The notes beneath the pieces are model-generated. The model did no database searches, was not told the origin of the DNA, and worked only from the letters and a program-made list of their open reading frames with translations. Shown one piece after another: positions 1-64,000 of a DNA stretch of 64,000 nt (the stretch's first letter is position 1; each line of letters starts with the position of its first letter). The stretch lies in assembly GCA_907164885.2 (NCBI GenBank), contig OU015501.1:25987083-26051082 (forward strand). The letters are read 5' to 3'. The position numbers and the translations under genes are program-made. The DNA is from Dolomedes plantarius. Its lineage: Eukaryota > Arthropoda > Arachnida > Araneae > Dolomedidae.

Positions 1-536
1 CAAGGTCAGTTATAATCCACTTCTACTACTCGCTGCTATTTTCGACGCACGGAAGGGTGAAAGACGTTTTGAAATTTCACGACGGGTGCTGGTAAAATTA
101 ATTAAAACTCCCTTTACCTATTGAAATTAAAAATTTAAAACTGGTATCCTCACTGCAGAACATCCTGCCGGCTATAAACTCTGTAATGAAATAAGATCAC
201 ATTACAGAAATATTAGAATAAGAAATTTATTTCCGAGTGGCTAAACAGACATCTTATATAATGGAAAGCCAACACCCGAGTGATTCCCGGGGTTTGCGTA
301 TAGAGGTATCTGCGGGTGAAGAATTTGCTGACCAAAGATGTTTCTTGCAAGCTGCATCAGTTGTGCAGGACAATCGCCTTATTTGGGCATAGAAAAGGGG
401 TTGGATGGTTTCGTGGCTTCCCAGGGACTGTTGACGCTATGAAAAATATTCCTGGGTTCTTGAAAACAGAATTTGGTAATGCCATCTTAAGCATGGGAAA
501 GAAAGAAAATTTACAGGGGTCAACTTAAATTTTATA

Positions 537-542
<6 letters not shown>
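1..542. other. No gene recognised; AT-rich lead-in
   Basis: A 70-codon open frame at 316-528 shows no domain, splice context or family resemblance that I can name, and I treat it as chance. Nothing else is seen. Confidence 0.5.

Positions 543-585
<43 letters not shown>
543..585. repeat. (AT)n microsatellite
   Basis: A pure alternating AT tract. It is followed at about 594-645 by a unit of about 50 bp that recurs at 1416-1467, also just after an alternating tract. The two flanks may therefore be copies of one dispersed repeat. Confidence 0.95.
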
Positions 586-588
<3 letters not shown>

Positions 589-730
589 CTTTTATTAGAA
601 CCTTCAGTTACCCAGAAAATATATACACTTTTCTTAATGAGATGAATAGTGCGAGATTGTAATAGAGAGTAATTGAGTAATTCTCAAACGGTAATTCTCT
701 TTTATTAGAGAATGAAGTTATCCTGTGCAA

Positions 731-1172
731 TCTATAGATATATAGCAGTTCCGTGACTCATTGACAGATAAACCACAGACTATACCACTGAACCTAAAGG
801 GCTTAAATTTTGCATGGCGATTCTTTTATAGAGTGCAGGTGCACTAAGAAAGATTTTTGGAAAAATTCTTCTTAGATTTTTTAGATTAAATTTTTAAACT
901 ATTTTTGTAACTTTTTTTAAGTTCGCATTTAAAATAATAATCTTAGGGTAATAAAATTTATATCACGAGAAAGATCATGAAAATTCCTTTAAAATGAAAT
1001 CTTTTTAGAATCTTTACCTTCGTTTTCTGATTTTTGGTGAAATTTTAAAGATTAATTTTTAGAATTTATTTAATGCTGATCATGAAATTTCTTTCCTTTT
1101 TGGGATCCTTTAAATTAATTTTGCGTCACAAGCATAACAATGAAAATAATTGACAAAAATATTAAAATACAG
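731..1172 (+). mobile_element. Helitron, 5-prime part
   Basis: The sequence begins TCTATAGATATATA after an A, the usual Helitron 5-prime context. It matches, in opposite orientation, the Helitron at 61248-61968 over about 430 bp. Shared landmarks are the GTTCCGT..ACT motif, the 'gcatggcgattctt' stretch and the 'atttttcttagatttt' stretch. Similarity stops near 1172 and no CTAG terminus with a hairpin follows, so the 3-prime half is lost or replaced. No coding capacity. Confidence 0.7.
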
Positions 1173-1313
1173 TAAGAGATGCAATGATACAGTAAGAGAC
1201 TATGAGAGCGAAGTTTTTTAAGAATAGGAACTGATAGATCACATTTATCCAGGCATTGCGCAAATACAGAATAAGACTTTAGAACGGTTTTGCGAAAGGG
1301 CCATGTGGACTCC

Positions 1314-1315
<2 letters not shown>

Positions 1316-1393
<78 letters not shown>

Positions 1394-1407
1394 TCTATGT
1401 ATGTATA
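1316..1407. repeat. Compound microsatellite (CA)n-(TA)n-(TATG)n
   Basis: (CA)n at about 1316-1351 passes into (TA)n and then (TATG)n. Open frames across it on both strands are repeat artefacts. Confidence 0.95.
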
Positions 1408-1864
1408 ATTTTTCATTAGAACCATCAACTACCTCCAAAATTATATACTCTTTTCTTAACGTAATAAATTTTTCACGAGAATATAACAACCTCTTATATT
1501 TGCATCTGAGAACTAATTGGTCTTCTGTGATTTAAGAGTTTAAACATTTACGTGCAATGATTTTCAGTCTGCAGATCAGTAATGTACAAAGAAGGTACTC
1601 TCAAGGTACCTATATATGGATGTAAGATATCTTCAGGGGCTAAATATTTCGGTTATTGAAATGGAGCTTAATTACTCAAAAAAATCCTTGTATATTCTAA
1701 TTTACTAATTTATATTCTTAAACATAAGCAATAAAATATTACGCGTAGGCAATTATATAAGTTAAAGAAAGAGCGGAAGAATAGCAGGTTAAATGGACTG
1801 GTATTGTTCATTGAGTCTGTAAATAGTCTACAATTGATGAAACTAATCAAAGAATTTAACTTTA
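1408..1864. other. Intergenic, no gene seen
   Basis: AT-rich. It contains the second copy (1416-1467) of the short repeat found at 594-645. No coding or RNA signal. Confidence 0.5.
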
Positions 1865-2137
1865 TGGGCTCGAAGTAGCCTTGTGGTAGCGCGCCGGCTT
1901 TCGGTGCTAAGGGTGCTCGGATCGAATCGCGACACGTGCCATTAAATACCTCCTTGGTTAGGCCGGATACGGGCAAGTTAAATCCGTAGGCCAGAAAGTC
2001 TATCTACGAGGTCAGAGAGGGTGGAAAAGGGTGCGATCCCCCAGAAGTCGCTTCTCGGGGTGCTCGGTCAAAACTGAGGACCGATGGACATGGTCTGGAA
2101 CGTCCGTCCATATAGTAGTTGAAACAACAACAACAAT
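1865..2137 (+). mobile_element. tRNA-derived SINE, copy 1
   Basis: The head resembles a tRNA with pol III control boxes: an A-box-like TAGCCTTGTGGTAGCGC at about 1876 and a B-box-like GATCGAATCGC at about 1920. A non-tRNA body follows and the copy ends in (CAA)n at 2124-2137. It aligns in the same orientation with 2702-2911. SINEs are short non-autonomous retrotransposons transcribed by pol III and mobilised by a partner LINE. No target-site duplication is obvious. Confidence 0.8.
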
Positions 2138-2701
2138 TTTATACCTATAGGATTAGATTTTTCACTGAAGCAAAATTAAATGGTTTAAATTTGTTACAAT
2201 TCTCCTCCTCTTCTAAGGATCATTCAATACCAAGAACTCTCGTATTTGAAATAAACTGATGAAATTTGAGATATACGTTAGTGTAAGAGGATTTTTGATG
2301 CCTTAATAAATTTTCTAATTATTATTGTTTGGACTTTATTCAATGAGAAACAATCAGTAAAATTTATCAATATTAGATTATTTTTTTTTAATCTCATCAA
2401 ATTCCTGGTTTCAGGGTATTCTTTCTCACAACACCTTTCTGGAGTCAAAACCCCCCCCCCCCTCCCCTTTCATTACTATGAGTGGAGGATAGATTTCATC
2501 GCAACAAGTCACCTATTCAAAATGTATCAAGAGGAATATTGAACTTTTATATCCCTTTAAATGTGATGTTTTTGAGGCACACGTTTCATAACGTTATTGG
2601 AATTCATACACAGTTGACTACATATTTAGAGATACAAGATATTCGGGGAATTTGTCACTATTTATTTCGGTAAATAACTCATTACAATCATGATTATCCA
2701 T
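2138..2701. other. Intergenic with poly-C run
   Basis: AT-rich spacer between two SINE copies. It contains a run of 12 C at 2451-2462 followed by T and CCCC. The 63-codon open frame at 2482 shows no family features. Confidence 0.5.
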
Positions 2702-2915
2702 AGGGCTCGAGGTAGCCGAATTGCAGCATGCTGTATTTCGGTGTCGAATGTGCTCAAATCGAATCCTGACACGCACCATTAAATAACTCCGTGTCTAGGC
2801 CGGATATGGGCACGTTAAATCCCTAGACCGGAAAGTCTCTCTATGAGGTCAGAGAGGATGGGAGAGGGTACGATATCCACGATGTCACCCCGGGGTATGC
2901 TCGGTCAAAATAGAG
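2702..2915 (+). mobile_element. tRNA-derived SINE, copy 2
   Basis: Same family and orientation as the copy at 1865. Shared blocks include the box-B region (AAATCGAATCC), 'ggccggatatgggcacgttaaat', 'aggtcagagag' and 'tgctcggtcaaaa'. Similarity ends near 2911. The following GC-richer stretch to about 3060 may be a longer 3-prime part of this copy or a separate repeat. Confidence 0.75.
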
Positions 2916-3060
2916 GTGTCACATGACTAAATAGGACTCCTACCCTTGGGGTGCCATTATAAAACCAGTACCAGCACAGCTGCTATAGTTCACCCGCATC
3001 TCTCTGCACTATAGCCTATATGAATCTAGTCTGGAATAGATTCCGGTCAGGGGACATTAG

Positions 3061-5975
3061 TAAAATCAACATGATTAGCTATAAGAAATATATCAAACAC
3101 AATAAAAATTATTTTTCAAACTTGTTAAAGTGTTTATAAATAATGATTTTCCGTTTCACAATCAACTGTGCAATTAAAAAGGTTACTTTTTTATGTTTTT
3201 AAAAAAATTCTTGAATGATGTATTAAATAATTCTTTAAGTTTAGTTTTATTTTTCCGCAAAAAGAAAGTTTTTACTTCATTCACTCAATAAATGTTTTCA
3301 AGTAAACAAAACATTTATTCTCTTAAAGAAATACTCTCAGTTAGTGGGACAGATAATTTTGCTTCTAATTCGTCTGTTTAGTAGAGTAAGCAGTTGTAAA
3401 TTGTGTTAAATATTTTAAAGTAAAAAGTACAAAAAGGCTTATATCACTAGCAAAAATTGACAAAGTAGTTATTTATAACTTTAATGAAAATTGTGTGATA
3501 AGTAACTCTCCTCTCTATTAGTAAAGAATGCTTAAAGACTTGTCTTAAATAACAAGCGTATTCAGGGAAGCAAATCACTTCGTTAAGCTATGTAACGTAC
3601 AGAAAATTTAAGAACAGCATGTTGGTGTTTTTTTAAAGTTTTCCGTGGTACCAAATATTTTTCTTCATGACTATTCAATAATGTAAAATCTTAAGAACAT
3701 TCAAGAGTAACCAAGCAAATATGACAGCCAATAAGATTTTCTCCAATATTTACATTACACTGAAATTTTGCGACTAAAACTGACGGTTAAAATTGTTTTC
3801 TATTTTCATAAAAACAATTTTAATTATGCTATGAAATTTATAACATCAGGACCTGGGCAAATTTAACTCAATTGAAACTGTTTATCATATTCTTGAAATT
3901 GATAGGAAATTGAATACAAATCTATGAAGGAAAAATATAGAATAAAGAAATATTAATTTCAGTAAAAAGATAATTTTTCATTGCCATTTTAGGTCACTTC
4001 TATTGCTTTTTTTAGAACTTTACTTTCAACTTTTTTGAAACTATCTTTTTTTCAAAGAAAAAAACTGTTTTTTTCTCACTATAGAAGAATTTATATTAAT
4101 TTCCATTACCTATGGCTTTGTATTTTGTAGATTTGGGAGAATGTCGTTGGCTTTATTTATTTTAATGTTCATTTCCCCCTGCGTGTATACGTATAACAAT
4201 ATGCAAAAAATTATAATTTTATTGTCAGTGCATTATCCATTATCTAGGTGAGAATGGGAAATAACTTCCTATCAAGCATTCACTAAGAATTGTAATACCA
4301 GGGTTTTCTTTCCACTGATTTCGGATAATCTGTGCTTGTTTAATTAATATTACATGTGCTCTATGGCCAGACGGTTTCTGACCGCATTCTTTTCTAAAGA
4401 AAGATTGCAAATTTATCCCAACCATTGCATTCCTTGAATTTGCTTCTCCCCGAACGCGGATTCTTTTCCCCATGAATAAATAGAAATAGTAACGCATCAA
4501 AGTTTTTCCATTAATACCTATCGATGTTTGCTAAAGAAATGTATCGGAGGCTATTTTATTTCCCGAAGTCAAATGCTTTCTAGCACAGTTTTAAAGACTC
4601 AAATTAATATTACGTATGAAAACTGTGGTTTTATTCAAAATTATATTTCTGACGATATAGAGATATGATAGAGGTTATGTATGAGTTGCCCAAAAGATTC
4701 AAATATTCTATGCATAAACACACCGTAATACCCTGTTTATAAGTAAAATAGCAGTTTCACAAAATTTTAAAAATATTCTTTGGACAATAGTTAATCAGAT
4801 TGGTAACTCAAAATAAAAGAGTTAACAAATATATCAAACATGTGCATGAATTTAAACTGATATGTTAACACAATTTATTGTCTCTTGATTTCAAAATTAA
4901 AAATTTCTCTAATGGCTAAGTTTCAGAATTTGTTAGCAAACTCAGGGTGTTATTCTGAATATGAAACTCAAACATTCAATTCTCCATGTTTGCAATGCTT
5001 CATTCGGAAATTTAGTAATTCCGTGGGAAGAAATAATAGTAAAGTATGTATACGGAAATGCTTCTGATCCTTTACACTATGATTGACTCATCTTGATGTT
5101 TCAAGACACAATGCTGATCCATTAAGCTCTACAGTAACCCTTTCCAAACCTTCCGTATGAATTTTTTATATTTAAGTGTCATAGCATTGAATTAAAAACT
5201 ATAACGAATGAAAAATAAATGTCATTTCACCCTCTCAATTAATAAAGAATTCTTGAATACTTTAATTAAATAACAAATGTAGTGAGGGAAGCAAATCACT
5301 TCTTTATGCTGTGTAACGTACAGAAAATTCAAGAACAGCATGTTGATGTTATTTAAAGTTTTCCGAGGTACCAAATATTTTTCTTCAGGATTATTCAATA
5401 AGGTAAAATCATAAGAACCTTCAAGAGTAACCAATTGAATACAGAACGCTGTGTATTGTATTAAATATAGAACGCAGACAAAATCTCCACCTCAGACGCA
5501 TCATTCTTTTTTCTGTAAGTAAACCAAACTTATACAAAATTTTCACATGAGCTTTTTTTATGTATGAGAAGTGCGGGACCTTTTTAAGTTATTCATAAAA
5601 ATTCCTGCTTCATATTGTTAAAACATCCAAATTGTGAAATACCTATTGTTATCTCAATAAACGTTTACCTGTCATGTTTTAATACCAATTGCTGAAAGAC
5701 ATGAATCTTACAATCAATTATTTTTTTTATTTGTGGCCTAAGGTTATTTGCTCAAAATAAAGTTAGTAAGGTTAATCTTGTTAAGGTAACCTTAAGGTAA
5801 CCTATTAAGGTTACCTTATTAATGCCTTAAGGTTATTTGCTCAAAATGTTCAATATTGAGGTTTGGTTAGGTAGGAAAGAAGGGAATTATAAATACGAAA
5901 CTAAACAATAACTAAATAGAATAACAGAATAATATATCAGTAGAACACTAAAAATAGAACCAAAACTAATTTTGA
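3061..5975. other. AT-rich intergenic with a duplicated 220 bp segment
   Basis: No gene recognised. About 3497-3718 recurs in direct orientation at about 5215-5436; the best-matched part includes 'tgtaacgtacagaaaatt' and 'ggtaccaaatatttttctt'. At 5733-5850 the motif AAGGTTACC/GGTAACCTT recurs in both orientations, and 'aaggttatttgctcaaaat' occurs twice, 87 bp apart. Confidence 0.6.
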
Positions 5976-7150
5976 TTATCTGTTGAATATTTTAGACTGT
6001 TTACTGTTCTGTGGATGCAGTAAATCTGTTATTTCATTTTCCAGTTTATAAAATAAATGAAATTCTGCATTTGGCTTCGTTTCCAAGAAACGTCTTATAA
6101 TATCCCAAACGCGATTAACTTCAACATGTGAAGGAACCTTTTTAACGGTACATTCTTCAGTAAATTCATCTTTATCGACCTCGCTTTGATCAAGTTGAGG
6201 GTCTAATGTTTCACCACATTCTTCGAAGTCATTGTCGAAGTTTACAAAATTGGAAAAAAATTCTTCTGTCATTCCCTCTGGTGGTAAATCCTTTGCGTTT
6301 GTTATTGATTCATCCTTTAATTCATCATTTGTTACGTCTGTTGATAATTTACATTTTACGAAACATTTTTATTGCTTCAGAGGAAATATTATTCCATGGT
6401 TTCTTCATGATATGAACAGCTGTAAGAATTGAAATGATTTTGGATTTCCCTATCACAAAAAGAGGCATTTTATGACTGCCGTCAGCATTACTGCAGCCTG
6501 AAACTCTCGCCTTTTAAGCCCATTTAAAACATTTAATCTCGCCTTTTAAGACATTTCGTGAAGCACAAAGTTCCATCAGGCATTGCTCTATAATAAAGCG
6601 TTGTTTTGTCACAATTATAGATTCAACGGATGTCTTGTAATACAGCAGGTAATACTACATTTTCCCAAGAACTAGCAACGGCTTCATCAGCACCACTTGC
6701 TTCACCGTGATTTTTTTTAAAGAAATTTGATTTCTTTCTATCTATTTGCACAACCAACCATTTGTAGCTTTAAAATCAGTTATATTTAACTGTTGTGCTA
6801 ACTCTTCAGCTTTCTGATTCAGTAATAATCCAATAACAGTAATATTACAAGCTCGTTTTTCAGCAAACCACTGAAGAAGAGAATCTTCTACTTCAGATTC
6901 ATTTCCAGTACATCTTTGATTAAGTCTTTGATTAAGTACATCTTTGATTTCCAGTACGTTTTTGATTAAGATTTTTGTTGCATTTCCAGTCGTTCAAGAA
7001 TTTTTCTTTATTTTTAAACAATTTCGAAACTTGAGCTTGGGATATCTCAAACATTTTTGAGAGTTCTATTTGCGTACATTTATTTACTTTTGCAAACTCA
7101 ATAACTTTTACTTTTTTCTTTTAAAAAAAGATATTTCGTCTCGAAGACAT
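5976..7150 (-). pseudogene. Tigger/pogo-type transposase relic (CENP-B-like HTH plus DDE)
   Basis: On the minus strand an ATG at 7150 opens a decayed reading that shows, in order: a CENP-B/psq-type helix-turn-helix with IELSKMFEISQAQVSKLF; a second CENP-B-type HTH with LLQWFAEKR, then DFKATNGWL; a DDE-region block recalling the family's N-D-E-T-x-L-x-Y-R motif (here IYNCDKTTLYYRAMPD, with K in place of E); and NADGSHKMPLFVIGKSK. The C-terminal 98 codons (6272-5976) are acidic. Stops and shifts break it many times, including a stop after codon 9. Family knowledge: pogo/Tigger elements are Tc1/mariner-superfamily DNA transposons that insert at TA. It is inactive. Confidence 0.85.
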
Positions 7151-7828
7151 TGTAGTAAAGCATAAGAGAAAAGACTGATTTCCCGAAAGCGAAGAGACAC
7201 TGATTTCACGAAAGTGAACTGTCGAACTAATCACCGTAGAAAATGTACAGTTAAATGTTTAAAGCTAGGGATCCCACAGGTTAAATGTTGCGTTTCTCAG
7301 AAGAGATTCGTTACAGCTGGTAATCCGCGTCCCCTTCCTGATAAAGACCTATGGTTGTTTCACATATCCTTCATCCTCCCCACACTCTCTAGCTCTCATC
7401 TGGGGGTGAAGCTTATTGTTTATTTTCTGACTAGGGAAACGTAGGTTGAGCGGCCGAGCAATACGGGGGAGGGGAGAGCAAAAGAAAACAACAACACTGA
7501 ATGGCCCTTCAAATCCAAGAAATCGCCATTTTCTGCGACTGCACACTTTCTGCGAAATGAAAAAAATGTTTTGAAAGACATTCAGTTACTGCACATTCAT
7601 TATTGTACTATACAGAAAAAAATTCTGAAAAGAAGTGTGGAAAATAGAAAAAGATCGATATCATCATGGCTAAAAATTATTCCTTTAAGCGGGATAGCTT
7701 CGAAACATGATATTCCATTAACCGGGTTTTTAACACAGAAACAAATTACTACGGTTTGGTACATTGAAAATTTATTACTTTAAACGGGATATTCTTTTAA
7801 CCGATATTCCATTAAGCGGGTTCGATTG
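7151..7828 (-). mobile_element. 5-prime noncoding end and TIR of the Tigger element
   Basis: On the minus strand the outer end reads CAATCGAACCCGCTTAATGG from 7828 inward, matching the Tigger-type terminal repeat theme (CAGTCGAACC). A TA follows outside it (7829-7830). A partial internal copy of the 'attccattaa-cgggt' motif lies at about 7710-7725. The opposite terminus is not seen near 5976, so the element is 3-prime truncated. Confidence 0.7.
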
Positions 7829-8092
7829 TAAATAAAGTCGCACACGATTGGAGAAACACTCCTCATACCCTGTTTTCTGAATACTAAAAAGTTACTTCGA
7901 GGGGAATCAAGTGAGACAAAGACGTGATAAATACATTTTTCCAACAACACCATTCAGAGACGCCTTTTCGATATGTCCGAAGAGGTGAAACGAAGTGTTG
8001 AACGAAATCAAAATTTATCTCTTGTTTTCTTTCTAAGTTGATGAATCAGTTGACATGTTCATGTTCTTATTTGCTTGTATTCGTGAAATATA

Positions 8093-8912
8093 TAGGGTGT
8101 CCCATAAATACCGCCCAAACTCTGCAAAGCCAGATTCCTCGTTGGGAGTACATAAAAAATGCCCAAAGAACTGTACCTGCACGACCCATAGTTTTCGAGA
8201 AAAATACGAAAAACAAAGTATGACGTCACATCCGATGCAAGGAAAAAAACTCTTTATTTGACACATCAGCAGCAGTATTTGCATATCTTTTCCGACGATA
8301 ATGTTCAAAATGTTCGCCGAGCATATCGCGTCATGCATGCGCGCGCCGTGGAATGACGTTAAATCGTCGTTTAACTCGTATTTAAAAGGCTGCATCTTGC
8401 AGCTACCGGTAGTCTTCGCATGGTGATCATGTATTCCGTTCGTGAATATTGCGACATGTATTTGATATACGGCCAATGTAAGGGAAATGCCTTACTAACT
8501 GCCAGGGAGTATGACCGTCGATATCCGTCACGCCGTCCTCCCGATGCCAAAGTCATCCGCAGGCTGGACGACGGACTGCGAAATACTGGAAGCGTCTGCC
8601 CGACACACAGTCGTCACGATGTTGGACGACCACATAGCGCCCTGACGGTAACACAGGAGGATGCAATACTGCGGCGGGTATATGCACGGCGAAAATTTTG
8701 AACATTATCGTCGGAAAATATATGCAAATACTGCTGTTGATGTGTCAAATAAAGTGTTTTTTCCTTGCATCCAATGTGACGTCATACTTTGTTTTTCGGA
8801 TTTTTCTCGAAAACTATGGGTCGTACAGGTACAGTTCTTTGGGCATTTTTTATGTACTCCCAATGAGGCATCTGGCTGTGCAGAGTTTGGGCTGCATTTA
8901 TGGGACACCCTG
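8093..8912. mobile_element. Short Tc1/mariner-type transposon with 233 bp TIRs, inserted in hAT
   Basis: Terminal inverted repeats cover 8093-8326 and 8680-8912. The outer ends read (T/C)AGGGTGTCCCATAAAT and are flanked by TA on both sides (8091-8092, 8913-8914), as expected for IS630/Tc1/mariner insertion. Only about 350 bp lie between the repeats and they hold one small ORF (8420-8701). The flanks rejoin into continuous hAT transposase similarity, so this is an insertion younger than the hAT copy. Confidence 0.9.
8420..8701 (+). CDS. N-terminal DUF4817-type HTH remnant of a transposase
   Basis: Codes for 93 residues. The N-terminal pattern YSVREYCDMYLIYGQCKGNA, then a RRYPSRRPPDAKVIRRL block and GRPHSA, matches the helix-turn-helix region (DUF4817) found at the start of many arthropod IS630/mariner-like transposases. 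A stop at 8699-8701 ends it inside the right TIR, so the whole catalytic DDE/D domain is absent. The start could be the ATG at 8420 or at 8429. If expressed it would be a DNA-binding-only product able to compete with a full transposase (inference). It may equally be a plain deletion derivative. Confidence 0.7.
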   Translation: MVIMYSVREYCDMYLIYGQCKGNALLTAREYDRRYPSRRPPDAKVIRRLDDGLRNTGSVCPTHSRHDVGRPHSALTVTQEDAILRRVYARRKF

Positions 8913-10087
8913 TATACAAAGGACATTAAAGAAGAGTTCTTGTTTTGTAGCACACTCTAAACTACACTAACAAGTGAAGATGATGTTATGGTTAAAGTAA
9001 AAACTTTTTTTGAATACTGAGGACTACAGTGGAAAAATTTCTGTGACTTTTGTACCGATGGAGTTCTTGCTATGTAGCGGTCAAAGTCGGGCTTTCAGAA
9101 AAAAAAGTAAAAGAATGTTCTCCTGAAGCATTGTGTCATTTCCAGTTATGATCTTGCCAGTACAATTTTACGAACCCCTCTAAAAATGTACTTGATTCAG
9201 AAATCAAAATTGTTAATAATGCCAAATCCGGAGCATTATTAACAATTTTGAAGCAATTCTCTAAAACAACCGTATTTTAGAGAATTTTGCAAAAACATGA
9301 ATGCAGATCATGAAATTCTGCTTTTTTACCCATCTATACGCTGATTATCAAAGGGGAACGTTCTGAACCGTGTTTATGAGATGAAAGACGAAATCAAGTT
9401 GTTCATAGAAGCTCAAGAAAAATACGAGCTTTCGTCTCATTTCAGTGATGAACGGTGGAAGAAAAGACTTGCTTATTTAGCAGATATTTTCGAACATTTG
9501 AATAATTTTAACCTGAAACTTCAAGGTAAAGACACTCACATTATCCAACTCTACGACAATCAACTCTACTCTGAGGTCTTTTGTCTCGAAATTTCTGAAC
9601 TGGCGTCAAATGTAAACCAAGTAAATATTGCCATGTTTGAAAAATTGTCCAGCGTTGTTGAGGAACCTGAAGAACTCGATGAGCATCTAAAGTCGGATAT
9701 TACAGTGCATCTTCAATCTCTGGAAAAAAAGTTTCAATGGTATTTCCCTAAGCTCGAAGAAGAAGCCGCACTTGGAAGAAACCCATTCTCTTTTTCTCTA
9801 AACGTGATTATTATTCCTAATGAAATACAAAATGAATTTTATGATCTTCCGAATGATTCGTCTACACGAGATTTGTTTAGATAAAAATATCACATTCAGT
9901 TCCGGTGCGCTATGTATCATTTGCCACAACGTATCTATGTGGGAGTGGTTTTGAAGCCCTTGTCCACATCAAAACGAAGTTTCGAAAATGACTGAGTGTC
10001 GAAGATGATATGAGGCTAACTTTATCAAACATCGAACCATGAAGTTCAAATCTGGGCATACAGTTGCAAGCACAGCCATCACAATAA

Positions 10088-10288
10088 AATGATTTTATTT
10101 ACTGAATTTTTGTTAAATTAAATACATGTTTGCAATTAAATTTTTGAAAACTTAGTTTAGTGTTTTTTCTAAATATCTTTAAAGACCTTATTAGTAAAAA
10201 TATACAGGATGTGATTGACGGGAGGGAGGGGGGTCGCGATATGCATGAAAACCATTGAAGGGGACTCGAAAAAGTTTGGGAAACACTG
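10088..10288 (+). mobile_element. hAT 3-prime tail and terminal repeat
   Basis: The end reads AAAGTTTGGGAAACACTG (10271-10288), the inverse of a CAGTGTTTCCCAAACTTT hAT-type terminal repeat. The next 8 bases (10289-10296) would be the target duplication, but the partner end is not found in the window. Confidence 0.6.
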
Positions 10289-10296
10289 CTCTTCAG

Positions 10297-11480
10297 TGTA
10301 GTTGTTTTTAGTATTCTCCTCTCTTACTCACTTAAACAAACACCAGGCAGTTGTAATTTTTTACCAGATCTATTTTTTACCTAATATTTGCCCCTGTTTT
10401 GAAAAGATTTCCAAGGGGAACAATTTCAAACAGAAATTTCTCGGCCTGAATTTCTAGGGTTCATAAGTAGTGTCCGGAAAGTTAGGAAGTATATGGCAAA
10501 TACTCATGATAGAAAAAATTCAACGTCACTAAAAATAAGGTAATAAGGAGCAAGGTATATTCCAGCATTCTTCAAAAACAAAGGGATACATATGGGTCCA
10601 ACGGAATTCAACAAACGTGAATTCCTCACATCATCTAGGAAGTTCAGTTACTTGAGAAGACTATCGGCATCGAAGTGAAGATAGCCGAGTTTTTATCACG
10701 AGATTTTTCTGCGGACGTTATAAGATAACAAAATCTCCTAAACACTATCATAATATGAAAAACTAAAATGAGTAATAGATTTACTACACTTAAAAGTTTT
10801 CTTTTCGTAAGCAGGAGATGCAATAACCTCGGCTTTAAGATTTTCAGAAGAAGAATGAGAGAAAAGGTAATCTTAATTTTGCAAAATATTAAGAAATTGC
10901 CACCTTAATTCTACAAGCATACTAGTAGAATTTTAAGGGTGTAAGATATATAACAAAAGTTTAAAAATCCAATTATTAATGTGAAGTGAGGAAGTTATCA
11001 GGATAATTTTCGAAATATTATAATTTCTTGTTTATTAAGAAATCTGCCTTAACGTTCCTGTAGATATACTCCTGTCAACAAGAGCAGTTGGTCAAAGACT
11101 ACTGCGTTGTGCATTACAGGCTCCGTAAAAGTCGTGATAAATAAAATCAAAATGAAAGTTATTTGCTCAGGGAGTGGTGAACTCAGGGAAGTAATGTTTC
11201 ATGCACAAATAGCAACTTAGAGAGTCCTCCTCCAAATACATTACAAACGTTCCTCTGCTCGAGAGTGAAAAATAGACTGCTAGAATGGAATTTCTTCTGC
11301 ATCAGCCTTATCTGTACACTCTAATAGTTATCTTGTTTGAAAATATAACAAAATGCAATAAGAAGGAATTGTATGAAGGAAAGTTTACCTCCCGAAAACG
11401 TGAACAGGAAAACATGCTTGCTTGAACTAATGAAAATTTTCAGCTACTTTTTAAGAAGAAAATATCTGAAAGGGTATATA
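10297..11480. other. Intergenic, no gene seen
   Basis: AT-rich spacer. No ORF with recognisable features, no RNA gene and no repeat that I could pair. Confidence 0.5.
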
Positions 11481-12698
11481 CACTCAAGAGCCAAAACATT
11501 ATGACCACCTGTCAATAACGAGTTGGCCCACCTTTGGCGCGCAAAACAGCTTCAACCCGCCTTGGCATGGATGCCACAAGTCCTTAATAGATGGCCGGAG
11601 ACAGATTGTACCAAATGTTTAAGCAACGGTCACGCAAATCCGAGATATTGCGAATTGGTGGTCTTTGAACTCTGAGCTGCCGTCCCATGACATCCCAAAT
11701 GTGTTCTATCGGATTGAGATCCGGTGAGTTAGGCGGCCAGGACATTAACTGGAATTCAGCATCATGTTCCTGGAACCACTCCAACACAATTTTAGCTTTG
11801 TGACACGGGGCGTTGTCCTGTTGGAGCATTCCATTTCCAGCTGGAAAAACAGAGGCAATGTAAGGGTGCAACTGGTCCGCAATGATGTTCAGATACCCTG
11901 TAGCATTCATGATCTGCTCTACCGCAACCACGGGTCCCAGAGACGCCTAAGAGAACGTCCCCCAAACCATAATACCGCCACCACCGGCCTGGTATGACCA
12001 ACTGTACATTGAGGGAGCAACAGTTCGCTTGGAAGTCGGCGTATCCTGACACGGCCATCGGCGTGATGAATGACAAACCATGATTCATCTGACCAGGCAA
12101 CTCTCTCCCACTGATCCATGGACCAGTCGCGATGTTCCCGGGCCCAGAGCAGGCGCAGTTGGCTATGACGATTGGTCAGCAAAGGCACACGAGTGGGACG
12201 TTTGCTGCGTAGCCCCATATCCAACAGTGTCTGCTGAACAGTGTGCTGCGATACTATTCTACTTGGCCCTGCATTGCATTGGGCTGTCAGCTGAGCCACT
12301 CTCTGGCTCCGGTTTTGCTTCACCATGCGAGACAGTCTCCGACGACCTTTTTCTTTGATAGCATGTGGACGTCCAACACCATGTCGTCTACTGTTGGTTA
12401 CACCGTCATTCATCCACTTTGCATAAGTACTAACAACTGTAGGTCGCGAGCAACCCACGAGTCGTGCAGTTTCGGAAATACTTGTTCTGATCCTTCGAGC
12501 CATTACAATCTGCCCTCTATCAAAGTCGCTTAGATCCGCAGCCTTTCCCATCACACACAGAAGTAAGTGAAAGAATGATTCTTCAGACTCTCCAGCAGCA
12601 GTTAAATACCACTTCCACCTGATCACGGGCCTTCCACGTCATCCAGGCGAATTCATTGCAAAATGTAGGCGTGGTCATAATGTTTTGGCTCTTGAGTG
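11481..12698 (-). mobile_element. Tc1-type transposon with 28 bp TIRs
   Basis: The ends are perfect inverted repeats of 28 bp (11481-11508 and 12671-12698), starting CACTCAAGAGCCAAAACATT, with TA on each side (11479-11480, 12699-12700). Length is 1218 bp, close to a full-size Tc1 element. One decayed transposase gene fills it on the minus strand. Confidence 0.95.
11584..12551 (-). pseudogene. Tc1-type transposase, frameshifted, DD36E-like spacing
   Basis: The likely start is the ATG at 12551 ([20 protein letters not shown]). The N-terminal HTH pair runs through [13 protein letters not shown] and HGVGRPHA. The first catalytic Asp sits in WSDESWF, the second in QQDNAPCH and the Glu in PIEHIWD. 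I count 36 residues between second Asp and Glu, not the 34 of classical Tc1. A one-base shift near 11985-11995 and a TAG within the following conserved block (near 11950) separate the N-terminal 210 codons from the C-terminal 115 (11931-11584). Otherwise well preserved, so fairly recent. Inactive as assembled. Confidence 0.9.
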
Positions 12699-12700
12699 TA

Positions 12701-13107
12701 TATGGAACAGACAAATAGTGCGTCCAGTGAATATATAGAATCTGTTCATATCTCTGGAATATTAAAATTATGAAGTAGGCAATACTTAAAACAAAACAAG
12801 TAAACTCTCCTCTAATGCCTAGAGCATAAATCAAAAATAAGTATGGCAGTCTATGAGCATAAAAAAATAGTTAACTGGAGTGAAACCTTGATATCTGATG
12901 AAAATAATAATGGAACTTAATACAGATTCACTTCATGGATTTATTAAATTATTTATTACATAATAGTGAAGTTAAGAAGCAATGAAATCACCAGGCAAGT
13001 TGGCCGAGTCACAGTTTTGACATCAGCAGAATTTTGGGGAGGAACTAAGATCTATTAATAGCAATTGATCAAGTTGTTTTATTGAATATATTAAAATACC
13101 TCCTTAT
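12701..13107. other. Intergenic, no gene seen
   Basis: AT-rich spacer between the Tc1 element and a minus-strand SINE. Nothing supported. Confidence 0.5.
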
Positions 13108-13320
13108 TTTTTTTCAATGCGGAGGCACCTATCGTGAGACATTTGCCTATTGTTATTTACCGAAGTCTTGCTGGATACTTTATTATGGGAGCACTACTTA
13201 GATGAGCCAGCGTTGCTCCCTATGAGGAGACAACACGGTAACGACCACGGTTTTTTCGGGATTTGAACCTAAACCCACGCTGCTGAAGCTCACGACGGTA
13301 ACCACTACACCAAGCGTGCC
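13108..13320 (-). mobile_element. tRNA-derived SINE, minus strand
   Basis: Read on the minus strand it starts near 13320 with GGCACGCTTGGTGTAGTGGTTA (A-box-like), then GGTTCAAATCCC (B-box) at about 13260. It ends in a poly-A tail (the T run at about 13108-13115). The tail block 'aatgcggaggcacctatcgtgagacatt' recurs at 17468-17500 as a truncated copy with target-site duplications, which confirms the orientation. Confidence 0.75.
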
Positions 13321-15570
13321 AAACTCAAAGGTTGACCTGGGCCAAATAAAAAGGTTTAAGTTTATGTGAGACGCAAAAACTGAAAATTTTCAAAATAAAT
13401 TTTTGTAGAAACCTAGGTTTATTTCGAAAAGTATGGTGTAAAAAAACAAGAACAACAATAATATTAATGTTTTCATCCTAACCCTTTTTGTTCTTGAATA
13501 TTAATTAACTTACTAGACACTGAATAATTGCACAAATTAATAAGCGTTCTCTGAAAGCGAAATACAACCTGTTTTACACCCACCAAACAAATGACTTCGT
13601 ACAAGACTACTTACTGACCAGACTACAGCTCTGGCATGTGGTAGTCGGCTGCTAAAATACTCACTGCTAGTATAGGAAGGGGGGGATGTGCGTAAGGTGC
13701 ATATGGTGGCACGATATTTATTACCGTAATATTAACTGGGCCTGGGTGATACAAAGAAATCGTTGAGGACCGCAAGTTTGACAAGCCTAAAATAAAGGCA
13801 TCTATGATGCTTATAGCCAGCGGGATGCCGAAAATACAACAAACTCATAAGGCGGTTTTTCTGACTTCCTCGCTTTCACGATTAATTTGAAACAGGTGAC
13901 CAGAGTTCGTTTTGGATATGCATTTGTCAGATCATACTCCTCTGGGACTAAAAAAATGCTTTAGGAATTACTTTCATGAAGTCTTCAACGGTATGACATC
14001 ATACGGCGAGATCGCTAACTTTGGAATTTTAAAAAACTAGCAAATTTTAAAAAACTCTCAATCGAGAGTATCCTTGCAGCTCTCTGACAACCAACGCTTG
14101 AGGAGCACGTGGGATCGTCCCGAAACCTCTGTGTTTACTCGATCGGTAGCAGGAAAATCGGTAATTTCGATAATCTGAAGTCACCGCTTTCACGATTAAT
14201 TCAAAATCGGCGCCAACGCTGTTTTTTTTCTGGGGGGTGAAGTAATACCCACACGATGGTCGAACGCTACGCCGTTTGAATGGTGACGTCGGCAGAGACA
14301 CTTCAGCTTTTGTATAGAACGGAGGTTAGTTTGATACGGGACAGAAGTTCCCATTTAGAACGAGCTCTATGCTCCTATTGTTGATTGGGGTTTTAAGAGA
14401 TTGTAAATAATGTAAATAGAAACTAGTTAGCAATTAAAATCCCTTATAGCCGAGCAGTCTTCTTGTTTTATCTAATTTGTTATTTCGCACGCTGAACCAT
14501 CGAACAGTTTTGAAACGCAGTTGCGTGACAGAGGGCTTTCTGGGAAGAGGTCTTTTGGAGTAATAAACCTTTACCATGGATTAGAGGTGTCTCTGATGTT
14601 ATTTTTTGCCAATAAGGTGCCTAAAAAACGATAAACTGGTACGACGGTTTCGCTGACGTCATCGCTTTCTTGAGTAACTCGAAACCTGAGTCCCCGTGTT
14701 CGTTTTAAGGATGCATTTGTCAGAGCATAGTTCTCTAGGACTAAAAAAATCTTTAGGAAAGACTTTCATATGAAAGTCTTTCCTAAAGATTTTTTAATAA
14801 ACCTTTACCATGGATTAAGGTTTATTAAAAAATCATACGGTTAAGAACAAGTCATCAGCCGTATGACGTCATAAAGCAAGGTCGCTGACTTCGCGGACGT
14901 GGCGGACACTGTATCTCCCAGTTCTCCTCAGGATATTAAAATTATCGCAAATTCGAGTATCATTGCGGATCTGTCACACCAAGGCTCTTGAAGGGAACGT
15001 GAGATTGTCCCGAAAGCACTCTGTGTGTTCGATCGGATGCGAAAATATCGGTAATTTCGATAATCTGACGTCACTGCTTTCAAGTTTAATTCGGAATCGG
15101 CGCAAACGGTGTTTTCCCATGAGTTTTTTGCCGAGGCCTTTGGGAGTAATAGATCTTTGAATTAAAGCAAGCGTTTCAAACTAAAAGATTGACATGGGCC
15201 AAATAAACAAGGTTTACATTCATGTGAGCCTCAAAAAACACGAACAACAATAATATCAATGTTTTCTTCCTGACACTTTCTGTTCTTCTACATTAACTAA
15301 CCAGACATTGAATAATTGCACAAATTAATAAGCGTTCCCCGAAAGCGAAATATAACCTGTTTTACACTCACCAAACAAATGACTTCGTACAAGACTACTT
15401 ACTGACCAGACTACTGGTCTGGCATGTAGTAGTCATCTGCTAAAATATTCACTGCTAGTGGGGGGGGGGATGGTGCGCCTGTGCGGAAGGCTCATAAGGT
15501 GACACGGTATTTAAATACCGTTATATTTGCTGGGCCTGGGCGGCAAAAATAATCGTTGAGGGCTGGGAAA
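13311..15570. repeat. Block of shuffled direct repeats (B-A-A-B arrangement)
   Basis: Segment B at about 13311-13770 recurs at about 15168-15565; both contain 'gacttcgtacaagactacttactgaccagactac'-type stretches with few differences. Segment A at about 13854-14240 recurs at about 14642-15118, sharing 'tatgcatttgtcag' and 'tcggtaatttcgataatctga'. A third partial piece of A (about 14515-14640) carries 'taataaacctttaccatgga'. No transposase is recognised. The ORFs in this block (14047-14301, 14963-15160) are not conserved between the copies. It may be nested copies of one non-autonomous family. Confidence 0.75.
14744..14795. repeat. 52 bp perfect palindrome with adjacent nested hairpin
   Basis: The palindrome is centred on CATATG at 14767-14772, with 26 bp arms and no loop. 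It is followed immediately by a second inverted repeat: 14790-14805 (TTTTTTAATAAACCTT) pairs with 14817-14832 across an 11-base loop. The loop and arm sequence 'aataaacctttaccatggatta' also occurs at 14564, which suggests local template switching. Confidence 0.95.
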
Positions 15571-17442
15571 TGATATGCCTGGTTCATGCGGACAACTCTT
15601 AAATATGATTGACTCTGTTTTATCCTCTTATTAGGGGCATGTTTCATCAAAAAAAAAGGTAAAGTATAGATTACCATTTAAGGAGCACTATGTCGTACCA
15701 GTCCCACTGAAAATGAAGTAATTCTTCTTCATAAACTTTGCCCTAGAAATATGCAAAACAAATATAACTATTAGGGGAATACCTAAAGACAAATATGTCT
15801 AGAATTCTATTTAAATCCGTGTTAGAATAATAATAGTATTCTAGACTACATAAGATATAATAAAGTTCTGAATTCGTCATATAAAGTGACTTAAATTTCA
15901 CATCTTCTATTGCAATTTTCGATAAAATTTTGCTCAAATTTTTATCATTTTTAGGGATTTGGGTAAATACTTTTATGCTATTCCTTTTATCTGTTTTATT
16001 TAGTTTAATATATCATTCTATTAAGCGGTTAAGTATTATTAATAGTTTTAATGAAGGACCTAAAAAGTTTCTTTTCCAACCGTTTCGCTTCTATATTACT
16101 ATAAAAATATCTTTCAATTTATTAGCTTTAACTGATAAGAAAATAATTCGCATTGTAACAGTTTAATTTCTTTTTATATTCATTTTTGATCGGTTTCTAA
16201 GACTGTCCACTTTTCACTCATTTGATAAGTACAATTCGGCCCTCTTTTTTCTTTAAAATCAACCGATATTCGAATAATTCACCTCTTACAATACAGAATT
16301 AACAATCCAACCATCGAAAGAGACTTCAATAATGAGATTTACAACAAGTTTGTAACAACAATTTGGGCAAATTCTCTTATCTCGGTATATTTAAAGCCTA
16401 AGTAAATTTCACGATAAAAAATATTTTAGGTTTTGAATGGCTTATGTGGGATGAACAAAAATCAATAAGAGTAAGGAGAAAATGTAAGATAACGAACAGC
16501 AGTTAATTGTATACACATTTCCTGCAACATTTTAAACACATTTATCGATTTTATTTTAAGATGTACTGTTAAAACATGCAACACATTCTAAGCATAGAGA
16601 AAAAAATGCATTTAAAATTTTCTATCATGCAATTTCGTTAGCATCCTTTGTTGTGAAATCATACCTTTAGTAAATATCATCTGAAATTGTATTCGCTTGT
16701 TAATTCATTTGTTAACTTCCCTTCCATCTTATATTCCCACAAAATTATCCAGGAATTCTTTCTAATTCATAAATCTAAACGGAGTTATTAATTTTAATTC
16801 ATTATCTCATTAATGCTTCATAACTGTTTCCTAAAATAACTTTTCAAACGCAGTATAAGAATTCATACAGTTTTCCTCTTTCAAGTTTTGAATCAGACTT
16901 TGTAAAATATTAATAAAATTTCAAGTTGTATAATTTTCTATCAGAAAATAAATAAACTCTTTTTTATGCTACTTCTTATCAGCAATGAAGAAAAGTAAGT
17001 AGATACGGTATAGGTGATGACTGCTTACAGTACGCTATAAAATATTCACTCGAAAAAAAAATGTTTTTTTAAATCCCAGATTTTAATAAAAATAGTTTTC
17101 ATTAAACATAACTTTTTCTAATTTTTAAACATTTTAAATAGCATTTAAAATAAGATTTTAGTTTTCTAAAAACGTCTTTTTTTGTAAAATAAAAATTGTA
17201 TAGTTAAAAGGATTTTCCAGTTACATCCCCTTAAGAGAGGAAATGTAACGACAAAATGAAGGGTTTTTCTCTAGATTAAGTCATTATCAAAGCTACTGTC
17301 ATTTTCAATTTCCCTTTACTGCAAAAGCAAACTTTGTCGCAGGGTTTACGACATTTTATCGGCAAAAGAGAGTACAGTAAATAATTAATAATGTGTGTTA
17401 AGGAAGTGTATATCATATGTATGAATATCTCTAGTAATATAC
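15571..17442. other. Intergenic, no gene seen
   Basis: AT-rich. Small open frames at 15743-15937 and 15930-16166 have composition-driven residues (I, F, Y, S, K) and no domain. Nothing else supported. Confidence 0.5.
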
Positions 17443-17534
17443 TTAATGGTAGGAATGGGTTTTTTTTCTCCAATGCGGAGGCACTTGTCGTGAGACATTC
17501 ACCTATACCACGCCGCAATTTAATGGTAGGAATG
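17443..17534 (-). mobile_element. 5-prime-truncated SINE with 15 bp target-site duplication
   Basis: A 62 bp insert (17458-17519) on the minus strand carries the poly-A end (the T run at 17460-17467) and the tail block shared with the SINE at 13108-13320. It is bounded by perfect direct repeats TTAATGGTAGGAATG at 17443-17457 and 17520-17534. This is the signature of LINE-type target-primed integration with early termination. Confidence 0.9.
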
Positions 17535-18328
17535 TATTTTGATATTATATGTGTTCAATAAACCAATCAATAATTTTAAGCCAGAATTTCCTATGTCGTT
17601 CATGCCACGAGATTCTTAAAATCCACTGTACGATCACACCACTACAAACTTATTATCATCAGACTGACTTTTATACTTATTTTTCGTTTTAAAGAAACCC
17701 CAGACTCTTTAATATAATATAGCTAATTTATACTTTTAAAACAATTTTAATACTTTAATACAATGTTCTATGAAATCTTTACGTCAAATATTGAAATTTT
17801 TAACCTTTTCTGTCATTAAACTCTTATTAGTTTTATTTTCCCTAGGGAATTTCTAGAGAAATTTTTGATTTCTGTTCTTCATGAGAAATACTCCCCAAAA
17901 TTAATAGAAAGAGGTAAAAGAAAAAGTCTGTATTTGTCAAAAATATTTTAATTTTAAATTTCGGTAAATCCTGAGCTTGCAATTCCAAACATTTCCTATA
18001 TAGAAGGGAATCCTTCCGTCATCTATATGTACTATATACGCGTGTGTGTGTCATCAAATCTAATTTAGATACTCGTGTCTTTCAAGCACAAATTACTATT
18101 CCTTATTAGGTATATGTCCATGTTAAGTTAGATATATGTAGAAAATTAGACGATTTGAAAAACAGAGATTGTAGATCCTCAAATTTTGTATTTCGACATG
18201 TTTCAGAGACCATATTGTGAAAAAAGTGTTCTTAGATACTATTCACACGAAAAAATACAAAACTGTAATTTGAGCTTTTTTGATGACGACTAAAAATTCT
18301 GGGCATTTCTTTCCATATTTTATGAACA
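17535..18328. other. Intergenic, no gene seen
   Basis: AT-rich spacer with a short (GT)n at about 18041-18050. No gene. Confidence 0.5.
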
Positions 18329-18530
18329 GGGCGGTGTCCGAATTGGCTAGAGCACTGACATTCGACCCCCCAGCCTGTAGGTTCGAGTTCCACTGCTGGC
18401 ATGGGGGTTTGTAGCCGTTAGAAATCGATTTAAAGTGTGAATCTCGGTCTAATTAACCCTTTTATAGCATCATAAGTTTAGCGTGGCACTTTCAACCAAG
18501 AAACCAACCCTGTTTTATAATGAAAGGCTA
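18329..18530 (+). mobile_element. tRNA-derived SINE (second family)
   Basis: The head GGCGGTGTCCGAATTGGCTA (A-box region) and GGTTCGAGTTCC (B-box, about 18378) have tRNA-like spacing. The first 7 bases can pair, with wobbles, with the 7 bases after the T arm. The body does not match the 1865 family. The T stem is imperfect and a long body follows, so I call a SINE and not a tRNA gene. Confidence 0.7.
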
Positions 18531-18711
18531 ACTAAGCTCAAAACTTTTAAACTAACTCCTTAATTTGAAATCAAAGCTTTGACATTTTGAGTACGAGAAA
18601 AATTGTTCTGTTAGTTAAATAAGCTAATTAAATATGAAGTAATATTAAATATATATCTTAAAAGAGAGAAATTTGAAAGATTCAGTAAGCAACACTACGT
18701 ATAATACCTAC

Positions 18712-18713
<2 letters not shown>

Positions 18714-18762
<49 letters not shown>
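18714..18762. repeat. (TG)n microsatellite
   Basis: A pure TG tract followed by GAGCGCGCGAG. The minus-strand 95-codon open frame across it is an artefact of the repeat. Confidence 0.95.
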
Positions 18763-18764
<2 letters not shown>

Positions 18765-19656
18765 CGCGCGAGACGTTGTCTAACCTACGAACCAATCTTA
18801 TTTGCATGTAAATAAAAGGCTTGAGAGCGTTCTTAAGTAAATTTACCCGTAAAACGTATAAAACTATACAGTAAAAGGAGAAAAAAGTAATTGGAGATTT
18901 GTGAAATATATCGACGGGTTCAATGGTATTATTTGAGGAATCAATGGCTCTTTCATCCACAGTTCCCAAATCTTTTATTTCGTTAATTTGACCACCAAAT
19001 CATATAAACTATGGCAGTATTATATCCTTCAAGCGGCAGAAAAACGGTAAAAATGCAATGCCATACAAAACATGTGGCGGGGTCTTTGTTCTCTACTTTG
19101 CCCATCTTGATGACAGATTTCTTCAAAATAAACTATTTATTTGTTCAGTGCTTTGGAGTTGCATAAACGGTACATTACACCTTTCTCCTTCATTGTTGGT
19201 ATCATTTCTGTTATTAAACATTTTAGTCTTCGTTCAGTACATGTTAAAAGAAGTGAAAGTTAGGGAATGTGTGTATTATCCATCAGTAAAATGAAAAAAT
19301 ATCGAAGAGTATTGATGATAAAGGAGGTTTCAAAGTTACTGATATGGCTTCCCTTCTTTCTATCTTTCGATGTCTTGGAAAAATTCAGTTCCCCTCTAAT
19401 ACTACTTCTCTTCATCTATGACATGTTATTAAGCTGTAAATATCAAAGGTTTGCAATTTTATATTGGTTCAAAACCGTCAACTCATTTTTCAACATATGA
19501 GTGGTAAAGTCGGAATTTTATTTTGTTTTTTGACCAAGCATAAGGATATTAGCTCTTGAAACTAGTGAAATGTTACCTGGATGGGAAAACTAGTCAATAA
19601 AATCTAAGAATGACGCTTCCTATAAAGAGAGGATAAGTCAAAATATATTGCCACTT
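18763..19656. other. Intergenic, no gene seen
   Basis: Open frames at 19058-19294 and 19267-19500 are hydrophobic but show no family, no splice structure and no neighbouring coding sequence. I do not call them. Confidence 0.45.
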
Positions 19657-19891
19657 AATGCACTCATGTCCCTAAATTGAGGATAATACTAGCTTCGGCA
19701 AATAAAGGTTCAGAAACAAAACAAATGGGACTTATTCATAAAGCCAATTCATTAAAGAAAAAATAAAGAACAAAAAAGATGGTGTATGTATGATACCATT
19801 CATAAAAACTACTATTTTTGCTCCCTAGAGCAATTGTAAAAAATATCTCCTTTGCAAAAACTTAATATTTCATGGTTGGTATGGCCGCTCA

Positions 19892-19917
19892 GTGTCATAA
19901 CCGAATAGTTATGACAC
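19892..19917. promoter_or_regulatory. 10 bp perfect inverted repeat over the transposase start
   Basis: GTGTCATAAC (19892-19901) and GTTATGACAC (19908-19917) flank the six-base loop CGAATA. The right arm contains the ATG at 19911. It could be a transposase-binding or mRNA hairpin site. The function is inference. Confidence 0.6.
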
Positions 19918-20938
19918 AGAGGACGCATGTGGATGATTTTTTACGTTGTAGAATTATCGGCCTCTTGGAATATGGGCGTAGTCCGATGATAGTATCCGAG
20001 GAACTTGGAATTGCCGAAAGTGTCATCTCTAGGCTTTGGTAATGATTCCAAGGTGATGAAAATGCCAGTAGACGTTACTGTACAGGTCGCCCCCGAGTTA
20101 CAACGCCGAATGAAGACCGGTATTTGGCAGTAACTGTCAAAAGAAGCAGACAGAGCACAGCATCCGACTTGTCTCGTCAGCTATCTGCAGCCATGGGTAC
20201 CAGAGTTTCAAGGCAACCGTGTAGAGGGGTTTGGGAAATATTGGTCTGTATGCTCGCAGGCCTTTCAGATGTGTTCCGCTCACGGCAACTCACTGTCGGA
20301 AGCGATTAGCCTGAAGTAGAGAACATGCAATGTGGACATCGTCCCAGTGGGTTTGTGTGATGTTTTCCGACTAGTCCAGGTTTAGCTTGAAGTCTGATTC
20401 ACATAGGACTTTCATATGGAGAACGACAGGTACCTGTTAGCACCAAGACAACATCATTGAACGACACCGTTACGGTGGTGCAGGATTGCTCGCTTGGGGT
20501 GGAATTATACTGGGCTCCAGAACAGATCTGCATGTTCAAACTGGAACCATGAACGGCCACATTTATCGGGACATCATTCTGGAACAACATGTACGTTTGT
20601 TTAGGGGTGCCATGAGCGCATAATTTGTGTTTGTAGATGACAATGTCCATCCTCACCGAATAAACATCGTAAACGAATCCCTTCAATCTGAGGATATCAC
20701 CCGTATGGAATGGCCAGCATTCTCACCTGACTTGAATCCGATAGAGCATGTGTGGGACATGCTTGGCCGACGAGTTGCAGCCCGTCAACCACCTCCTACA
20801 TGTATACTGGAACTTGGGAAAGCATTGCTTGCTGAGTGGAGTAATCGTTCCCAAGATCAGCTCGATAATTTGATACTCAGCATGACTAGGAGTTGTACGG
20901 ACTGTAGTTCATCGCATGGGATACATACAATGTATTAA
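19911..20938 (+). pseudogene. Tc1-type DD34E transposase, decayed
   Basis: The ATG at 19911 opens with MTQRTHVDDFLRCRIIGLL and an HTH of the Tc1/paired-like kind (EELGIAESVISRLW, then a stop TAA at about 20040). Next come GRPRVTTPNEDRYL and the RQSTASDLSRQL helix. The first catalytic Asp codon is at 20369-20371 in FSD, followed directly by TAG (20372-20374) where the family has Glu. The second Asp is in FVDDNVHPH and the Glu in PIEHVWD, with 34 residues between, the classical Tc1 spacing. Several frameshifts break it between 20200 and 20630. The last 103 codons (20627-20938) are open. Confidence 0.9.
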
Positions 20939-21168
20939 CCATCATACCAACCATGTAATATTAAGTGTTGTAAAGGAGATATAGTTTTCAATTGCTCCAG
21001 GGAGCAAAAATTGTAGTTTTTATGAATGGTATCATACATACACCATCTTTTTTGTTCTTTATCTTTCGTTTAATAAATGGGATTTATGAATAAGTCACGT
21101 TTATTTTGTTTCTGAACCTTTATTTGCCGGAGCTGGTATTATCCTTAATTTATGGACATGAGTGCATT

Positions 21169-21534
21169 TATACGAATCGTCATATATATTGGTCGCATGT
21201 CAACAGGTAGTGGTTTTTGCATTAAATCAACAAAGTTCATTAAATTAATAAAGTTCATTAAGTCTAATTGGCATGAAGAATGGGCACGTTAAACCTCTGT
21301 GCAAAACATGTCATCCAGAGAAGTTATGGAGCCTTCAAAATTGATATTCCTTATAATTGATAGAAGTCATGGAGCCTTCAAAATTGATAAAGGTAGTACA
21401 ATGTTATAACTGGGGCACTGTGAGGACCTATGGGTAATTTCAGTTCGTTCATCGGTACGGGCCATGGGCAAATAATTTCTGTATGTTTTATTTTGTTTCC
21501 TGTTTTTTATTTTCAGTTAATTAAGTCATTGAAT
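21169..21534. other. Intergenic, no gene seen
   Basis: Contains short direct repeats 'aaagttcattaa' and 'tcatggagccttcaaaattgata'. No gene. Confidence 0.5.
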
Positions 21535-21740
21535 ATTAGTGACGCAAGCTGTTTCCACGTGGGCCTGGGTTTAAATCCTGGTCAAGACATGGATGCTTCT
21601 GTACTACCCTATCACAAGGAATAATGCTGGCCCATCCACTGAGTGCTCCCACAAGGAAATAGCGAACATGTCTTACCGTCTTTATGGATAAATGCCTTCA
21701 GGAGAAGTGCCTGCAGCATTTAAATAAAGTAAACTAAATA
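21535..21740 (+). mobile_element. Possible degraded SINE
   Basis: A box-B-like GGGTTTAAATCCTGG (about 21567-21581) sits about 30 bases after a weak A-box-like region. The later text 'tgctcccacaaggaaatagc' looks like a SINE body. No second copy in the window supports it, hence low confidence. Confidence 0.35.
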
Positions 21741-21974
21741 GATTTAATTGCAGTAACTGCTTGAAGTTCCCGCCATGTATTGAAAACATTTAAACGTAAA
21801 GGTATTGATACAGTGGCAATGTAGTACTTTTGGGTGTTTTTCTTCTTTTCTGAACGCAGTTCAAAGGGCATGGGTACTCGTTTTATGTCTGGAAAAGAAA
21901 TATTATCCTTTTATACCATTATTAAATATTTAAAATAGATGTCATTGAATAAATAGGTGTTTAACTCAATGCAG

Positions 21975-22148
21975 ATTTTTTGCTACAAATATTCCCAAAT
22001 TTGTTCAGATGGGGATTTTCCAAATGATACAGAAGAATGCTGTACCTGTAAAGACATTAGTTCAGCAGGAACTTTTATAGATTTAGATGCCGAAAATTCC
22101 CCTGATTTTGGTTCTGCAGTTGATATTACAGGAAATGCGTCTGTATAA
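21975..22148 (+). CDS. Candidate last exon of an unknown host gene
   Basis: From an acceptor-like TGCAG at 21970-21974, an open frame runs 57 codons to TAA at 22146-22148. Its composition is unlike the AT-driven ORFs around it: IFCYKYSQICSDGD, a Cys cluster (EECCTCKD) and an acidic, Ser/Asp-rich tail ending DITGNASV. A better pyrimidine tract precedes an alternative acceptor at 22007-22008, but that one changes the phase. The last nine codons fall at the start of a tandem duplication (22119) and the second copy keeps DITGNPSV and the stop. No upstream exon or domain is identified. It could be chance. Confidence 0.3.
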   Translation: MFCYKYSQICSDGDFPNDTEECCTCKDISSAGTFIDLDAENSPDFGSAVDITGNASV

Positions 22149-22800
22149 TGCAGTATGATGTAATAGAATGGTGATAAGCAAAAAATATGATGTGAGATGT
22201 TGACAGTATGGATCGTAACTCAAAATTTTTGCACATATACAGAAAGAATTTTTTAAAAATGGAAACTTTTATCTATTTTCGGAATTATTTTTTGAAACAT
22301 TTATATTTTTTATCAAAAAGGAAGGTAGCAAACGTGATTTGAAATCAACTCATTTAAATTTTAAATATAAATAAGTTCACCTGATGTATCACTTATATTT
22401 TATAATTAAAATCATTTTAAAATAAGGCCAAAAATTCATTCTGAAAAAAATTTAGTTGATATTACAGGAAATCCATCTGTTTAATGCAGTGTGATGAAAT
22501 AGCATGGTGATAACCAAAAAATATGACATCAGATATTGACAGTATGGATCAGAATTCAAAATTTTTCACAGATAGAGAAAGGGTTTTTCAAAATGGCGAA
22601 CTTTTATTTATTTTTCAACATTATTTTGTGAAACATTTACATTTTTTATCAAAAAGGAAGGTAGCAAACGTGATTTAGAGTCAACTCATTTAAAGTTTAA
22701 ATTTAAATTAGTTGACTTGGTGTATCCTACGCATATTTTGGAATAAAAATCATTATGAAATAAAGCCAAAAAATCATTCTGGAATAAATTTAGAATGATA
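22119..22800. repeat. Two-copy tandem duplication, 336 bp period
   Basis: Unit 1 is 22119-22454 and unit 2 starts at 22455. Both begin GTTGATATTACAGGAAAT and share 'tatcaaaaaggaaggtagcaaacg' near their middles. Divergence is moderate, with substitutions and small indels. The unit includes the stop codon of the candidate exon and AT-rich sequence that would be its 3-prime UTR; AATAAA-type signals occur near the end of unit 2. Confidence 0.9.
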
Positions 22801-23349
22801 CCAGATTCCGAGTTTGATCTTTTCATACGGACAAAAAGACAACTTCAAGTGGAATTTTGCACCGTTTGAAACAAAAAGAAATATTCTTAATCCACAAAGT
22901 TATGTACATTGCATTCATTAAGACGCAATGTAATAGAAAATTAATTTAAAAGGAAATTTGATATTTTCATCCTTTACCAGAAAATTTGTGTTACACTGTG
23001 CTTTACACAAAAGGAGTTTGACAATAAAAAATTGCGTGAAAAAAACCTGAAAACGGTATTTTACTCTTCTGTAAATGTTTTTACACAACGCTCTTAATAT
23101 GATAGTAGCAAAGCAAACATTTACTCGCAGTTTTCTTAAGACTTCAAAATAAAAGAAGGATTAGGACACATAAGTTTTATTTTTTTCATGTAAGATAAAA
23201 ATTAAACATAAATTAATACATGCAATAAACGCTGTTTTTTTAGCCAAGATATACGAAAATTACTAACCTGTTAATATTAATCGTATTGAAGTTATTGTTA
23301 AGGTTTAAAGGAAAAGAAGTAGTTTCAGTTCTTTTTTTCTCTTTTGACG
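22801..23349. other. Intergenic, no gene seen
   Basis: AT-rich, no ORF with features and no paired repeat found. Confidence 0.5.
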
Positions 23350-23769
23350 TTAAGGCATCTGGGTACTAACCATGTTGGATTCACTCATCTCAATTTTAAC
23401 CTATGGAGAAAATTTGTCCAAGGATTTCCGACTTGGATTTAAAGATTTTTTTTATAAAAATGGCACTCCGTAATAGAGAAAGAAATTTTACACCTTTGAG
23501 AATTTTTCGTTTTTTAAAAAATGCAAATAATATTTTAAAATTTAAATTATTTCGGGGAAAAATCTGGTATAGTGTGTTTTAAACACTCATAAATTCCTTT
23601 GGGGAACGAAATTTATGAAATGAATCCTGTTTAAAAGTTCAGACGATCTGAAAATACTATTTTTATTGGATTATCAGCATTTATGGAGCTGTAAATAGGA
23701 GACGATTTTTCTCCATAGGCTAACATTAAGGTGAGCGAATCCAATAGGGTTAGTACACAGCAGCCTTAA
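23350..23769. mobile_element. MITE flanked by TTAA, about 60 bp imperfect TIRs
   Basis: TTAA at 23350-23353 and 23766-23769 bracket a 412 bp insert. Its ends are inverted repeats: GGCATCTGGGTACTAACC on the left against GGCTGCTGTGTACTAACC on the inverted right, continuing through 'ttggattc-ctca' and 'cctatggagaaaa'. TTAA targets are the rule for piggyBac, so a piggyBac-type MITE is likely. It has no coding content. Confidence 0.75.
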
Positions 23770-24460
23770 CAATAACTTCAACAACAATAATATTAACATG
23801 TCAATAATTTTCTTTTACGTGGAAAGTTTTCTATTTCGAATGAAAACAAAATTGCAAAGATGAGGCATAATCACCCTTTCTGAATACCAAAACTAAAATA
23901 AATAACGTGAGTTCACTATCTACAAAAATTCTACTTGAGAGAAATGGAAAAAAAGAATAAATCCTTCATAAATATAATTCTCTTTGAGACTTTTTATGTT
24001 ACAATTCCAATTCAAAATTCAATAATATGTCTCAAATCCTTTTAAAATCACGAAATTAAAAATTATCAACCAAATGTATTGCACTCGATGATTTCGTTAC
24101 GATCTTATTCACATAACGTGCATGTGATATGTAAGATTATTGTTATATTGGTGTATGATTAAGTAGTAAGTGAATTTTAAATGAGGAAATCTTGCATGAT
24201 TTAATTTTACTGTCAGAAATTTAAGAAACATTTATTTATTTGAACAATCGTGCATTCTTAATTTCTTTTAATAAAATGCCTAAGTATGCTTCTTTAAAAA
24301 TAAGAGATTTTAATTTTGAGCATAGTGTAATAATTTTCTTTTAACTGTCCTCGTAAAGCAGCTGGGACAATATAAATATCGTTTTATTTAAAGCTTCTTA
24401 AGTTTCAAGCAGTTTCGATTAATTAACTTTAATTTTGCTATGGGGGATGTATTCGTAAAA
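23770..24460. other. Intergenic, no gene seen
   Basis: AT-rich DNA up to the Helitron. Nothing supported. Confidence 0.5.
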
Positions 24461-25472
24461 TCTATATATATAAAACGCGTAGGTATGCGGCACAAAAATC
24501 AGCGATATTTATACAGTCCGAATGGCAACGGATGGGACTACCAGATGTAAACATTAGCGGCCAACTGCGTGTGAGTAGCGGTTCGACGATAACACGTAAT
24601 TTGGTGCAATTTAATTGCCGTATTTTACACGTGAATAATTTTAATTTATTCTTTTGTACCATCGGTTTTTCTAAATGTATGTAAGAGGACAAACTTTTGA
24701 CAAAATATGTTTAGACCTATCAAATCCAGTGATTAGTCCTGGACAGTTGTATGTAGGTTTATCTAGAGTCTGTTCTTTTGCTTCTGTCACTGTAGTATCT
24801 CCTATTTCTGAAATACTCAACTATGTATATCAAGAAATTTGAGGAATATCATAGTAAAATATTAATAATTGCATTATAATATCTTAATAGTAAGTAAGAG
24901 TTAATTGTCTACACTTTTTTCAGTAGTACTTGATGAATTTTTACTCCATTTTATAAGTGAAGAAATTTTCCCAACAATTTTTTATTTGGTATGATTAAGT
25001 GTAGATGTCTGAATTTTGAACAATAAAACATATAGAGTGATGTAATCCACACTATATTTTAGTACTTTCTGAATTTTTTACTCCTTTTTTAGTGAAAAAT
25101 TTTTTCTCTAACAATTTCTTATTTGATGCAATGATAAAGTGTAGATATCTCAATTTTAAAAAAAATATTACATACAGAGAGGAATGTAATTTTTAAAATC
25201 TTTGTTGTTGGGTTTCTCAGTCTTATCTTTCACTCTGTTCTGAAGTAACGGAAATTCATATTTTTTTAATCCCAATGTTTTAGAATCTGCCTTATAGAGA
25301 ATTTTGCAATGATTATAAACTTTTTGGCTGAGATCGCACTACCACTTAACAACGTATATTTATGATGACAGGTAATAGTGACATTCCTTACATACGTTTC
25401 TTTCAGTTGAGTTGTTTTGCAAAAAAATATATATATAACTAAAAGCGACCATGCTGGTCGCGCAGCTGCTAG
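24461..25472 (+). mobile_element. Helitron with 3-prime hairpin and CTAG end
   Basis: The 5-prime end TCTATATATATAAAACGCG follows an A at 24460. The 3-prime end is a 7 bp hairpin, GCGACCA (25445-25451) with TGGTCGC (25455-25461), then 7 bases and CTAG (25469-25472), followed by T. A/T flanks, a TC start, a subterminal hairpin and a CTRR end are the defining Helitron signs. It contains a helicase remnant and, at about 24925-25190, a two-copy tandem repeat of about 135 bp. Confidence 0.9.
24675..24842 (+). pseudogene. C-terminal end of a Helitron Rep/helicase
   Basis: An in-frame stretch ends at TGA (24840-24842). It reads RGQTFDKICLDL, then SPGQLYVGLSRV, then SFASVTVVSP. This matches the last conserved helicase motif region of Helitron and Pif1-like helicases (GQT.. 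through Q.YV.LSR). Everything upstream of RGQTF is replaced by unrelated sequence, so the rolling-circle nuclease and most helicase motifs are deleted and the element is non-autonomous. Confidence 0.85.
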
Positions 25473-28400
25473 TATAATATAAAATAAAGGTTTTGTAATA
25501 CGGATAGTGAGCATGAAGAATTAGTAAAGATAGAAGAAGCAACTCATTTTGCTTTGAAAAACAACACGCAAGTTTTTTGGAGGTAGCTTACTTTTAACTT
25601 AATATTGGGAGGAATATTTCAAAGTAGGAGAGAGCTGGTGGTGAATATTTTTTCAGTTCTCTCTGTCTCAGAATATATTGCTCTGACTGCACGTCATCCA
25701 GGTACAATAAAATGATCTTTCACTGACTAAAAGGACTGGATGGCAAATATGAAACTACAACCCAAGTTGAAATGTGTTGTTATACGTCAAATGAGGAGAG
25801 CTCACATGAGGCACAGTCCTTCGAAAAATACTTAGCTGTTCAGCATTTACAAATAAATGTTCAAATTCCTAACTGATCACGTTTGTAAAATAGTTGTATT
25901 AACCACCCATAGTTTTTATTATATTATGGAATTGAATATTTGTTCATTGAGAGGCTCCCTTTACTTTACTCTGTAAAACTCGAAGATCTCAAGTGAAACA
26001 ACCGCGAGTGTATTGTGGTTGGGAAATATATATTGTCTGCCTTATAATTCCAAAGGGATCTCATCCAATTGAAATATTTCAAAAACAAACTAATATAAAA
26101 AGAAGTCGGACCCCCAATGCATACATTTCCTTGAAACATTGCTTCATGTCTGCGCAACCGTAGATATACTTTTGCGGGCAGCTTAACTTTGAAACTGATA
26201 ACTCTCCTTCCCCCATTCGCTTATCAACGCAATTGAATTTTCCATCATTCAGTTTCGAATTCGGACCATGGTCTTAAACTAGCGATAAAGGTTCATAGCC
26301 GAAAGCTTTTTCCCTCTCTACGCTGAAAAATTCGCATCGATTGTTTCTATTTTGTAGGTTTTTGGGGTGCATTCAAGAAGAGGAGGGAAAAGTAACGTGA
26401 GTGTCTTACAAACGAAACTCGCTTCGCTCCTTCTCCGCACCCTTCCTCCTCTACTCCCCCACAAAAAACCCCAAACCCTAGTCACGTCCATGAAATGCGC
26501 CTGAACACTGGAACACCGTCGGATGAAAATGGCAAAGGAGGATAACAAATATCTATTGATACGATTTCAGTTGCTTACGGTCATGTGACGACCTCTTTCA
26601 TCTCTCGAACGCTTATAACCACTATTAAAAAAGATAGAATAATGGAAGAAGAGAGCTCCACGTCTCTATCTCAATGTAATTTGGTGAATAACGAGTTTTG
26701 ATGATTATCAAATGTACATCTTACTAATTTAAATACACACTTTTATTAATAATCAACCATTTAATTGGTTATTTAATGTATAACATATTCCCTGACAGAT
26801 ATTTTGAGCAGGCTGATGTGGATTTTAAATTATGTACCATCTCATATATGCAAAATTTTTTAGTTATTAAAATACAAAATGCTGACAACTAGTAAATTAA
26901 TATGATTTTCAATTGAGAAACTTTAGATAGACTTTTTAATGGGAAAATATTTATTCAAGAATGGACAAATAATTTGGTATAATGTGCGAATTTCTGAATA
27001 TTAATATCACGCGTGTAACAAGGTATATGGTGATATAACAAGAAACATTTTTTGTCAAACTTATGGACATATTATAAATAATATTAAAGATTCTTACATA
27101 CTAAAATGAATAGTGATAATGCTCATTAAACACGTAATAATTAGATTTATTTAAATTAATATTTCGCTTTATTTTAGCGTTTAATTTTACACAGAATTTT
27201 AAATTACTAGGTTATAAAAATGCACCATAATTATACATTTCATTAAATCTCTGTAGTGACACATATGTTAAGATCTAAAATTGAGTACTTTAGAGGGGTT
27301 TAAAAAATATAGTATTTGAATTAAAATCTTACAGATTAACACATATAACGTATAAAAACACCTGGGGATTATAATAATGAAGTTAAAAGTATATACCATA
27401 GAAAAAGTTTCATCTGAAGTTCATCTGAAGTTTGCGCTTAGAAATAAGTTGGGGTGAGGTAGTGCTTTTGTAAAGGCTCCTCAGCCTAGAAACTTACAAA
27501 TACTTACAATACAAGAAGAATATTTCTATCTCAGAAACACTTTGTTATCACTAGTTTTTTTTGCTAATTAGTTTCTATTGCTCTGAAAATCTTGTAGATA
27601 AGTTACTGAACTTCCACTTTAAAGACAGTTCGAAAACTCTAACTCTGTGTCGTATAGAAGCTTATTTAGAATATAGATCTTTAAAATTCTCCAGGATACT
27701 GTATGTATTAAGACGAGGAAGCAGTGTACAAAGAAAAATCTTCAATCCTCAAGTAAGATGGAAAGTTTTCCTCTCAATATTTTTCTAATCACATATCAGC
27801 AGATGTACACTTTTGAATTATGGTTTTTGCATGTGACATAACTGTTTAAATAAAGAATGCATTGTTTGTTTTTAATTTAAATTTTTTCCACTATTAATTT
27901 TAAAAAGAATAATATTATTTATAAATTATCGGAAAATGACTGCGAGCAAAAATTATTATAGCCAAACTCAAAGATCGAAGATTTGCGAGGTCAACTTATG
28001 CACTGCCTTAAAGAGAAAAGGAACTCTCCGTCCCCCAGCAAATGCAAAAAATTTGGCCAGTCGGCACATTGCTCTTAATATGCAATACTAACATTCTTAA
28101 AAATTAAATTAAAATCACATTAAACATAACGAAGTCTACTTATTTATCATCATCTATCATAAAAACAATGAACTCTAAATTTCTCCCGACTGAAAGTCAG
28201 GCAGAAAGCGAACGAAAATCACAAAATGTACATGAATTTTTACAAAACTAACACTGGTCTTAAATTTAACGTATATCCATTCGAAATATATTAATACATC
28301 ACTAGAAACTAATTTATCTGAAACGTCATAAAGAGAATTTATCGATGACAATTCTTGGGGAATGATGAAACGAACATGCGAAAAGTGCCTTTTTTTACAT

Positions 28401-29131
28401 CTGTGAGTAAATTATCCATTTATGGCAAGTAGTTTGTGAATATTGCTAGATATATGAAAAAGTAATAGCTAGCTATCCGAAAGGAAAAAATATATTGGAA
28501 GAGGTTAAAAGTATATACATAATGAATGCAAAAATATAACTGCTTTTTTAAATAAATAATTCTTCAGTTAGAAAAAAAATTACTTCGAGGTTTTTTTCTA
28601 TTTCCTGTATGAAAATACCGAGGTTGTAATCATTTTGATAATTGAAAAATTAAAAAGGGTCAGCTAAGAAGTAATGAAAAACCTGGAGTTAATTTTACTT
28701 TTAATGTTAAGATATCTTATGGATCTACATCAAAATGCTCCCAGAAGTGTGATTATTTTAAACATCCATATCTAGGTTAGAAAAATATAAACAAGTATAT
28801 CGAGCGTAGGTGCTTTGGTTTGTATTATGGCATTTGATTATATTCTTATTTTAAATACATATATGTGGATTCGGTCAAATAATTATATATATATATATAT
28901 ATATTTGATGATTTTTATTGGCATATCCCACTCTGATTCCCAAAATTTATATTATTCAGTGCAAAATTAATTATTGTGTTATTAATATAATTTTAATAAT
29001 GCTGGCCTAAAAACCATAGTGATAAAAATATTTAAGCTTTTTTACTCACTAACTCACCATAGAAGTCAGCTGAGCTGGGGAAACAGCAGAAAAATGGCAA
29101 GTTGTCAGAGAAACACTTCATACACATGCTA
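25473..29131. other. AT-rich intergenic, no gene seen
   Basis: Long stretch without a supported gene. A less AT-rich patch at about 26370-26500 has a 76-codon minus-strand frame (26548-26318) without family features. A short (AT)n lies at 28886-28904. A local duplication 'ttcatctgaag' occurs at 27408-27430. Confidence 0.5.
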
Positions 29132-29157
29132 TATCCATCTATCTATCTATCTATCTA

Positions 29158-29231
<74 letters not shown>
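29132..29231. repeat. (TATC)n-(TA)n microsatellite, left part of the element pile-up
   Basis: (ATCT) units at 29137-29160 pass into a long pure TA tract. The complementary end (TA then GATA units) appears at 36773-36790 after at least five insertions, so the two are probably halves of one locus. Confidence 0.95.
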
Positions 29232-29937
<706 letters not shown>

Positions 29938-30741
29938 TGTAAGAATCCGTTACGACCTTTCCGAATAAATCACCCAGACAGCCGGACCTCCCACAGCAGG
30001 TGACCTGCGAACAGTTCTATAGGTCAGCGTCAAGGTGTCTGGAAGCACAGAAGGGGGTTGCTCCTATCTGCCACACCTGGGAGGACGTAAACTAATGAAT
30101 ATTTCGACGTGAACTAATGATTTTCAGATCAGCTGATTTATAAGAGCCGACTACATGGTTTCGTTGTCAAGCGAATCACAGCCAACGGACATGATGTCAC
30201 AAATTGTGCCAGCCAACCTAAACATTTGCAGTCACGTGACTGGAAGCACGAGTGCCAACGCCGGGAGAAAAAATCCAGTTTTTTTAGCAGACTTGGTCGA
30301 GACTCTCATCTAGAGAACACCTTTCGTCTAAGTTGCCCTGGAGCGACCGACTTCATCCTGAACTTTAATTTTCAGAGCAGCCCGCTCGAAGCTTCTAGTC
30401 AACTAATACTTCACCCTGAAGTATAGCTATCTCAGAGCATCCTGCTCTACAGGCTTCTGTTAGCACGTTACTTTATCAAGAAGTTGTTTTTGTATTTTCA
30501 GAGCTGTATGCTCTAGAGGCTGTGTACCGACCTTCTAGTTCCGTTGTGAATTTACTTGCCGACATCTTATCATCGAAATTATTTGGCTATTACGAAGGCC
30601 AGTTCCCTCTACGTCTAGAGGTAGATCAACACATTTCTAATTAGTGTAAAAAGTTTCCGACTTAAATTTAATAAAACTGTATTTTAATGTAGTAGACTGA
30701 CTCTGAACATTTTTAGCTACCCGGAGTCTGAAGTTATCACA
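29938..30741 (+). mobile_element. Solo LTR (804 bp)
   Basis: It starts TGTAAGAATCCG and ends GTTATCACA, with ATAT on both sides (not diagnostic inside a TA tract). Expected LTR signals run in order: TATA-like 'gatttataagagc' near 30140 and AATAAA at about 30670, giving plus orientation. CAGAGC..GCTC motifs occur three times (about 30373, 30433, 30499), about 60 bases apart. No gag or pol adjoins, so it is most easily a solo LTR left by recombination. Superfamily not determined. Confidence 0.7.
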
Positions 30742-31497
30742 ATATATATACATATATATATAGTCCAGTCAATTTGTGCTCAAAAGGGGCCCTCGAGGGA
30801 AAATTTTGGGGTAGTTTTGATTTCTTCCATTTTATATGTTTTTTGGGGTGCTGAATCCGAATCTGAGGTTTGTTAACAAAATTTCGTGACGCAACATTGA
30901 AAAAAATGCAAAAAAAGGTAAAAATTTTCAATTTTTGGCGGTTTTTTGCTTATAACCCGGAAACTATCAACTTTTCGTATATAACCCAATTTATCAAAAT
31001 TAAAGTACATAAAATTTCCTACAAATTTCACTATTTAGGTTTCTTTCTCCGACGGACCGTTTGGGCTCAAGCGCTATTTGAAAATTGGCGTATTTCGGCT
31101 ATCTCCACAAAAACCCACTTTTTCCACTCCAAAATTCTAATTTATTATTAATGGCTGTCAATTAGTGAATTCCTCCCAGTTCTCTGCACATACCTTATTT
31201 AGATCGTATATGTAGAGGTACAGGTAATTTTTTCAAAAATAAAATAATGTTCAAGTTATTTAAAGAAGTCCGAAATTGTACAAATTGGTTGTAATTGTTA
31301 CAAAAAACTTGAAATTCCAAAGAAAAATCTTGAAAAATTATTACATTTTATTATATTGTATTACAATACATATGATCATATATTACATTATTATATGAGC
31401 CGGTGTCGTTTAGAGGGTCCTGGCTGAGGTTCTTCGAAGGCGGCGAGTCCTGGCACAGGTTCGGGTTGTTCTGTCGTCAGAGTCGGGGCTTGTTCAT

Positions 31498-31593
31498 CTG
31501 GAAAATGAAAGAGGTGGTGCGAAAACAACAACTTGTGATCATATCTTAAGGAGAGATGAGTGATTACGAAATAGATTGTGAGATTAGACATAC
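31498..31593 (-). other. Predicted 96 bp intron in the transposon gene
   Basis: On the minus strand the donor GAAG|GTATGT and acceptor TTTTCCAG|ATGAAC fit arthropod splice consensus. Coding-like sequence lies on both sides; the exon before ends at 31594 and the next starts at 31497. The intron is not needed to keep the frame open, so its use is inference. Confidence 0.55.
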
Positions 31594-31686
31594 CTTCCGC
31601 ATCATGTAAGCGTATTTCTTCAGTCTGTTCTTCAGTCTGTACCCATGAAGTGAAAGGTGCTGTATCCGTCGATTGTATGTACATTA

Positions 31687-32070
31687 AAATCAGCATTATC
31701 GTACACCTGCTGGGAAAAGCATGGCTGGTTAACTTTCAGCGGATCGCTGCTGACAGCTGATGCTTTCAGGCGGACAGCCTCTATGTAAGTCGAACAAAAT
31801 CCCAATGAGGAAACCACATCGACTAATTTCCTTGAGCCGTACTTCTTGTACATTCGCAATCAGCATTACGATAAATCAGCAGTACGATAAATCAGCAGTA
31901 CGATAAATCAGCATTATCGTACACCTGCAGGGAAAAGCATGGCTGGTTAACTTTCAGCGGATCGCTGCTGACAGCTGATGCTTTCAGGCGGACAGCCTCT
32001 ATGTAAGTCGAACAAAATCCCAATGAGGAAACCACATCGACTAATTTCCTTGAGCCGTACTTCTTGTACA
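31687..32070. repeat. 166 bp duplication linked by 16 bp tandem units
   Basis: 31687-31852 and 31905-32070 differ at one base (CCTGCTGGG against CCTGCAGGG). Between and overlapping them, four 16 bp units (31858-31921) of the form AATCAGCA-TACGATA occur. The duplication lies in the coding region of the transposon gene and repeats the segment from YKKYGSRK to YDNAD. It is very recent by its identity. Confidence 0.95.
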
Positions 32071-32108
32071 GAAACACTGCCAACCCTACGAGGACTGGTG
32101 AAACGAAT

Positions 32109-33190
32109 TGTAGCGAACTGAGGTTCGTAGTGTCAACCAGTAGATGATTTAAACACACCAGGTATACATCACTCATTACATAAACAAAACAAATGCAATT
32201 TATTAATAAAATTGATGATGATGAGATATGTACACTGCACAGATGTAAGATGAACTTCGTAACTGAGGTAATCACACTCGATTTAATCGGCGTGGGGCGG
32301 AGTAAGAACACAGAAGTCCGCTAGGCTAGCAGAACTGGCTCTGCTTCAATGATGAAGAAACGGCACTTCTCCTGACGGGAAAGGGCTCCCCAATAATATC
32401 AACGGCGGTGATCACTGCACGCACCCGGTAGCGATGAAAATATTAAATTAAGGAGAAAGGACTCCTCACTGGAAAATAAGGTAGCAAAGGCTCCTTCCAC
32501 GAAGACTGGTCTCCGACAAATTAGTGGAGTATGTTTACTCCTGCAGGAACTAGATCGTCGCTGCAAACAGTCACAAGGGACTCTGAACCGGTAAGGGCGG
32601 CAAACCCGGCTGCTCTTAGAACTGGATCCGCTACGTGTCAGGAACTAAAAGACGCAAGCCACGACTGAGGGGTCCATTCTCTTTGTATAGAAGACCTCCA
32701 CCGGATATTGCATCACTCTCCAGAAAGTCGAACGATCTAGAACAAGTGAGCAACGGAAATGGGTTTCCTGGGGCGATAATGAAATATTTTCCCCGGGTCT
32801 AAAGCGGCCGCCTTTTTAGTTTGTCCTCCAAGCCACTTCAAAGAGTCTCAAAGGGCCGCTTCGGTAAAATGCGAAAGGCACGAGTCCTTTTGTTTAGGCA
32901 CGCGACGCCTCCAGGATGCTGCTTAACAATTGATAGTTCATGAATGAAAGCACCTGGGGGTCTCCTGTCATTTATAACTAACATCAGCGGTGTCACTCGG
33001 TGGCGATGACTAAATCAAGAAAAATGACCATGTCCCCTAAGGTTCTGTGGAACAAGTCTATCGGATGAACAAAAGGAAAATTGCCGTCAGCATATTTCCA
33101 CCTAAGTCGTCGGAAATCTTTTGATGGGTCTCAGGCCGAGATAGAAGAATTTCTTTTGTTAACGGAGAGGTTGAAATGCAATACTCTACA
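32109..33190 (-). mobile_element. Solo LTR (1082 bp) inside the transposon gene
   Basis: The ends are TGTAG...CTACA, flanked by perfect 4 bp duplications GAAT at 32105-32108 and 33191-33194. Removing the insert and one GAAT leaves the host gene's frame continuous, which fixes both borders. The segment is clearly GC-richer than its surroundings. AATAAA near 32197 on the minus strand, about 90 bases from that strand's LTR end, suggests U3-R-U5 order on minus. A plus-strand AATAAA nearby leaves some doubt. Gypsy- or BEL-type by the 4 bp duplication. Confidence 0.85.
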
Positions 33191-35119
33191 GAATGATCTG
33201 GGCCTCACTGCTGCTACAAGACTATGAGCCAGTGCTGTGTTCTTCTTCTTCCACATATTATGGTCCCCACGTTTTTTGTTTAGTACAACTGCTTCCATAA
33301 ATCCACGGAGACTTTCAGGAATGAGTTCCTCATTTCCTTCCAAAAATTTATCAGGTGAGGGGTACTGTGCTGTCTCATAAACCTGGCTCCTGATATCCTC
33401 AACAACAATTGCAGCAGCCGTCTTAATAATCCGGAGTCTTTCCTCTTGTTCTTTTTTTAACGCCTGCTGGTACCAAGCATCATTTAAAATTTTATACCCT
33501 GTGTTTCTGAAACATACTACCAGCATCTTGTTTGGAGAACAGGTCATTATTATATCGCTTCCATATTTTTTGAGTAGATGAGCTTTAACTGTCTTTATGT
33601 CAGGACGATAATCACCCTTCATTTGGTCCACCAACTCGTCTAGCGTAAACTGACATTCTCCATCACTATTCTCAAGATAAGTGTAGACATATTCCATTGC
33701 TGCTTCAACATGATTGGCGAATGGACCCCTTTTTCTCTTCTCTTGAATTTTTGGGCGATTGTACAATTTTCTCATGCATAAACTATGATACTGACAATCA
33801 GAAACCACCAAGTCTGAGACAGGCAGAAGACGTTTGATTATGGCTTGTCCATACTCATCACCACGTTCTTCTGCCCTTTTTATGATAGTTTCCTTGACTT
33901 TCAAAATTCGAACCTGATACACAATATTACGATTGGTTTTCTTTTTTCTTTGTTGTTCTATAAAGTCAGGTGTTATGACGAGGCCACACATAAAACAATG
34001 AGTTTTGAAATTGAAATGCGCTTCAGTAGAACGTCTTTTGACTTGCTCTCTACCCTGTTCCGCCTTCTTCAAATGCGCTGCAATCATTCTTTTATTAATG
34101 TAGTTTGTGCGACATCGCTCATGAACATCAACTGCAGATTTTTCACGTAGCTGAACATGCTCACCATCCTTCCTCTTCTTTCTTGACTCGATAAACGTTT
34201 TCAAACCTCTTTGCCGCACCGTTATCACCTTCTCTACGTTATTATCCAGCACTTCATCACAAATAAAACACACATTTGAAGCCATTTTTAACACTACGCG
34301 TAAATATAACTTTTGAATCGTGTTGTCGTTGGATTCTAACACTGAACTATTTGCTTCCTTCGCACTGCCACTGGTAGGAATCGGATGGCCGGTGTTTTTA
34401 TTTTTTGTTTTTTTTTTTGGAGGGGGGAGGGAAGGAAACCTCGTGAACAATATGAAGGGACTTGAGACTGGGTCAACACCCCTATATCGGATATAGGGGG
34501 TGTTGATTGGGTACGCATGTACACGGTGACGTAGTTGGCCTTGAGTCGTCTGTGAAGGAATCGAATAGAAGGAAAGAGGGATTTTAAACCAAACGAGGCA
34601 GTTATAAAATCATTTGGTGAGGCTCGCCGAGAATAAATAACATGAAAAGACGTACAAGACGGAATTATATTTGCACAGAATTTAAATATAATGTGATTTT
34701 GAAAATCCTACATTGTATTGGATGGAGGAATTAAATGACAGCCTTTAATGATAAGTTTTGGAGTGTAAAAAGTGGGATTTTGCGGAGCCAGCCGAAATAC
34801 GCCAATTTTCAAATAGCGCTTGAGCCCAAACGGTCCGTCGGAGAAAAAACCTAAATAGTGAAATTTGTAGGAAATTTTATGTACTTTAATTTTGATAAAT
34901 TTGGTTATATACGAAAAGTTGATAGTTTCCGAGTTATAAGCAAAAAACCGCCAAAAAATGAAAATTTTTACCTTTTTTTGCATTTTCTTCAATGTTGCGT
35001 CACGAAATTTTGTTAACAAACCTCAGATTCGGATTCAGCACCCCAAAAAACATATAAAATGGAAGAAATCAAAACTACCCCAAAATTTGACTGGACTAAT
35101 ATATATATATATATATATA

Positions 35120-36529
35120 CACTCATGGACAAAAAAATAAGCGCACCAAGAAATAATTGCGGGATCGTAACGAAACTTGCAATGAAGGTACATGTCGGGG
35201 AGATATGCAAATGATTAGAAATGCAGCGTGATTGCGCATTGCGTATAGCCGGTAGAGGGCGTTGAACATCGTACTCTGTGGAGTATAAAACAGGTAACCA
35301 AAGCTTGTTTGAGTGTGCTGAATCATTTACAAAGGAAGAGCTGAGATAGACATGCCATTACGCCGTGTTCGAAGACAATATGAGCAGTTGTCGCAGTTTG
35401 AGAGGGGGAGAATCGTCGGGATGATGGAAGCTGGGTGGTCAGCTAGGCGAGTAGCTCGTCAATTAGGCCGCTCTGATTGTGTTGTGAGGTGGTGTTGGGA
35501 CCAGTGGACCCGAGAGATGTCATGTACACGAAGACCAGGCTCAGGACGCCCTCGACAGACCAGTCGTCGAGAAGACCGCCACATCGTAAGAAATGCACGC
35601 GACAAGCCAACTGCTTCATCGGCCGCCATCCAGGCACAGGTAGCACCTTCACTAGTGGCCTCTGTGTCTTCTCGAACCATACGAAGGCGCCTGGCTGAAG
35701 GACAGTTGGTATCGCGGCGCCCATTACGTGTGCTGCCCTTGACACCCACCCATCGACGCCTCCGTTTGGAGTTTTGCCGCACACGAGGAAACTGGATTGC
35801 AGCGGAATGGAACCAGGTCGTCTTTAGCTACGAATCCAGATTCAATCTCGGCAGTGATGACAATCGTGTTCGTGTGTGGAGAGCCCGTGGTGAACGCTTC
35901 AATCCTGCCTTTGCTGTACAGCGACACATCGCTCCCACAGCTGGTGTGATGGTATGGGGTGCCATTGCCTACAATACACGGTCACCCCTAGTATTGTTCC
36001 GTGGCACCATGACAGCCCAGCGGTGTGTTCATGAAATCTTGCAACCACATGTGTTGCCACTCATGCAACGGCTCCCAGGAACCATTTTTCAACAAGACAA
36101 CGCTCGGCCTCATACGGCAAGGGTGTCACAAGACTGTCTCCGCACTGTTACTACCCTTCCTTGGCCTGCCCGATCCCCAGATTTGTCTCCAATCGAGCAT
36201 ATCTGGGATCATTTGGGAAGACGAGTTGGGCATCCCACGAGTTTGAAAGAACTAGAGGCAAGGTTACAGCAAATATGGAACGAAATGTCTCAAGACATCA
36301 TACAGAACTTGTATGACTCAATGCCCGATCGTATCGCATCGTGCATTCGCGCTAGAGGGGGTCCAATACTCCACAGAGTACGATGTTCAACGGCCTCTAC
36401 CGGCTATACGTAATGCGCAATCACGCTGCATTTCTAATCATTTGCATATCTCCCCGACATGTACCTTCATTGCAAGTTTCGTAACCATCCGGCAATTATT
36501 TCTTGGTGCGCTAATTTTTTTGTCCATGA

Positions 36530-36532
<3 letters not shown>
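35120..36532 (+). mobile_element. Tc1-type transposon with 167 bp TIRs, near intact
   Basis: Inverted repeats of 167 bp (35120-35286, 36366-36532) start CACTCATGGACAAAAAAATA. A TA tract on each side gives the TA target. The single gene is uninterrupted and its last 48 bases run into the right TIR. TATAAAA (35284-35290), at the inner edge of the left TIR, is a fitting promoter 60 bases upstream of the ATG. Confidence 0.95.
35352..36413 (+). CDS. Tc1/Tcb1-like transposase, full-length ORF, first catalytic Asp replaced by Tyr
   Basis: 353 codons from ATG to stop with no break, the normal length for Tc1 transposases. The N-terminal bipartite HTH DNA-binding region covers residues 10-130: FERGRIVGMMEAGWSARRVA, the GSGRPR hook, then RTIRRRL. 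The DDE domain has the usual V-F-S-x-E-S-R-F motif but with Tyr at residue 160 (codon TAC, 35829-35831), where the family has the first catalytic Asp. The second Asp (QQDNARPH) and the Glu (SPIEHIWD) are present, with 32 residues between them by my count. A Tyr cannot fill the metal-binding role, so the protein should bind ends but not cut. A one-base change or base-call error explains it. Confidence 0.92.
   Translation: MPLRRVRRQYEQLSQFERGRIVGMMEAGWSARRVARQLGRSDCVVRWCWDQWTREMSCTRRPGSGRPRQTSRREDRHIVRNARDKPTASSAAIQAQVAPSLVASVSSRTIRRRLAEGQLVSRRPLRVLPLTPTHRRLRLEFCRTRGNWIAAEWNQVVFSYESRFNLGSDDNRVRVWRARGERFNPAFAVQRHIAPTAGVMVWGAIAYNTRSPLVLFRGTMTAQRCVHEILQPHVLPLMQRLPGTIFQQDNARPHTARVSQDCLRTVTTLPWPARSPDLSPIEHIWDHLGRRVGHPTSLKELEARLQQIWNEMSQDIIQNLYDSMPDRIASCIRARGGPILHRVRCSTASTGYT

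Positions 36533-36600
<68 letters not shown>
36533..36600. repeat. (TA)n microsatellite, third part
   Basis: Pure TA tract between the Tc1 element and a hAT MITE, part of the same ancestral locus. Confidence 0.95.
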
Positions 36601-36604
<4 letters not shown>

Positions 36605-36606
36605 TA

Positions 36607-36772
36607 CAGTGTCGTAACTAGGCAGGGGTAACAGGGGCACCCACCTAGGGCCCACTTGGAAGGGGAGCCCAAAATGCTTCATTTGTTTTATTATTTTCCA
36701 AACCTAAATAATTAATGGCCCCAAATACAAACTCTTGCCCAGGGCACAGGAATGGCTAGTTACGGCACTCTG
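36607..36772. mobile_element. hAT-type MITE (166 bp)
   Basis: The ends CAGTGTCGTAACTAG and (inverted) CAGAGTGCCGTAACTAG fit hAT terminal repeats. The flanking 8-mers TATGCATA (36599-36606) and TGTATATA (36773-36780) are a plausible, diverged 8 bp duplication. No coding content. Confidence 0.8.
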
Positions 36773-36790
36773 TGTATATATAGATAGATA

Positions 36791-37310
36791 CAGGTGGTCA
36801 TAAAAACACTTTGTTGATGTGCGTTATGCACGCACAAAAAACAGCTCTGCGAAAGACCTACAAAAACACGATCGGGGCGCACGGAGAAAATTTGTATACG
36901 ACAGAGGCAAGACACCAATCACTGATGACAACATAGATCGGACAAAAGAAAACTTTTATTTGGATTAGACATTTTTCACATGGGTGACATCACAGGCACC
37001 CCGTTCGCAGAGCTGTTTTATTTTGTGCGTGCATAACGCGTCCGTTTTTTTATGATACACGTACCGTTCCAGCGCACTTTAGAGTTTTCGCATGAACTGA
37101 GCATTTTGCGACGGTAAAAAGTGGGCGTTGTCATTCGAAACTTTCGGGTTTCTGTACCTGTAACCGTAACCGTGATCACCACTTGGTTGCCGTTCACAGA
37201 ATCCTGAGCTCATACTTCTGAATGACTAAATCTGAAATCTCATCTCGATCGGTTGAAGGGAACAGCCGCTAGAGGTCCATATATCGGCAGAGTTTTTTAT
37301 GACCACCCTG
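36791..37310. mobile_element. Mariner-type MITE with nested inner inverted repeat
   Basis: The outer TIRs read CAGGTGGTCATAAAAACACT (left) and CAGGGTGGTCATAAAAAACT (inverted right), with TA on both sides (36789-36790, 37311-37312). Inside, 36821-36852 and 37005-37039 form a second inverted repeat around GTTATGCACGCACAAAA and ACAGCTCTGCGA. No ORF of note. Confidence 0.85.
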
Positions 37311-37312
37311 TA

Positions 37313-40300
37313 TATATATCCAAAGTACATTTTTTAATACAAAAATGTATGAATCTCACTAATCCAATCACTAGTTCTAAAAGTAATTTATATTTTGTAT
37401 TTAAAAACGTAGCCTTTTAACACAGCACTTATACATTATTAAAAAATTTAAACATTGTTTTATTTACTACAACTGAGTTTTTCAAGGTTTCTGTTAGTGC
37501 GCTTTCTGTTTTGTTAGGCTTTTATTGCGATTGATAGACAATTAGTGTTGATAGACTTTTATTCAGTCCGTTTGCTTATTAATTCTAGGATGAATAGGAG
37601 TCAGAGCAAACAGGCAGATTCACAAACAAATGTTGTGGAATAGCATGGAACCCTCATTGCTTTTTCATGCATGGAAAGATGAATTTGCATGGAAGATGAA
37701 TTTGCATTTGCTATTTCATGCATGGAAAAATGAATTTCAAGTATGGAAATTCGTTTTTCAGTCTCCTCCAGAATTAGAATGAAAAATAGCTTCCAGTCCT
37801 TTGTCTAGTGATAATTCAATAATCTGAAGGTTTGTTCATCGTAAAGCTCTGTCAATTTGTGTTCAACAGACGGATTCACAATCCCTTCATTTTGCCTCCG
37901 AGGATCCAAGCATTTATGATAATTCTTATGTAACGACAACAATTACATCTTCAAGTGGGCTGTAATAACATTTGAAACTGATTTCTTTGAACAGAAACTA
38001 TCAGGATATAATCAGAGTGTGAATGAAACATTTAATTATTTCTTTCTACAATCATACTAAGTCAGAGTTTGAGTTTCCTTTTGAATGATTCGATATCGTT
38101 CTAAGAAATAAATATTGTACGTGAACATTGGAATTTTGAATTCTATTTGTTCGTGTAAGAAAATATGTCGCTTAGATATGCCAGTCTGGCTACCTATTTC
38201 TTAGAAATTATGGGACAGGCTCCTTTACTGACCAATTACAAACAGCTCAACTCCTCTTCGGAGTTCATATAACCTCTCGAGGACTTTACCGAGAAGTAAG
38301 CGAACTTCTGAATGGAAAATAAGATTTTAATTGTCAGAGTCCATTTCATCGCACAATCTCTCTAACAGACTTGTTTTTAAACCAGTGTATTTTTATAACT
38401 TTAACAGATTGAGACAAGTAATCTTTGAGCTCGAGTGCCAATTTTCTGTGGTCAGGCCTATGAATGTAGCATTGGGTAGACAATAAGTTATTGTCTGCTA
38501 TATGCTTAATTTTAGTGACTAAACCTGAATTTGTATCTGAGACTTGAAGCACCCTCGGTACAAACTCTAACACATTTTTATTTCTATTCTAGACCGCTAT
38601 CTTCAATTAAACTATTTTAAACTTTGAAACTTTCATTGCTGATATTGCACATAAGTAACTCAGAAACACTCAAAATGCCTTCCTTCATGTCACTTAAATC
38701 ATGATCAGTATATCATGCATATGTTGGTAAGATTGTGTTACTCTGAATATCTGTAAATTCGTACAGTCGTAAAGAAAAGAATTTCGATTTTTAAATTTTT
38801 TCAGCGAGTTGCGTTTCTCGATCAACTGCCGTAATCAAACATCCACCTTTCAAGAGTATCCTTCGACAGTGGGATGTCTTTCATTTCACTTTCCCCAGAT
38901 GTCCTAATACTTCATAAGCAGAAATCAAAGAGGGCTTCTCGACACATTCCCGAATATTATGCTCCTCAGAATATTTTCACTATAAAAGATATATTCAGGA
39001 AAAATGTGTAAAAATTTAAAATGAGAAATTTCAGGAGAACCTCCGTTATAATTGATGGCAGGGCCCATGGTTGAGATACACTGCTATACATCATTTATAG
39101 TTGTCAAGCGAAGGGTTGACAATATTTCCTCTGGATTAAACAATTTATAATAGAAAGTTTTCTAGTTTTGAATTTCCAGTTTAAAACTTATCCGTATTAA
39201 AATATTCTCAAAGCTTAAAAACACAGATATCCAAATCTTACAGTGTTTGTCCTGCTCACTCCCACAAACAGACAAATCCGTGTCAATAGGTTTCAGGAAC
39301 AACGAAAGGGAAATTTGAATCCCATAAAAATTTTGCTTTCCCAGATTAATTAAGTCTCAGTTTACAGTCTGACTGTTGTTAAACCATCTACTTGGACAGG
39401 AGAGAGCAATACGTTAAGTTTTTTATAATAAAAGTAAGTAGATAAAGCAGTTTGGTGTGGAATGGAGTCTTGATACAGACAAGTATCATGTTGAATGAGC
39501 CCATAGAGGTTCATAACTTCAACAGTGTGATCTTTACTTTTCAGTAATACAATGGTGAGATGAAAGCACATCTTTTTAAATTTATGCAAAAGCAATTTTT
39601 TTTAATTTTTCAATTTGCGTAATTATTGCACTATTTTTGTTATCGCTTTTCCTCCACTTTACTTATGATAAATTATACATAAGCAATCCCCGTTTCTTGA
39701 CATTTCGACAGCTGCTTTATGAAATATTCACAAGTATATCATATTCGCCTATCTTTTGCCCATCAGTGAGGGAAATATTCAATTGCTAGTATTATTTTGT
39801 TTGTGAAGTCATGATATTTGCATTTGAATTTTAGCTTGCCCAAAACATAATAATGTTAAAATTCAAATCTCGTGAGTCCTTAATTGATAATTAGAAATAA
39901 TCTCGCAGACAAAACCTTACCAACTAAACATATTAAAGCCCTTAAAGTTAGCAGAAAGGAAGTTAGTCCCAAATTATCTACAAAAATAGCAACGTCTACC
40001 TTAAAGCACGATTATACAGTTAATATTAATTAAGTTTTAACGCTGTTATTTATATACTATCTCAGCTCCTCAAAAGGGAATATTAGAATTTATTAGACTA
40101 CATAAACTATCAATCCTCCTCTGTGATTTTCTTGGCAAGTTTAGGTTGCATTTCACTCTTTTATCAGGCCTTGAAAACGAATATAAACGCCTCCAAGCAC
40201 AAAATTACTCATTTTATCCTAATCAACCCATGTCATGAGTCGGTAACAAGAAATTTTTAAAAAATCACAAAACACATATTTAATTCATAATCTCTTCCTT

Positions 40301-41175
40301 AATTGTCTGCGGGGCGTCATTTTGACCTGTATCCCATTTTACCGAAAGCACTGAGGCCAGAAGTTAAGCCACTAGCGTAGGTAGAAATGCCTTGGGAAAT
40401 TACCAAGCTTAATTATGAGTTCAATACCTTATTTAAATAGATATTTGTACTTAGAAGCATTTTCTGTTTTGGAATCTTGTCAAATTGTTTCTTTCATACC
40501 ACAGCAGGAATAAATTATTTTGAAATTTAGAGAATATATAAACGACTTCTTTGTTTGTATATTTTTCCCGTAATTAAAATCCCAAGGAAATTATTAAAAT
40601 AAAGTAGTACAACAAAATTGTTTATTGCAAGTAAAGGTATCACTTAAGACTTAATAAATATGCAACAGTTTTTAAGATGTAAAAATACAGTGATAAATTA
40701 AAGAGTATTTAAGAGTTTGAATGCTAAAAATATATGTAAAGTTGAAAATTCAAAATTTACAATAGTGCCCCCATTAAAAATTGATAACGGTAGAACGAAT
40801 AAAAACTAACAATTCGAGTTAGCAATAATCTTCTGCAACAATATTTTGAAGCACTTAATTATAGATTATGGAAATGCAGCGTAAAAGTAGGATTTTCTGA
40901 TCATTTCATGAAACATGCAATCAATATGTGGATATTTTCAACTCCTTTTAAGTTTGTCTTGTAACTTTAATCTTATGGCATAACTATCTTTCTAGTTCAA
41001 ACCGACTGTGATCTAAGTTTTACTTTATGATTAACGATTTTTTAAGCGAAGATCTGGAAAAAAGGGTATAACATGCATATTTTATGCTGTAGGAGACTGA
41101 TTGTGAGAATGGTGATTTTATTTTATACTTATTACAATTACTCTTCAGATTTTTAATAATGTTAACTTTGATACT
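37313..41175. other. AT-rich intergenic, no gene seen
   Basis: Nothing coding is supported. At about 37665-37750 a short unit ('catggaa-atgaatttgcat') is repeated three to four times. Minus-strand open frames at 38573-38346 and 39595-39362 lack family features. Confidence 0.5.
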
Positions 41176-41691
41176 ACTTTTGCTTTTTCTTCTATTACTT
41201 ACCAGCATCAATTCTCATGTCTAGTACTAGCGTTTTAAGCTCTAATGGTAAATAATTTGTTTAAAGGTTTTTCTTGGAAATAATTAAGACAAACTATCGC
41301 ACATTATATATTTCTTGTCGTTACATACACATATACGTAATCATATTTTACAAACTCTAAACAAGTTCATAAATGGTAACATACAAGTTCGATAGCTCCC
41401 TTCATAGGTGATTCAGAGTCATTTTACATCAATGGATATTTTTCTTTTTTCTTCTATTACCTAACAGCATCGATTCTCCCATCTATTATTAGCATTCTTA
41501 AGCTTTAATGGTGAATAATATGCTTAAAGTTTTTCCTGGAATTGATTAAGACAAACTCACTCATATTATATATTTCTTGTCGTTGCATATACATAGTCAT
41601 ATTTTACAAACTCTACACAAATTTTGAAATGGTAACATATAGGTTCGATAGCAGCATTCATACGTGATTCATAGTCATTTTGAATCAATGG
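41176..41691. repeat. Two-copy tandem duplication, about 260 bp period
   Basis: Copy 1, about 41176-41435, and copy 2, about 41437-41691, both run from 'ttcttctattac-ta-cagcatc' through 'ttatatatttcttgtcgtt' and 'aaatggtaacata' to 'atcaatgg'. Divergence is moderate. No coding sequence in either. Confidence 0.9.
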
Positions 41692-42481
41692 TTAGAAGCG
41701 AAGCATACTTTTACTGCTCGGTGTAAAATGCTGTAAGTAAGAATCATTTATTCCTTGTGTGTTCAATAATAATCACCGCCTCAGTCATTTTAATGAATCT
41801 CTCTATAATATGATCATAACTTTGCTTCAGTTAAGTTCACATTTTAAGCATTAATTGGTTAATAATATAACTATTTCGAACGCAAAATTTTAACCTCTAT
41901 TATCTTTGTTTATGCCTCTGCATCACATTTCATGTTTACATAAGTTAATTATGTTAATGTTAATCTTCAGTAGAGCTTTGTATTTCAATATTTCCCTTTC
42001 TCTCATTCTAGTATGTACCCTGTACAATATTTTAAAGCCACAAAAGGAAATTTCTAAATATAATGGAGTGTCATATATAGAAAAGAAATATTGCAGAATA
42101 TATTTTAGCATCGAAACCCTACGATAATGTATATTTTACAGTGCAGCATTACATTACGATTCTGTTCGGACATTAATATTTTTTATTATCATAACAACGT
42201 GATACGTATTATAACTATTAATCTCTAACACTTTAGCTACTCAGAACTGAGATGGCAAATTTCTTTAATCTTATTTCTTTATTTAAACGTTATCATAACT
42301 TTTTGTAATGTGCATTATAAATTATTCTCGACAATTCCATTAATATTTGTAACGATAGAAACCCTGAAGGGCAGATAAAGCCATTAGGAGAGGCAATGTA
42401 TCGATAAAGAAATTTTCTCTAGAAAAACTTATCTAAGGACTTCAGTGATACATAAAATTACTTTTAATTTTATAGACATTA
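41692..42481. other. AT-rich intergenic, no gene seen
   Basis: Nothing supported. The open frames at 41906-42127 and its antisense are short and compositional. Confidence 0.5.
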
Positions 42482-42840
42482 CTAGTTGTTTGCCTGGCGT
42501 TGCCTGGGTATTTGGGTCTCGGTTTATCTCGGTCCTTTTGGACATTTTATTTTTCCCACCTTCTCCCCACCCCCATACCAATAGGGCTGAACTGGGAATT
42601 TAAAGGCATAAGGATTGTCACCATTCATATCAGCGAGCCCGAAAACTATGGATTCAACACTATCAGCCATTTTCTATTATTTTTACATGTCACCCTCTTC
42701 CCCCCACCTAGGGGGTGCTAAGGGTGTCTTACCCCTCCAGTATTTTTTAACAGTTTGTAAGTCATATGAGTGCCAAGTTTGGTTGAGCACCCCCAGGTGC
42801 TCCAGAGTTATGCAAGAACGAACACACACACACACACACA
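42482..42840 (-). mobile_element. Helitron remnant, cut by the retrotransposon
   Basis: On the minus strand the end CCCAGGCAACGCCAGGCAAA, then CAACTAG with T following, fits a Helitron 3-prime terminus; CTAG is at 42482-42485. The hairpin is weak. The other side runs through 'cataactctggagcacc' and a (GT)n that often lies near Helitron 5-prime ends, then stops at the retrotransposon LTR (42846). A non-LTR retrotransposon tail ending in (CA)n is the alternative reading. Confidence 0.5.
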
Positions 42841-42879
42841 TATATTGCCGCTTAAAGCCTTTCCCGTCAAAGACTCTGT

Positions 42880-42945
42880 TGCTGAATGGTCAACGCACCG
42901 GACTGCTGAGCAAGAGGTCCCCGGTTCGAAGCTCTACATTATTTT
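42880..42945 (+). promoter_or_regulatory. tRNA-Ser-like pol III A box, B box and T-run in the LTR
   Basis: The A-box-like TGCTGAATGGTC (42880-42891) and B-box GGTTCGAAGCT (42923-42933) are separated by 31 bases; TTTT follows at 42942. Between them, GGACTGCTGA recalls the anticodon arm of tRNA-Ser(GCT). The T stem cannot pair, so this is not a working tRNA gene. It is repeated in the 3-prime LTR (48115-48180). Pol III activity is inference. Confidence 0.6.
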
Positions 42946-42978
42946 AATTTAATTTAATTCTAATTCTATTTCTGTTAG

Positions 42979-43034
42979 TTCTAGAAGTTTCTAGAACATT
43001 CTTTAATTTCCTGGAACGGCGTTCCAGAATATTC
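42979..43034 (+). promoter_or_regulatory. Two heat-shock-element arrays in the LTR U3
   Basis: 42979-43001 holds five alternating TTC/GAA units each separated by two bases (TTC-GAA-TTC-GAA-TTC). 43022-43034 holds three more (TTC-GAA-TTC). Contiguous inverted nGAAn units are the binding site of trimeric HSF. Between them TTCCTGGAA (43008-43016) matches the TTCnnnGAA STAT-type site. The arrays end about 10 bases before the TATA region. In the 3-prime LTR the first unit is changed (CTC), leaving four plus three. Confidence 0.8.
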
Positions 43035-43041
43035 TGTTGAT

Positions 43042-43079
43042 GGATAAAAGAGCAAGTAGCTCAATCTGTGAGTTCAGTT
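43042..43079 (+). promoter_or_regulatory. LTR core promoter: TATA and initiator
   Basis: GGATAAAAG (43042-43050) is TATA-like, and TCAGTT (43074-43079) is an exact arthropod initiator. Its A at 43076 is 32 bases after the start of ATAAAA (43044), the standard TATA-to-start distance. Transcription would begin at about 43076 and run through gag and pol. Confidence 0.7.
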
Positions 43080-43302
43080 CTGAGTTCTATCAGCTAAGTG
43101 TTGTGTGCTAATAAACAGCGTTGTATTCCCTCTACGTGTGTGTTCAATCCATACGACTACCATCTACGCGACATCTTTGGTGGAGGCGCCGGGTACTCAA
43201 TTCAGTCTGGAAGCAGAAGAAATACGAAGAAGCCGTAGACTTTTAAATCTTCCTCCGGAATACGGTCTTTACGTAGCCGCTCCACGAAAGCGATTCCCGG
43301 CA

Positions 43303-44454
43303 ATGCCTGAAGGAGAAGTCAAGCCACAAACCGTTCTGCTGTCTCCAGCACTAATTAGGGAACCGAGAAAGCCGACAATTTTTAGAGGCGATTCTGGACA
43401 AGATCCAACCAAGTGGTTAAAAGAATACCTTAGAGTATCAAAATTTAATCAATGGGATGATACTCTATGTCTTGCGAACGTCTACTTTTTCCTTGATGGG
43501 ACCGCCAAAATATGGTTTGAAAATAACGAAGATCTGCTGAATTCATGGGACGACTTCGAAAGAGAACTGAAAAAAACTTTTGGTGACTCTCAGCTATATA
43601 TACGGCGAGCTAAGGATTGCTTAAAATGCCGAGCGCAGAGAGCTGGGGAAGCTACACAATCTTATATCCAAGACGTTTTAGGACTCTGCAACCAAATTGA
43701 CCCAGCCATGTCAGAAGACGATAAAGTGTCCCACTTAATGAAGGGCATCGCAGAAGAGGTGTACCAGGCCTTATTAACTAAGGAGATAAAAACGACAGTC
43801 GATTTCAGTAAATGGTGTCAGTACATTGAGGAAATGCAGCAAAAGCGAATAGGAAGTCAGAAATTCAGTCGCTTGCCGAATGTTGTCCCAAATGCCTCCG
43901 TCGACGAGGGACAGGATCTAACCTCACTGATCCGTAAAATTGTCCGTGAAGAGATACAGCGATTAACTACACCCCAAATTGAAGAGCCCCAAACAGGCGT
44001 ACAAACCATAGAAGCAATTGTGCGAGATGAGGTTGAGAAAGCTTTGGCTCCCATATCTAGTGGAAGCTTCCGAAGGTCGACTCCCACATCCAACCGCAGC
44101 ATCCACTCGACGTATAACAGGCCGGAGCCGGCACAGGAACAATTACCCCGAAAAACCGACGTGTGGCGTACGACCGACAATCGTCCCGTTTGCTTTCACT
44201 GTGGCCGCCCCGGACATGTCGTTCGCTATTGCCGGGATAGAAGAGCAATTTTTAATGCTTACAGAGCTGATAGAGGAAACACAGCCCAGCGACGCATGAT
44301 CTCCCAGAACACCGCCGACGAATCCAGCCGAACGTTTGAAAGAAGTCTGTCGCCTAGCCCTAACCGAGGTCGATCGCCTACTCGTCGCTTCAGATCCCCA
44401 TCGCCGTATAGACGTTCCAGTGTCTCACCTGGCCGAAGAAATGAGGAAAACTAA
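43303..44454 (+). CDS. gag: Gag polyprotein of the Gypsy-type element
   Basis: 383 codons; the first in-frame ATG downstream of the LTR is 43303. The capsid-like region resembles the Retrotrans_gag domain (landmarks [31 protein letters not shown]). A single CCHC zinc knuckle [14 protein letters not shown] lies at 44191-44232, for RNA binding. The C-terminus is Ser/Arg-rich with repeated RSP/SPS motifs (44340-44440), unusual for Gag and similar in feel to SR proteins. Gag forms the particle and packages the RNA. The frame is unbroken. An in-frame extension upstream lacks ATG. Confidence 0.92.
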
Positions 44455-47400
44455 GCAGTGCGACCTTCCTTGGAGGTGAGGCCGCTGAAAAACAAAATCC
44501 TCCCGCTGCCGCAAAGATGACGAAGAATTATCTGGAACTAAACATTGACAGTCAACCAGTACGTGCACTCGTGGACTCCGGCGCATCATTTTCTGTCATC
44601 TCAGACCAATATAGACGTCAGCTGCGAAAGATTATGTTCCCAATCAGCGGAAGCATAATCCTCAAGGTCGCCGACGGAAGTCACGTCCGTCCAATAGGGA
44701 AATGTGTTCTTCGCTTAAACATCAATGGTCTAATACGTCCCTTTGAGTTTACAGTTATGCCGAACTGCAGTCACAATGTTATACTTGGTTGGGATTTTCT
44801 CGAAGCCTCGAGAGCAGTCGTCGACTGTGGCCGATCGGAACTAGTGTTTGACGAAATGATGTCAGATCCTGAATCTGCTGAGACATGGCGAGTGAACACC
44901 CTTCAAGACTGCGTCGTACCTCCGCACTCTATTTCTAAAGTAATTGTCACGAATCCCAAAATTAATGCGATCACAGACGTCATAGTGGAGGGAAATCGAC
45001 TACTGCTGCTGGACAAAGAAGTTGCGGTGCCCTCAACGATCCTGACGTTTTACGACGGTACAGCCGAACTCTGGGTCACGAATGCTCAACCAGAAGCTAG
45101 GTTCATTCCCAAAGGCATGTGTGTGGGCTATGCAGAGACTCTAGACGAGAGGTATCTGAACTGCATCTCCAGTGCGCACATCTGCTCAGCCGCCAAGTTG
45201 AAATCGAGCCCTTCTCCGGTCGACTATTCCCAAATGCTAGCCCAAGATCTCACGGTAGAACGAAAACAGCGACTCTTAGAATTACTTTCTGAGTTTCCTG
45301 AAACTTTTGATCAATCAAGAAAAGCCGGAACAAAAGTAAATGTGAAACATCGTATAATCACTGGCAATCATCTACCGATTAGCAAAAGGGCTTACAGAGT
45401 ATCTCCTGCGGAGCGTCGAATTATTCAAGAGGAAGTAGAAAAGATGCTAGACAGAGATGTTATTCAACCATCGGAGAGCCCATGGTCGTCCCCAGTTGTC
45501 CTCGTGAAGAAAAAGGATGGAAGTTGGCGATTTTGTGTCGATTATCGTCGGCTCAACAAAATTACGAAAAAAGATGCCTACCCTCTGCCACGTATTGACG
45601 ACACATTAGACAGCTTAAAAGGAGCCAAGTTCTTTTCGTCGATCGATCTCTATTCTGGCTACTGGCAGATTGAAGTGGACGAGGCAGATCGCGAAAAGAC
45701 AGCTTTATCACACCAGAAGGACTTTACGACTTCAAGGTCATGCCCTTTGGTCTGAGCAATGCGCCGGCAACCTTTGAAAGAATGATGGATAACTTGCTAC
45801 GACACCTAAATGGACCATGTGTCTCTGTTATCTAGACGACATTGTCGTGTTTTCTGAGACCTTCGACGACCATCTTAAACGTCTGAATGTCGTACTTAAA
45901 TGCATCCAAGAAGCTGGGCTTGTCCTAAATCCAAAAAATGTCTCTTCGGGGCTGAACAAATTAAGATTTTGGGACATCTAGTGTCGGAAGGAGGTGTCCG
46001 CCCCGATCCAGATAAAGTAAAGGCCGTGAAGTGTTTTCCCACACCCAAAAGTGTGCACGACGTCAGATGTTTCCTAGGACTCTGTTCTTATTACCGCCGC
46101 TTCATCAAGGATTTTTGTCATCAAGCTCAACCCTTACAAATGTTGCTGAAAGGTGACTCTAAATTTCGTTGGGACGTGAGCAGTCGGATGCTTTCGACCG
46201 GCTAAAGGAAGCACTGATATCTGACCCTATACTGGGACTTTACGACGAAACGCCGAAACAGAATTGCGAACGGGCGCCAGCGGCTATGGTATTGGAGCAG
46301 TCTTGGTTCAACTACAGCATGGAAAAGAAACAGTTATTGCCTATGCTTCGCGGACACTAACCAAAGCAGAGAAAAATTATTCCACGACTGAAAGAGAATG
46401 CCTTGCCGCCGTATGGGCTGTTCACAAGTTTAGACCATACCTCTTCGGCAAACACTTTTCAATCGTAACAGACCACCATTCGCTGTGTTGGCTAACTAAT
46501 CTAAAGGATCCCCCAGGAAGACTTGCGAGGTGGGCCTTGCGACTACAAGAGTATGACATCTCAATTGTTACAAGAGCGGAAAGAAACACAAGGACGCTGA
46601 TAGTTTGTCCCGAAATCCATTGGAAGAAGACAATATACCATCGGAAGTCATCGCCGCTATAGATTTTGCTAACGTTGCTGACGAACAAAGAAAAGATCCA
46701 AGACTTGCGGAGTTAATACGGACTCTAGGAAATGGCGAAACAGTGAAAGGAGAATTTGAGCTGATTGAAGACGTACTATGTAAAAAGAGTTTCGATCCAA
46801 CCGGCAAGAAATGGCTTCCTGTCATTCCAAGCATCTACGTCAAGACATTCTTCAATGTTTCCATGACGCACCCACGGCCGGACATCTAGGATTCGTCAAA
46901 ACGTACGACAGAATAAGGAAGCGGTTTCACTGGCCAGGGCACTACCGAAATGTGCGACGATATGTCATGCACTGCCGGGAATGCCAGCGTAGGAAAGCCG
47001 TTCCACAGAAGCCACCGGGTCATCTAATGCCTATACCGCCTGCTGTTGCGCCATTTCATTGCATTGGGATAGATCTCCTTCGGCGTTTTCCAAATTCGAC
47101 CACTGGAAATAAATGGATCGTAGTCTGCACCGACTATTTGAGTCGCTATGCTATTACAAAAGCCCTGAAAACTGCTGAAGCTGCGGAATTAGCGAGGTTC
47201 CTCGTCGAAGATATACTTCTAAAACATGGAGCGCCCCGAGTTATCATCACGATCGAGGGCAAGTGTTTCAATCAAGACTTGTTTCAGATATCATCCGGTT
47301 GTGTAACATTAGTCATCGAATGACGACAGCCTACCATCCCCAGACCAATGGCCTTACTGAGCGATTCAACAAAACACTAGGCGACATGTTATCCATGTAC

Positions 47401-48036
47401 GTAGACGTAGAACAGAGAAACTGGGACGAGATACTGCCGTTTGTGACCTTCGCTTACAACATCGCTAAACAGGATGTAACCGGATTCACACCTTTCTATT
47501 TACTTCATGGCCGAGAAGCCGAAACAACGCTCGACACTCTTTTCCCCTTCTGCCCTGACGTGGAGAACGACTATACTAAGCATCTTGTCGTGAAAACCGA
47601 AGAGGTAAGTCAGTTAGCCAGACTACGAACCCTAGAGGCGCAAGAAAAGGACCGTCGGCGTTATAATTCCAAGCACAGGGTGGTGTCCTATTCACCTGGA
47701 GATTTAGTATGGATTTTCACACCTGTTCGGAAAGTAGGCTTGTCCGATAAACTGCTTAAAAAATACTTCGGACCATACCAGGTGTCACGACGATTATCTG
47801 ACGTAACCTACGAAGTCCAAGACTATGAGCCAACATCAAGACACCGGAAAACGATAGACACCGTCCATGTTCTTAGAATGAAGCCTTACTACGACCCTGA
47901 ATTACAAGCACAACATCCGAATGGTGATTCTTCAACATCTGAAGACGGCCATTGTGAAGAGGATCCGCCTACCAATGTAAAGAATGATTACACCGGACCA
48001 CAGACACGTTCCAGGTCAAAAGTTGCTAGCAGTTAG
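44445..48036 (+). pseudogene. pol: Pol polyprotein (PR-RT-RNase H-IN) with multiple one-base frameshifts
   Basis: The pol frame is open from 44445 and overlaps the end of gag by 10 bases in the -1 frame; its first ATG is 44517. Protease: LVDSGASFS, catalytic Asp codon 44574-44576. RT: landmarks [17 protein letters not shown] and the catalytic YLDD (45829-45840). RNase H (about 46260-46600): SGYGIGAV with the preceding catalytic Asp read as Gly, then TDHHSL. Integrase: H-H-C-C zinc domain (about 46850-46990), first core Asp in GIDLL, Glu in TNGLTERFN, C-terminal GDLVWIF. Frame breaks occur near 45708, 45814, 45938, 46172, 46258, 46578, 46827, 47240-47255 and 47272. As assembled it cannot make the full protein. 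Confidence 0.92.
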
Positions 48037-48067
48037 GCAACCTAGGACAGCGGGACGCTGTTCTTCT

Positions 48068-48080
48068 AAGGAGGGAGCAA
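48068..48080 (+). other. Polypurine tract before the 3-prime LTR
   Basis: AAGGAGGGAGCAA immediately precedes the 3-prime LTR start (TGCCGC, 48081). It is the expected plus-strand primer site. Confidence 0.75.
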
Positions 48081-48407
48081 TGCCGCTTAAAGCCTTTCCC
48101 GTCAAAGACTCTGTTGCTGAATGGTCAACGCACCGGACTGCTGAGCAAGAGGTCCCCGGTTCGAAGCTCTACATTATTTTAATTTAATTTAATTCTAATT
48201 CTATTTCTGTTAGCTCTAGAAGTTTCTAGAACATTCTTTAATTTCCTGGAACGGCGTTCCAGAATATTCTGTTGATGGATAAAAGAGCAAGTAGCTCAAC
48301 CTGTGAGTTCAGTTCTGAGTTCTATCAGCTAAGTGTTGTGTTCTAATAAACAGCGTTGTATTCCCTCTACGTGTGTGTTCAATCCATACGACTACCATCT
48401 ACGCGAC
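48081..48407 (+). repeat. 3-prime LTR
   Basis: 327 bp, same length as the 5-prime LTR, with three substitutions (counterparts of 42979, about 43066 and about 43107). It carries the same tRNA-like unit, heat-shock-type arrays (48214-48269), TATA and AATAAA. Confidence 0.95.
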
Positions 48408-50999
48408 TATATATATATATATATATACCATAGAGGAGTTTCACTCTATTTTTATAATAATAAAAAACCTTCAGAAAAACAAGAAAAATTTGATTATATA
48501 TCTGGGGCATTAAAAAAGAAAAATTGGGATACATTATAAAATATCTTGTATCGATATTTCCCGTACTCAATTCACTTGAGCTATATTTCGAAGTGAATTG
48601 CAAAAATTTTTATCTTAGCATCCTTAAAACTATGAAATAAACATTTGCGGTTTTAATCAGTTTCTATTTGATTAAAATACACACTTGCGATTAAACAGGA
48701 TAAACAGCACCACCACAAAAGTGATTAGATACTTTTTAAATATAATTGTAAAAATAAAAAGGCTTTTTAACGAAACTATACGAGATGCTTCTGTTTAAAA
48801 TATGTCCTAACTTAATCTCCTTTTTAATTCTAAACAGTTTTTAAAAGGGAAGTATTGAAGTTGGAAATTAATCTTTTCTGTTGAAAGATCAGAAATAATC
48901 TCCCGAAAGTCCTCGGAAGCTAATAACACTGAAAAGAGATTCGTCTATAATACGTAAAAAAGTAAGTTTCTGATGCTATTTCGGATTAAAAAAATTGGTT
49001 GTCTGATTCATTAAATACAATTTTCCCTTTACAAATTTTTTCATTTAAGATTTTAACAATAAATTAAGTGAATTTATATATATTTGTATTGACTGGGTAA
49101 ATGCTTTAAATTAAGATCGCAGTTATTAGAAATTATTATTCGAACTTTTATTCCTTATATTTATTCTGTAATCGATTCCTAGTAAGGGAATTCAAATTAA
49201 GGGAGTGAATTTTCCCTACAAGTAAATACTGGAAGGATCAATATAGATTAATATAGAATATACATTAAACTGCTATCTTTCGGAATATATAAATCTTTAA
49301 TTTCTATTATAAATATAATATTGGCTCAAACTGAAGGAAATTTTCAGAAATTCTTCTGTTAAAATTCAATTAGTATCATTTGAATGCAAATTTAATACAA
49401 AATTAAAGAATTAAAAATATTTGTTAAAAATTATCGAATACAAAAGGTTGCAATCTCTTAACTACGTTAACAGATTAAGTCCATTTTTTCTAAATGAGCA
49501 TGTAATAAAAAATAACATTCTTTACAAAATATTTCGAGTCTTACGACTGATTAGTCTAAGACATAAAATTATGGGATAAGTCAGATAAATATAATCGTGA
49601 AAATCAGCATACTTCACTGCTACTTCAGCTTGTGTTTCTTTTTTGTATTATCCATAGTCGAGTATTTTTTGCTGCCTAGAAATGCAGTTCAAATCAGTAA
49701 TGGTAAATAATATCTGTCGTTAAGTCCTCAAGAGCAAAGCAATCAACGGAGATTAAAATGAATAAACAGAAGAACAAAATGTACTTCGTTTTATGCACAA
49801 AATTAAATGGTTGGATTATTTTCTAAAATAAGCCTTTAAATTGTAAGATAAATCCCATGTTCTGCCAAACAAAAGCAAATTTAAGTTTCAAAAAAGACAA
49901 GAGTTTTGATGCTAATCAAATGGTTCTTCAAAACTCTAACAGAGAAAAACGCAGAAGTTTGAACCGCAACTAATTTCGCAAAGTTATGTAAAAAACGATA
50001 TTCTACTCTGTACTTAGAGGAGAAGGAGCCATTTCATAACTATAGTTCGACCATTATACTTTTTTGCAGATTATAAGAAACACTTCTAATTTGCTCAGCT
50101 TTTGTTTCCTCGTGTAAAAAAACCTGAAAAAGCTAAAAGAAATTCTTTCTTTAGCATTTGCTAATGGAGACGAAATGGATTAAAGGGGGTAAAGATGTAG
50201 AAGATATTCGTGAAAGGGTGTGGACAGAAATGTTTTTTGCTCTCTAGCTTAGAATCCATTTTGTCGGAAGCTTTTCAGCGGTGAAGGGAATTTAATGGCT
50301 CAGAATAACTTAATTGTGATTCTAGTGCACTTTTTCCGTAACTTAAATGAAAAAAAAAAATTCTAAAAATAAGAATAATTCATTTCTTTCGGGCACATGC
50401 AGAGCGTAAAAAAGGGAATATCAGCGTAATTATTATTGAGCAAAATAAATGAAAAGCAAGTCTTATTTCAGGAATGCTGGAATTTAGAAAATTAAATTAT
50501 TTATTTGCGTTTACAAATAATTTAAGCTTGTTTATCATCATGCATGTAACTTTTCATGCAAGTCTTATTAAAACAGGCTCGTGTAATAAACTTATATTTT
50601 AAGATTTAAAACTATTAATAGACTTATCACAATTATTCTTTACTCATAATTATTCTAAAATTATGAACTACACCTAGTAACATAAATGATGTTCAAATGT
50701 TCAAAAATTCATTGTACATGAGATAAAATAGCCAGTTCATGACGTCAAATTGATATTTTCAAAAACAACATTGTTAGAACTATGAAAAAATAAATTAGAG
50801 TATTCTTGATTTTTTACATGTGAAAAAATAAATATAAAAACCTTTGAAAGACTTATAATTAATTATCCTTAAATATGGAAGGGCGATAAATATAAATAAC
50901 TTCAGAATAAGACGTAAAGTAATAATATAAGACAACACGTATTATTTCAGAACTTATTAAGTAGATACACACTCAAGATAACTTTAAAGCACTTCCTCT
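48408..50999. other. AT-rich intergenic, no gene seen
   Basis: Begins with (TA)n at 48408-48427, the target region of the retrotransposon. No gene, RNA or repeat is supported in the rest. Confidence 0.5.
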
Positions 51000-51165
51000 G
51001 AAGCTATTAGTCTACACACCTCTATTTGTTTTGGCTGCTTTAGTATGGTAGCACCATAGAGTGGAATCAATATCACTCCCTAAGATGGGATTATACAAGT
51101 ATGACCATGCCTATGCCGGGATTCAAACCTCGTGATGTTACCACCGTATGATGTGGGCAGCTTCA
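51000..51165 (-). mobile_element. tRNA-derived SINE fragment, minus strand
   Basis: On the minus strand GCTGCCCACATCATACGGTG, then GTAACATC (A-box region, about 51160-51135), and the box-B GGTTTGAATCCCGGC (about 51130-51116) have tRNA-like spacing. A short body follows to about 51000. No second copy in the window. Confidence 0.55.
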
Positions 51166-51313
51166 TAGTTTCTTTTCAGCCCAATCGGAAAAAAGGTACA
51201 TTTAAGAATGCGATATGACATGTTACTCAGTTACAAACAATGACTAGATTGTGAAACCATAAGATCCACTAGCACTTTCCAAAATTAAACCATCGTTAGT
51301 CACAGAAGCTATA

Positions 51314-52126
51314 TGTAGAAGTGGAATGGTATAATTCCCCACGGTGTGTGGCCAATAACGAATCTACTATAAAGGCTGCAGAGGCAGGGGTAAATAGAGG
51401 CTTGTAAACCAGGAGATAATAGAAGAATAGCTGTCGGTGTGGCCAGTGATAGCGATCTAAAGTCTATAAATATTAAAAGATGGATGGTCGTTATTTTATG
51501 GCCACAGTAAAAACTTTAGATGATAAGGGTCAAAGTTGTTTTACAAAATAAAATTATGGTGGGATGTACTTCATAGATTACGGACAGAAGCTGTTTAATA
51601 AGGAACCAATTGGGGCAGGAACTACTGAAAGAAGAACAGCCCACTGCCCAATGAAACTGAGGGGCGGAACAGAATGGTCCCCCTATAAATGGACAACAAC
51701 CCCTCCAAAAACGAAAGGAAGAGGAGAGGATGTCCAGATCGATCTCAGACTTGGTTCCTCAGGGTTTAGATGATAGAGAGTCTCGTCTGACTCAGAGTCT
51801 AGGAGAAGTGCCAATATCCCGCTAAGATGTTCCTATACATTACATGATTCTGGGTCCCTGTCGTTGATGCCAACATCTTCAGCTATAGTAAGTGCCTCCC
51901 GATAGACTCTAAAAATCATCTTTGACAATATAGTTTGCCTCTGCTTCTGAGTTCTCATATGTAAAAATGTTAATATGAAACAGATTATTGTACTAGTAGC
52001 TATTACAATTTAATTGAAATTTGTGCGTTATCAAATAAATGTATGTTTAAGGTCAATGCTTTGTCTTCTTTGCTTGTTCCAACCCATACATGCATCCATT
52101 GTTTTAAGGTAATTTAATTGCCTACA
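51314..52126 (+). repeat. Probable 5-prime LTR of a second retrotransposon
   Basis: It ends CCTACA just before a primer-binding-like site and could start at TGTAGAAGTGG (51314), giving TGTAG...CTACA ends and a length of 813 bp. TATA-like 'ctataaatgg' lies near 51683 and AATAAA near 52036. No matching 3-prime LTR is present, so the left border is tentative. Confidence 0.5.
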
Positions 52127-52130
52127 TCTG

Positions 52131-52148
52131 TGGTGCCGTGACCAGGAT
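52131..52148 (+). other. Primer-binding-site-like sequence
   Basis: TGGTGCCGTGACCAGGAT lies 4 bases after the inferred LTR end, at the normal place for a tRNA primer site. The opening TGG agrees with a CCA-ended tRNA primer. The tRNA species is not assigned. Confidence 0.6.
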
Positions 52149-52815
52149 GCACGTGGTTGGAAGTGTGTGTGGATATTAAGGAAGAGACTTTAGTAATAAT
52201 TAAGACTAAAATAATATTTTGTTATTTTGCTAGAATATTTTTTTTTTAGAAAAGGAAACAAATATTTTGTTTCTAGCAACTGTAGTGAAAATAGACTTAG
52301 AATATTATTTGTGAGCAACATTATAATTATGAATAAAATAAACTAATGACAAATTTAATGATAACAATAAGGAAGCATTACGATATTAAATAATAAGGAT
52401 ATGATCCATTCAAATTCCATTTTAACACTATTATGGTCATAACGAGTATGAAGAGGAAGAAAATTTGATAGTTGATCTATTGCGTTAATCGCCAAACTTA
52501 ATAATAAGAATATTTATCATAATATAATGAATGATAAGAATCGTAGGATATTAACGTGGGATATTCAGAAGCAGAGACTTGTGTGCAATTTCTTTATCAC
52601 TGTGAATTGTTTGAAATTTTGAAATGATTACATATAAAATATGAACTTTATTATTTGACTAATGTTGTATACATACTAAAGTGAATTGTTTAAAACTAAT
52701 GCGAATAGAATGATATGACAATTGCTGTTATTTTATGAATGATATGTTAATGATCTTATATAGTTTGAGTGTATAGGTTAGGCAACATTTAAGATATATT
52801 GCCAATTGCTAGATT

Positions 52816-53470
52816 GATGCAAAATCAGCAAATTGATATTGATGCAATTAGAGCGCAATTAATACGTAAATTACAAACAAAGGATAATACAATTATGGAG
52901 GGTAAAGATATATTAGTGCATTTGCCAGAATTTTGTGGGAATAAAAATGACAACATTGATTTTTTTTGGCCAATTTGATAAAATAGCAGATATAGGCAAA
53001 TTAAATGAAGAGCATAAATTGTTATTTTTAAAAGCAAAACTAAAGAACAGAGCATTACAATATGTAAGCAGTCACGAAGAGTTACAGGACGAAAATAATT
53101 ATGAAAATTTTAAGAAAACGTTAAAACTAAAATTCACTCCGGAGCAAGATTTCATGAAATCACAAAATGCCTTAATGAAAATCTCGCAGAAACCCGAACA
53201 GTCCGTTAAAGATTTTAAGGAGGAAATTGTCAGGACCGCGTACAACTATTTAAAAGTTGCGAAACTATCAGAGGATCAGGGAACTGTCGGTCTGACGGAA
53301 AAAATTAAATTATCAAAATTTTTAGACGGGTTAAGACCCGATATTCAATTGGAAGTAAAAAAACGGCCCCTACCACATTTAACGAGACTTACGAAACGGC
53401 AAGAAACATAGAAAACGCGCTAGAGGACTCGGAAAACAGCGTTCTGAATATAAATCATGATAGCACTTCA
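52816..53470 (+). pseudogene. gag: Gag remnant of the second LTR retrotransposon
   Basis: Starts around MQNQQIDIDAIRAQLIRKL (52816), shifts frame at the T run near 52960 and continues in the open stretch to 53411, with FGQFDKIADIGKL, ALQYVSSHEELQ and FLDGLRPDIQ. This is the helical capsid-type pattern of Gypsy-like Gag. A frameshift near 53365 and stops follow. A CCHC knuckle, CELCGKSNHITLQC, is found further on at about 53598-53640. Inactive. Confidence 0.75.
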
Positions 53471-54159
53471 ATAAAAAATATTTGAATCACTATTAAATCA
53501 AAATAAAGAACTGATGGAACGATTAAACGCCACGACAGAGAAAATAAATAACTTAAGTATAAAAGATACAACAGAGGGCCAAAGTGATGACATGAAATGT
53601 GAATTATGTGGAAAATCCAACCACATTACACTACAATGCTGTTAACCCTAAGAATGTGGCTATGAGTCAAATCAAACACAGCCAGTAATTCAGGCAGGAA
53701 ATAATTTTCCGAATTCCACGAATACATATTGGTGGACCCTCCAGAGGCGAAATTTTAGTGGATATAATCAAATGCCACAAACGTACGTTAATTATAAGCA
53801 AAATTACAGTAATGTTGATAATAATCAAAGTAACCAAAGACAAGGAAATTATTATCCACAACAGGGAGAAGCATATGCAGATATAAATAGGAATAATGAT
53901 TATAATTATGACAGTATGGTCAGGGGTGTGAGACATAATACGGGTATATGAGGTATGAGACAGTATGCTAGGAGGTTAAACTAAAAAGGAAACCACTGGT
54001 ACGTTATGTAAACAGTAATAAAAGCCCACAGATACGGAGGTTCCCGAGGCAAAATGAGATTGAAGTGGGCAAGATAACCAAAAATGTGAAGATTAGTGAA
54101 CAGGGTGAGAAAAACAAAACGGAATAAATAGAAGATGAGGAAGAAAAAAATAATCAATT

Positions 54160-54585
54160 AATAATTGCAAGTTGTACTTTCAAAGAAGTCTCAAATCTAC
54201 CAGTACTAAAAATAGATATACAAAATTTAATATGTACGGCGTTGTTAGATTCTGGTGCTGCGGTGAACATCTTAAGCAATGCATTATTTGAAAGAATTAA
54301 ACAGAATGACGTTAAAATAAAATATTTGTCCAGAAACATTAAAATTACAACAATACAAAATGTGAGATACCATTTTCGAAAGTAATACAAATTAATTTCA
54401 AAATTGATGAAAGGTCTTTCAAACAATCTTTTTTTGTCATGAATAACGTCAGTAAACATTATGATATAATACTAGGGTATTCATTTCTAAAACAATACAA
54501 TGCAATGGTCGACTATGATAGCAATCATGTAACATTCAAAGATATATACACTGAGGAAAATACAAAGTCTTTGAGAGATAATTAA
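54160..54585 (+). pseudogene. Retropepsin-like protease remnant of the second element
   Basis: In one frame, LPVLKIDIQNLICTALLDSG holds the catalytic D-S-G triad, followed by AAVNILSNALF (about 54198-54290). After a shift near 54365 the flap and end region reads YDIILGYSFLKQYNAMVDYD to the TAA at 54583. The ILG.xFL..Y pattern is typical of Ty3/Gypsy proteases. No reverse transcriptase follows, so the element is truncated here. Confidence 0.75.
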
Positions 54586-55795
54586 CTCTTTCTTACGTTT
54601 TTAAAGAGAGGATAATATTCGATTGTGTGAAAAATATGTCTTAACATCTTTTATAAACATCTTCTTTTTGATTACTAATAAGCTAAATACGAGTATAAAA
54701 ATTAAGTATCTTAATGATAATTCCACAATAATCTTACAAATAAATTAGCCATCACTCTTTCACTGGAATGAGATCTAAATGCACCTCAAATGTTACTTTA
54801 CTGTAACATTGGTGTTAATACAACTATAGGAAAATACGGGAAGAAGTGAAAATGCTCGTAAGTATGTGCAGCGAAAACTAACAGGACAAGTGGGAAATCG
54901 CATGTATAATTTTATGTTACGCAAAAAGGCTCGTTTTTCATCTATGTTATTCACATCTCCTTTTCTTGCATTAATGGCCTAAAGTATATCATGAGGAAAA
55001 TAAGTACTTTAAGGTTCGTTTCAAAATAACCACTGAAACTAAATTTTTATCCTTACCATCTCATATAAATTCAATCTCCTTGCACTGCAAAACTGCCAGG
55101 TGTCTAGAATTAGAAATAGAGATTATTTCAATTTTCAGGAAACACAGAAAGTTAAGAAAATGTAATATGAAGGTATTGCATTTTAAGCTCAAACATCTAG
55201 AAAAATATTGCGTTTGATTTATTTCACAAATTGTGTATTTTAAGAACTCAAAATTATGTGTGACCTAAGTCAAACACATCACCTCCCTATCAGGTGTGTT
55301 TGAGCCTCACACATCAAAGTATTGTATAATGTCATAGTTTAAATTCAGGGTGTTTTACGTTTATACCTTCATAAAGAGATGAATGGGAGAGTGCAATCTC
55401 AGTGTTTCAACCTCTTTGTATTTAAAATACTTATTTCCCCCACTTTCGCAGCAAAAAAAATTTATTTAAAACTCTGTCTAATTTTTTAAACCACTAAGGA
55501 AGAAGTAGAGCATGAAATTATGGTATCATAAGCTTATTGCTTTATTTTATCTAAAATTAACCTATTACTGTTATTAACGCAGATATGTTAGATAAATAAA
55601 AATGACATTAAAATATCATAATTTTGCAAAACTTAATGATAATTCCTTATCTATATATTTAAGTTGCTAAGCTGACATTTTGGGCAGTCCGTGAAAGAAA
55701 ACTACTGCATCGATTTACTTCATTTTGGTCTTAAACGAAAGATTGTAATCTGCAGATTTGTCAAATTTGATTTTTGCAATCTCAATTTCTAATAA
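54586..55795. other. AT-rich intergenic with one hairpin
   Basis: No gene. At about 55257-55312 a hairpin can form: TCAAACACA pairs with TGTGTTTGA, with further pairing of the flanking TGTG and CACA. Confidence 0.55.
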
Positions 55796-56170
55796 TGAGC
55801 GATAATTTACAATTAAAAATTGATTTCTGCGCATGCTCAGTGGCATGTTTAAATCTGGCTTTAGAAACCCACTGTTTCTGAGCATGCTCAGTGACTTGTT
55901 TCAATGACAACACGTTTTAGTCCGAGGAGTTTCCCTAGATCTCTCTCGGCCATTTTAATTTTATGGTTAATTATGTTTGTGAACATATACGATTAAACCT
56001 GATGAAAATTGTTCATTTCGCGCTGTTTAATTAGCGATAATTTACAATTAAAAAAATTGCTTTCTGCGCATGCTCAGTGACATTTTTAAATCTGGCTTTA
56101 GATACTCCCTAAGCACAAGGCCGCTTAAACACATTAATTTGGTTTCTGCGCATTATTATGATTTTCAACA
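55796..56170. repeat. Duplicated unit with GCGCATGCTCAGTG motif
   Basis: About 55800-55872 and 56034-56109 share 'cgataatttacaattaaaaa', then 'tttctgcgcatgctcagtg' and 'aaatctggctttaga', with a period of about 234 bp. A third partial motif lies at about 56148. Between them a 14 bp perfect palindrome CTGAGCATGCTCAG occurs at 55878-55891. The unit is probably part of a dispersed repeat; an NRF1-like site is a weak alternative. Confidence 0.8.
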
Positions 56171-57507
56171 TTTGGTAATGATGTGTGGGGTATAATTTGT
56201 GTATTAGTACATTATTTACTACTCTAGCCGTCATGTTTTGACGGGTACCGACTAGTAATTCTTTATTCAGCTGAAAGTTATGGGGAAAAGTTATTTTTGG
56301 CAGAAAGACAAGGAGGAAATATAAACCGCTAATTTATGCAGCACTCAACTTTTAGAAATATGTTCAATGGCTTAAAAAGAGAGAACATACCTAATTTTTA
56401 TTACAACTCTCACATATTTCCTTGTAAAAAATGACCTTTTGCTACACTTTTGAGCGGATATTTAAGTTCTCTGTTTTTTAACAAGAGTCTTCAACCCGTT
56501 TTTCTCTTGATTTTGATCTCTCCCCAATTAGGTAGCGAACAAACGTCTAACGGGATTTATTCTTGTTACGGGAAAACCCGCTTGTTTCCTAGATATCATG
56601 AGAAAAAACACTTGCGAAGGGGGACAGATCATTTGCCAACTTTAGAAGAAAAGGCCGTGAGGTTACACAGAGGATGAAAAAATGCTGGGGAAAAAAACGG
56701 TGAAAATCTGTAAGACTATCATGTCGTAAAAAAAAGCAATATTCTACACGAAAGAACTTGGATGAAAAGTTACCGAGAAACAAAATTAAGAATTGCTGCA
56801 GTAAAAAAGACCTATTGTTAGATGTACATTTTCCAATCCGATATTTTTTATCAATATACGTAAATATATGAACCCAGAAACAGAAACGTTAAATTTAAAG
56901 AGAAAAATGTGTAAATAGTTTTTGAAAATAAAAATTTATTTGATGAAATACATTTTATAAGTAACTATGGATATCAAATACGCCGATAAACGTTATATTT
57001 AAAACCGTCATATGTTGATAATTAATAAAAATTTATTAGAATATTCTTCTGACTTGAAGTTTGTATTTGCATTTTTACAAATTTTTTTAATGGATAAACT
57101 GTGTTGCTTTAATGAGACTAAAAAAAGCAGATACCTAACATGTAGAAATATTATCTTGGAATCACTTGGAATGTGGGTTTAAAAAGTGTGTTAGACATTG
57201 AACGTATAGATACAGATTAGGTTTCGCCAAAATTTTTCGTATGTGAGGAAAGTTTTTCCAATTTTTCTGTTCTACTTTTTAGTGTTTTGTACTTCAAGTA
57301 CGATTTCTTTAATATTCAGAGATAAATAAATGAGAATATAAAATTCCTAGACTTCAATATTTTCATGTTAAAAAAAAACAGGTCTAGAGGGGCAATCATA
57401 TGCCTGTCTCTCAAACATTCCTCACAAAACACGGTCACATTAAAATTTGTAACTTAATATACAAGTATACCATCTGATGTCAGTTTTATACTTTTAATAC
57501 TTTCTTT
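56171..57507. other. AT-rich intergenic, no gene seen
   Basis: Open frames near 56450-56677 and 56783-56589 overlap antisense, have no family features and are not called. Confidence 0.5.
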
Positions 57508-57862
57508 ATGAGGCGCGGTGGCCACGGTTGGCAAAGGCGTCGAGCCAGATGATATGAAGGTTGCGGGTTCGAGGCCGGTCGCTGACAAAAATCCCCGCCG
57601 TGTTCACTAACGGTGGCAGGGGTTCGTAAAATAGGGCGTGGCTGCAATGTCCTCCAAGTTCTCAAATTTTACCTCTGGAGGTGCGGTCAAGTGTTCCGGT
57701 CTTGTCACTTGACTCGTTCAAAATTACGGTGACCGGCCCATAGAGGGTATAATGCTAGTCCGCTATATTGTGCTCCCAGAAAAGTGGCCAGCAAACCGCG
57801 GTGTCATACCGAACAGTAAGGATAATGTCTAAGTAACCGTCCTGCCGCATTGGAGAAGAAGA
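57508..57862 (+). mobile_element. tRNA-derived SINE (third family, about 350 bp)
   Basis: The head GGCGCGGTGGCCACGGTTGG (A-box region) and GCGGGTTCGAGGCC (B-box, about 57567-57580) has tRNA spacing. A GC-richer body follows, ending near 'ggagaagaagatatt'. It stands out from its very AT-rich surroundings. No other copy in the window. Confidence 0.7.
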
Positions 57863-59416
57863 TATTACTGTAATTGTCAAATGCTTATTTACTCTCTATA
57901 AAGAAGCTTTTAAGAAGACATTTTAATTGTTTCTTTATTAAAGGATAAGGAAATATGTTTAATATGATTTAGACGATAGCCATTTAAGACGGTTTCATTG
58001 ACAATTTAATTGCACCTTTTGTACCTCGGGGTTTGGCCAGCTGCGAAGGAGCAGACTGTATCTGTTGCTCAAGATATATTCTATTCCTCCATTTTTTGAA
58101 GGATTGTCCAGTGCAAAGTGTTTATTTTAAAGATCATGTCTTTCATAAACAATCTTTAGTTTAGTTCTAATGTCAGCACTGTTGATAAAGGGATGTTTTC
58201 ATTAAACTTTATTTTACTTGTAATCCTTTGTAGTTCATTAGTAATCACTCGTAATCTTCAGTGTTCCATCAGTTGCCGGTATCTGTGGTATTGACGATGA
58301 TCAATTTCCTCAGTATAAAAAATCCGAAAAGTTTTCACATGATCTTTTCACTGTATTTCCATTTTTCTTTGTCATACATAGCAGAGAGATACATAATATG
58401 AAAGTTTGTTTGCATTAAACCTTATGTTTGAATAGTATAATACGTAGATAATTGAGAGAAACTCTAATTCCAAAAGACTGGGTGAAGAAACTTCCACTCT
58501 TGTGATTTTCAAAGAAAGTAAAATTAATACCTATCAAATTAACTTCAGTCTCAATAACAACTATGTGAATAATGCAAGCTTACTCTTCATGTTTTAGATT
58601 TGGCATGAAAAAGAGTACTACATTGTATAACTCTTTACCTTTTACTTATCTAAGTTACAGTGGAATTAACCTTTTTTCTATTAATGCCTTTAGTCTTTTG
58701 GTGACGATTTCCAGTTTGCTTCTTTCTTTTGCCTCTAGTTTCAGACATATTTTTAATAGTTTCTTGGTATAAAAAGTTGAGATAGGGAGGAAGAATATTG
58801 TCTCGCACCGTTCGCCCCAATATTTAATTTTCTAATATGTGGTCACCGCCACATTACAGTAGGAAATTATCGAGGTGTTTCTCTTCATGGTTCAAAATTC
58901 CAGAAAATGTGTGATTTTTAGACAAGACATTCAGCTAGTTTTAGGCTTTAAATTCCTTTTGTTAAAAATAAAGTGTTTCACAGATTGTGACATGGCGCTT
59001 AAAACATCCTTGAATCTATCTGGAAGAAAAATATCCTGCATTAATGCGATGAAAAAAAATATTTACCACAATTCGGTTTTATTAGATTTTGCCTTTATAC
59101 ATTATTTTATTTGCAGTCGTTTGGTAATTTATATCTGTTATTACATAAACATAGTGAACTGAGATCTGAACAATCTTTTTCTAATATTAGCATCTGTTTT
59201 GGCTTCTAATACATAAATTTTGAATTCTGGTTTTCGAGTTAAAATTTATTCACCATTTATACCGATCATTTTGCGATACAGAAATTCGGAGATATAGAAC
59301 AGTGAGTCAACTATCAACATTTTAATGAGCTATTTTCTGTTTATTTTTAAAATATTTTTAATGCGATATATTTAAAAAGTTAAATCCTCCAATTAGTAGA
59401 AAAATGAACTCATGGT
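57863..59416. other. AT-rich intergenic, no gene seen
   Basis: Two plus-strand open frames (58572-58772, 58875-59162) are hydrophobic, without conserved motifs or splice context. Not called. Confidence 0.5.
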
Positions 59417-59420
59417 TTAA

Positions 59421-61103
59421 CCCTCCGTTAGGCGCGTGGACTACAATCGTAGACCAGGTATATTTTAAGTAACATAATTTCCTAATAGATAGCGCCCTCA
59501 CGCACTGGCTTCTCAGTAGATTTTCGAAATGTATTGTTTTACGCAACTAGTATCGTTTCGTTTCTCAACGGGTGCGTACGCGTGGTTTATTCAGTTGGTC
59601 TACGCTTGTAGACCCCGCGCCTGATTACGTTACGTTTTTATCAAGATTGAATTTTTGTTTCTTCGCGTTTTATACCATATAATGTGAGATGATTGACGTT
59701 TTTTACATATGTGAGTGTTAATTTTTTTTTCTCATATTAAAGGAAAGCATGTCGCAGCCAAAAAGATGCCGTATTGAAAAGTCGAGAGATACGAAACCAG
59801 CTAAGTACGGACTAAAAATATTCGCGTTGGTTGATGCAAAGACTGCATATATGTGCAGTCTTGAACCATACGTTGGAAAACAACCCGAAGGGTCATACAA
59901 TTTCAAGAATACTGCCCAAGATATTGTTCTCCGGCTAGTCCAGCCAATTGAAGGCACTAACCGGAATATCACAATCGATAACTGGTTTACAAGTTTTCCA
60001 CTGGTGGAAACCTTGCAAAAGGAAAAAATTGACACTAGTAAGTACCTTGAAGAAGAACAAACGGAAGATACCTCCCGAATTTAAAAAAAAAAAAAAAAAA
60101 CAAGCAAAGAGAACAGTTCTCTTTTTGGATTTCAGCACGAATGCACTTTGGTGTCTTATTGTCCAAAGAATAATAAAATTGTATTAATTGCATTAAGTAT
60201 GCACCATGACGATGCTATTGATCCAGAAATGAAAGAAATGACAAAAACAGAAATGGTAACCTTCTACAATAGAAAAAAAACCTTACTTGGTCAAATGTGC
60301 CAAAGCTATAATGTTGCAAGGAATTCTAGATGATGGGCGATGGTGATTTTCTACGATTTATTGAACATCTCTGCAATAACCGCATTTTGTGTATACAAGG
60401 TAAATAACTCTGAGAAAACAGCTAAAAGGCGAAAAATTATTGAAGCTTTTGCGTGGGAATTAATTTGGCTACAAATAGAATTTAGATCTACAGTAAAATA
60501 ATTACCTGTGGAACTTAGAAGACGTGCAAGTATTCTCTTAGATCTTCCAAAAGTTCAGCAACATACGGAAAAACCTAACCGGGAAAATTATGTCGGACGT
60601 TGTAGCATATGCCCAAGAAGTCTAAATAAATCTTCCAGACGAGATTGCTTCAAATGTCACCAGTTTGCATATAAAGAACACAAGGCTGAGATCTGTGTAT
60701 TGTGCTTGAATAACTGAAATTCCAAAACCTTGTGCAATGGCCCAGAATACTCTATTTTGTTAAATACAAAAGATATTTGTAAGCATTATCTGTTTATATA
60801 AATTTAGTACTGAAAAATTTAATTTTTTTTACTTTTGTTGTTTTTATTTTAGCTTTGCTTTGTATGTCAAATACTCATTAAAAAATAAGAACAATTTTTT
60901 ATTGTTCCTAACAACTGCTAGATACGTAATTAAATTTTCTTAAATTATATTATTACTGCTTAAAATACTTAAAAGAAAGGAATGCAACAGTTTTTATTGA
61001 AGAATTTATCTTTTTGTTAATTTTAAACAGTAATAAATATTGGTCTACAAATGTAGACCACGCGCCTAAACATGTTAGTAAATGTCACGCGCCTAACGGT
61101 GGG
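59421..61103 (+). mobile_element. piggyBac element with TTAA target duplications
   Basis: TTAA at 59417-59420 and 61104-61107. The terminal repeats read CCCTCCGTTAGGCGCG and, inverted right, CCCACCGTTAGGCGCG. A subterminal palindromic motif TGGTCTAC..(A/T)TGTAGACC next to CGCGCC occurs at 59596-59621 and 61041-61066, and in slightly altered form at the left end (59433-59457). It encodes the C-terminal half of a piggyBac transposase. At 1.68 kb it is shorter than autonomous copies. Confidence 0.95.
59749..60717 (+). pseudogene. piggyBac transposase, N-terminally deleted and frameshifted
   Basis: The ATG at 59749 leads into KPAKYGLKIFALVDAKTAYM, YVGKQPEGSYNF and ITIDNWFTSFPLV, the DDE_Tnp_1_7 core with a catalytic Asp in DNW. 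After frameshifts near 60035, near the 18-A run at 60084-60101 and near 60130 it continues with STLKKNKRKIPPEF, ALSMHHDDAID and QMCQSYNVAR. The segment that should hold the third catalytic Asp before QMC is altered (KKTLLGQMC). A stop follows at 60331. The C-terminal Cys-rich finger (RCSICPRSL, DCFKCHQF, ICVLCLNN; 60598-60714) is preserved. Half the protein upstream is absent. Inactive. Confidence 0.92.
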
Positions 61104-61247
61104 TTAAAGGTGACTCTGACAAATAAAGGTTTCCGAAGTAGACCACTGAAAGAATACTAGCTCGTACTTGTTGAAGTGGTGCGGCTGTTTACAGCGTAGT
61201 CAAAATACGAGGGCTAATTTAACATTCGGGTGATATTTTATTCGTAA

Positions 61248-61319
61248 CTAGCTTAATATCCGTGCTTCACTACGGAGTACATTCAAATTAAATACAACGT
61301 TCAATGTATGCAATTAATA

Positions 61320-61361
<42 letters not shown>

Positions 61362-61968
61362 CGCAACGGATATTTTTAAAGACAAAATAATGTAGAAGAA
61401 AATACTGAAATTAAATCTATTAGAACATACTAAAGAATATAGTACAGTTTGAGGAAAATTTATTTTACTGTATTTTAATATTTTTTTAATAATGTCCAAT
61501 CGTCTGCCGCATTAGAAAGAATTTTTTTTTCAATTTATTTCATTGTTATGCACGTGTTGCAAAATTAATTTAAAGTATCACAAAAAGAAAGGAAACCATG
61601 TGATCATCATTTAAAGAACAAAATTCTAAAAATTAATCTTTAAAAAATCACCAAAAATTAGAAAATAGAGGTACAGATTCGAAAACGATTTCATTTTGAA
61701 GGAATTTTTATGATCTTTCTTGTGATATAAATTTTATAATCCTCAGATTATTATTTAAATGCAAACTTAAAAAAAGCTACAAAAACTGCTGAAAAATTTA
61801 ATTTTAAAAATCTAAGAAGAATTTTTCAAAAATCTTTCTTAGTGCACCACTACACTATAAGAAGAATCGCCATGCAAAAGTTCATCCCTTTAGGTCTAGC
61901 AGTTTGGTCTGTGCGTTATCTGTCAGTCAGTCAGTCAGTCAGTTACGGAACTGTTTTATATATATAGA
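61248..61968 (-). mobile_element. Non-autonomous Helitron with clean A/T insertion site
   Basis: On the minus strand it starts TCTATATATATAAAACAGTT after an A and ends with a subterminal hairpin region CCGTAGTGAAGCACGG, then ATATTAAG and CTAG, followed by T. Length 721 bp. The first 400 bp match the copy at 731-1172. Internal microsatellites are (TA)n at 61323-61356 and (CAGT)n at about 61923-61943. No ORF of note. Confidence 0.9.
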
Positions 61969-62232
61969 TAAGGCAAAAAGATACACATTGGGGAATCCGT
62001 ACTCTGCATTTGCTTTAGAATATAAGATACTGAATTAGGTCTTTTCTTTCTTTGCAAAAGTATCTTAAAGTAATGTTCAATGGTCATTTTCTCGAAAAGA
62101 ATAACGACAGCATCACTTTAAAATGGTTGTCCCAATCAAAGGGCAAGCAACAACGTTAAACTCCCTACTTGTGAAAATCTCTTAGTTCGAGGAACATTTT
62201 CATTGGGAAGAAATGAAAGTTTTTTTAAAATA

Positions 62233-62861
62233 CATTGTGTTCGAAAAATAATAGTGGGGTTTTAAATGGTTATAGCTTCGGAACAAAGCACTTTAGAGAC
62301 ATGAAGTATACGTCAAATTGAAGAGAAAATCTCCAAGTTTCTTACTTGTTCAGAAGACTTCGATGTGGGCTCCCTTAATTGCCCTGCAGACGTAAAGGTG
62401 ATATTCAGTCTCTTCCCATACACGGCAGAGAACATATGGTGTGATAGACGAAATAGCTTCAGTGATCATTTCTTTTAAATCGTCCAGATTTTGGACATGA
62501 ATGGAATACAGTTGTGTGATTACATCCCCCAAAAATAGAAATCCATGGGGACAAGGTCTGGAAACGGAGGGGGCTAGGCAATCCACCCTTCTTGTCCGAC
62601 CCATCACTGAAGAAATGTTTCGTTAAGAAGTTCCCGTAGGATTGTGGCAAAATGTGTAGGAGCTCCTTCAAACTGGAAAATGGTATTATCCGGAATTTTT
62701 CGGTGCTAGTCCAAGGGGTCTGTCGGATTCTGCACGTAATCTTTCGCACACATAAACTTGGAGTGTTTCTCTTTCATTTAACGTATAACTCATGTCTGCA
62801 ACATGATTTGTTGCATAGCTATAATCATTTGAAACCCCACTATTATTTTATGGACACACTG
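62233..62861 (-). mobile_element. Deleted mariner-type element with TA duplications
   Basis: TA at 62231-62232 and 62862-62863. The ends are inverted repeats reading CATTGTGTTCGAAAAATAAT and, inverted right, CAGTGTGTCCATAAAATAAT, then AGTGGGGTTT and TTATAGC. Length is 629 bp; it holds only the C-terminal third of a transposase. Confidence 0.9.
62350..62680 (-). pseudogene. C-terminal part of a mariner-like transposase (DD41D-like)
   Basis: The minus-strand reading starts with FQFEGAPTHFATILRELLNE, where the family has Gln-Asp and this copy has Phe-Glu, so the second catalytic acid is Glu. Two stops fall in the stretch (after FLQ and after GWIA). Then PDLVPMDFYFWG carries the third acid as Asp. 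I count 41 residues between the two. The C-terminus (ISSITPYVLCRVWEE, YHLYVCRAIKGAHIE) is typical of the DUF4817-type arthropod transposases. The N-terminal HTH and first Asp are gone. Confidence 0.8.
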
Positions 62862-62863
62862 TA

Positions 62864-63308
62864 TAGTGGATCTGTTATTTCAAATCACACATAGCAGTGG
62901 TAAATATAAGTAAAGGAAGTTAAATACAAAAATTTTTCGGGTTGTTTGAAAGTACAATGAAAGTGGTCGGAAAATAAAAATTCGATAGTAACGTTAGAAT
63001 AAAATCTAAGGAAGACCGTCATAGGGAAAAGCATTTTATCAACATTACACATATAATCTATCAACTATTAACGGCACGCCATTCTATTAACCCTCAAACC
63101 TTGAACTCGCAGCATCAGCTATTAGTTGTCTCATGTAATTTTTATTCACATACGATGGCACAAAATAACTGTAATTGAAGGAATGGAGAAATATAACTGA
63201 ATAAACGACATAAATGGAGAAATTTAATGAAGAAAGTTTCTCCAAAACTAATTTTTAATAAGGATTTTTTTCAGAAGTAGAACAGTATATATAATCCCAT
63301 CCCGTGAC
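62864..63308. other. Intergenic, no gene seen
   Basis: AT-rich spacer before the Mutator-like relic. Nothing supported. Confidence 0.5.
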
Positions 63309-64000
63309 CTAATCAAGGAAAAAGATTGAAGTTTGCGTTTTTAGACATATCAAAGCATGCACATTACGAGTACGCCGTATCTCTGCGTAGGCATAACCCG
63401 TTAAAACATCAATCACACAGCTTATTCCTATCAGAGACGTATGCCCATTAGTAAGCCATGTGCCGTCAAATGAGACAGCTATGTCACAAACATCGTGTTC
63501 TGAAAGCATGGAATTATTTGCATTTTTTACTTCTTTATGTACACTTGCTAAAGTATTTTTCATGGCAACTAATTGTGCGTCATATAATTTCTTTGTACAC
63601 CTTGCATATGTTGACTAAGAAAATGAATCAATATTCATTATCATGCAGAACTTTTCTATGGCAGAGTACCCCTTACCAATATGAGAAAAGGTATGAGTAA
63701 TTCGAAGATTAATATTAGGATAATTGTTTTTTGTATTAACAGAAGTATTTATTGAAGAAGTTTCTTCATTGCAGATATGGCAAGACAGTTTTAAATTGGT
63801 TGAAAAACCAATTTTGCCACTAGAGCTCAAAACCAAACTTTGATTTTCACATGTTTGGCATTTTACTGTTGCAAACAATTTCTGAAGATTTTCAAAGTCA
63901 ACAATAATATATTCAGTTTTAATATCACTATCATAATTAGGAATAAATGAAAGATTATTTACTCTGGTTGAATTCATAACATCAGCTAAATCAGCTGTAA
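63309..64000 (-). pseudogene. Mutator-like transposase domain, partial, one nonsense codon
   Basis: On the minus strand the frame is open from the window edge through 63615. It includes a zinc-ribbon-like CQTCENQS, then LKLSCHICNEE, and NINLRITHTFSHIGKGYSAI. A single in-frame TAG (63617-63615) interrupts it, and the same frame continues with STYARCTKKLYDAQ and DIAVSFDGTWLTNGHTSLIG to about 63370. The block with FDGTW..GHTS and SC.ID...G is characteristic of the Mutator-like transposase domain common in arthropod genomes; its Asp is likely catalytic. The N-terminus lies outside the window. Probably inactive unless the stop is an error. Confidence 0.8.

Follow-up and report, generated by a model that had tools for sequence, protein, structure and literature searches.

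In plants, stress-activated retrotransposons are well studied, and a Ty3/Gypsy copy in the 2.78 Gb genome of the spider Dolomedes plantarius raises the question of whether an animal LTR element could be governed by the heat-shock response as well. The copy lies in a stretch of 64,000 nucleotides of contig OU015501.1, here called the window, and carries arrays of heat-shock elements (HSEs) in its long terminal repeats (LTRs). Do these arrays exceed chance, do they recur in other copies and in related families, and what kind of promoter would they form? As a working model for the spider Gypsy LTRs we use ONSEN, a Copia retrotransposon of Arabidopsis for which HSF binding and heat activation are reported in an excerpt of PMC3907296.

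Results

The element is located on the forward strand, as are all its features given here, between a 5' LTR (42846..43172, 327 bp, starting with TGCC) and a 3' LTR (48081..48407, 327 bp). The two differ at only 3/327 positions (42979, 43065 and 43107), which fits the label "young Gypsy-type" that an earlier note on this DNA had given to the element. Downstream of the 5' LTR we found a primer-binding site (43178..43195, TGGTGGAGGCGCCGGGTA) complementary to a tRNA-Ala-type 3' end, an assignment for which we assume the G3:U70 rule. It is followed by gag (43303..44454; Retrotrans_gag, with a zinc-knuckle match slightly under the Pfam cut-off) and by pol (44517..48036), which encodes protease, reverse transcriptase (RT), RNase H and integrase, though not in one continuous frame but in several. 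With breaks after 45755, after 46662 and near 47323, the pol of this copy looks broken. The near-identical LTR pair, the primer site, gag and the protease-RT-RNase H-integrase order identify a Ty3/Gypsy element; RNase H before integrase is the Gypsy-type and not the Copia order, and the element is hence no member of the ONSEN family proper. We also do not class it as an errantivirus or endogenous retrovirus, since no env reading frame was seen between pol and the 3' LTR, the last frame being the integrase that ends at 48036, 44 bases before the LTR. TATAT, a candidate for a short target-site duplication, stands at both flanks (42841-42845 and 48408-48412), but within AT repeats. The gag query gave 398 matches; among the 120 listed, identity reaches up to 72%, the named relatives are mostly from orb-weaver spiders (Argiope, Araneus, Trichonephila and one Larinioides) plus one pseudoscorpion, and one of the best bears the name Ty3-I Gag-Pol.

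Matches to a primer-site pattern number 73 among viral sequences and at least 119 among bacterial ones. In 7/7 bacterial matches checked, the 20 bases at 43176-43195 lie inside alphaproteobacterial tmRNA genes. The match probably reflects shared alanine-acceptor ends, presuming the alanine identity pair, rather than a bacterial origin. Gag queries against IMG/VR and bacterial genomes returned no relatives, and a 23-base HSE pattern occurred in these collections in two contigs, neither of which resembled the window LTR on reading.

Both HSE arrays sit in the U3 part of the 5' LTR, and the earlier description of them is confirmed. The distal array (42979..43001, TTCtaGAAgtTTCtaGAAcaTTC) consists of five contiguous, alternating TTC/GAA units with exact 2-base spacers, its third unit being TTC here and TGC in most copies. 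A separate proximal array of three units (43022..43034, TTCcaGAAtaTTC) ends 8 bp before a TATA-like box (43043..43050, GATAAAAG), and an initiator-like TCAGT (43074..43078, with the A at 43076) stands further downstream; the bases right before it are among the most variable positions of the LTR across copies. The 3' LTR repeats the arrangement with one unit lost, the first TTC of its distal array reading CTC (48214), and has its proximal array at 48257-48269. With dinucleotide shuffling of the 5' LTR, the score of 15/15 was reached in 0 of 5000 cases and the 14/15 of the 3' LTR in 1 of 5000. Perfect three-unit arrays occur six times in 85,722 bases flanking the fetched copies plus 58,438 bases from the rest of the window, beyond the ends of the element, a rate of 0.042 per kb or 1.4% per 340 bp that is approximate, some flanks having been counted twice (e.g. 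L007/L014, while L003 is the window itself). The 4,908-base interior of the element contains none. The arrays in the window LTR are real.

How typical is this copy of its own family, F1? The genome search with the LTR as query gave 906 first-look candidates, 40 of which were scored, and a 22-base pattern of the TATA region (up to 3 mismatches) has 823 matches in the genome versus 10 for the reversed control. The 22-base core of the perfect five-unit array occurs 7 times genome-wide, while the gapped core with TGC as third unit occurs 663 times. Two of the seven perfect cores belong to the window's own two LTRs, and two more share a single LTR, which is paired with a gapped-form LTR about 5.2 kb away. 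In a first set of 29 LTR copies, taken from 20 stretches around the best matches with the overlapping loci L003-L010 left out, position 42990 is G in 28 copies and A in one, and a TTC third unit was found in none. A second set comprised 70 copies from 100 listed of the 823 TATA-pattern places, all on contigs C1 and C2, chosen by an exact TATA pattern irrespective of the state of the arrays. Its third unit, scored in 69 copies, reads TGC in 65, TTC in 2 and otherwise in 2; the exact gapped string is present in 58/69, and the proximal array is perfect in 67/70. Going by the core counts and the sampled copies, F1 usually has a gap-type distal HSE that keeps four of the five units in register, together with an intact three-unit array. 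Five perfect units are therefore rejected as a family trait, and the unbroken array is nearly private to the window copy and a few others. Gapped HSEs are described as common and conserved in Drosophila, and arrays starting with nTTCn as preferred (PMC2871787).

With a gag query from a relative (seven upstream stretches) and the primer-site pattern (36 places, 20 of them fetched) we reached three further LTR families: F2 (19 copies: L101-L103, L105, L106, L303, L304, L307-L311 and L313-L319), F3 (L300-L302) and F4 (L305, L306 and L312). They have the gag clade and the primer site in common with the window element, while their LTRs are mostly unalignable with F1. The LTRs start with TGCC in F1, in most F2 copies and in two of the three F3 copies, and with TGTC in F4. 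In the one or two copies checked per family, gag lies 3' of the primer site, in the second F3 copy in three pieces; identity to the gag of the window is 69% for F4, 57% for F3 and 56% for F2. A gag tree, from which F2 was left out, groups F1, F4 and an Argiope protein, and separately F3 and an Araneus protein, at moderate support. Short-word blastn with one copy per family detected similarity largely limited to a tRNA-like segment described below, AT-rich tracts, the HSE/TATA region, the poly(A)-signal region and the LTR ends. Over the HSE/TATA region it concerns mainly the F3-F4 pair, and in a forced global alignment of F1 with F2 the two five-unit registers fall on each other.

The best copies of all four families carry the TTC-GAA-TTC-GAA-TTC register at 14/15 bases, a score reached by 0-1 of 3000 shuffles (1/5000 for L107 and for L103). 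The register stands at LTR position 134 in F1, 171 in F2, 135 in F3 and 143-146 in F4. The unit that departs from the motif is not the same throughout (F1, third; F2 and F3, second; F4, fifth), which indicates that the register rather than a frozen sequence was kept. Within F2 the distal array scores 14/15 in 16/19 copies and 13/15 in L309, and is lost in L307 and L315; the weaker F3 and F4 copies are L302 (12/15, reached by 54/3000 shuffles) and L305 (13/15, 11/3000). A perfect proximal TTCtaGAAagTTC was found in 6/6 F3 and F4 LTRs, 6-7 bp upstream of TATA. F3 and F4 are not fully independent here, because homology between them is detectable in the stretch with the proximal array and TATA. 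The proximal array of F2 is degenerate at most, with 8/9 in five copies and 7/9 in fourteen (two of these elsewhere), and seems to be decaying in one F2 subfamily. Five F2 copies (L307, L309-L311 and L313) keep GAAnnTTCnnGAG before TATA, and most other F2 copies read GAAatATCcgGAG.

HSEs are found in the LTR of most copies sampled: at the proximal site in F1, F3 and F4 and at the distal site in F2. The earlier note had named arrays absent or scrambled in most other copies as part of what would refute its reading; this is the case for the perfect five-unit form only, as the gapped register and the proximal array persist in F1 and the register recurs in three more LTR families. Conservation beyond neutral expectation, which the note had proposed as a check, was not seen in the window's own family: outside the AT tract (12/1775) and 43035-43075 (26/1242), the HSE cores of the young F1 copies have 9/1464 substitutions versus 160/16258, the same direction as in F2 without significance (p = 0.20). 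It was seen in the sister family. When 18 F2 copies were compared with L103, the 23 bp of the array had 3/381 substitutions versus 280/5497 for the whole LTR (0.8% vs 5.1%; Fisher p = 5e-6, ignoring the relatedness of the copies). No part of the F2 LTR is better conserved than the array, and the twelve lowest intervals listed all overlap it, while the A box, the B box and the proximal site are unexceptional in the same comparison.

These boxes belong to a tRNA-like segment that the first reading had overlooked. In the U3 region of the window LTR (42879..42933) an A box (TTGCTGAATGG, at 42879) and a B box (GGTTCGAAGCT, at 42923) of the Pol III type 2 stand 44 bp apart, with TTTT at 42942, 3' of the B box. 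Similar boxes, 43-44 bp apart, are present near the LTR start in all four families. Scored with what we take to be the A/B-box consensus, 9/10 LTRs have a joint score that 0-2 of 1000 shuffles attain (0/1000 for the window LTR), the exception being L300 with 16/1000; the best A box of L300 and L302 was scored at 52, and that of L301 is weak. F1 and F3 resemble each other most strongly in this segment (80% over 45 bp). It is not a real tRNA, as ARAGORN and Rfam call none. In 8/10 LTRs the B box has a TTTT within 19-45 bp on its 3' side. Most likely the boxes bind TFIIIC, acting either as a Pol III or minor promoter or as a boundary that would keep the LTR accessible.

On the side of the host, 54 HSP70 matches were found in the genome, and about 900 bp were taken upstream of the best 8 of these, each a near-whole profile in one frame. 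A perfect three-unit array is present in 5/8 of these regions, two of which (L326 and L327) look like duplicates, and absent from the other 3/8. One region, L324, has GAAgcTTCtaGAAcaTTC, within which TTCTAGAACATTC is common to the window LTR.

Discussion

We consider it likely that this clade of spider Gypsy elements has a heat-shock-type Pol II promoter in its LTRs, which host HSF would load under heat or proteotoxic stress, with the tRNA-like boxes as a second shared module. The distal part of the promoter would be the five-unit HSE register, mostly of the gap type with one degenerate unit; three of the four families, F1, F3 and F4, add a perfect three-unit HSE 6-8 bp before TATA. As for ONSEN, the host HSF would trimerise under heat or another proteotoxic stress, occupy the distal and the proximal array and bring in Pol II at the TATA box, so that full-length genomic RNA would be made, starting near 43076. 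We infer this start, HSF binding, heat induction and retrotransposition bursts from features that are directly observed: the motif, its register and place, its recurrence in four LTR families, the constraint in one of them and the motif upstream of host HSP70. The reading of the element as possibly stress-inducible, put forward in the earlier note, is supported in part, in that the gapped register recurs while the perfect array is not typical and F1 lacks significant constraint. It gains strength from the relatives in F2-F4 that carry the same register.

The arrays could instead be a relic without a present role, inherited through a shared ancestry of the four LTR families, for which the detectable similarity of F3 and F4 in this region and the missing significance in F1 would speak. 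We find this improbable, as the best copies retain 14/15 bases of the array although most of the LTR is beyond blastn alignment, as substitutions in the F2 array are far fewer than in the LTR overall, and as the position of the imperfect unit varies between families. It is likewise unlikely that the arrays serve a constitutive or developmental HSF, for example in the germ line or oogenesis, or another reader of GAA/TTC inverted repeats, instead of heat. HSF has roles outside stress, which counts for such a use, but the register, the 2-base spacing and the TATA-proximal place are those of heat-shock genes, and the same array form lies upstream of most of the host HSP70 regions taken.

The tRNA-like module could also be the main promoter, read by Pol III as proposed for the Helenus TRIMs, with the HSE arrays secondary. 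The regular spacing of the A and B boxes in four families, their shuffle-rare joint score and the Helenus precedent (an excerpt of PMC10886601) favour this, yet we regard it as very improbable. Pol III could hardly make the ~5 kb genomic RNA because TTTT comes so soon after the B box in most LTRs; moreover TATA, AATAAA and the Gypsy genes fit Pol II, and the same excerpt argues that autonomous partners need Pol II. With the heat-shock-type Pol II promoter as the preferred reading, the same heat-shock switch and tRNA-gene-like boxes in otherwise dissimilar LTRs suggest that heat stress may turn these elements on.

Compared with ONSEN, which is a plant Copia element with experimentally shown activation, the spider elements are Gypsy, and their activation is predicted from sequence; their arrays are longer, are kept across four LTR families and are accompanied by tRNA-like boxes. 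PMC3907296 also mentions a copia-type element of Drosophila that has heat-shock consensus sequences, likewise an arthropod LTR element tied to heat induction; the spider LTRs have four to five units and a second array. Caenorhabditis Helitrons, for which HSEs and HSF-1 binding are reported (PMC6927752, in part), have dispersed HSEs in the genome of an animal by transposition, as is proposed for the spider elements; they are DNA transposons, whereas the spider case concerns an LTR promoter. Helenus, or TRIMp3 (Kojima 2024, PMC10886601), has LTRs with a tRNA-like sequence and conserved A and B boxes, which are present in the spider LTRs too, and animal Helenus is linked to Gypsy in that excerpt. 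Helenus elements are described there as short (under 1 kb), non-autonomous and free of a coding region. In contrast, the window element has gag and pol, gag also follows the primer sites of F2, F3 and F4, and the spider LTRs additionally carry what appears to be a TATA/HSE promoter of the Pol II type. The open literature, searched by title and abstract, gave no HSEs in animal or spider LTRs and no tRNA-like boxes in Gypsy LTRs, the Drosophila precedent in PMC3907296 aside.

More tentatively, and with rather less than even confidence, we propose that an autonomous animal Gypsy lineage kept, in LTRs that for the rest are mostly unalignable, a composite control region, made of an outer TFIIIC-binding tRNA-like module and a bipartite HSF array by TATA, possibly since before the orb-weaver genera split. 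Expression of its elements would be wired firmly to the heat-shock response of the host, the tRNA-like module serving as boundary or second promoter, and the ~820 LTR copies of F1 alone (pattern matches) would be scattering heat-responsive promoters over the spider genome. If a heat-shock promoter is indeed conserved across the clade, animal LTR elements can be lastingly tied to the heat-shock response, and bursts together with a rewiring of host genes would be predicted under warming. The picture in PMC10886601, where tRNA-like LTR modules are those of non-autonomous elements and the autonomous partners are presumed to use Pol II promoters and to lack such tRNA-like stretches, would then be widened.

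Some further observations concern the arrangement of the copies and the surroundings of the element. At L017 (G000:C9:114449600-114458200) six window-family LTRs form a tandem array with ~1455-bp spacing, all six differing from the window copy by the same two changes. At L024 three LTRs stand in a row with only AT microsatellite between them, and several other copies are also found at AT repeats, which suggests a target preference for ATAT. Elsewhere in the window, a stop-to-stop frame of 492 codons on the reverse strand (33131-34609) is without any Pfam match. Tc1/mariner-type transposase sequences lie at 35322-36413 and 11919-12638 (Pfam HTH_Tnp_Tc3_2 in both, DDE_3 in the first), and 52917-53411 holds a gag fragment of another Ty3-like element (Retrotrans_gag, Ty3_capsid).
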